Assembly (NCBI RefSeq): GCF_015057185.1
Contig: NZ_SVEV01000036.1
Coordinates: forward strand, 1 to 32,686
DNA: 32,686 nt
Source: Pseudobutyrivibrio sp.
GTDB lineage: Bacteria; Bacillota; Clostridia; Lachnospirales; Lachnospiraceae
Direction: 5' to 3'
This document shows, piece by piece, positions 1-32,686 of this stretch. How positions within the stretch are numbered: the stretch's first letter is position 1; each line of letters starts with the position of its first letter. A program made the position numbers and the translations under genes. The notes below the pieces were generated by a model, which made no database searches, was not told the origin of the DNA, and worked only from the letters and a program-made list of their open reading frames with translations.

Positions 1-2
1 AC

Positions 3-323
3 CGCCGTGTACCGAACGGTACGCACGGTGGTGTGAGAGGTCGGGAAATTCATTTGAATTTCCCTCCTACTCGATTTTTAGTGGCCGGAGGTGATAAGTC
101 ACATATTGGTGCAGTGGCTATTATGGATGAATCGAAAAAGCTGACCTCTATTACCTTTCCAAAACACAAGGAGACTATTATTGCTGAAACCTGGGCTAGA
201 CAATTATATGAAAAATTTAATATGCCTGTAGTTGTATCAGCAGGAATTCACTACGATAAAATTACCCCAAATGACATATTATGTGTGGTCAAAGCCACAA
301 ATATGCTATTAGAAACTGTATAA
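3..323 (+). CDS. LpdD-like prenylated-flavin chaperone domain protein (5' partial)
   Basis: The reading frame is open from the first bases of the window, so the true start is probably upstream; a GTG at 33 would give a 96-residue product. Recognisable features are a GGDKSHIGAVA segment, a TFPKHKE segment and VVSAGIHYDKIT. These match, in order, the GGTNPHIGDV, KFPSHDG and ITAGIHVNQIT segments that I recall from the small gallate-decarboxylase subunit LpdD of lactobacilli. That family is thought to help load prenylated FMN onto UbiD-type decarboxylases. No UbiD or UbiX gene lies inside the window, so the partner, if any, must be to the left. The match is from memory of the family, not a search. 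Confidence 0.6.
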   Translation, partial: RRVPNGTHGGVRGREIHLNFPPTRFLVAGGDKSHIGAVAIMDESKKLTSITFPKHKETIIAETWARQLYEKFNMPVVVSAGIHYDKITPNDILCVVKATNMLLETV

Positions 324-351
324 ACCTTCTAAAAAATTAAAAATGTAAGAA

Positions 352-382
352 GAATTCGTGAAAAACAAAAATAAATCACGAA
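352..382. other. Inverted repeat upstream of the chemoreceptor gene
   Basis: AATTCGTGA and TCACGAATT form a 9-bp perfect inverted repeat separated by an A-rich 13-base spacer. No T-run follows, so it is not a standard terminator. It could be an operator or a weak 3' hairpin of the LpdD-like gene. Function is unknown. Confidence 0.4.
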
Positions 383-406
383 TTGATTGTAGAATATTAG
401 ACAGCG

Positions 407-436
407 GAACATATTTGTTCTATTTTTTTAGGAGGG
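407..436 (+). promoter_or_regulatory. Small terminator-like hairpin fused to the chemoreceptor ribosome-binding site
   Basis: GAACA (407-411) pairs with TGTTC (416-420) across a TATT loop. TATTTTTTTA follows and runs straight into AGGAGGG (430-436), the Shine-Dalgarno site of the gene starting at 444. The hairpin is short, so termination may be weak. The same layout recurs before uppP and before the transglutaminase gene at 21316. Confidence 0.45.
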
Positions 437-443
437 CGTAATC

Positions 444-2459
444 ATGGCGAAAACTAGAAAGCACCGTAAAATCAAGAATAAGCTGTTATTTCTTATTCTG
501 CCTGTTGTAGTCATATTAGTGTTACTCTTGGTTCTAATATCTAGCGAAGTAGCAAAAAAGAGTATGACAGCAATGGCCAAGAATCAGTTAAGTTCTTCCC
601 TTTCTAACCAGGGAGACAATATTGAATCTTGGCTTCAAAAGAATTTGGAAACCTTTTCGTCATTCAAGCAGATTATTGAATGCACACATCCAGACGAGGA
701 AGGTTTGCAGAATATTCTTAATGCTAGTTATGGCTTTAACACCAATTGTCCAAACGGAATATACGTAGCTTATCCTGACGGTAGAGTATTCAAAGCTAGT
801 CAGTCAGAGCAAAGCTTTAGTAATCCAAAGGAATCTACTTGGTATAAACAGGGCATTACCAGCGTAAACATGAGCTATGGTTCTTCTTATACAAATGATA
901 ATGGAGATTCTGTTATTAGTGCTACAGGTATCATTAATGATGGTACAGATGAGATAAAGGTTATTGGAGCTGACGTAGGCTTGGAGCAGATTAGTATAAT
1001 TGTTAACTCTGGTGTAAAGATGGATGAAGCAGCTTCATTCCTTATTGATAGATCAGATTTTACAATTTTAGCTCACAGAGATTCTGATAGAATTTCAACT
1101 ACACTTGCTAATACTGATAGCAATAAGCTTATGGCAGCAATAGCAGACAAGCTTAATGACAGAGATTATGCAACCACTGGACTAAAAGGCTATCAAGTAG
1201 CCTTTAGAGAAATCCAGGGAACAGACTGGGTATTAGTATCATATGTTGATGATGATGTAATCCTTAAGGATGTAAATAACCTAATTAAAATCCTAGTTTG
1301 CGTTGGCTGTGTTGCTATAATCCTAATCATCTTGCTTATTAATATTGTGGTTTCTAGAGTAATATCACCATTAGGACATATCACAAAGCACATTACTGAG
1401 ATGTCAGAAGGTGATTTCACAATTGAAATTCAGCAGGAGAGCAATGACGAGATTGGTGTAATGGGCTCTAAGGTAAGCGATTTCATTGCATCAATGAGAA
1501 AGATGCTTACTTCGATAAATGAGGAGTCTGAGCGACTTAAGGAACAATCCGACAACTCAGATAGAGTATCCAAGAATATGTATGATGCATCTCAGTCACA
1601 GGCCAATGCAATGCAGAATTTGAATTCTACAGTTGATCAGCTGGCTGTTGCAGTTAATGAGATTGCGGAGAATGCTACAACACTTGCCATGGTTGTATCA
1701 GATACAAGAGAAAATTCAAATCAAGCCAATGCTAGTATGAAGGAGACAGTAGAAATTAGTAAGAAGGGCCGAGAAGATATGGAACATCTTTCTACTGCTA
1801 TGGAAGGAATCAAGGCTAGTAACGATGAGCTTGTTAATAAGATTAATGACGTTGGTAAAGCATCAGAAGAAATTACAAAAATTGTTAGCTTGATAGCTGA
1901 AATCGCTGATGAAACAAACCTTCTTTCATTAAATGCTTCAATTGAGGCAGCCAGAGCTGGTGAAGCAGGAAAGGGATTTGCAGTTGTTGCTAGTGAAATT
2001 GGTAAGCTGGCTCAGAACTCAGCAGCAAGTGCCGAGAATATTTCTCGTTTGATTGATGATGTACAAAAGGCTATTAATTCTGTTGTTGAGCAGGCAGAGC
2101 AGAGTGCCGAGAATATCGATGCTAATAGCCAGCTGATATCAACAGCCCTTGATACCTTCGATCAGATTTATCAGAATATCCAGAAATCTAACGATTTGCT
2201 TGATGAGATGGTTGCAGATGTTGAAAAGGTAGATGAAGTTGCAGGCAATGTTGCAGCGATTTCTGAGGAGCAGGCTGCTAGTGCTGATGAAATCCTTGAA
2301 ACTAGCCATCATATGGTTGAACAGGCAAATAGCATTACGCAAAGCAGTCAGGACGTTGCAGATAATTCACATGAGCTGGCCAATACATCTCAGAAGCTGA
2401 CTGGTTATGTTCAGCAGTTTAAGATTGATAGTGAGGAGGTGGACAGCTATGAAGAATAA
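444..2459 (+). CDS. Methyl-accepting chemotaxis protein with dCache sensor domain
   Basis: A 671-residue transmembrane chemoreceptor. Order: short basic N-terminus; membrane segment at about residues 11-34; extracellular dCache-like sensor (about 35-275, with [25 protein letters not shown] and [10 protein letters not shown]); second membrane segment at about 278-303; HAMP linker; long coiled-coil signalling domain. The signalling tip, around residues 480-525, contains [20 protein letters not shown] and [15 protein letters not shown], the CheA/CheW contact region. There is no C-terminal CheR-tethering pentapeptide. The ATG follows AGGAGGG at good spacing. Its last codons overlap the start of the sugar-binding lipoprotein at 2449, which suggests that the two act together. 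The ligand is unknown. Confidence 0.95.
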
Positions 2460-3450
2460 TAAGAGAATGAGAAATCTAGTTTCGATTCTTCTAATGGTGG
2501 TACTTTCAGCAGGATTAATCTTGACTGGTTGTAAAAGCTCAGGGGGCGGTTCTACAGGAAGTGGAAGTGGTATAAAAGCTATTTACACAGGCCCTGAAGC
2601 AGATACATTTAAGCAGTTACTTATGGATGCCTTAGCAGAATCAGCAGCTGCCGAGGGAATGACACTTGATTTTGGAGATGCTTGTCTCACAATTAATGAT
2701 CAGGTTGAACAGATTAGAGCAGCTGTTAGCTCTGGATATGATGCAATAATTTGCTTACCAGTAGATAGAGCCACTGCTTTACAGCTACAGACTGCTGCAG
2801 GAGATGTTCCAATTGTTTATGTAAATGCCTGCCCTGATGAGCAATACCTAAAGGAAAATCAGTATATTGCCGTAAGTAGCTACGAAAAGAATGCTGGAGA
2901 ATATCAGGCTGAGTACGTTTATGAGACTCTTGGCAAACCAAGCAGTTTAAATATTGTAATCCTTCGCGGCGAATTAACACATAATGCATCCACTGCTCGT
3001 TCAGTATCAGTAAAGCATTGGTTCCAGGATAATGGAATTGATGCCAATGTGGTATTTGACGATACTGCAAACTGGAGTACAGATGAAGCTGCAGATGTTA
3101 TTAATATTTTCCTAAACACACATCAGAGCTTTGATGCAGTATTCTGTAATAATGATGATATGGCCTTAGGTGCTTGTAGAGCGTTAAAGGCAGCAGGCTA
3201 TGATTTGTCAGAGGTTCCAGTAGTAGGTGTAGATGCTACAGAGGCTGGCTGCCAGTCAATTGCAGATGGTGATATGCAGTTTACAGTATACCAATCAGCC
3301 GCAGGACAGGGCGCAAAAGCAATCGAGGCTGTAAAAGGATTAGTTAATAACGGAAGCTTAGATGGAATAGAAGGTCTTTCAGATGACGGATTATATATCT
3401 GGGTTCCATTTGAAAAAGTAGATGCAAACAATGTTAAAGATTACATGTAA
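2449..3450 (+). CDS. Periplasmic sugar-binding lipoprotein (LacI/type-1 fold)
   Basis: A 333-residue substrate-binding lipoprotein. The start chosen is the ATG at 2449, preceded by GAGGAGGT. A start 42 bases earlier in the same frame would spoil the signal peptide. Residues 1-27 form a basic and then hydrophobic signal peptide ending in the lipobox LTGC, with the lipidated Cys at 28, followed by a Ser/Gly linker. The body has the periplasmic-binding-protein-1 pattern seen in ribose and other sugar binders: a repeat entry ([17 protein letters not shown]), [40 protein letters not shown] and [12 protein letters not shown]. No ABC permease or ATPase gene is nearby. The start overlaps the chemoreceptor stop by 11 bases, so it probably presents its ligand to that receptor; this is an inference. 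Confidence 0.85.
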
Positions 3451-3456
3451 TGATTC

Positions 3457-3639
3457 CTACAAAATAGGAACCATTACAGTGGCAACAAAGTAACCGCTTT
3501 CCATAGAGGTATCAAAAATACCATTGGATTTGCGGACGGCGCGTTTGATAATTTTCATACCAAGACCGTGAGAATTAGGGTCTTCCTTTGATGTTTTAAG
3601 AGTCGGATTAGTCTCTAAAACATCGAAGGAGACCTTATT
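3457..3639 (-). pseudogene. C-terminal remnant of a GHKL sensor histidine kinase
   Basis: Read on the minus strand, this stretch encodes about 60 residues with no usable start, ending at a TAG (3457-3459). They contain TSKEDPNSHGLGMKIIKRAV followed by a YFVATVMVPIL ending. This is the G-box and C-terminal strand of the AgrC/VirS-like GHKL ATPase domain, where TSK-x-(D/N)-x-x-x-HGLG-x-K is typical. The N-box, dimerisation helix and membrane sensor are missing. An in-frame stop at 3640-3642 closes the frame just inside the 3' end of the CYTH gene, so most of the kinase has been deleted or replaced. It lies downstream of, and on the same strand as, the CYTH gene. Confidence 0.65.
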
Positions 3640-4084
3640 TTAGCGGATTTCCGAAGATCATGTTGGAGTTATGGTATCTGCGGTCCTGGGTGACTTCTTG
3701 GCCGAACCAGGTAGGCGGTGTGAAGCCCTCGGCGGCTTCTATGGATGGAAACTCAACCTCAGCCATTATGAGGCCTTCCATGTGGCCGGCAAAAACGTCC
3801 AGCTCTATAGTATATTCACCTAGTGGAATTAGGTAGCGGCGTTTGGTGATTGGGTGACCATCTATTTTTTTAAGTAAATGTTCATAGGCTTCCTTTGTTA
3901 ATGCGGCTTCGATTTCTTCTCTAGCCATTAGACCGCTTCCTTTGTAGGTTAAAATGTATTTATCATTTTTTTTACGAATTCTGACTACAGGGCTGGTACA
4001 AAGGTAGCCCTGTTCGATATCAACATAATCGTAGTTGCTTAAATCTGGTAGTTCATTTATTAAATATTTCTTCTCGATTTCCAT
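3635..4084 (-). CDS. CYTH domain protein (triphosphate tunnel phosphatase family)
   Basis: A 149-residue single-domain CYTH protein. It opens with the family signature MEIEKKYL (the ExExK motif). Further family features are YLCTSPVVRIRKKNDKYILTYKG, with its R-x-R-K and T-x-K basic residues, and acidic strands such as YTIELDVF and LIMAEVEFPS. Single-domain enzymes of this size (for example the clostridial triphosphate tunnel enzymes) hydrolyse inorganic tripolyphosphate or thiamine triphosphate with a divalent metal; which substrate applies here cannot be told. AAGGAG precedes the start on the minus strand. It is divergent from the DHH gene, with 77 bases between the starts, and its 3' end abuts the kinase remnant. 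Confidence 0.85.
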   Translation of the reverse strand: MEIEKKYLINELPDLSNYDYVDIEQGYLCTSPVVRIRKKNDKYILTYKGSGLMAREEIEAALTKEAYEHLLKKIDGHPITKRRYLIPLGEYTIELDVFAGHMEGLIMAEVEFPSIEAAEGFTPPTWFGQEVTQDRRYHNSNMIFGNPLK

Positions 4085-4149
4085 AAAGAGCGCTCCTTAT
4101 ATTTATAAATTAATAGTACCAAATTATTTCATTTTTGTGCCTAAAATAA

Positions 4150-4155
4150 TATAAT
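4150..4155 (+). promoter_or_regulatory. Probable -10 element of a leaderless transcript
   Basis: A perfect TATAAT ends 6 bases before the ATG at 4162, so initiation at the usual distance would begin at or within a base or two of the start codon. No Shine-Dalgarno sequence is seen between the box and the ATG. The -35 region (around 4127, TTTCAT) is weak. Confidence 0.5.
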
Positions 4156-4161
4156 AGACCC

Positions 4162-5697
4162 ATGAAACTTTCGCAATTATTAAAATTTGAGAATATAATA
4201 ATTCAATGTCACAATAATCCAGATGCAGATGCATTGGCTTCAGGTATGGCAGTGCTTAAATACTTGAAGGACAATGGCAAAAATGCTGGATTAATTTATG
4301 GTGGAAATTTCGAAATATCAAAGGCTAATCTCAAGCTGATGGTTTCGGATTTAAAAATTGACATTCATCATGTGAGAAATCAGGGGCAGATTTCGGAAAT
4401 CTTAGGTATATCCGATGAAGAGATTCCTGATCTTATTGTCACAGTGGATAGTCAATATGGTGAGGGCAATATTGAAAAGTTCAAAGCCAAAGAAATCGCA
4501 GTTATTGATCACCATCAGTATACTGGTAAACTTCCAGATTTGGCCGAAGTTAGAAGCTACCAAGCCAGCTGCGCTACAGTTGTGTGGGATATGCTTCGTC
4601 AGGAAAATTATCCTATTAATAAAAATGTTCTTCTATCAACGGCTTTGTATTACGGTTTGTGGACAGACAGTAATAATTTCTCTGAGCTTCATCATCCTCT
4701 TGATATGGATATGAGAGACGAGCTTTTGTACAGCGAATCTATCATTACAAAGTTTAAAAATTCTAACATTTCCCAAGAGGAGCTTAGAATAGCAGGAATT
4801 GCTTTGTTGGGGTCGGAATATTATTCTGATAATCATTATTCGATTGTAAAGACTGATCCATGTGATCCTAATGTCCTTGGAATTATTTCTGATATGCTTT
4901 TGGAGGTAGAGGATGTATATTGCTGCCTTGTATATTCAATCCTAGAAGGTGGTATTAAGCTTTCCGTAAGAAGCTGTGTCAAAGAAGTAAAGGCAAATGA
5001 GCTTGCAGCCTTTATCTGCGATGGCGTAGGTAATGGTGGCGGTCACAAAGTAAAAGCCGGTGGCTCTATTAGAAGAAAGCTCTTAGAGGTGCAGGAGCTA
5101 GAGTACACACCTGCCAGCATCCAACAGTTCTTTAGAGCTAGAATGCATGAGTATTTCAAAGACAACGAAATCATTTATGCTAATAAATACAAAGCTGACA
5201 TTGCCCATATGGACAAATATAGAAAAAGAAAGCTTCGTGTTGGATATGTTAAAGCTGCTGATGTTGTGGCACCAGGCACCCGCTGTATTATCCGTACCCT
5301 AGAAGGGGATGTGGATATGCTGGTCAAGGAAAATACAGTTATTGCCATTGGTATCCGAGGGGAGATATACCCTATGGAATGGGAAAAATTTCTGGACAAG
5401 TATCAGATTTTGGATGATGAATATGTTTATCCAGGAGATTACTCTCCATCAATAAAGGATGTAGAAGAAGGCAAAAGCAAGGAAATTCTTCCATTTGCTC
5501 ATAGCTGCATGTCTATAGGTTCCAATGAAATATATGTTAGCGAGATTAAAAAGAGAACTAAGGTGTTTACCAAGTGGGACTCTGAAAGCTATTACTTAGG
5601 GCGACCAGGTGATTATATGGCAGTGCCAGTGGGAGACATATCCGATGTTTACATAATCGAGAGAAGCATATTCGAAGAAACCTACGAAAAAGTCTAG
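4162..5697 (+). CDS. DHH/DHHA1 family phosphoesterase with extra C-terminal region
   Basis: A 511-residue protein. Residues 1-330 form a DHH phosphoesterase of the NrnA/oligoribonuclease or RecJ-like superfamily: N-P-D21-A-D23-A metal motif, D96 in TVDSQYG, the signature D116-H117-H118, and the DHHA1 glycine motif GNGGGHKVKAGG around H295. Such enzymes hydrolyse nano-RNAs, pAp or cyclic dinucleotide products in the cytosol. NrnA-type proteins are usually about 310-340 residues. The last 170 residues, starting near RKRKLRVGYVKAADVVAPGT, are an additional domain I do not recognise. The ATG has no Shine-Dalgarno site but sits 6 bases after a TATAAT. Transcription ends at the hairpin at 5726-5765. 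Confidence 0.8.
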   Translation: MKLSQLLKFENIIIQCHNNPDADALASGMAVLKYLKDNGKNAGLIYGGNFEISKANLKLMVSDLKIDIHHVRNQGQISEILGISDEEIPDLIVTVDSQYGEGNIEKFKAKEIAVIDHHQYTGKLPDLAEVRSYQASCATVVWDMLRQENYPINKNVLLSTALYYGLWTDSNNFSELHHPLDMDMRDELLYSESIITKFKNSNISQEELRIAGIALLGSEYYSDNHYSIVKTDPCDPNVLGIISDMLLEVEDVYCCLVYSILEGGIKLSVRSCVKEVKANELAAFICDGVGNGGGHKVKAGGSIRRKLLEVQELEYTPASIQQFFRARMHEYFKDNEIIYANKYKADIAHMDKYRKRKLRVGYVKAADVVAPGTRCIIRTLEGDVDMLVKENTVIAIGIRGEIYPMEWEKFLDKYQILDDEYVYPGDYSPSIKDVEEGKSKEILPFAHSCMSIGSNEIYVSEIKKRTKVFTKWDSESYYLGRPGDYMAVPVGDISDVYIIERSIFEETYEKV

Positions 5698-5725
5698 GAT
5701 AGACTAATATTTTTTGAAATAAAAT

Positions 5726-5765
5726 GGACTCCGCATTCCATCTAAACTGGGTGGTAGCGGAGTCC
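5726..5765. terminator. Bidirectional terminator between convergent genes
   Basis: GGACTCCGC (5726-5734) pairs perfectly with GCGGAGTCC (5757-5765) around a 22-base loop. A short T-rich tail follows on the + strand, and ATTTTATTTC follows on the minus strand. It lies between the DHH gene (+) and the small gene on the minus strand, so it can serve both. Confidence 0.6.
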
Positions 5766-5806
5766 TTTATAATCAGCGCACAAAGTGCGCAGTTTACAGC
5801 TAAAAA

Positions 5807-6169
5807 TCAGAAGGAAACAATAGAATAATTATCCTTGAGACCTTTAATCTGTAAATATGATTGCACATTTATAACTCGTTTTGCTAATTTGTGACCTGTC
5901 TGGGTAAATCCATCAGCTTCAACTTCATTGAAAATCATGTCATTACCTTCTTCAATTCCACGTCTATCAGTAATGTGGTATTTCACTATGCCACTTGCTA
6001 TACGAGCAAATTCTTCCTTAGAAACTAATACACTAACTTCAACATTACCTCCAGCAGCACCAGTTTTTAATGTATTGGTATCTGCAAAAAACTGACGGCC
6101 TAACTCATCTTCCTTGTTGCCGTTCATAGCCTGACTCAAACCCTTGATAAGATCTTCTCTTCCTGCCAT
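5807..6169 (-). CDS. Small protein, possibly ASCH/DUF3850-like
   Basis: A 120-residue soluble protein of unknown role. GAAGGAG sits at proper distance before the ATG. The first 45 residues (MAGREDLIKGLSQAM, then KEDELGRQFFADT) look like a separate helical segment. The second half runs EFARIASGIVKYHITDRRG, then EVEADGFTQTGHKLAKRVINV and GLKDNYSIVSF. Its order of strands resembles the small DUF3850/ASCH-like RNA-binding domains (R-x-(N/D)-R, then TGR/TGH, then a final Y-x-(I/V)-(V/L)-S-(F/I)). That assignment is weak and made by eye. It stands alone on the minus strand. Confidence 0.6.
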   Translation of the reverse strand: MAGREDLIKGLSQAMNGNKEDELGRQFFADTNTLKTGAAGGNVEVSVLVSKEEFARIASGIVKYHITDRRGIEEGNDMIFNEVEADGFTQTGHKLAKRVINVQSYLQIKGLKDNYSIVSF

Positions 6170-6336
6170 AGTTTTCTCCTTCGTAAATTAGCATCCAGCT
6201 TCAGTACTCTTAGAATACAATTTTTATTTGTAAGAATTGTGAAAAAGATGTGTAAATGCTTTAAGAACAAAAAATTCATTGTGATTTACGCCTTGTAACT
6301 ATAAAATGATTATAGCCAATTTAGGTTATTAAGTGA

Positions 6337-6421
6337 GGCGGTAGACATCAAGCTCTTAGGTCTGTGAATGAGGCATTTTTTGCCGAATGAATAGACACTA
6401 AGGCTTGTGGGCGTAACCGCC
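6337..6421 (+). ncRNA. Candidate structured RNA element, copy 1 (dnaE 5' leader)
   Basis: An 85-base imperfect palindrome. Outer helix P1: GGCGGT (6337-6342) with ACCGCC (6416-6421). Conserved inner helix P2: CAAGCT-C-TTAG with CTAA-GGCTTG, with one bulged C. Upper helix P3: GTCT with AGAC, then a GGC/GCC-tipped apex. Single-stranded GTAGACAT on the left and GGGCGTAA on the right are shared with copy 2 (13831-13919). The U-G pair in P2 exists only when the + strand is transcribed, which favours this strand. It ends 23 bases before the dnaE start codon, so it would be in the dnaE leader. I cannot match it to a named RNA family. Confidence 0.6.
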
Positions 6422-6444
6422 GGACTAAAGAAAGAGAGAATGTT

Positions 6445-9400
6445 ATGAGTTTTGTTCATTTGCACACCCATACAGAGTATTCACTGTTGGATGGTTCTAA
6501 TAAAATAAAGTCTTATGTCAAAAAGTGTCTGGATATGGGCATGACAGCGGCGGCTATCACAGACCATGGAAATATGTACGGCGTTACTAAGTTCTATGAT
6601 GAGTGCCAGGCCCAGGGACTGAAGCCAATTATTGGTTGTGAGGTCTATGTTGCACCAGGTTCAAGATTTGATAGAGAAATGGTAAAGGGTGAGGATAGAT
6701 ACTATCACCTTATTTTGCTTGCAGAAAATGAGCAGGGTTATCATAACTTAATTAAAATTGTATCTGCCGGTTATGTGGATGGATTCTACTATAAGCCTCG
6801 TGTAGATTTTGAAATATTGGAGAAATATCATGAGGGACTTATTTGCCTTTCAGCATGTCTTGCAGGTGAGGTGGCTAGAGCATTGGCAAGAGGTGCTTAT
6901 GATGAGGCCAAAACTGTAGCATTAAAATATCGAGATACATTTGGGGCAAATAATTATTTCCTTGAAATGCAGGATCACGGTATAGCTGAGCAGGCCACAG
7001 TAAATCAGGGCCTAATGCGCCTTTCGAAAGAGACAGGCATTCCTCTTGTCGTTACAAATGACTGCCATTACACCAACAAAGAGGATGCAGACAGCCATGA
7101 TGTTTTGCTCTGTATTCAGACTGGCAGCAAATTAGAAGACGTAGACAGAATGCGTTTTGAAACTGAAGAGTTTTACGTAAAATCTGAGGAGGAGATGCTT
7201 GAACTATTTCCTTATGCAAAGGAGGCAGTTTACCGCACTCAGGAGATTGCAGATAGATGCAATGTGGAAATCAAATATCATGTGGCGGGGCTTCCACCAT
7301 TTGATGTTCCAGAAGGGTATGATACATGGACATACCTTAACAAGCTTTGCTTTGACGGCTTAAAGGAGCGCTATGGTGATGACGCACATCTATATGAGGA
7401 CCGTCTTAACTATGAGCTTAATACAATCAAGGAAATGGGTTATGTAGAATATTTCCTTATCGTATGGGACTTCATAAACTATGCTAGAACCCACGGTATA
7501 CCAGTTGGACCTGGCCGTGGTTCTGCAGCAGGCTCACTTATTAGTTACACCACAGGTATCACTGATATTGACCCTATGAAATACAATCTGGTATTCGAGC
7601 GATTTTTGAATCCAGAGCGTGTTAGTATGCCCGATATTGATACTGACTTTGACCCTGTAGGTCGTGAGGAGGTTATCGACTACGTTCGTAAAAAATATGG
7701 AGATGACTGTGTTACTCAGATTGTTACCTTCGGTACCTTAAAGCCAAAGAGTGTAGTTCAGGATGTTGGACGAGTAATGGGCCTTCCAATTCCATTTACT
7801 AACGGTATCAAAAAGCTTATCCCTGATGTGCTTGGCGATGGCGGAAAGGTGACAATCGAATCTGCTATTGAGCATAGCATTGAGCTTAAATCCTTGTATG
7901 AAAGTGACCCTCAGGTCAAAAAACTTTTGGATATTTGCAAACGCCTAGAAGGTCTTCCTAGAAATACAGGTGTACATGCTGCCGGAGTAGTTATCTCTGC
8001 AAAACCAACTGATGAATACATGCCACTTGCCCTTGGTAAAGGCGATGTTATTATTACTCAATACGAAAAAGAGGTTATCGAAGCAATTGGCCTTTTAAAG
8101 ATGGACTTTTTGGGCCTTCGAAACTTAACTGTAATTAACGGCACAATCAAGCAGGTTGAAAAGAACTATGGAATTAAGCTTGATTTGCATGAAATAGATT
8201 ACAACGATAAAGGGGCAATGGAGCTTTTCGCTGCCGGCAAAACTGATGGAGTCTTCCAGTTTGAGTCTACGGGAATGAAGAGCTTACTAAAACAGCTTAA
8301 TCCTACACAGATTGGCGATTTGATTTTGGCAAACGCCGTATATCGTCCAGGCCCAATGGATTTCATACCAAAGATTATCGATTGTAAAAATACAGGAAAA
8401 GAGTCGCCATTTGTTCAGAAGTTTCCTATTCTAAAGGACGTGCTTGGAGACACATATGGGTTCCCTGTTTATCAGGAGCAGGTTATGCAGATTATGACTA
8501 CCTGCGCCGGTTATACAATGGGACGTGCTGACAATGTACGACGAATGATGAGTAAGAAAAAGGTTGATAAGCTAGCTGCAGAGCGTCCAGCATTTGTACA
8601 GGGCTGTTTTGAGAAAAACGGTATTTCTAATGAGGATGCTGATTGGCTCTTCGACCAGTTGATGCCATTCGCTTTGTATGGATTCAACAAATCTCATGCA
8701 GCAGCATATTCGTATGTAGCAGTTCAGACTGCCTACCTGAAAAAATATTACCCACTAGAGTTCATGGCTGCGCTAATGACATCTGTTCTTAACAGCAGTA
8801 CAAAAATTGCTGAATATATTGCTGCTTGCCGTGAGTCAGGAATTGAGCTTTTACCACCTGATGTAAATTATGGTGAGGCAGATTTCGCTGTAGATAATGG
8901 TAAAATCCGCTATGGATTATCTGCTATAAAGTCAGTTGGTAGCAACACTATTACTGCAATTATTCAGGATAGAGAGCGAAACGGCAAGTATCGTGACTTG
9001 GAGGATTTCATTAATCGCGTAACAAAATATGATGCCAATAAACGTACAGTAGAAAATCTTATAAAGGCAGGAGCCCTAGATTCCCTTGAAGGTAACCGCC
9101 GCCAGAAGTGCATGATTTTCCCTCAAATATTGGATTCTGTTAATAACAAGCGAAAGAAAGACATCGATGGTCAGATGTCGCTTTTCGATTTTGCTAGTGA
9201 TGAGCAAAAAGAAGAGATGAAAATAACCTTGCCAAACGTTGATGAATTCGACAAGGAAATGCTTTTGGCTTTTGAAAAAGAATTGATGGGTGTTTATGTT
9301 AGCGGTCATCCACTTGATGATTACATTTCACTATTAGAGAAAAATACTACAGCCCATGCCAGCCAATTTATTATTGATGAGGAAACAGGACAGACAGCTG

Positions 9401-9930
9401 TTACAGATGACAGTGAAGTGATAATTGGAGGTATGATTACCTCAGTTTTAAATAAATACACTAGACAAGGCAAGGCAATGGTATTCCTTACCCTAGAGGA
9501 TTTGACTGGTTCAGTGGAGGTTATAGTATTCCCTAACAGTTACGATAGAGCTCGCACATTTATTTCTGAGGGCAACAAAGTAATTGTAAAAGGCCGTGTT
9601 CAGGCAGACGAAGAAAGAGATGCCAAACTTATCTGTCAGGAAATCAAGAGCTTTGATGACTGTGGTAGAGAGGTTTGGATACAGTTCGAAAACAAAGCAA
9701 GCTTTGATGCCTCAGAGCAACAGCTTAATAGCGTTATCAGGGAAATGGATGGCAATGATGGCCTTGTTATTTTCCTAAAAGAAGAGAAAGCTGTTAAACG
9801 CATGGGTCCTAACTGGGCAATATCTGCTTCCGCGGAAAATCTATCCTTATTATATGAGGCTTTTGGCCAAGAGAATGTCAAAGTTGTTGATAAGAAGGTG
9901 GAATTTCCTAAAAGTCGTGGAAGATATTAG
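6445..9930 (+). CDS. dnaE: DNA polymerase III alpha subunit DnaE
   Basis: A 1161-residue replicative polymerase of the DnaE type (not PolC). Order: PHP domain at the N-terminus with FVHLHTHTEYSLLDGSNKI and AITDHGN (D40, H41), so at least two metal-binding motifs of the PHP site look intact; palm and fingers with PVGPGRGSAAGSLISY and catalytic Asp in MPDIDTDFDP (D397, D399, D401); third catalytic Asp in KMDFLGLRNLTV (D554); GVHAAGVV; helix-hairpin-helix region; OB-fold near residues 990-1075. The third residue of the second motif is T where D-I-D-I-D is usual, a mild variation. The ribosome site is only AGAAAGAGAG. The gene is preceded by the structured element at 6337-6421 and followed by the pfkA promoter. 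Confidence 0.97.
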   Translation: MSFVHLHTHTEYSLLDGSNKIKSYVKKCLDMGMTAAAITDHGNMYGVTKFYDECQAQGLKPIIGCEVYVAPGSRFDREMVKGEDRYYHLILLAENEQGYHNLIKIVSAGYVDGFYYKPRVDFEILEKYHEGLICLSACLAGEVARALARGAYDEAKTVALKYRDTFGANNYFLEMQDHGIAEQATVNQGLMRLSKETGIPLVVTNDCHYTNKEDADSHDVLLCIQTGSKLEDVDRMRFETEEFYVKSEEEMLELFPYAKEAVYRTQEIADRCNVEIKYHVAGLPPFDVPEGYDTWTYLNKLCFDGLKERYGDDAHLYEDRLNYELNTIKEMGYVEYFLIVWDFINYARTHGIPVGPGRGSAAGSLISYTTGITDIDPMKYNLVFERFLNPERVSMPDIDTDFDPVGREEVIDYVRKKYGDDCVTQIVTFGTLKPKSVVQDVGRVMGLPIPFTNGIKKLIPDVLGDGGKVTIESAIEHSIELKSLYESDPQVKKLLDICKRLEGLPRNTGVHAAGVVISAKPTDEYMPLALGKGDVIITQYEKEVIEAIGLLKMDFLGLRNLTVINGTIKQVEKNYGIKLDLHEIDYNDKGAMELFAAGKTDGVFQFESTGMKSLLKQLNPTQIGDLILANAVYRPGPMDFIPKIIDCKNTGKESPFVQKFPILKDVLGDTYGFPVYQEQVMQIMTTCAGYTMGRADNVRRMMSKKKVDKLAAERPAFVQGCFEKNGISNEDADWLFDQLMPFALYGFNKSHAAAYSYVAVQTAYLKKYYPLEFMAALMTSVLNSSTKIAEYIAACRESGIELLPPDVNYGEADFAVDNGKIRYGLSAIKSVGSNTITAIIQDRERNGKYRDLEDFINRVTKYDANKRTVENLIKAGALDSLEGNRRQKCMIFPQILDSVNNKRKKDIDGQMSLFDFASDEQKEEMKITLPNVDEFDKEMLLAFEKELMGVYVSGHPLDDYISLLEKNTTAHASQFIIDEETGQTAVTDDSEVIIGGMITSVLNKYTRQGKAMVFLTLEDLTGSVEVIVFPNSYDRARTFISEGNKVIVKGRVQADEERDAKLICQEIKSFDDCGREVWIQFENKASFDASEQQLNSVIREMDGNDGLVIFLKEEKAVKRMGPNWAISASAENLSLLYEAFGQENVKVVDKKVEFPKSRGRY

Positions 9931-9939
9931 AATTTAATG

Positions 9940-9968
9940 TTGAAAACGGTATCAAAAGAAGATAAAAT
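9940..9968 (+). promoter_or_regulatory. pfkA promoter
   Basis: TTGAAA (9940-9945) and TAAAAT (9963-9968) are separated by exactly 17 bases. Both differ from consensus by one base. It lies 45 bases before the pfkA ATG, just after the dnaE stop. Confidence 0.65.
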
Positions 9969-10012
9969 AGATGCGAATTGTTTGAAAGAGGGATTTTAGG
10001 AGGATTTATCAA

Positions 10013-10999
10013 ATGGCAGATAAGGTAAAGACAATTGGTGTACTTACCTCTGGTGGCGATGCTCCTGGCATGAATGCAGCTATTCGTGCTGTTGTTCGTC
10101 AGGCTATTGCTAGAGGAAAGACAGTCAAAGGTATCAGAAGAGGATACGCTGGATTACTTTCTGGCGAGATTATAGATATGAACGCACATAGCGTTTCAGA
10201 GACTATTCAACGAGGTGGTACTATTCTTCAGACCGCTAGATGTCTTGAGATGCTCGAACCAGAGTATCAAGAGAAAGCAGCTAAGAATGCAATCGCTGCA
10301 GGTATTGATGGCCTTGTAGTTATCGGTGGTGATGGTTCTTTCAAGGGTGCTCAGAAGATTTCTAAGTATGGAATCAACACAATCGGTTTACCAGGTACTA
10401 TCGATCTTGATATTGCATGTACAGAGTATACAATCGGTTTCGATACTGCTGTTAACACAGCTATGGAAGCTATCGATAAGGTTCGTGATACATCTACATC
10501 ACATGAGCGTTGCTCAATCATTGAGGTAATGGGCCGTGGCGCTGGTTATATCGCTCTTTGGTGTGGTATTGCAAACGGTGCAGAGGATGTTCTCCTTCCT
10601 GAGAGATATGATTATGATGAGCAGAAACTTGTAAATCACATTATCGAAGGACGTAAAAAGGGAAAACAGCACCACATCATCATTAATGCAGAGGGTATTG
10701 GACACTCTACATCAATGGCTAAGCGTATCGAGGCCGCAACAGGCATCGAGACACGTGCTACTATCCTTGGTCACATGCAGCGTGGTGGTTCGCCTACATG
10801 TAAGGATCGTGTATATGCATCTACAATGGGGGCTATGGCAGTTGACCTTCTTTGCGAAGGCAAAACAAACCGCGTAGTTGGTTATAGACATGGTGAGTTC
10901 ATCGACTTCGATATCGATGAGGCGCTTGCTATGAAGAAGGATGTTGACGAGTACCAGTACTCACTTTGCAAATCTTTGAACAATGATTACAAGTACTAA
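10013..10999 (+). CDS. pfkA: ATP-dependent 6-phosphofructokinase
   Basis: A 328-residue glycolytic kinase converting fructose 6-phosphate to the 1,6-bisphosphate. Motifs: LTSGGDAPGMNAAIRAVVR near the N-terminus; GGDGS (D107-G108), where Gly after Asp marks ATP rather than pyrophosphate use; PGTID with catalytic D131; YTIGFDTAVNTA; STSHERCSIIEVMGR. The usual PGTIDND reads PGTIDLD here, with Leu132 in place of Asn, while both Asp are kept. A strong AGGAGG precedes the ATG. The stop codon overlaps the start of the SpoU methylase by 17 bases, so the three genes 10013-12070 form one operon. Confidence 0.96.
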   Translation: MADKVKTIGVLTSGGDAPGMNAAIRAVVRQAIARGKTVKGIRRGYAGLLSGEIIDMNAHSVSETIQRGGTILQTARCLEMLEPEYQEKAAKNAIAAGIDGLVVIGGDGSFKGAQKISKYGINTIGLPGTIDLDIACTEYTIGFDTAVNTAMEAIDKVRDTSTSHERCSIIEVMGRGAGYIALWCGIANGAEDVLLPERYDYDEQKLVNHIIEGRKKGKQHHIIINAEGIGHSTSMAKRIEAATGIETRATILGHMQRGGSPTCKDRVYASTMGAMAVDLLCEGKTNRVVGYRHGEFIDFDIDEALAMKKDVDEYQYSLCKSLNNDYKY

Positions 11000-11801
11000 A
11001 AACGAGCAGATTAAAAATATAACATCACTAATCAAAAAAGCCAGAGAGCGTAAAGCTCAAAGGCTTTTTGTGATTGAGGGAATACGAGCTGTGGCAGAGG
11101 TGCCAGGGCAGCTTTTGCATGCTATCTACTACGTAGAAGGCTTTGCTGATTCTGCAGAAGGTCAGGCCTTTATCTCAGATATTCACGCAAAGGCTCCAAA
11201 CGCTCCTATTGAAGAAGTGGCCAAAACTGTATTTAATTCCATGAGTGATACAGTTACACCACAGGGAGTTTTGGCTCTTGTGAAAATGCAAGAGTTCACC
11301 CTTGAGGATGTGGTTGGAGCTACCGCAGGACGTGTGCCTCATGTGATGATTTTAGAGTCGCTGCAGGATCCAGGCAATATGGGAACCATAGTCCGTACAG
11401 CCGAGGGTGCTGGAGCTACTGGTATTATTATGAACAATACCACTGTGGATATTTATTCTCCAAAGGTGGTTCGTTCTACAATGGGAAGCATTTTCAGAGT
11501 GCCTCATATCGTAGTAAAAGATTTAAGTGCAACTATCGAGCAATTAAAAAATGATTATCGTATTTCCGTATATGCTGCTCATTTAAAGGGTGAGAAATAT
11601 TACGATGAATTTGATTTAACTAGCCCTACTGCATTTATGATAGGAAACGAAGGTAATGGACTTACAGACGAGATTTCTAATTGTGCTACTTCCTACCTTA
11701 AAATTCCTATGGAAGGAAAACTAGAATCATTAAATGCTTCAGTTGCCGCCAGCTTGCTTATGTACGAAACCCATAGGCAGAGAAAAAACAGTGGAGTTTA
11801 A
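10983..11801 (+). CDS. SpoU/TrmH family RNA 2'-O-methyltransferase
   Basis: A 272-residue SPOUT-class methyltransferase. Residues 1-110 form an L30e-like substrate-binding domain (basic start MITSTKNEQIKNITSLIKKARER, then LFVIEGIRAVAEV). The C-terminal half carries the three SpoU motifs: LQDPGNMGTIVRTAEGAGA, FMIGNEGNGL and IPMEGKLESLNASVAASLL, which form the trefoil knot that binds S-adenosylmethionine. Relatives methylate ribose in 23S rRNA or tRNA; the target base cannot be predicted. The start lies inside the last codons of pfkA and the stop overlaps the next start (TAATG), implying translational coupling on both sides. Confidence 0.9.
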   Translation: MITSTKNEQIKNITSLIKKARERKAQRLFVIEGIRAVAEVPGQLLHAIYYVEGFADSAEGQAFISDIHAKAPNAPIEEVAKTVFNSMSDTVTPQGVLALVKMQEFTLEDVVGATAGRVPHVMILESLQDPGNMGTIVRTAEGAGATGIIMNNTTVDIYSPKVVRSTMGSIFRVPHIVVKDLSATIEQLKNDYRISVYAAHLKGEKYYDEFDLTSPTAFMIGNEGNGLTDEISNCATSYLKIPMEGKLESLNASVAASLLMYETHRQRKNSGV

Positions 11802-12070
11802 TGAATATGAGAATATGGTTCAAATCCTGGAAAGATAATCATATGCTTCAAGATTATGTGTGGGAAGACGATTCGCAAGAGACTAGAACACACAAAATTT
11901 TTGCTGCAGTTGATAAAGCTTCATACGAATTTGATACTAGCAAACCAGTCTGGTTGGAGTCTACTATCCGGGAGTTCAAACGACATGGCAAGGCTAGATT
12001 TACAAAGGATAATTTTGTGGATGAAATCCCATTTGATTATCTTGAAATTCATGTTTTAGACGAAGACTAA
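11801..12070 (+). CDS. Conserved 89-residue protein of unknown function
   Basis: A small acidic-basic protein starting in a TAATG overlap with the methyltransferase stop. Its sequence is dominated by aromatic and charged residues (RIWFKSWKDNHMLQDYVWEDD, FDTSKPVWLESTIREFKRHGK, FDYLEIHVLDED). There is no signal peptide, membrane segment, cysteine pair or known motif. I have the impression that proteins of this length and pattern are common in Lachnospiraceae but I know of no function. The tight coupling to the RNA methylase suggests that it is a genuine gene. Confidence 0.75.
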   Translation: MNMRIWFKSWKDNHMLQDYVWEDDSQETRTHKIFAAVDKASYEFDTSKPVWLESTIREFKRHGKARFTKDNFVDEIPFDYLEIHVLDED

Positions 12071-12082
12071 AACACAATTTAT

Positions 12083-12136
12083 TAACATAGTGATTGCTGT
12101 TTTCTAATGAAAAACAACGGACTATGTGATATTATT
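12083..12136 (+). other. Interrupted hairpin downstream of the pfkA operon
   Basis: ACATAGT and ACTATGT form a 7-bp outer stem, and TGTTTT with AAAACA forms an inner stem. No T-run follows, so it may be a poor terminator or a 5' structure for the alarmone synthetase gene. A TATTAT at 12130-12135 could be a -10 box, but no convincing -35 was found. Confidence 0.35.
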
Positions 12137-12169
12137 AACAAGGGGAGAAACAACGGGAGGTGAAAAATT

Positions 12170-12877
12170 GTGGACATGAATATGTTTCAGGATGATGGTG
12201 TCAATTCATGGAATACCGTCATGCTTTTATACGAATCCGCAATCAAAAAATTTCGTACCAAGGTAGAAATTTTAAATGATGAATTTCAACAGGTACATCA
12301 ATATAATCCAATAGAGTATATTAAAACAAGAGTTAAGACACCAGAGAGCATAGTTAAAAAGCTCAAAAAAAACGGCTATGACGTTTCGATACCAAGTATG
12401 ATTGAACATTGTAACGATATAGCTGGCGTCAGAATAGTTTGCTCATTTACATCAGATATTTATCAAATTGCAGAGATGATTGGACGTCAGACAGACGTTA
12501 CAGTTATTTCAATAAAGGACTACATCAAAAATCCTAAGACATCAGGCTACAAGAGCTATCACATGCTTGTTAAGATTCCGATTTACCTATCTGACAAAAC
12601 TGTTGATACCAAAGTAGAAATCCAGATTCGTACTATAGGTATGGACTTCTGGGCTAGCCTAGAGCATAAAATTTATTACAAGTTCGAGGGTAATGCACCT
12701 GAATACATCAGTAGAGATCTTCGTGAATGTTCTGAGATTGTATCGATGATGGATACCAAAATGCTTCAGCTTAATGAGGCTATCATGCAGACCAAGCTTG
12801 AGGAGGAGCGTCAGCGAGAAGAAAGCAAACACACAAATGGCTGGCAGGAAAAGGTAGTCGAGGGCAATACTCATTAG
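12170..12877 (+). CDS. relQ: RelQ/YjbM-type small alarmone synthetase
   Basis: A 235-residue protein made of a single RelA/SpoT synthetase domain with no hydrolase, TGS or ACT domains. Motifs: PIEYIKTRVKTPESIVKKLKK (about 47-67), NDIAGVRIVCSF (82-93), TSGYKSYHMLV (124-134), VEIQIRTIGMDFWASLEHK (149-167). These match the small synthetases that make (p)ppGpp from GTP/GDP and ATP in the cytosol. The charged C-terminal tail (LEEERQREESKH) is typical. The start is GTG at 12170, because GGGAGG lies 9 bases before it; the ATG two codons later is too far. It is followed by the hairpin at 12912-12944. Confidence 0.9.
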   Translation: MDMNMFQDDGVNSWNTVMLLYESAIKKFRTKVEILNDEFQQVHQYNPIEYIKTRVKTPESIVKKLKKNGYDVSIPSMIEHCNDIAGVRIVCSFTSDIYQIAEMIGRQTDVTVISIKDYIKNPKTSGYKSYHMLVKIPIYLSDKTVDTKVEIQIRTIGMDFWASLEHKIYYKFEGNAPEYISRDLRECSEIVSMMDTKMLQLNEAIMQTKLEEERQREESKHTNGWQEKVVEGNTH

Positions 12878-12898
12878 TATTTTTCATATATAGCTTAA

Positions 12899-12904
12899 TA
12901 TGAT
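12899..12904 (+). promoter_or_regulatory. Possible -10 element of uppP
   Basis: TATGAT lies 58 bases before the uppP start codon, just upstream of the hairpin at 12912-12944. The -35 region is poor, so the call is tentative. If used, the transcript would begin almost exactly at the 5' arm of the hairpin. Confidence 0.3.
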
Positions 12905-12911
12905 ATTATTT

Positions 12912-12950
12912 ACACTGTCGGGCAGGTCCTGGCAGTGTTTTTTTAGGAGG
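12912..12950 (+). terminator. Terminator hairpin with T-run fused to the uppP ribosome-binding site
   Basis: ACACTGTC (12912-12919) pairs with GGCAGTGT (12931-12938) with one G-U. The following T-run (12938-12944) leads directly into AGGAGG (12945-12950) of uppP. It probably ends relQ transcription. Any transcript that crosses it into uppP must read through a terminator, so it could also act as an attenuator. Confidence 0.65.
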
Positions 12951-12956
12951 ATAATT

Positions 12957-13814
12957 ATGATAGAAATATTAAAAGCAATATTATTCGGTATTGTTGAAGG
13001 AATAACTGAATGGTTACCTGTTAGTAGTACCGGTCACATGATTCTTTTGGATGAAATTGTAAAACTTGATGTTTCAGAAGAGTTTTACAGCATGTTTCAG
13101 GTAGTTATTCAGTTAGGTGCAATCCTTGCTGTAGTTATTATTTTCTGGAATAAAATTTGGCCATTTGGCAAGAAAACAAATGAAGCACCACTTAGCAATT
13201 CTGGTATAGGCGCATGGATCAAAAAAGATATTTTCGTATTGTGGTTTCATATTTTGTTGTCATGTATACCAGCAGCAGTAGTTGGTGTACTTTGGGATGA
13301 TCTTTTTGAAGAATTATTCTATCACCCAATCCCAGTGGCACTTGCCCTTATAGTTTTTGGTGTAGCATTTATTATTGTTGAAAGCATGAATGCTGGAAAG
13401 AATGCAAAAATCACTACAGTAGCAGACATTACTTACATGACAGCATTTTTGATTGGTATGTTCCAGCTTATCGCAGCAATCTTCCCAGGAACATCTCGCT
13501 CAGGTGCAACAATTGTTGGTGCCCTTATTATTGGCGTTTCACGAACAGTCGCAGCTGAGTACACCTTCTACTTAGCTATTCCTGTAATGCTTGGCGCAAG
13601 CTTACTTAAAATCTTAAAATTCGGTCTTGATTTTACCTCAATGGAGGCAGCAATTCTCGCAGTAGGCATGGTTGTAGCATTTTTAGTATCTATTGTTGTA
13701 ATTAAATTCTTGATGGATTACATAAAGAAACACGACTTCAAGATTTTTGGATGGTACAGAATTGTACTTGGAATTATAGTTATTATCTGCGGTATAGCAG
13801 GCATCATAAAATAA
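12957..13814 (+). CDS. uppP: Undecaprenyl-diphosphatase UppP (BacA)
   Basis: A 285-residue polytopic membrane enzyme that dephosphorylates undecaprenyl diphosphate to recycle the lipid carrier for peptidoglycan, and that gives bacitracin tolerance. Family motifs: VEGITEWLPVSSTGHMIL (residues 13-30; E14, E18, H27) and FPGTSRSGATIVGALIIGVSR with the conserved Arg at 181. About seven or eight hydrophobic segments span the rest. The ATG at 12957 was chosen because AGGAGG lies 6 bases before it; an in-frame ATG at 12900 lies upstream of the terminator hairpin and has no ribosome site. The structured element at 13831-13919 begins 16 bases after the stop. Confidence 0.95.
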   Translation: MIEILKAILFGIVEGITEWLPVSSTGHMILLDEIVKLDVSEEFYSMFQVVIQLGAILAVVIIFWNKIWPFGKKTNEAPLSNSGIGAWIKKDIFVLWFHILLSCIPAAVVGVLWDDLFEELFYHPIPVALALIVFGVAFIIVESMNAGKNAKITTVADITYMTAFLIGMFQLIAAIFPGTSRSGATIVGALIIGVSRTVAAEYTFYLAIPVMLGASLLKILKFGLDFTSMEAAILAVGMVVAFLVSIVVIKFLMDYIKKHDFKIFGWYRIVLGIIVIICGIAGIIK

Positions 13815-13830
13815 TATATAAAATAAAAAT

Positions 13831-13919
13831 ACCCTCGTAGGCATCAAGCTCTTAGGTTTCTCAAGCGAATCGTTTTAGATGAGCGGAGAAACACTAAGGC
13901 TTGTAGCCGTAACGAGGGT
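13831..13919 (+). ncRNA. Candidate structured RNA element, copy 2 (uppP 3' region)
   Basis: An 89-base relative of the element at 6337-6421. P1: ACCCTCGT with ACGAGGGT. P1b: GGC with GCC. P2: CAAGCT-C-TTAG with CTAA-GGCTTG, identical to copy 1. P3: GTTTCTC with GAGAAAC. P1 and P3 differ entirely from copy 1 in sequence but keep pairing, the hallmark of a selected RNA structure. It lies between uppP (+) and mscL (minus), which are convergent. TTTCTT follows on the + strand and TATTTTTATTTT on the minus strand, so it may also act as a terminator for one or both genes. Confidence 0.6.
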
Positions 13920-13939
13920 TTCTTAGTCTTTGGGATATT

Positions 13940-14386
13940 TTACAGCTGCGCTGTGCAGTGTGGACAGCGAGTAGCTTTGATATTTATTTTGCTGTAGCAG
14001 TATGGGCAATCTTTTTCGGTTGGCTCAGTAGCTTCAGCATCTTCTTTGTTTTTCTTTACAAGTGCAGTGGCACGTTCTGTGGCTCTGTTAATCCCTTTAA
14101 TAAGACAGAAAATAACAAGCGCAACGATTAAAAAGTTAATAACAGCAGTAATGAAATTTCCATAAGTAAGAACAGGTGCATTCTCTCCTGAACCAAGAGT
14201 GACCTTTAATTCTGAAAAGTCTGTTCCGCCGAAGATTCCAAGGATTGGTGTGAGAATATCTTCGTTTAATGAAGTTACGATAGCAGTGAAAGCACCACCA
14301 ATAATGACACCAACTGCCATATCCATTACATTGCCGCGAAGAATAAATTCTTTGAATTCTGAGATAAAACCATTCTTTTTACTCAT
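13940..14386 (-). CDS. mscL: Large-conductance mechanosensitive channel MscL with C-terminal zinc ribbon
   Basis: A 148-residue channel subunit that opens under membrane tension during hypo-osmotic shock. The ATG at 14386 has GGGAGGT before it; the start 13 codons upstream lacks one. Residues 6-40 (FISEFKEFILRGNVMDMAVGVIIGGAFTAIVTSLNEDIL) are the conserved amphipathic N-terminal helix and TM1, and TM2 is near 80-102 (ITAVINFLIVALVIFCLIKGINR). The C-terminal CPYCYSKINIKATRCPHC is a zinc-ribbon tail in place of the usual short helix; this type occurs in clostridia. It is convergent with uppP and divergent from the zinc-ribbon gene at 14602. Confidence 0.95.
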   Translation of the reverse strand: MSKKNGFISEFKEFILRGNVMDMAVGVIIGGAFTAIVTSLNEDILTPILGIFGGTDFSELKVTLGSGENAPVLTYGNFITAVINFLIVALVIFCLIKGINRATERATALVKKNKEDAEATEPTEKDCPYCYSKINIKATRCPHCTAQL

Positions 14387-14519
14387 AGTGACCTCCCATA
14401 AATATATGATAACTAAATAAAACAATTTTATTATAGCAATCTAGATAACAAACCAAAAGATGTACAGTTGGAAAAATTCGTTGAAAAAAGTATAAAAAAT
14501 TAAAATCGTTAAAAAAATG

Positions 14520-14548
14520 TTGCTTGTAAAAACTGAATATGAGACAAT
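14520..14548 (+). promoter_or_regulatory. Possible promoter of the zinc-ribbon gene at 14602
   Basis: TTGCTT (14520-14525) and GACAAT (14543-14548) are 17 bases apart in the otherwise featureless AT-rich gap between mscL and the zinc-ribbon gene. Each box matches consensus at four of six bases. Confidence 0.35.
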
Positions 14549-14601
14549 AACACTAGCGTATTTTTATAAATAATAATTTAAAGACAGGGAGGAATAAAAA
14601 T

Positions 14602-15366
14602 ATGGCTTTTTGTAAATATTGCGGAAATCAATACGAAGACGGACAGCAGTGCAATTGCCCAGGTGCACAGGCAGAGAGAGCAGCTGCTACAAATAATCAA
14701 GGGTTCGCTCCAAATGGTGCTCCACAGCAGCAGTTTGCTCAGCAGCCTTATGGACAGCCTTATGCTCCAGCAAACAACATCGGACCAGAGTTAGGAAAGG
14801 TATTCAAGAATTTCTTTGTGGCTCCAGTTGAGATGTTCCAGGATGCTATGACAGCAACAAGCAACGCTGCACAGTTTATTGCACTTGGCATTAGTGCTCT
14901 TGTAACACTTATTTTCTCATGGTTAGCATTCGGTGACGTTTTTGATGATGAAGCATTCAAGTATGCTTTCTTTGTAGTTTTAATTACAGTTGCATTAAAG
15001 GCAGTACATTGCGTAGTTGCTTTCTTAATTAAGGATAATGCACAGTTACCATTTGGTAAGTTATTTGCAGCATTTGGTACAGCTACTATTTTTGATGCTA
15101 TTGCTTCAATCGTTATGTTCTTCATCTTCAAGATGTGTGCAGGCGCTGACTCAGCTACATCTATCGTAACATGGGTGTTTGGTTTATTCTTTGCTTGGAC
15201 TGTAGCAGGTGGTTCTTACACAAAGGCAGCATATACAGTAGCTACTAAGAAAGAGTCAAAGATTGTAAACGCTTTTGCTATCACAGCAGCAGTTTGCTGC
15301 TTCATCGTAGTTGCAATCATGGTTAATGCAGCTGAAGATTCACTCAGCTTAGGAATGTTTTTCTAA
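14602..15366 (+). CDS. Zinc-ribbon, Gln/Pro-rich, multi-pass membrane protein
   Basis: A 254-residue protein of unknown function. It starts with a small cysteine motif (CKYCGNQYEDGQQCNC; Cys 4, 7, 17, 19). A Gln/Pro/Ala/Tyr-rich low-complexity linker follows (about 25-55, with QQQFAQQPYGQPYAP). Four or five hydrophobic segments follow between about residues 90 and 245 (QFIALGISALVTLIFSWLAF, YAFFVVLITVALKAVHCVVAF, FDAIASIVMFFIFKM, WVFGLFFAWTVAGG, AFAITAAVCCFIVVAIMV). The layout recalls Yip1-like proteins. GGGAGG precedes the ATG. It is followed 25 bases later by a second zinc-ribbon membrane protein, and the two are likely co-transcribed. Confidence 0.8.
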   Translation: MAFCKYCGNQYEDGQQCNCPGAQAERAAATNNQGFAPNGAPQQQFAQQPYGQPYAPANNIGPELGKVFKNFFVAPVEMFQDAMTATSNAAQFIALGISALVTLIFSWLAFGDVFDDEAFKYAFFVVLITVALKAVHCVVAFLIKDNAQLPFGKLFAAFGTATIFDAIASIVMFFIFKMCAGADSATSIVTWVFGLFFAWTVAGGSYTKAAYTVATKKESKIVNAFAITAAVCCFIVVAIMVNAAEDSLSLGMFF

Positions 15367-15391
15367 TACATAATTAGATGGGAGATTAAAT

Positions 15392-16888
15392 ATGTTTTGT
15401 GAAAATTGTGGAACAAAATTAGAAGACGGTACAGTCTTTTGTACTAACTGTGGCGCAAAACAGGACGTTGTTCCTGCAGTTGCACCAGACTTTAAGCCAG
15501 AGGGCGAGACACCTGTTACAACTGTTGACGAGGCAGTTGCTGCAACAGAGTCAGCTGTAGAGGGGGCTCCAGAGGCAGCTCCATCCGCACAGCAGGCAGC
15601 TCCTCAGTTCCAGCAGGCACCACAGCAGCCTTATGGTCAGCAGCCATACGCTCAGCAGCCATATGGCCAGCAGCCTTACGGTCAGCCATACCAGGCTGCA
15701 CCAAAGCAGAATCCGCTTAAGAAGGTACCTATTTGGGCTTGGATTATTATTGCAGTAGTTATTATTGCAGGTATTGTAGGATTTATTTTCCTTAACAAGC
15801 GCATGCATACAATTGATATCAATGACTACATCACAGTTGAGTTTGATGGTTATGATACAGTAGGTACAGCTACAATTGTTCTTGATGAAGATTTCTGGGA
15901 TGAAGTTTACGAGAAGTCAAGCTTCAAGGGCAAGAAGAAGTCTAGCACATTCTCTTCATACTACACTGAGGGTGAGTATATGGAGGATGAGATTGGTGGT
16001 TACATCAAGTATGAGCTTGACAAGGATTCAAAGCTTACAAACGGCGATGAAGTTAAGGTTGAGTACAAGATTAAGACTGACAAAATTGCTAAGAAGTACG
16101 GTGTTACTATCGAAGCAAAGGACAAGACATTCAAGGTAGCAGATCTTGAAGAGGTTGAGTCATTTAATCCATTTGATGATATTGAAATCACATTTACAGG
16201 TGTTTCTGGAGATGGTGAGTTCCAATACGAAGTTACAAACGAAAGAGATATCTATGATGAATTCTCATTCTCATGTGACGATGATTGGTATCTTGAAGAA
16301 GGTGACACAACAACAATCAAGTTTGCTGAATATTGGGATGAGGATGAACTTATTGAGTACTGTGCAGAAGAGTACGGTATGATTCCTACAGAGACAGAGA
16401 TGGAAGTTACTGTAGAGGGACTTGGTTCATATGTTGATGATGCAACACTCCTTACAGCTGCAAATGTAGCAGACATGGATGCAGAAGCTCAGGACGAGAT
16501 TACAACAGAGCTTGATAGCTTGTATGCTGACTATGACTACACAGTAAACTCTATGGATTACCTCGGTTCATATGTTGTTTCTGATGGAACATACGGCAAC
16601 TATGTATACTTTGTATACAAGGTAAATCTCGACATCGAGATGGAAGGCGAGTCAGGATCTGTTGAGTACTACACAACAGTTGAGTTCTCAGATGTTGTTG
16701 CTAACGCTGATGGAAGCAATATTTCTTACAGCTACATTTCTGGTACACCATACAATTCATATGATTTTGATATCGGTGGATACTATGGATATGTATACGG
16801 ATATGAGACTCTTGAGGACCTTCAGGACGAAATGTCATACTACGAGTCTTACTATGATGTAACTAATAATGTTTCAGTTTCTGAATAA
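15392..16888 (+). CDS. Zinc-ribbon, PYGQQ-repeat, single-pass membrane protein with acidic extracellular region
   Basis: A 498-residue protein. Order: classic zinc ribbon (CENCG...CTNCG; Cys 3, 6, 17, 20); acidic then Gln/Pro/Tyr-rich low-complexity stretch with repeated PYGQQ/PYAQQ units (about 65-103); one membrane segment (about 112-133, WAWIIIAVVIIAGIVGFIFL); then about 365 outward-facing residues very rich in Asp, Glu and Tyr. The outside part seems to contain two related beta-rich units, each with a TNGDEV or LEEGDT turn followed by a Lys/Glu-rich helix and a TI-EAK or MEVTVEGL strand. The topology resembles TcaA/YvbJ-type proteins. Function is unknown. It ends at the strong terminator at 16905-16942. 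Confidence 0.85.
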   Translation: MFCENCGTKLEDGTVFCTNCGAKQDVVPAVAPDFKPEGETPVTTVDEAVAATESAVEGAPEAAPSAQQAAPQFQQAPQQPYGQQPYAQQPYGQQPYGQPYQAAPKQNPLKKVPIWAWIIIAVVIIAGIVGFIFLNKRMHTIDINDYITVEFDGYDTVGTATIVLDEDFWDEVYEKSSFKGKKKSSTFSSYYTEGEYMEDEIGGYIKYELDKDSKLTNGDEVKVEYKIKTDKIAKKYGVTIEAKDKTFKVADLEEVESFNPFDDIEITFTGVSGDGEFQYEVTNERDIYDEFSFSCDDDWYLEEGDTTTIKFAEYWDEDELIEYCAEEYGMIPTETEMEVTVEGLGSYVDDATLLTAANVADMDAEAQDEITTELDSLYADYDYTVNSMDYLGSYVVSDGTYGNYVYFVYKVNLDIEMEGESGSVEYYTTVEFSDVVANADGSNISYSYISGTPYNSYDFDIGGYYGYVYGYETLEDLQDEMSYYESYYDVTNNVSVSE

Positions 16889-16904
16889 TTATTGAATACC
16901 TAAA

Positions 16905-16942
16905 ATACCATCCTAGCCATTTGGCAGGATGGTATTTTTTTT
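16905..16942 (+). terminator. Strong intrinsic terminator
   Basis: ATACCATCCT (16905-16914) pairs with AGGATGGTAT (16926-16935), and the stem is extended inside by GCCA/TGGC with one bulged A. A run of eight T follows. It ends the two-gene zinc-ribbon operon. Confidence 0.9.
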
Positions 16943-17008
16943 CTTGTGGATATGGATTATAATAGAGAAAGTGTTTAGCACAAGAATAAGTATTTAGGAG
17001 AATTTGTT

Positions 17009-18283
17009 ATGGGATTATTTGACAAGAAGAAAAAAGAGCAGGTGGAAGAAACTAAGACACTTACTCTTGAAAATACAGAGGTTAAACCTGATTCAGACAA
17101 TCAGCAGCGTTATTCTGTAATTGTTGAGAATGTTACAACAATGCTTGATGGAGATGGCGTCATTGTAACTGGTCGTCTTACCGGTAAATTATCAAAGAAC
17201 GATTATTTGTATTTATATCAGCCTGCTGCCATGCCTGTTCGATGCACAGTAGCTGGTATGGAAGCAAAGCTTGATGATAATAGAACATCTATCGTTGACG
17301 AGGCAGAGGATACCGTAGTATCTCTTCAGCTAGATATTGCAGAAGACATCAAAATCAGAAAGTTTGCAGTACTTACAAATCTTGGACCACAGGAGAAATC
17401 TAGTGCCAAAATTTCTGCAGAGGACGCTGCTCTAGCAGCACTAATTAATGGCATGCCAGCTTTTGGCAAGGATAATGGTTATCATGCCACACTTGCATAT
17501 TGGCTTAGCCATGCACATCTTATTACTCCAATTAAATTGGACAAGGAGCCACAGCTTAATGAGAAGGGTGTGGCCACTATCAGCAAGGACGCAAAAATCG
17601 GATTTTACATGCTCAAATCTACTGCAAAGCTTGCAGGTACACCTGAGGGACAGGATAGCATGGTACTTCCTTTATTTACAGATTGGCAGTCACTTCGTAG
17701 ATGGAAGGGCTTAGCTCAGGATGGAACCAAAGTCCACACACAGATTATTAGCTTCCAGCAGCTTTATTCGATGCTCAAAAAGGGCACTGTCTATGCAGGT
17801 ATAGCTATCAATCCTTTCAATCCTATTCCATGTACACTTCCAGTTCCATATTTGGATACAATTGTTAATACACCTGGATACAAAAATGAATTTGGACCAA
17901 AGGAAGGCCAGGGAGCAGTTCAGGAGGAAAAACTTCGCGCTGGACAGAAAATTATGCTTGGACTTCCAAAAGAAAATGAGGAGAATGCAGCTATTCGTGA
18001 AAAGCTGGCTGAGTACGGACAGACTCATGAGGATGTTAATTCGATAGCCTTCCTTACAAAAGTAGAAGAAGAAACAAAAAATGTTAGACACTTAGTAGTG
18101 TTAGATTTCACACAGGAATATTCAGCTGAAGATATGAAGGAGCATATGGAGGCTATTTATCAACAGCTCAATCCTCTCGCAAAGGAAATTAAGCAGGTTG
18201 AGTTTGCGATTAAGGGTAGAATTACAGCTCTTGATGATGTTGTTTCACAGCATCAGGACAAAATGGTTGTATATAGCAAATAG
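17009..18283 (+). CDS. EF-Tu-domain-2-like plus SseB domain protein
   Basis: A 424-residue cytosolic protein. After a charged tail (MGLFDKKKKEQVEETK), residues about 34-126 (YSVIVENVTTMLDGDGVIVTG, LSKNDYLYLYQP, CTVAGMEAKLD, VVSLQLDIAEDIKIRKFAVL) follow the order of strands in domain 2 of EF-Tu-like GTPases, including the G-x-G-x-V-x-T-G-R turn. Residues about 138-290 match SseB (ALAALINGMPAFGKDNG, PLFTDWQSLRRWKG, GTVYAGIAINPFN). Residues 310-424 resemble the SseB C-terminal domain. SseB was first described as an enhancer of serine sensitivity; the biochemical role is unknown. A TATAAT lies at 16958-16963. A lipase-like gene follows 29 bases later. Confidence 0.85.
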   Translation: MGLFDKKKKEQVEETKTLTLENTEVKPDSDNQQRYSVIVENVTTMLDGDGVIVTGRLTGKLSKNDYLYLYQPAAMPVRCTVAGMEAKLDDNRTSIVDEAEDTVVSLQLDIAEDIKIRKFAVLTNLGPQEKSSAKISAEDAALAALINGMPAFGKDNGYHATLAYWLSHAHLITPIKLDKEPQLNEKGVATISKDAKIGFYMLKSTAKLAGTPEGQDSMVLPLFTDWQSLRRWKGLAQDGTKVHTQIISFQQLYSMLKKGTVYAGIAINPFNPIPCTLPVPYLDTIVNTPGYKNEFGPKEGQGAVQEEKLRAGQKIMLGLPKENEENAAIREKLAEYGQTHEDVNSIAFLTKVEEETKNVRHLVVLDFTQEYSAEDMKEHMEAIYQQLNPLAKEIKQVEFAIKGRITALDDVVSQHQDKMVVYSK

Positions 18284-18312
18284 TTTTAGCTTACTTTTAC
18301 AAGAGGCATAAT

Positions 18313-19278
18313 ATGACAACGGAAGAATTGATAATTAAGGACAAGGATTTTGCTAATCAGTTGGAGGGCAAAATCCTTCCTTTTCTAAAAAGCAATATTA
18401 AAGATGGTTACTTTACAAACCGTGATGGCCTAAAGCAGTATTATCAGATTCTTATTAATTCACAGGAGAAAGGCTCCATTGTTATTTGCCACGGTTATAG
18501 TGAGTTCACTACCAAATTTAGTGAGACCATGTACTATTTCTATGAAATGGGCTATTCGGTTTTTATAGTAGATCATCGAGGACATGGCATGTCAGATAGA
18601 CAGGTTAGCGGATACTCAAAGATTCATGTTAATCATTTCGAAGATTATGTAGAGGATTTTCATGAGTTTGTTGAGAAAATTGTTATTCCAGAGAGCCTGA
18701 CAGAAAATCTTTTATTATTTGCCCATTCAATGGGCGGGGCAATTGCTTCACTATACATGGAGAAATATCCAAATGATTTTTCAAAAGCAGTGCTTACATC
18801 GCCTATGATAGCGTTAAACACCTCGGGCAAAAGCAATTTTGTAGTGGGACTTGTAAAATTTTTATCTCACATTCCGTTTTTGACCAAAGCATACATGCCA
18901 AAGCAGCATGACTATGATCACAAATTCAAATATCCATATTGTTCTTCTATGTCCAAGGCGAGATATACCTTCACATATCAGGAAAGAGAAAGAGTGCCAG
19001 AATATCGCACCGATGGCTGCACCTATGGATGGGCTAGAGAGGCTATTAATGTTTCTAAAAAAATTCTTAAAAACGCCCATTTGATTTCAATTCCTGTTAT
19101 ACTTATGCAAGCATCTATGGATACATTGGTTTTACCAGAACCGCAATCCCAATTCGCTCAGTTGGTTCCAAACTGCCGACTTGTGAGATTTGATGGTTGC
19201 AAGCATGAGATATTCAATGCTACCGATGATATTATCCTAGACTACTATAAGATGGTATTTGATTTTTATAATGAATGA
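18313..19278 (+). CDS. Alpha/beta hydrolase, lysophospholipase/monoacylglycerol-lipase-like
   Basis: A 321-residue serine hydrolase without signal peptide. Motifs: oxyanion region VICHGYSEFTTKF, VFIVDHRGHGMSD, nucleophile elbow AHSMGGAIA with Ser139, acid D270 in LMQASMDTLVLPE, and H298 in GCKHEIFNATDD. Spacing and the HGMSD motif fit the PldB/MGLL group that cleaves lysophospholipids or monoacylglycerols; the actual substrate is unknown. Its ribosome site is AGAGG. It lies between the SseB-fusion gene and clpX with gaps of 29 and 18 bases, so the three genes are likely one transcription unit. Confidence 0.9.
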   Translation: MTTEELIIKDKDFANQLEGKILPFLKSNIKDGYFTNRDGLKQYYQILINSQEKGSIVICHGYSEFTTKFSETMYYFYEMGYSVFIVDHRGHGMSDRQVSGYSKIHVNHFEDYVEDFHEFVEKIVIPESLTENLLLFAHSMGGAIASLYMEKYPNDFSKAVLTSPMIALNTSGKSNFVVGLVKFLSHIPFLTKAYMPKQHDYDHKFKYPYCSSMSKARYTFTYQERERVPEYRTDGCTYGWAREAINVSKKILKNAHLISIPVILMQASMDTLVLPEPQSQFAQLVPNCRLVRFDGCKHEIFNATDDIILDYYKMVFDFYNE

Positions 19279-19296
19279 ATTGGTAAGGAGTGCAGT

Positions 19297-20811
19297 ATGT
19301 CAGACAAGGATTTTAGAGAGTTTGACCCAGAAGAAACTACAGCAGATATTTCTGATGAGGTTATAGAAGAAGTAACTGGACAAAATAATAAAAACAATAC
19401 AGATTCAGAAAACGATGACAATGAGAAAAAGCCAACTGAGTTTTGCTACATGTGTCGTCGACCAGACACAATTGCTGGTCCGCTTATTAAATTAGCGCCA
19501 GGAATGTCAGTATGTTCAGAATGTATGCAACGTACTTTTGATTCTATGGGCAGCTTTGGATTTGGCGGCGGTGATAATTCAAAGAGTAACGTTGATATGT
19601 CAAAGATGCCAAATATTAGCTTCCTTAATCTTGGCTCTTTATTTGGCGAAGGTCCCAAAATTAAAAATGCTCATGGCCCTTCATCTGCTAATAAGGAAGA
19701 GGACAGACCAGCTCCAGCAATTGATATTAATAATATTATCCCACCACATAAAATCAAGGCTATGCTTGATGAATACGTTGTTGGTCAGGATTACGCTAAA
19801 AAGGTTATGTCTGTAGCAGTTTACAATCACTACAAGCGTGTTGCTACAGGAACAATGGATGACATAGAAATCGAGAAATCTAATATGCTTATGCTTGGAC
19901 CTACTGGTTCGGGTAAAACATATTTGGTACGTACATTGGCTCGACTTCTTGATGTGCCTCTTGCAATCACAGACGCAACATCACTTACAGAGGCAGGCTA
20001 TATCGGTGACGATATCGAGTCAGTAGTTAGCAAGCTTTTGGCAGCTGCTGGAAACGATGTGGAGAGATGCCAGCAGGGTATCATCTTCATCGATGAAATT
20101 GATAAGCTAGCTAAAAAGAAAAATGCAAATCAGCGTGATGTTAGTGGTGAATCTGTTCAGCAGGGAATGTTAAAGCTTCTTGAGGGGGCGGATGTAGAGG
20201 TTCCAATTGGTGCTTCTAGCAAAAATGCAATGGTTCCTACTACTACAATTAATACTAGAAATATATTGTTTATCTGCGGTGGAGCTTTCCCAGCAATGGA
20301 CGAAATAATAAAGGCTCGCTTGAACAAGCATTCGTCAATGGGATTTATGGCTGACCTCAAGGACAAATATGACGATGACAAAAATATTCTTCAGAAGGTT
20401 ACAGTTGAGGACCTTAGAGAATTCGGTATGATACCAGAGTTTATCGGAAGACTCCCAATCGTATTTGCGACAGAGTCTCTTGATGAAGATATGCTGGTAC
20501 GTATTTTAAAAGAGCCAAAGAATGCAATTATCAAGCAATATCAGAAGCTGCTGGAATTAGATGAAGTAAAACTAGAGTTTGAGGATGAGGCTCTTCATGC
20601 AATCGCAAGAAAAGCTATTGATAAAAAGCTTGGAGCCAGAGGACTTCGTTCTATCATTGAGGAGTTTATGCTTGATATCATGTATGAGATTCCAAAGGAT
20701 GACAATATTGGCCAAGTAATTATTACAGAAGATTATATAGAGAAAAAGGGCGGACCTAGAATTCTTGTGAGAACTATGGGGATGATTCCTGAAAAAGTCG
20801 CTGTCCAATAG
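19297..20811 (+). CDS. clpX: ClpX-type AAA+ unfoldase with N-terminal extension
   Basis: A 504-residue ClpX, about 80 residues longer than the usual 420-430. Order: Asp/Glu/Asn-rich tail (1-48); zinc-binding domain with C50, C53, C73, C76; Gly/Ser-rich insert (80-145); AAA+ module with Walker A GPTGSGKT (201-208), pore loop GYIGDDIE, Walker B IIFIDEID (D266, E267), IPEFIGRLPIVF, and sensor-2 GARGLRSIIE. The ClpP-docking loop reads SMGFMADL, with MGF instead of the canonical IGF. ClpX unfolds tagged proteins for ClpP. Neither clpP, tig nor lon is next to it. It follows a hydrolase gene by 18 bases, so it may be a second, specialised ClpX. Confidence 0.93.
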   Translation: MSDKDFREFDPEETTADISDEVIEEVTGQNNKNNTDSENDDNEKKPTEFCYMCRRPDTIAGPLIKLAPGMSVCSECMQRTFDSMGSFGFGGGDNSKSNVDMSKMPNISFLNLGSLFGEGPKIKNAHGPSSANKEEDRPAPAIDINNIIPPHKIKAMLDEYVVGQDYAKKVMSVAVYNHYKRVATGTMDDIEIEKSNMLMLGPTGSGKTYLVRTLARLLDVPLAITDATSLTEAGYIGDDIESVVSKLLAAAGNDVERCQQGIIFIDEIDKLAKKKNANQRDVSGESVQQGMLKLLEGADVEVPIGASSKNAMVPTTTINTRNILFICGGAFPAMDEIIKARLNKHSSMGFMADLKDKYDDDKNILQKVTVEDLREFGMIPEFIGRLPIVFATESLDEDMLVRILKEPKNAIIKQYQKLLELDEVKLEFEDEALHAIARKAIDKKLGARGLRSIIEEFMLDIMYEIPKDDNIGQVIITEDYIEKKGGPRILVRTMGMIPEKVAVQ

Positions 20812-20897
20812 TTACAGAATTGTGAATTCAGAACGATTATAGGTAATAAGTAACGTAAATAAAAATTTGTTCAAAATATTCGGACATTTTCTTTACT

Positions 20898-20925
20898 TTG
20901 AAAAAGTGTTCTGTTAAACTAAATT
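20898..20925 (+). promoter_or_regulatory. Promoter of the cold-shock gene
   Basis: TTGAAA (20898-20903) and TAAATT (20920-20925) are separated by 16 bases. A hairpin TTGAGC/GCTCAA (20928-20944) begins next to the expected start point and ends about 13 bases before the Shine-Dalgarno site; structured leaders are common in cold-shock mRNAs. Confidence 0.45.
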
Positions 20926-20972
20926 TAGTTGAGCGTGGGGCTCAACGAGTAATATATTGGAGGTACTTTAGC

Positions 20973-21176
20973 ATGAGCAAAGGTACAGTTAAGTGGTTCA
21001 ACAATTCAAAGGGCTACGGATTTATCTCAGACGAAGCTGGAAACGATGTATTCGTTCACTTCAGCGGCATCAATTCAGAGGGCTTCAAGACTCTCGAGGA
21101 AGGTGCTACAGTTGAGTATGAAGTAACTGATGGGGCAAAGGGACCACAGGCTGTTAACGTAACAGTTGTACGTTAA
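20973..21176 (+). CDS. Cold-shock protein (CspA family)
   Basis: A 67-residue single-domain nucleic-acid-binding protein. It has the family start [19 protein letters not shown] (RNP1 is KGYGFIS) and RNP2 VFVHFSGI. Such proteins bind single-stranded RNA and keep mRNA open in the cold or during growth. The ATG at 20973 is supported by TGGAGG 10 bases upstream; an in-frame ATG at 20898 overlaps the promoter and was rejected. The 5' leader carries a small hairpin. It is probably a separate unit from clpX. Confidence 0.96.
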
Positions 21177-21268
21177 TCAAATTTTTCATTAATCATATTT
21201 TTGGGATACCTTTGGTTGTGTTATGAAAAACAAGCTATAGGCAATACAGAATTGATTAAGGGGGAGAG

Positions 21269-21309
21269 GCAGCGTAAGTAATTACGCTGCTTACTTTTTT
21301 TTAGAGGAG
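21269..21309 (+). terminator. Terminator hairpin with T-run fused to the next ribosome-binding site
   Basis: GCAGCGTAA (21269-21277) pairs perfectly with TTACGCTGC (21282-21290). TTACTTTTTTTT follows (21291-21302), and the Shine-Dalgarno GAGGAG (21304-21309) of the transglutaminase gene begins one base later. It probably terminates csp, but it can also act as an attenuator for the downstream gene. Confidence 0.7.
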
Positions 21310-21315
21310 AATTAA

Positions 21316-22452
21316 TTGAAAAAGATACTGCATTTTTTACTTAATATATTATTAACTCTATTCTTTATTGTAGCGGTACTTGCTGGATTATTTTTTTATA
21401 GGCAATGGAAAAGCGGGAAACTCATAGATTCTAAGATCCCAGAAGCTGTTACAGTTGAAAGTGTTTCTTATGACAGATATGCATACCAGCATATTAGCGC
21501 TGAGGCCCAGGAAACCTACGACCAAATATACGACTGTATAATCAATTTCGATGATGCAGTTACACTTGTCACAAATGATGAAAATGTGCTCAATGCTGCT
21601 TATGAAGCTATGACTGCAGATTATGGTGATTTATTTTGGATTAGTGGATATCAGTACAATACCTACACTTCTGGGGATGAAGTCGTACGTCTAGAGTTTT
21701 TACCTAAATATACAATGTCTGAAGATCAAAAAAATGTTTATCAGGCAAGTGTGGAACAAATATCTAACCAGTGGTTGTCGGGCATAAGCCAGTCTGCCAG
21801 TGATTATGAAAAAGCTAAATACGTTTTTGAGACCCTAATTGAAAATGTAGATTATGATGTAAATAGCCAGGAAAATCAAAATATTCTCAGCGTTTTCTTA
21901 TATAACAAGACCGTATGTCAGGGATATGCAGATGCAGCATGGTACCTTTTGGACAAGCTTGGAATAAACAGTGTGGTTATTACAGGAACGGCCAACAACG
22001 AGAATCATGCATGGAATTTAGTATACCTTGATGGTGCCTATTATTATATGGACGTAACCTGGGGAAATAGTAAATATTTAAACCAAAATAATGACACAAC
22101 AAAGCGTGTGAACTATGCATACATGGCACTGACTACAGAGGAAATTAGCCAGAGTCACACTATAACATCTAGCTTTGAAGTGCCAGAATGCTTGTCCAAT
22201 GCAGATAATTATTATGTCCATGAGGGCCTCTACTATGATTGGTTTGGGACAGATGCTATAGGAAATAGAATTGCCCAGTCCTTTGAAGCGGGGGATAGTG
22301 AAATATCCTTAAAGTTTAGCAGTTCTGATCTTTACGGACGAGTAATTACCTATTTCTTTGATGAAAAGCACATTACAGATTATTGTAAAGATATTGAATC
22401 GATCTATTATTTGAAGGACGATAATGCAAATGTTTTGACAATTCAATGGTAA
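21316..22452 (+). CDS. Membrane-anchored transglutaminase-like protein
   Basis: A 378-residue exported protein. It starts with TTG at 21316, supported by GAGGAG. An N-terminal hydrophobic segment (ILHFLLNILLTLFFIVAVLAGLFFY, about 4-28) is an uncleaved anchor or signal. The core transglutaminase fold has a full triad: C201 in TVCQGYADAAWYLL, H231 in NENHAWNLVYL, and D246 in YYYMDVTWG. In bacteria this fold is mostly a cysteine protease or a cross-linking enzyme at the cell surface; the true reaction is unknown. The final 110 residues (YNYV-like beta-rich tail) are not recognised. It is preceded by the hairpin at 21269-21302. Confidence 0.85.
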   Translation: MKKILHFLLNILLTLFFIVAVLAGLFFYRQWKSGKLIDSKIPEAVTVESVSYDRYAYQHISAEAQETYDQIYDCIINFDDAVTLVTNDENVLNAAYEAMTADYGDLFWISGYQYNTYTSGDEVVRLEFLPKYTMSEDQKNVYQASVEQISNQWLSGISQSASDYEKAKYVFETLIENVDYDVNSQENQNILSVFLYNKTVCQGYADAAWYLLDKLGINSVVITGTANNENHAWNLVYLDGAYYYMDVTWGNSKYLNQNNDTTKRVNYAYMALTTEEISQSHTITSSFEVPECLSNADNYYVHEGLYYDWFGTDAIGNRIAQSFEAGDSEISLKFSSSDLYGRVITYFFDEKHITDYCKDIESIYYLKDDNANVLTIQW

Positions 22453-22479
22453 AAATTGAATAAACTAAAATATTTGACG

Positions 22480-22502
22480 CATGTGGTTTTAAAAACTACA
22501 TG
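22480..22502. promoter_or_regulatory. 23-base palindrome after TTGACG, candidate operator or terminator
   Basis: CATGTGGTTTT and AAAACTACATG are inverted around one central A, with a single G-U in the RNA form. It directly follows TTGACG (22474-22479), which could be a -35 box. No T-run follows, so an operator upstream of degV is as likely as a 3' hairpin of the transglutaminase gene. Confidence 0.4.
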
Positions 22503-22520
22503 ATGAATTAATAAAAACTA

Positions 22521-22549
22521 TTTACGTGGTATTGCTTTGGTGGTAATAT
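22521..22549 (+). promoter_or_regulatory. Possible degV operon promoter
   Basis: TTTACG (22521-22526) and TAATAT (22544-22549) are 17 bases apart, 30 bases before the degV ATG. Each matches consensus at four of six bases. Confidence 0.4.
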
Positions 22550-22578
22550 ATACTTGATTATTGATACGGAGGAATACC

Positions 22579-23415
22579 ATGTACAAAATTATATTAGATA
22601 GTTGTGGAGAACTTACAGATGAGATGAAGGCTGATGGACGTTTTGTTAATGTTCCATTGACTTTAGAGATAGATGATGAACAAATTGTAGATGACGAGAC
22701 TTTTGATCAGGCAAGCTTTATTAAAAAGGTCGCAGAAAGTCCTAATGCTCCTAAATCAGCATGTCCTTCACCAGAGGCTTTTATGAAGGAGATGGAATGC
22801 GATGCTGATAATGTTTACGTAGTCACTCTTTCGGCTGAGCTTTCTGGTTCATACAATAGTGCCTGCCTTGGCAAGGATTTATTCCATGAGGAAAATTCTG
22901 AGAAAAATGTACACATTTTTAACTCTAAATCAGCTTCTATTGGCGAGACATTAATTGCTCTTAAAATTGCTGAGTGTGAAAATGCTGGCATGTCTTTCGA
23001 AGAAGTAATTGCAAAGGTTGACGAATACATCGAGGGGCAGCACACATTCTTCGTGCTTGAGACACTTGAAACATTTAGAAAATCAGGACGTCTTTCTGGA
23101 TTAAAAGCAGTTATCGCAGACACTCTTAATATCAAACCTGTTATGGGTTCTACAGAGACTGGTTATATTCAGCAGTTGGCCAAGGGCCGTGGCATGAATA
23201 TGGCCATTGAAAAGATGACAAAATGTCTTATGGATGTAACAACAAATTGTGAGGACAAGATTCTTGCAATTTCTCATTGCAACTGTCCTGAGCGTGCTCT
23301 ATCATTAAAGAAAAAAATGGAGTCGATTGCCAATTTTAAAGAGATCTTTATCGTGGACATGAGAGGTGTTAGTACCATGTATGCAAACGATGGAGGCGTT
23401 ATCATGGTAGTCTAG
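22579..23415 (+). CDS. DegV family fatty-acid-binding protein
   Basis: A 278-residue DegV/FakB-type protein. These bind a fatty acid and present it to a fatty-acid kinase for phosphorylation. Motifs: YKIILDSCGELT at the start (normally D-S-x-x-D/E-L), PNAPKSACPSPEAF (usual TSQPSP-like position), VVTLSAELSGSYNSA, FNSKSASIGE, LETFRKSGRLSGLKAVIADTLNIKPVM, and the C-terminal GVSTMYANDGGVIMV. GGAGG precedes the ATG at 22579; the earlier in-frame TTG was rejected. It begins a tight operon with folC, a J-domain protein and a MATE transporter; there is no kinase gene (fakA) in the window. Confidence 0.92.
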   Translation: MYKIILDSCGELTDEMKADGRFVNVPLTLEIDDEQIVDDETFDQASFIKKVAESPNAPKSACPSPEAFMKEMECDADNVYVVTLSAELSGSYNSACLGKDLFHEENSEKNVHIFNSKSASIGETLIALKIAECENAGMSFEEVIAKVDEYIEGQHTFFVLETLETFRKSGRLSGLKAVIADTLNIKPVMGSTETGYIQQLAKGRGMNMAIEKMTKCLMDVTTNCEDKILAISHCNCPERALSLKKKMESIANFKEIFIVDMRGVSTMYANDGGVIMVV

Positions 23416-23423
23416 TTTGATTA

Positions 23424-24644
23424 ATGACATACGAAGAGATTGTTAATATAATTGATAATAAACGTCGATTTGGAAAAGCTTGCGGGAGAGATGTGACATC
23501 ACATTTTATGGATGCTCTTAACCATCCGGAAATGGGATTTCACATTATCCACATAGCTGGCACCAACGGCAAGGGATCAGTGGCAGCTTTTGTGAGTAGT
23601 ATCTTACAGGCTGCTTCTTTTGCGTCTAATGAGCCTTTTAAAGTGGGGTTGTTTACCTCTCCCCATTTGATTGATTATACAGAGAGAATTCAAATAAATG
23701 GTCAGCAGATTTCTAGAGAGGACGTCACTAGAATTGGAACGATGCTTCTTGGTGTAGATTTGGATTTAGAGCCAACAATGTTTGATTATTGGTTAGCTAT
23801 GGCTATGGTGTATTTCCGTGAAAACAATGTGGATTATGTAGTTCTTGAAACTGGTCTTGGTGGGGCAAAGGATTCTACCAATGGATTATCACAATATCCT
23901 GAAGTTTGTGCAATCACATCCATAGGCTTAGAGCATACCCAGTATTTAGGTGATACCATAGAAGCTATTGCTGGTGAAAAGGCGGGCATTATTAAACCAA
24001 AAGTTCCTGTTGTAATTGGTCAGTTACCTCTAGGTGCTGTTTCCGTTATTAGCGAGAGGGCTCATAGCCTTGGCGCTGAGGTTTTTCAGGCACAGCCAAT
24101 AGATACTAACATTGAACTTGGTTTATTTGGTGGATATCAACGTCAAAATGCAGCTACTGCTGTGGAAATAATAAAGAATTTACCAATAAAAATTACAATG
24201 GAAAGTATTAAGAAGGGGCTAGCAGAAGCCTCTTGGCCTGGTAGAATGCAGATTATATCTAAGAATCCATTTATTCTATTAGATGGAGCTCATAACCCAT
24301 CTGGGGTACAGGCTTTATATGATAGCCTTAGGGCGGAATTTCCAAATGAAAAGTTTTCATTTATAATGGCAGTAATGGCGGATAAAGATTATCTGGAAAT
24401 GGTAGAAATCATCCGTCCGATTATTGCTGAGATTTATACCGTGACTATTGAATATTCTAGAGCGATGCAATCTCAGAAATTAGCAGAGAGTCTTCAAAGC
24501 ATCGGTATAGCTGCAATTTCTTGTGAGGATTACAAAAAAGCAGTTAAATTGGCTAGTTGTAGCGGACACAAGGTTATAATGATGGGGTCATTATATTTTA
24601 TTGGTGAGGTTTTACATGATAAGAACGAGGCAGGAAGCGTGTAG
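23424..24644 (+). CDS. folC: Folylpolyglutamate synthase / dihydrofolate synthase
   Basis: A 406-residue Mur-ligase-family enzyme that adds glutamate to folates. Motifs: FHIIHIAGTNGKGSVAAF P-loop (G46-T-N-G-K50-G-S), LFTSPHLIDYTERIQING, VLETGLGGAKDSTN, SIGLEHTQYLGDTIEAIAGEKAGI (Lys carbamate region) and LLDGAHNPSG in the C-terminal domain. The start codon lies 8 bases after the degV stop and has no clear Shine-Dalgarno site, so translation probably relies on coupling to degV. Its 3' end overlaps the start of the J-domain gene by 29 bases. Confidence 0.94.
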   Translation: MTYEEIVNIIDNKRRFGKACGRDVTSHFMDALNHPEMGFHIIHIAGTNGKGSVAAFVSSILQAASFASNEPFKVGLFTSPHLIDYTERIQINGQQISREDVTRIGTMLLGVDLDLEPTMFDYWLAMAMVYFRENNVDYVVLETGLGGAKDSTNGLSQYPEVCAITSIGLEHTQYLGDTIEAIAGEKAGIIKPKVPVVIGQLPLGAVSVISERAHSLGAEVFQAQPIDTNIELGLFGGYQRQNAATAVEIIKNLPIKITMESIKKGLAEASWPGRMQIISKNPFILLDGAHNPSGVQALYDSLRAEFPNEKFSFIMAVMADKDYLEMVEIIRPIIAEIYTVTIEYSRAMQSQKLAESLQSIGIAAISCEDYKKAVKLASCSGHKVIMMGSLYFIGEVLHDKNEAGSV

Positions 24645-25092
24645 CGTTCTTGGGTTGACTATTTACGCTACTAATTCCCAGGTTAAAACAGCATACAAAG
24701 AATTGGTCAAAAAATATCATCCTGATGTTACTGGCAGCAATGACGTTACTATGTATGAGCAAATAACAGAGGCCTATCAGTTTCTCATGACTGAATCAAA
24801 AGGTAAAGTTATGACTCATTCTAGGGTTGTGGGTAAACCTCAACAGAGAACCACTGCAAGCAATGCGGACTATGCAGCATTTCAGAAAAAGGCGGCTAGA
24901 CAAAAGCAAAAAAAGGCAGAAGAGTTTGCTCAGAAACAAAAGGAGTTTGCAGATAAAGCAAAAAAACAAGAAGCTGATTATAAGAGAGCTATGGAGGCAA
25001 TTGATGCTATTCGAGCGGCTCGAACCTTGCAGGCAATGATATGGGCCAATGGATTAGGAAAAAATAATGGAGATAATGAAAAAGCGGACTGA
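24616..25092 (+). CDS. J-domain (DnaJ-like) protein
   Basis: A 158-residue protein. Residues 1-62 form a J-domain, ACSVLGLTIYATNSQVKTAYKELVKKYHPDVTG with the HPD signature at H35-P36-D37, which stimulates a DnaK ATPase. Residues 80-135 are a charged Lys/Gln/Ala-rich coiled-coil (QKKAARQKQKKAEEFAQKQK and on). There are no zinc-finger or substrate-binding domains and no membrane segment. ATG at 24616 is preferred because GGTGAGG lies just upstream; TTG 24601 and GTG 24604 are alternatives. It overlaps folC by 29 bases and the MATE gene by 26 bases. Confidence 0.85.
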   Translation: MIRTRQEACSVLGLTIYATNSQVKTAYKELVKKYHPDVTGSNDVTMYEQITEAYQFLMTESKGKVMTHSRVVGKPQQRTTASNADYAAFQKKAARQKQKKAEEFAQKQKEFADKAKKQEADYKRAMEAIDAIRAARTLQAMIWANGLGKNNGDNEKAD

Positions 25093-26398
25093 TGAAAATA
25101 TATTTTTAGCTGTAGTAGCAGTAGCACTACCTACTATGCTTGAACAGATTTTGTCGGTTTTAATGCAGTATGTTGATACTGCAATGGTTGGGCATCTCGG
25201 TGCCAAAGCTACGGCAGCTGTATCTACTTCAACCACTATAACTTGGTTGATAGGAAGTATTCCTGTTGCTTTTGGCGTTGGAGCTATGACTATGATTGCC
25301 CAAGCAATTGGCGCAGAAGAAAAGCACAAAATTGCTCAGGTGGCAAAGCTTAGCCTTTTGTTTGCGGTTGGCGTAGGTGTAGTAGTAGAAGCGATATGTC
25401 TGGCAGTGTGTCCATTTGTGGCAGGCTGGATGGGGGCTACAAGCGAAGTAGCACCTGCAGCTACAAGATATTTCTTCTGGGTTTCTGTACCAATAGTTTT
25501 TAAATCTATAAATATAATACTTGCCGCTGCAGTCAGAGCCACTAAGGACACCAAAACACCTATGTATATTGGAGTTGGTGCCAATATTATGAATGTGGTT
25601 TTGGATTACATATTTATTTATGTTCTAAATTTGGGTGTAGATGGTGCTGCATATGCCACATGTATTTCCGCAGTTGCTGGCGGTGTTCTAATGCTATTAG
25701 CATTCTTCCATCATCCTGAGTTTAGATTCGAAGGCAATTTCTTTGACACTGAAAAAGAAATTCAGCGAAGAATGTGGAAGCTTGCAATTCCATTACTCTT
25801 GATTAACGTGGCTTCTACCTCTGGCTATGTTGTTTTTGCAGGGCTGGTATCTCATATGGGCACTATTATATTTGCAGCCCATAGTATAGCAGTAGGAGCT
25901 GAGGAGTTATTCTATATTGGCGGATATGGTTTCAAATCATCTGCTAATACAATGGTTGGAATTGCCTATGGTGAACAGAATTATCCTAAATATCGCAAAG
26001 TCTGCGTTAGCAGTATCATAGCCACAGTTGCAATTATGACTATTAGTGGAGTGTTACTATATATATTGGCAGCGCCTTTGATGGGAATATTTACAGAGGA
26101 TGCAGAGGTAATTGCGCTAGGTAGTCGTGTACTGAAAATGGTTGCCTTTAACGAGCCATTCTTTGGTTTATATATTATTACAGAAGGAATATATTACGGA
26201 TTAGGCAGGACAAAGTATCCATTTGTAATAGAATTTTGCGGCATGTGGTTAGTGAGAATTCTCCCAACGTACATAGGAATCCATTTCTTTGGTATGGGAT
26301 TGATTTATGTATGGTGCTGTATGATTGCGGACAATGTACTAAAAGCAGTGTTCTTAACAGTTCCAGTAAAATATCTTTGGAAAAAAGCTAATAAATAA
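25067..26398 (+). CDS. MATE family multidrug/cation antiporter
   Basis: A 443-residue polytopic exporter with about 12 hydrophobic segments, in the size range of the NorM/DinF group. Typical sequences are ALPTMLEQILSVLMQYVDTAMVGHLGA at the front, GVGAMTMIAQAIGAE, VRATKDTKTPMYIGVGANIMNVVLDYIFIY in the middle and ITEGIYYGLGRTKYPF near the end. Such pumps exchange Na+ or H+ for cationic drugs or metabolites. The ATG at 25067 lies inside the J-domain gene; an ATG three codons on is possible. It is the last gene of the degV operon. Confidence 0.93.
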   Translation: MEIMKKRTDENIFLAVVAVALPTMLEQILSVLMQYVDTAMVGHLGAKATAAVSTSTTITWLIGSIPVAFGVGAMTMIAQAIGAEEKHKIAQVAKLSLLFAVGVGVVVEAICLAVCPFVAGWMGATSEVAPAATRYFFWVSVPIVFKSINIILAAAVRATKDTKTPMYIGVGANIMNVVLDYIFIYVLNLGVDGAAYATCISAVAGGVLMLLAFFHHPEFRFEGNFFDTEKEIQRRMWKLAIPLLLINVASTSGYVVFAGLVSHMGTIIFAAHSIAVGAEELFYIGGYGFKSSANTMVGIAYGEQNYPKYRKVCVSSIIATVAIMTISGVLLYILAAPLMGIFTEDAEVIALGSRVLKMVAFNEPFFGLYIITEGIYYGLGRTKYPFVIEFCGMWLVRILPTYIGIHFFGMGLIYVWCCMIADNVLKAVFLTVPVKYLWKKANK

Positions 26399-26420
26399 GT
26401 AGCAATATAATACTTATTAT

Positions 26421-26438
26421 GCTAATATATATATTAGC
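26421..26438. promoter_or_regulatory. Perfect 18-base palindrome near a TATAAT box
   Basis: GCTAATATATATATTAGC reads identically on both strands. A perfect TATAAT lies at 26447-26452, so the palindrome covers the -35 region of the zinc-ribbon gene at 26502. It could be an operator or the terminator stem of the MATE gene; there is only a short TT tail. Confidence 0.4.
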
Positions 26439-26501
26439 TTGATTGATATAATATAAATTATTTCAATCATAATAATTAAAGGGTGCGATAAGGAGAATGA
26501 T

Positions 26502-27206
26502 ATGTTTTGTGAAAAATGTGGTAAAGAATTACCTGATGGAGTAAAGTTTTGTTCTGGCTGTGGTGCGCCACAGAACCCGCAGCAGAATACATTTAATCAA
26601 CAACAGCAATATAGTGCACAGCCTGATTATGGATACAATCAGCAACAGCAATATAGTGCACAGCCTGATTACGGATACAATCAGCAACAGCAATATAATG
26701 CGCAGACTGATTATGGATATGCACAGCAACAATATGCTCAACAGCCTGGATACTATCCACCTAAGAAAAAGGGCCATGGTCTACTGGTTGTACTGATTCT
26801 TTTATTTATAGTTGTTGTGGGATTCGGTAGCTTATACTTTATTTTCCCAACACCACAAAAGGCGGTTGAAAAATGGTTTGAAGCTGTGAAGGATCTCGAA
26901 TTTGACGAAGCAGCCAAGTACATGGATTCTAAATCAGCAGCTGCATTACATTTGTTATCTTCCTACGAGGACGATGCATATGGTGTTTTTGGCGATTTGT
27001 TCGCTGGTGTAGAGCTAGAAGATGTTGAAGCTGATTATGGTGATGATGCTAATATAGTCACTGATGTATTTAATAAATATTTTGCAGATGAATGCACAGT
27101 GTATGTTACTGTCAGCTATGACGGCGACGAGGAAGTGCTTGAATTACCTATGATCAACGAAGGCATTGGTGATTGGAAGATTGATGGTGGTGAAATCGAT
27201 TTATAA
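26502..27206 (+). CDS. Zinc-ribbon, QQQYSAQPDYGYN-repeat, single-pass membrane protein
   Basis: A 234-residue protein of the same design as the one at 15392. Order: zinc ribbon (CEKCGKELPDGVKFCSGCG; Cys 3, 6, 17, 20); low-complexity Gln/Tyr linker built from three 14-residue repeats (QQQYSAQPDYGYNQ, the same again, then QQQYNAQTDYGYAQ; about 34-75); basic PPKKKGH stop; one membrane segment (about 93-113, LLVVLILLFIVVVGFGSLYF); and a 120-residue outer domain starting TPQKAVEKWFEAVKDLEFDEAAKYM. That resembles small DUF4878/SnoaL-like folds found outside many clostridial zinc-ribbon proteins. The function is unknown. AAGGAG precedes the ATG. Confidence 0.85.
   Translation: MFCEKCGKELPDGVKFCSGCGAPQNPQQNTFNQQQQYSAQPDYGYNQQQQYSAQPDYGYNQQQQYNAQTDYGYAQQQYAQQPGYYPPKKKGHGLLVVLILLFIVVVGFGSLYFIFPTPQKAVEKWFEAVKDLEFDEAAKYMDSKSAAALHLLSSYEDDAYGVFGDLFAGVELEDVEADYGDDANIVTDVFNKYFADECTVYVTVSYDGDEEVLELPMINEGIGDWKIDGGEIDL
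26604..26729 (+). repeat. Three in-frame 42-bp tandem repeats
   Basis: Units begin at 26604, 26646 and 26688. The first two differ by a single synonymous base; the third has a few changes and grades into the following sequence. They encode the Gln/Tyr-rich linker of the zinc-ribbon protein and could vary in number by slippage. Confidence 0.85.
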
Positions 27207-27217
27207 ATAAACTATTT

Positions 27218-27250
27218 AGGATTCAGGGCAATTTGCTCTGAATCCTTTTT
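27218..27250 (+). terminator. Strong intrinsic terminator
   Basis: AGGATTCAGGGC (27218-27229) pairs with GCTCTGAATCCT (27235-27246) with one G-U; a run of T follows. It ends the zinc-ribbon gene. Confidence 0.9.
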
Positions 27251-27317
27251 CGTTATATGGATGAAAAAGGTGTTTAATATACTGCGTTATAGAAAATGCG
27301 TATAATATTAAAATATG

Positions 27318-27346
27318 TTGACATGTAATGATTATTGTGATAACAT
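27318..27346 (+). promoter_or_regulatory. Promoter of the 121-residue protein gene
   Basis: A consensus TTGACA (27318-27323) is 17 bases from TAACAT (27341-27346). The start codon at 27398 lies about 45 bases after the expected start point. Confidence 0.5.
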
Positions 27347-27397
27347 TCGTATGTTTGTAGAATTGTTATTTTGTTTTTGCAAATTGAGAGGTGAAAA

Positions 27398-27763
27398 ATG
27401 GAACTTACAACACTTAATAAAGAGTACAATTTATTACGTGAAGAGAGCCAGGAAAAATTTGTTAAAATGAGCATGATTGAGCCAGATATCAATTTTGTTG
27501 AAGAATATTGGATTACTTCTGATCATACTCTTGGTAATACAAAGGCTTATTTTAATTCATATGAGATGGCTGTTGAGTTTGCCCTCGATAGAGTTGATTA
27601 TAGAATGTTATTAAATGAAGATGGTCAAAAGCCATTTATTATTCTTGTTAATGGCAAGGCAATTAATACTCACGGTCAGCTTGAAGCTTTTCTTAATGGA
27701 GAATTCCAGATCAAGGCTGAGAACATCGTTGAGAATCACGTAAGAAAATTATATGCTTTTTAA
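27398..27763 (+). CDS. Small soluble protein of unknown function
   Basis: A 121-residue protein that I do not recognise. AGAGGTG precedes the ATG, and the gene has its own promoter (27318) and terminator (27775), so it is a stand-alone unit. It has no signal peptide, membrane segment or cysteines. The pattern is helix-rich at the ends, with a middle that runs YWITSDHTLGNTKAYFNSYE, then AVEFALDRVDYRMLL and KPFIILVNGKAINTHGQLEAF. An earlier in-frame start was not seen. Confidence 0.7.
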   Translation: MELTTLNKEYNLLREESQEKFVKMSMIEPDINFVEEYWITSDHTLGNTKAYFNSYEMAVEFALDRVDYRMLLNEDGQKPFIILVNGKAINTHGQLEAFLNGEFQIKAENIVENHVRKLYAF

Positions 27764-27774
27764 TTAGGTTAACT

Positions 27775-27800
27775 AAGGACATCCTTATGATGTCCTTTTT
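27775..27800 (+). terminator. Intrinsic terminator
   Basis: AAGGACATC (27775-27783) pairs with GATGTCCTT (27789-27797) around a 5-base loop and is followed by TTTTTATTTT. It ends the 121-residue protein gene. Confidence 0.9.
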
Positions 27801-27862
27801 ATTTTGCAAGAAAACCACCCTGTTTTTTACCAGTAAAGAAAAATCTTATTTGCCTAATATTC

Positions 27863-27891
27863 TTGTTAGCTGGATAGACCAGTGATAACAT
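27863..27891 (+). promoter_or_regulatory. Possible promoter of the C39-like peptidase gene
   Basis: TTGTTA (27863-27868) and TAACAT (27886-27891) are 17 bases apart. The same TAACAT occurs as the -10 box of the gene at 27398. Confidence 0.35.
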
Positions 27892-27940
27892 TGACTCAAG
27901 ATGTGTTTATCATGAGATGGCTAAGTATGCGGGGAGCTTT

Positions 27941-28657
27941 ATGACTAGGGTAAAATTAAAGAACGATTATGTAAAAGTAGTTAATGATGGAAAAATAATA
28001 GGGGATTGTGGTGGAAATCAGGACTTTTTCAAGCGGTCTGACATACCATTTGCAGCTGGTCAAGGGTGCGGTATGGTGGCAGCGATAGATGTATGCTTAT
28101 ATTTGAACAATACATCTACAATTACGCTAACAGATTATATTCTTTCGGCCAAAACGTTTATTAAAAGACATAAACTATCTGGTCTATTCTTGCGTGAAAT
28201 TAAAAGGAATAATAGGACTGTTTTTTCGATAGGAATTATTCCTGCCCAGATTTGTAAAGAATTAAATGATTGCTGTAGAAGGATACAACTGCCTTATAGA
28301 TTCAAATGGTATGGACTACACGGGCATAAGAATTTGTATGAAAAAATTAAGCAGCAATTAGAAAACGATATCCCAGTTATCTGGTCAATTTATGCTCCTG
28401 GCAAAGAAAAATTAGCCTTATATAAATATGATGATTTGAAGGAAAATTATTTTAAAGTGGGAGCTGTAAATAACCACTATATGACTATAGTTGGGCTGAC
28501 AGAATCCGCCACTGCTGATGCTAAATTACGGATGGCTGAGGTGTCCAGCTGGGGCAAAAAATATTACATAAATTTCGACGAATATTTACAGTTTGAAGGG
28601 GCGAGTTTAATAAACAAATACTGTTCTAATATTGTCTACTGTAAGCGTAGTTTTTAA
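27941..28657 (+). CDS. C39/papain-like cysteine peptidase, cytosolic
   Basis: A 238-residue protein (246 if the ATG at 27917 is used; that one has no ribosome site, while GGGGAG lies 4 bases before 27941). The core looks like a papain-fold cysteine peptidase of the C39-like group. The nucleophile Cys lies in AGQGCGMVAAIDVCLYL (C43), the His in VNNHYMTIVGL (H179), and the third active-site position in VSSWGKKYYINFDEY, where Ser replaces the more common Asn or Asp before the Trp. There is no signal peptide or ABC transporter domain, so it is not a bacteriocin exporter. Its substrate is unknown. It lies just before the Ig/transglutaminase gene. Confidence 0.65.
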   Translation: MTRVKLKNDYVKVVNDGKIIGDCGGNQDFFKRSDIPFAAGQGCGMVAAIDVCLYLNNTSTITLTDYILSAKTFIKRHKLSGLFLREIKRNNRTVFSIGIIPAQICKELNDCCRRIQLPYRFKWYGLHGHKNLYEKIKQQLENDIPVIWSIYAPGKEKLALYKYDDLKENYFKVGAVNNHYMTIVGLTESATADAKLRMAEVSSWGKKYYINFDEYLQFEGASLINKYCSNIVYCKRSF

Positions 28658-28678
28658 TATTATAATATATTTCATATA

Positions 28679-28687
28679 TGCTATAAT
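28679..28687 (+). promoter_or_regulatory. Extended -10 promoter element
   Basis: TGCTATAAT is an extended -10 box with a perfect TATAAT. It is 38 bases before the ATG at 28726. The -35 region is not recognisable, as is usual for extended -10 promoters. Confidence 0.5.
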
Positions 28688-28725
28688 CATGTAGTTAAAT
28701 ATAGTAATGAAATAAGGGAAGGATA

Positions 28726-29958
28726 ATGAAAAAGAGAATATTAATTATTATCTGCATAATAGCAGTTTTGATTGCAGCAGCTGGCATAGGTTTATTTGCC
28801 TATTACAATGTTCAATCGGATTTGGTTTATGCAGAGGTTTACGTAGAGGCTGGTTCATCTAATTGCGATGTTTCAGAATTTCTTAAGCGTGAGGCTTCCG
28901 GCGCCAAATTCACAAAAGATTCTGCATTCGACGTCAATGTTCCTGGCGATTATCAACTGAAGATTGAATGGAAAATGCCTATATTCGGCAAGCAGACATA
29001 TGATACAGTTTTGCATGTTCAGGATACAATCGCTCCTACAGTTACACTTGCAACAGATGCAGTTACAATGTACACAAATGCAACTCCACCAACTGCCGCA
29101 GATTTGGTAGAGGCTGTAAATGATGTAACCAACTGCACTATTGATTTTGCAGAACAGTACGATTTTACCACTGAGGGGCAGTTCGATATTACTATAGTTG
29201 TATCAGATACATCAGGTAATACTACAGAAACTACAATCCCATGTACAGTTGTAGAGGACATAACTCCACCTGAGATTACTGGTGTAGAGCCGATTGAAAT
29301 TGCCCAAGGTGATACTGTTTCATACAAGAAAAATGTTGAAGTAACTGATAATTACGATCCTAATCCAACCTTGGAAGTGGATAGCTCCCAGGTAAATGTA
29401 GATAAGCGTGGTACTTATACAGTGACTTACATTGCAACTGACGAGGCTGGAAACACAACTGAGAAAAGCACTACAGTGAGAATAGTGTCAGCTAAAATTG
29501 ATGCAGCCACAGAAGAGACAGTAAATGCCATGGCAGATGAGATTTTAGCAGAAATCATCACCGATGGAATGAGTCAAAAAGAGCAAGCTAGAGCAGTATT
29601 TAACTGGGTAGTTAACAATATTACATATTCTGAATCTGCAGGTATCGATGATTTGCTATCGGCTGCATATAAGGGAATGTATTATCGTGTTGGAGATTGT
29701 ACTGTTAAACAGAAAACTGCTGAGGTTATGTTAAATAGACTTGGTATCAAAAATATGGAAATAGAGAAAATCCGTGATACCAGAGGACATTATTGGTTAT
29801 TAATTGATATTGGCGAGGGCTGGTATCATTATGATCCAAACCTACAATTGGATGGAACTTTGATTTTTTACTGGCATGATGCGGATCTTTGGGAATATTC
29901 AAATACACATGGCAATACTCACAATTATGATCCTAGTAAATATCCTACAATACAATAA
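28726..29958 (+). CDS. Surface protein with Ig-like repeats and transglutaminase-like domain
   Basis: A 410-residue exported protein. An N-terminal anchor (RILIIICIIAVLIAAAGIGLFAYY, about 4-27) has no lipobox. Two DUF5011/Ig-like beta domains follow (each begins with D-x-T-(A/P)-P-x-(V/I)-T: DTIAPTVTL near 104 and DITPPEITGVEP near 181) and end with VTYIATDEAGNTTEKSTTVRIVS. The C-terminal region (about 270-390) is transglutaminase-like, with C325 in RVGDCTVKQKTAEVML, H355 in RGHYWLLIDI and D370 in WYHYDPN. It could be a cell-wall cysteine protease or cross-linking enzyme. AAGGGAAGG precedes the ATG. The lipoprotein gene follows 20 bases after its stop. Confidence 0.85.
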   Translation: MKKRILIIICIIAVLIAAAGIGLFAYYNVQSDLVYAEVYVEAGSSNCDVSEFLKREASGAKFTKDSAFDVNVPGDYQLKIEWKMPIFGKQTYDTVLHVQDTIAPTVTLATDAVTMYTNATPPTAADLVEAVNDVTNCTIDFAEQYDFTTEGQFDITIVVSDTSGNTTETTIPCTVVEDITPPEITGVEPIEIAQGDTVSYKKNVEVTDNYDPNPTLEVDSSQVNVDKRGTYTVTYIATDEAGNTTEKSTTVRIVSAKIDAATEETVNAMADEILAEIITDGMSQKEQARAVFNWVVNNITYSESAGIDDLLSAAYKGMYYRVGDCTVKQKTAEVMLNRLGIKNMEIEKIRDTRGHYWLLIDIGEGWYHYDPNLQLDGTLIFYWHDADLWEYSNTHGNTHNYDPSKYPTIQ

Positions 29959-29978
29959 ATTCAGGAGGAATTGACATA

Positions 29979-30521
29979 ATGAAAAACAAATTATTAGTAT
30001 TAGCTGTTTCAGCAACTTTAGCTCTTTCAATGGTTGCATGCGGCGGCTCTAGTGACACAAAGGTAATTGAGTCAGACAACACTCAGGCGGCAGGTTCTTC
30101 TGATTCTGCAGATGCGGCATCAGGATACGTATTTACGTATAATGGACAGCAGATTCCTGTAGATGCAGATGCAGCTCCTATAGTAGAGGCACTTGGCGAA
30201 CCTCAAGAATATTTTGAGTCACCAAGCTGTGCAGCAGATGGAATCGGAAAACTATATACTTATAGTGATTTTGAAATCCAAACCTATCCAGATGGCGACA
30301 AGGACCTTATTCTTTATGTCCTTCTTAGAACTGATAATGTGGCTACTGCCGAAGGTATCGATCTTTCTAGCTCAAGAGATGATATCATTGCAGCCTATGG
30401 CGAACCAACAACAGAGGCAACAGGAGCCATGACATACGAAAAGGATGGAGTATCCCTAGTATTTATTTTTGATGGAGATAGTCTCATTTCTATCGAATAT
30501 GATAGTCCTCAGAATAAATAA
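29979..30521 (+). CDS. Small lipoprotein of unknown function
   Basis: A 180-residue lipoprotein. The signal peptide MKNKLLVLAVSATLALSMVAC ends with the lipobox Cys at 21, followed by a Gly/Ser/Asp linker. The mature part carries two similar short units containing EALGEPQEYF and IAAYGEPTTEA. A (L/Y)GEP turn of this kind recalls small SmpA/BLIP-like folds, but the match is loose. It is 20 bases after the Ig/transglutaminase gene with AGGAGG at good spacing, and the two are likely co-transcribed. Confidence 0.85.
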   Translation: MKNKLLVLAVSATLALSMVACGGSSDTKVIESDNTQAAGSSDSADAASGYVFTYNGQQIPVDADAAPIVEALGEPQEYFESPSCAADGIGKLYTYSDFEIQTYPDGDKDLILYVLLRTDNVATAEGIDLSSSRDDIIAAYGEPTTEATGAMTYEKDGVSLVFIFDGDSLISIEYDSPQNK

Positions 30522-30574
30522 ATTGTCTGAAAATCCAAGGGATTTTTTAAAGCTTTGCAACTTTAGAAAATCCC

Positions 30575-30603
30575 TTGACTTATACTAAAAGTTACTATAG
30601 AAT
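30575..30603 (+). promoter_or_regulatory. tRNA-Gly promoter, copy A
   Basis: TTGACT (30575-30580) and TAGAAT (30598-30603) are 17 bases apart; transcription would begin about 70 bases before the tRNA. Confidence 0.7.
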
Positions 30604-30681
30604 AACACATGTCGTCAGGAAGTGGCGGCTGGTCGAAAGACTGGCACCATCGTTTCAATTTCGTTGAAACTCTGGCACTAT

Positions 30682-30754
30682 GCGCGAGTGGCTCAGTTGG
30701 TGGAGCGCCACCTTGCCAAGGTGGAGGTCGCGGGTTCGAGTCCCGTCTCGCGCT
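30682..30754 (+). tRNA. tRNA-Gly(GCC), copy A
   Basis: A 73-base cloverleaf. Acceptor GCGCGAG/CTCGCGC, D-arm GCTC-AGTTGGTG-GAGC, anticodon arm CCACC-TTGCCAA-GGTGG with anticodon GCC, variable AGGTC, T-arm GCGGG-TTCGAGT-CCCGT (last pair G-T), discriminator T. CCA is not encoded. A terminator hairpin begins 5 bases after it. Confidence 0.97.
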
Positions 30755-30758
30755 CTTT

Positions 30759-30810
30759 TAGTATAAAAAATAGGATCATCCATTTATGGGTGATCCTATT
30801 TTTTATACTA
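30759..30810. terminator. Long bidirectional terminator after tRNA-Gly copy A
   Basis: The arms 30759-30781 and 30788-30810 pair over 23 bp with one G-U, capped by a 6-base loop. Both arms are rich in A on the left and T on the right, so it can stop transcription from either side. Confidence 0.85.
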
Positions 30811-31035
30811 AATGATTACTTTAAATCGAGACGGGACGAAATGCATATAGGAGGGACCCACTTTAGTGGGAGGAACCTGTTTGCTACGACGCAGCCGTGC
30901 GAAGCACATATAATGCTGCGTCTTCCCACTTGATTTATCGAGCTCGCGCAATTTGACGAGATGCTTTCTTAATCCCGTCGAGCGTGGGGTACACAAGGGG
31001 TACAACCAGGGGCTTTTTGCTTAGTTGAAAGTCCA
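30811..31035. other. GC-rich structured intergenic patch, no gene seen
   Basis: About 225 bases with clearly higher G+C than the neighbourhood and no convincing gene. It contains two hairpins: CCCACT/AGTGGG (30857-30870) and GACGCAGC/GCTGCGTC (30888-30922, with an inner GTGC/GCAC). TCGAGACGGGA (about 30826) and TCCCGTCGAG (about 30977) bracket it in inverted orientation, and both resemble the 3' end of the tRNA-Gly gene. GGGGTACA-type words repeat near 30987-31013. It may be the remnant of an element that targeted the tRNA or a non-coding RNA; the role is unknown. Confidence 0.4.
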
Positions 31036-31857
31036 CTATAACGAAATAAAAGCAGCGAGACTGCCTCTATTTGCACCCATGATTCTATGTGAATAAAAAA
31101 GATTAGGGTTACAGTGTGTGCAATAGTTGGTGGTCTCGATATGGCTTTCTGGAATTCCTGCTTCAAGGAATACAAGGCGGCAGGAAGCCCATAAATCTAA
31201 CATATATTTGTCTTTGTCGTCAGGATTAAAAATAGATGGTCGAAGTAATGTTGATTTATGTTCTTCACCAAAAGCCTTTATAAATTCATTGGCAACATCG
31301 GCGCTTACTTCATAACAATCTTTGCATATGCTAGGTCCGATTCCGCATAAGATATCATTCACATTGCATCCAAACTCAGTACACATTTTTTCAACAGTAA
31401 CTTTACCAATCTTGCCCACTGTGCCGCGCCAGCCGGAGTGAGAAAGTGCCACTACTTCTTTTACTGGGTCATAAAAGAATAATGGAACGCAATCTGCATA
31501 AAAAGTCACAAGTGGCATATCTTTTATGTTAGTGATTAAGCCGTCTACATCATCGTAGGGCAGTGGCTTTGTAAGCCCGTTTCCGGCATCCTTCTCATCT
31601 ACGATAATCACGTTTGTGGTATGAGTTTGTTTTGAAAGACACATACGATCGTAATTCATACCTAAAGCATTTGCTATGCGGTGGTAGTTTTCGCGTACAT
31701 TTTCATCTGAATCGCCTCTATTGAAGCCGAGATTTAGTGAATCATATACACCTTCGCTGACGCCACCGATTCTTGTGGAAAAACCGTGCTTTACACCTGC
31801 GTTTTTGAAAGAACTAAATGTAACAAATGATACGTTATTTTGGGTTTCTAAATTCAT
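31036..31857 (-). CDS. pgeF: Peptidoglycan-editing factor / laccase-like PgeF (YfiH)
   Basis: A 273-residue DUF152 protein, once called polyphenol oxidase; in E. coli it is linked to correcting misincorporated serine in peptidoglycan precursors, and other members are described as purine nucleoside phosphorylases. The His-Cys-His metal/active-site residues are present: H79 in SKQTHTTNV, C123 in YADCVPLFF, H140 in LSHSGWRGT, with GFSTRIGGVSEGVYDSLNL at the front and GIGPSICKDCYEV near the centre. On the minus strand an extended -10 (TGCTATACT, around 31892-31900) lies about 35 bases before the ATG, and the ribosome site is a modest GGCGG. It is inserted between the two tRNA-Gly cassettes and is transcribed against them. 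Confidence 0.93.
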   Translation of the reverse strand: MNLETQNNVSFVTFSSFKNAGVKHGFSTRIGGVSEGVYDSLNLGFNRGDSDENVRENYHRIANALGMNYDRMCLSKQTHTTNVIIVDEKDAGNGLTKPLPYDDVDGLITNIKDMPLVTFYADCVPLFFYDPVKEVVALSHSGWRGTVGKIGKVTVEKMCTEFGCNVNDILCGIGPSICKDCYEVSADVANEFIKAFGEEHKSTLLRPSIFNPDDKDKYMLDLWASCRLVFLEAGIPESHIETTNYCTHCNPNLFYSHRIMGANRGSLAAFISL

Positions 31858-31988
31858 AACATTAACCGCCTATAATTATAATTTAATCATGAGTATAGCA
31901 TATCGTCCTGACAAAAACCGAAAAAAGGATATTTGAATTTTCTGAAAATCGGAGAATAAAAGTGAAGCTTTGCAACTTTAAAAAATGT

Positions 31989-32017
31989 ATTGACTTATGT
32001 GAAAAGTTACTATAGAA
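31989..32017 (+). promoter_or_regulatory. tRNA-Gly promoter, copy B
   Basis: TTGACT (31989-31994) and TAGAAT (32012-32017) are 17 bases apart, the same boxes as in copy A. Confidence 0.7.
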
Positions 32018-32096
32018 TAACACATGTCGTCAGGAAGTGACGGCTGGTCGAAAGACTGGCACCATCGTTTCAACTTCGTTGAAACTCTGGCACTAT

Positions 32097-32169
32097 GCGC
32101 GAGTGGCTCAGTTGGTGGAGCGCCACCTTGCCAAGGTGGAGGTCGCGGGTTCGAGTCCCGTCTCGCGCT
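32097..32169 (+). tRNA. tRNA-Gly(GCC), copy B
   Basis: Identical over all 73 bases to the tRNA at 30682-30754: anticodon GCC in CCACC-TTGCCAA-GGTGG, acceptor GCGCGAG/CTCGCGC, no encoded CCA. The terminator stem that follows begins with its last bases. Confidence 0.97.
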
Positions 32170-32230
32170 CTTTTAGTATAAAAAATGAGGTCATCCAATA
32201 GGATGATCTCATTTTTTATATTAAAAGAGC
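32167..32230. terminator. Very long bidirectional terminator after tRNA-Gly copy B
   Basis: The arms 32167-32196 and 32201-32230 pair over 30 bp with two G-U pairs and a 4-base loop AATA. The middle of the stem differs from copy A at several places but stays paired. The left arm starts inside the last three bases of the tRNA, which could delay 3' processing. Confidence 0.85.
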
Positions 32231-32372
32231 AATTTACATTTTCTTCTTTCTCTGGGTAATAATCATTCCAGGGACAGTATTCTTGCCATAATTGAGATTT
32301 GTACAGCTTAAGTGTTTCTTTATTGTCGGAGTTATCTGCAAGTAATATCTTTCTCATAAGTAGTCTTCCCAT
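32224..32372 (-). pseudogene. N-terminal fragment of a GNAT-type acetyltransferase
   Basis: On the minus strand about 49 residues begin MGRLLMRKILLADNSDN, then TLKLYKSQLWQEYCPWNDYY and PEKEENVNCSF. The pattern (R-K-I then ETLKLY, then a W-N-x-x-Y-P-x-E-E-N loop) is that of the first helix and loop of bacterial GNAT acetyltransferases. The frame then enters the tRNA terminator and antisense tRNA and loses all similarity, so the acetyl-CoA-binding part is missing. No clear ribosome site is seen. The break point coincides with the edge of the tRNA cassette. Confidence 0.45.
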
Positions 32373-32532
32373 TTTACTTATTTTATTTTTTATATTTATA
32401 GCAAAGGCATATTCGCCACGTTAAGGCTAATAGTATATGATGATTTGCTAATTATTAGATAATTGGCGCAATTCACACAAATGGTTGCTTTGGGGCGGAG
32501 ATGATTTACTTTAAAAAAATATGGATTTTTCA

Positions 32533-32561
32533 TTGACACTGTAAAATATAGGTGATATTAT
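32533..32561 (+). promoter_or_regulatory. Strong promoter, probably of an rRNA operon
   Basis: TTGACA (consensus, 32533-32538) and TATTAT (32556-32561) are 17 bases apart. The 30 bases upstream are A/T tracts like an rRNA UP element. From 32373 to 32520 I see no gene and no other signal. Confidence 0.65.
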
Positions 32562-32567
32562 AATCGA

Positions 32568-32686
32568 GCGCTGTGGGACAGCAAGTCACACAGTGCAAAA
32601 CGAAAAAGCAGATTGATAACTGAACAGTGAAACAAACCTTGAATTAATACAAGTTAATTGGTAACAAGCAAGCTTGTTACTTACAC
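32568..32686 (+). other. Probable 5' leader of an rRNA operon (runs off the window)
   Basis: No protein is encoded. The leader holds a hairpin GCGCTGTG/CACAGTGC (about 32568-32597) and a perfect 9-bp inverted repeat GTAACAAGC/GCTTGTTAC (32661-32680). Between them, a GATAACTGAACAGTGAAACA stretch resembles the unstructured words common in clostridial rRNA leaders and spacers. The 16S gene itself is not in the window, so this is an inference. Confidence 0.5.

Follow-up and report, generated by a model that had tools for sequence, protein, structure and literature searches.

Hairpins interspersed through bacterial genomes usually pass for selfish DNA whose effects are incidental, and riboswitch leaders are structured 5' leaders that lie near the SD sequence. 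The BOX elements of Streptococcus pneumoniae are small interspersed repeats of many copies, predicted to form stem-loops when transcribed and carrying an exchangeable middle module; they can affect downstream expression and insert into one another, and their mobilisation has been proposed to proceed via IS transposases with similar ends (passages of PMC3049150). The same passages present the ERIC and Correia (CE) elements as interspersed hairpins that are said to be RNase target sites when transcribed (PMC3049150). REP sequences and REPINs appear in the sections of PMC3116915 used here as extragenic hairpins of about a hundred copies with compensatory changes in the hairpin, a REPIN being made of two inverted REP palindromes.

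The element described here is about 100 nt long and occurs in about 100 copies per genome of Pseudobutyrivibrio. Like BOX, as portrayed in those passages, it is many-copied and stem-loop-forming, has an apparently exchangeable module and is found in nested copies. It differs in that its sense orientation, SD-anchored placement, sense-strand covariation and recurrence at orthologous genes were measured, BOX being compared by description only, and in that we see no counterpart to the IS transposases with similar ends mentioned there. It shares with REPINs, to the extent of the cited sections, the extragenic position, the copy number near one hundred and the compensatory changes, yet it is one long strand-specific hairpin with asymmetric conserved flanks (GUAG/GUAAC) and not two inverted palindromes. 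The RNase-target class represented by ERIC and CE, elements of other bacteria that we compare by their partial description, may come closest in mechanism to the one that we propose. The leader copies resemble riboswitch leaders in being structured and close to the SD; unlike these, they have no common downstream pathway and no Rfam match. We lean towards the reading that this is a mobile-derived, genus-restricted mRNA-end element that is kept by selection on its RNA fold and whose retained copies work in mRNA.

Two copies in one contig and the anatomy of the element

The window, meaning the whole stretch of DNA that was analysed (32,686 nt of Pseudobutyrivibrio sp.), carries two copies, one before dnaE and one between the convergent genes uppP and mscL. 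Scores below refer to covariance model R1, built on the 24 copies with an exact inner helix, and to its refined version R2.

6334 to 6424, + strand: element copy 1, leader type, before dnaE (R1 88.7 bits, E 4.8e-24; R2 86.3 bits; model positions 1-91)
6337 to 6342, + strand: copy 1 outer helix P1, 5' strand GGCGGT, partner 6416-6421 (minimum-energy fold)
6349 to 6359, + strand: copy 1 inner helix P3, 5' strand CAAGC-U-CUUAG, U6354 being the bulge, partner 6398-6407
6398 to 6407, + strand: copy 1 inner helix P3, 3' strand CUAAGGCUUG (fold and covariation)
6416 to 6421, + strand: copy 1 outer helix P1, 3' strand ACCGCC (fold and covariation)
6422 to 6430, + strand: leader tail GGACTAAAG, fitting the 3' flank GGAYTA of leader-type copies (flank counts)
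6445 to 9930, + strand: dnaE, DNA polymerase III subunit alpha (NF005298, first 300 residues, E 7e-145)
12900 to 13814, + strand: uppP, undecaprenyl-diphosphate phosphatase (TIGR00753 from residue 26; the true start may be further in)
13830 to 13920, + strand: element copy 2, of the terminator type, flanked by the convergent genes uppP and mscL (R1 106.4 bits, E 1.5e-29; R2 100.6 bits)
13831 to 13838, + strand: copy 2 outer stem, 5' strand ACCCTCGT, partner 13912-13919, with an A-rich stretch preceding and TTTC after the stem
13845 to 13855, + strand: copy 2 inner helix P3, 5' strand, bulge U13850, partner 13894-13903
13894 to 13903, + strand: copy 2 inner helix P3, 3' strand CUAAGGCUUG (fold and covariation)
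13912 to 13919, + strand: copy 2 outer stem, 3' strand ACGAGGGT (fold)
13940 to 14425, - strand: mscL, convergent with uppP (PF01741, E 3.3e-41; listed from a TTG start)

A preliminary description of this DNA, made from the letters alone, had pointed to a structured RNA in two copies, and both are indeed found at 6337-6421 and 13831-13919. As it had claimed, the inner helix is the same in the two copies, and the outer and upper helices differ in sequence yet pair in both minimum-energy folds. These folds have energies of -40.3 kcal/mol (z -5.3) for copy 1 and -47.6 kcal/mol (z -8.4) for copy 2, and in neither case was any of 200 dinucleotide shuffles as stable as the real fold. The bulge of the inner helix had been taken for a C, which is wrong: the bulged base is U, and the C at the sixth step pairs with G, this pair becoming A-U in 15 copies (columns 26/165). 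As the U is bulged, the U-G pair that had been cited in favour of the + strand is probably not formed; the assignment to the + strand nevertheless holds on other grounds, namely the excess of G·U over A·C given below and the model scores (R2 gives copy 2 a score of 100.6 on the + strand versus 35.3 on the - strand).

The dnaE ATG (6445) lies 23 bases after position 6421, a position that suits a cis-acting leader, as had been suggested. The copy after uppP is real as well, only it is neither the second half of a two-copy RNA, the genome holding 111 model matches, nor a second leader, being terminator-like. Judged by its sequence, copy 2 is scored as a putative intrinsic terminator, with an 8-bp stem followed by TTTC and 5 T in 9 positions. 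Together with most copies at convergent gene ends it shares with intrinsic terminators a continuous GC-containing stem and an A-run before and/or a T-rich stretch after it; an intrinsic terminator, however, needs no conserved 75-nt core, and copy 2 has the family core in its loop. Copy 1 fails the terminator test, as GGACTAAAG follows the stem, with neither a stem extension nor a U-run.

Read from the outside in, the R2 consensus begins with a closing helix and an internal loop, continues with P1, the A/GUA loop, P2, P3 and P4, and ends, past a two-pair step and a tandem G-A, in a 3-bp stem capped by a hexaloop, the whole forming one long hairpin with GUAG as the conserved left flank and GUAAC as the right. 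The closing helix is weak (cognate flanks -2.11 versus swapped flanks -1.64 kcal/mol; 4 in 1000 permutations), and the outer ends, TTTARATGA and GGAYTA, are only imperfectly complementary. The internal loop outside P1 reads UGA/GGA or AUA/GAG, and an A-G mismatch stands just outside leader-type P1 in 61 of 111 copies of the source genome and in 95 of 141 elsewhere. P1 is variable and ends in GU/AC; it is followed by the 1x3 internal loop A/GUA and by P2 of 3 bp. P3 is nearly constant, CAAGC-U-CUUAG pairing with CUAAGGCUUG and leaving the U bulged, and P4 is variable; P2, P4 and the distal helices covary too.

The form before dnaE in genome G202 is minimal, with P1, P2 and a short P3 only (L220/L273). 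At three loci, L018 2543-2642 (-), L305 1525-1624 (+) and L048 232-381 (+), the distal part is swapped for another conserved hairpin, TTTTGAGGAGTATAGCG ... GCGATCTCAAAA. Across the copies, the arrangement suggests that distal domains may be exchangeable between them.

Range within the genus and conservation of the fold

The exact inner-helix pattern occurs at 24 places in the source genome, and the reversed pattern at none. With R1, 150 of 1364 candidates were scored and gave 111 matches at E<=0.01. The 111 copies counted in what follows are what remains of 115 distinct rows after removal of three wrong-strand matches and one cut duplicate; the 112-row count given below drops the three only, and the pair counts keep all 115. 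A loose stem-and-flank scan was uninformative, with 436 hits compared to 438 in a control that contained duplicates.

Within Pseudobutyrivibrio the element was found in 27 of 29 genomes (1,615 matches summed, with up to 149 candidates scored per genome), including all 21 with at least 90% completeness and at most 5% contamination; the two genomes that lack it are 83% and 86% complete. Among other Lachnospiraceae none was detected outside the genus, Pseudobutyrivibrio being the one positive genus of 199 in the covariance-model search and the one of 334 with R2 under strict filters, and in other families of the order none of 15 genera was positive. The filters of the 199-genus and 334-genus scans were tighter and let through a small number of candidates for scoring in each genome, so that distant or rare forms could have escaped them. 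A tight pattern run against 84,980 species genomes gave at least 104 stretches; among the matches listed all belong to Pseudobutyrivibrio or to Butyrivibrio fibrisolvens 16/4, which names the genus and does not prove restriction to it. The same pattern gave no stretch in viral contigs, and BLAST at distant settings gave no match of copy 1 to plasmids or of copy 2 to phages. In the samples tested, the element is confined to the genus Pseudobutyrivibrio.

No Rfam 15 family reached its gathering score over either copy when the whole window was scanned. Around copy 1 there was no match at E<=10, around copy 2 there were only two weak unrelated ones (15.4 and 13.9 bits compared to gathering scores of 71 and 50), and 20 further loci carrying copies or the second family described below gave none. 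We found no description of the element in the open-access literature searched. The kind of covariance-model search that the preliminary description had proposed returned many covarying, mostly intergenic homologues within Lachnospiraceae, all in one genus, and none of the outcomes that it had named as contrary (an absence of homologues, helices without covariation, a match to an Rfam family) occurred.

That pairing is kept while the sequence changes had been proposed from two copies, and it is borne out in larger sets, the covariation lying far above shuffles in source-genome and other-genome rows alike. In an alignment of 24 copies that was not fitted to the structure, 93.8% of the cells pair and 17 of 31 pairs have changed on both sides, for a covariation score of 0.432 versus 0.146 in shuffled alignments (reached by 0 of 500), the further pair types being matched by 64 of 500 shuffles. 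The invariance of the inner helix in this set is a product of selection by us, because the copies were picked by that helix. The 115 distinct rows of the source genome, fitted to the model, have 96.5% of their cells paired and double changes at 29 of 31 pairs, with a score of 0.682 versus 0.178 (0 of 500). In 108 distinct rows from other genomes, likewise fitted to the model though none of them was used in building it, 97.2% are paired, 27 of 31 pairs are double-changed and the score is 0.520 versus 0.149. Sliding the partner strand by 1-3 columns lowers pairing to 23-43% in these two alignments. P1 is 99.6% paired over the 115 rows, with double changes at all six of its pairs. The other-genome model scans covered 100 loci plus 38 more (18 of the 104 stretches and 20 syntenic regions), loci L091-L094 and L177-L200 standing outside them.

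The excess of G·U pairs over A·C mismatches, 117 to 15 in 112 rows of the source genome and 111 to 12 in the 141 copies from elsewhere, identifies the sense strand as the one that folds; taken alone, this bias would fit single-stranded DNA as well as RNA. Compensatory change conserves the fold on that strand, and we regard selection on the element at the RNA level as close to certain. We also considered DNA recombination sites of the attC kind, and set them aside as the copies are dispersed and sense-biased, with G·U over A·C.

Placement beside genes and sharing of sites

The neighbours of the 111 unique copies were called by a simple ORF script. By this count 69 copies are sense to both neighbours, 17 antisense to both, 19 lie between convergent and 4 between divergent genes, and 2 at an edge; between co-directional genes the excess of sense over antisense (69 versus 17) has a p of 1.3e-8. 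In 68 of the 111, a start codon led by an SD follows 10-60 nt (median 22) after the end of the copy. For co-directional copies the median gap is 19 on the 3' side and 52 on the 5' side, and in 34 of the 69 sense copies both gaps are at most 60 nt, an operon-like spacing. An overlap of more than 30 nt with a called ORF was seen in 13 of 111 copies, mostly with an over-long start of the downstream gene.

The base of the hairpin differs with this context. P1 is extended by 5.1 bp on average in the 19 convergent copies versus 0.49 bp in the 69 sense co-directional ones, and 15 of the 19 are terminator-like by score. There are thus two base types, a leader base near the SD and a terminator-like base at convergent gene ends. 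An extended stem with an A-run is present in 4 of the 17 antisense copies, and these four could, going by their letters, be terminators for the opposite strand; a leader model leaves no room for the 17 other than as reverse terminators.

NCBIfam scans were made with 40 of the 68 downstream proteins, each cut to at most 300 residues, and 29 of them match a family at E<=1e-25, many as N-terminal fragments that score below full-length cut-offs; the other 11 of the 40 have no family match at that threshold. The families include HydG, IlvD, transketolase, SmpB, GpsA, FabZ, FabK, FabD, Era and SerA, as well as Ung, Icd, PolA, ArgB, PyrF, CysS, DapA, SMC, PurH and others, with roles in DNA replication and repair, translation, fatty acid, amino acid and nucleotide metabolism and central carbon metabolism. 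No common pathway is visible among the 40 scanned of the 68, and the targets look constitutive; fabK, fabD and fabZ, on one contig, have a copy each. The computed exposure of the region from SD to start is 0.509 with the element, 0.494 with a shuffled element and 0.492 without the element, and it is better with the element in 40 of 68 cases (p 0.20). As this exposure is unchanged, a simple model in which the element shields or blocks the RBS gets no support and was rejected.

Copies recur at the same genes in different genomes. Enough flank was available for 116 other-genome copies; in 43 of them a homologue of a gene that follows some source-genome copy lies no more than 900 nt downstream, compared to 18 of 329 control windows displaced by 1.0-3.6 kb; in a wider set 48 of 141 other-genome copies share the downstream gene, 38 of these sharing the upstream gene too. 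Over the 1434 pair cells of the 48 matched site pairs, 970 are the same, 330 carry a double change that keeps pairing, 39 a single change with pairing kept, and 95 are broken in one or both. Before ilvD in four other genomes the interior is nearly identical and P1 reads GCUAGU, GCUGGU or GCCUGU, each with a matching partner. The site partners resemble each other more than they do random other-genome copies, ranking at a median of 0.82 (mean 0.68, 45 pairs) among these, and yet 27 of the 30 site-shared copies are closest to another source-genome copy, a comparison biased by the 110 paralogues that face 1-4 partners. Paralogue-nearest copies and moderate partner ranks indicate that the sharing of sites is owed partly to turnover or hot-spot insertion and partly to descent.

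Sites are also gained or lost. At the dnaE site, G202 has the minimal form, and in G201, which is empty, stop and start codon abut; L053 (filled) and L108 (empty) form a like pair, and with their conserved flanks both cases represent an insertion polymorphism at an orthologous site. An SD lies next to the start at the filled dnaE site of G202 and at L053, and their empty counterparts have none there; filled and empty sites both have an SD in the pairs L049/L175 and L314/L155. Pairwise comparison classed 508 sites as filled, 325 as empty and 85 as longer, figures that include self and duplicate matches and are not event counts. With so many of the orthologous sites empty, no copy looks essential by itself. 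At L101 6432-6521, L130 1748-1838 and L141 3111-3204 a whole copy is nested within the distal stem of an older one, both halves of which remain paired. Before uppP, L270 has a full leader copy (7258-7346) with AGGAGG inside the outer stem, and its close relative L268 keeps both outer strands there and has lost most of the core.

Fragments of the 3' end beside copies number 3 versus 0 in a reversed control in the source genome and 12 versus 1 in the others, and 5' fragments 18 versus 17 and 30 versus 17, which we read as no excess. Junctions were inspected by eye only, and a consistent target-site duplication was not recognised among them. Half-site patterns in the source genome comprise 60 left and 76 right halves, a handful of which, compared by eye, have no partner. 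Of four half-site stretches inspected, one is a right half beside the second family (L329), two are ambiguous and one is a probable coding match; no autonomous transposase-bearing version was seen among them. The Y1/RAYT transposase family PF01797 is present in 10 of 29 genomes of the genus (8 of the 21 good ones), and its sole match in the source genome (contig C15, 7087-7413) is distant from the nearest listed copy on that contig, at 50536. Membership in the REPIN/RAYT group was rejected, since this transposase is missing from 19 of the 29 genomes and the element lacks the symmetry of a REPIN.

Readings of the element and a second family

The element very likely does something, and we are confident that it has spread by a process of copying or insertion. 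That it has a host function at mRNA ends is probable. The SD-proximal and terminator locations, together with the lack of pathway logic, fit processing or stabilisation of mRNA ends, and the RNase cleavage of ERIC and CE transcripts mentioned in the cited passages of PMC3049150 makes processing plausible here by analogy. We propose that the elements spread by a copying process and that the retained copies would provide a shared recognition module close to the ends of mRNAs or cistrons, where the constant core (the A/GUA loop, P3 with its bulge and the tandem G-A) may be bound or cut by a trans-acting factor, the outcome being a cistron-specific processing or stability of the mRNA that would be independent of the function of the gene. 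We infer such a factor, and that it is dedicated to the element is a tentative part of the proposal.

A serious, if unlikely, alternative is a non-autonomous mobile repeat of the MITE, BOX or REPIN kind that does nothing for its host; its hairpin would persist because only well-folded copies move, and its places before SDs and in terminators would reflect insertion preference and tolerance. This reading accommodates the high copy number within one genus, the presence and absence at sites with conserved flanks, the nested copies and the excess of 3'-end fragments over reversed controls; compensatory changes are reported for REPIN hairpins too (PMC3116915, in the sections used). Its difficulties are that the sharing of sites (43 of 116 versus 18 of 329) and the compensating changes of P1 before ilvD point to selection on resident copies, that antisense copies are rare (17 versus 69), that the type of base, by its P1 extension, fits the context, and that PF01797, the only transposase family searched, is found in 10 of 29 genomes compared to 27 of 29 for the element.

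A class of metabolite-sensing riboswitches or attenuators would explain the leader position before the SD, the conserved unpaired bases in a structured core and the terminator-like stems of a subset, yet the 29 family-matched downstream proteins share no pathway and the terminator-type copies stand after genes at convergent ends and not before genes, which makes this reading very improbable. We give slightly less credit to structure without selection, arising from the correction of quasi-palindromes or from insertion into the loops of host hairpins, with P1 being the host stem. P1 is in fact the most variable helix and is continuous with a host-like terminator stem in terminator-type copies; however, the bulge, the 1x3 loop and the tandem G-A persist through all change, P2, P4 and the distal helices covary as well, leader-type P1 keeps its outside A-G mismatch, and G·U is far above A·C, so that this reading is already largely refuted. 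The least probable is a stand-alone small RNA gene in about 100 copies, which had been raised for the dnaE copy and would suit the compact, very stable fold, as the copies are anchored to start codons or gene ends (53 of the 69 sense co-directional copies end at most 30 nt before the next start codon and 36 begin at most 60 nt after the previous stop codon).

Returning to an mRNA-end element kept by selection on its fold, it is conceivable, if doubtful, that the copies amount to a genus-wide post-transcriptional system, in which one mobile core with a leader or terminator base and exchangeable distal domains would be distributed over about 100 transcription units and read by one trans-acting reader, as a shared mRNA-end signal for unrelated housekeeping genes. 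Before dnaE in five genomes (G205, G209, G212, G206 and G221) lies a different, larger hairpin, GGCAAGCGCGAGCAGGG ... CCCTGCGGGAGCATG, with variants, whose leader ends, TTTAGATGAGC ... GCGGACTA, resemble those of the element. On this view a second, unrelated-looking core that shares the leader base at this site suggests that the base may be an output module held in common, to which exchangeable cores would supply the input. This second structured repeat, GGCAAGCGCGAG...GGGAGCATG, was seen at L203 and L207-L210 (upstream of dnaE), L121, L078, L037 and L329, with ten paired instances among the loci examined and no credible Rfam match.

Hundreds of natural compensatory variants, together with the sense bias, the anchoring to start codons and the reuse across species, make selection on RNA measurable in this family, and nested and missing copies show its movement. 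The family is a tractable case for studying the passage of a mobile repeat into an mRNA signal shared by many genes, in hosts that are rumen bacteria important for fibre digestion, and the element is a ready bait for a protein that would read it. With more than 1,600 instances, it would also make a new family for Rfam.

The window has further repeats of its own. Two 233-nt repeats, 95% identical, lie at 30550-30782 and 31965-32197, and each holds a tRNA-Gly (gcc) gene with a 30-nt inverted repeat immediately behind it. Positions 1-75 are the end of a group II intron (RF00029, 40.4 bits) located exactly at the contig start, so that the assembly, of which the window is one whole contig, breaks at the intron. 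Short CAG/CAACAA-rich tandem repeats at 15602-15686 and 26595-26731 lie inside ORFs that share a Cys-rich N-terminal stretch.
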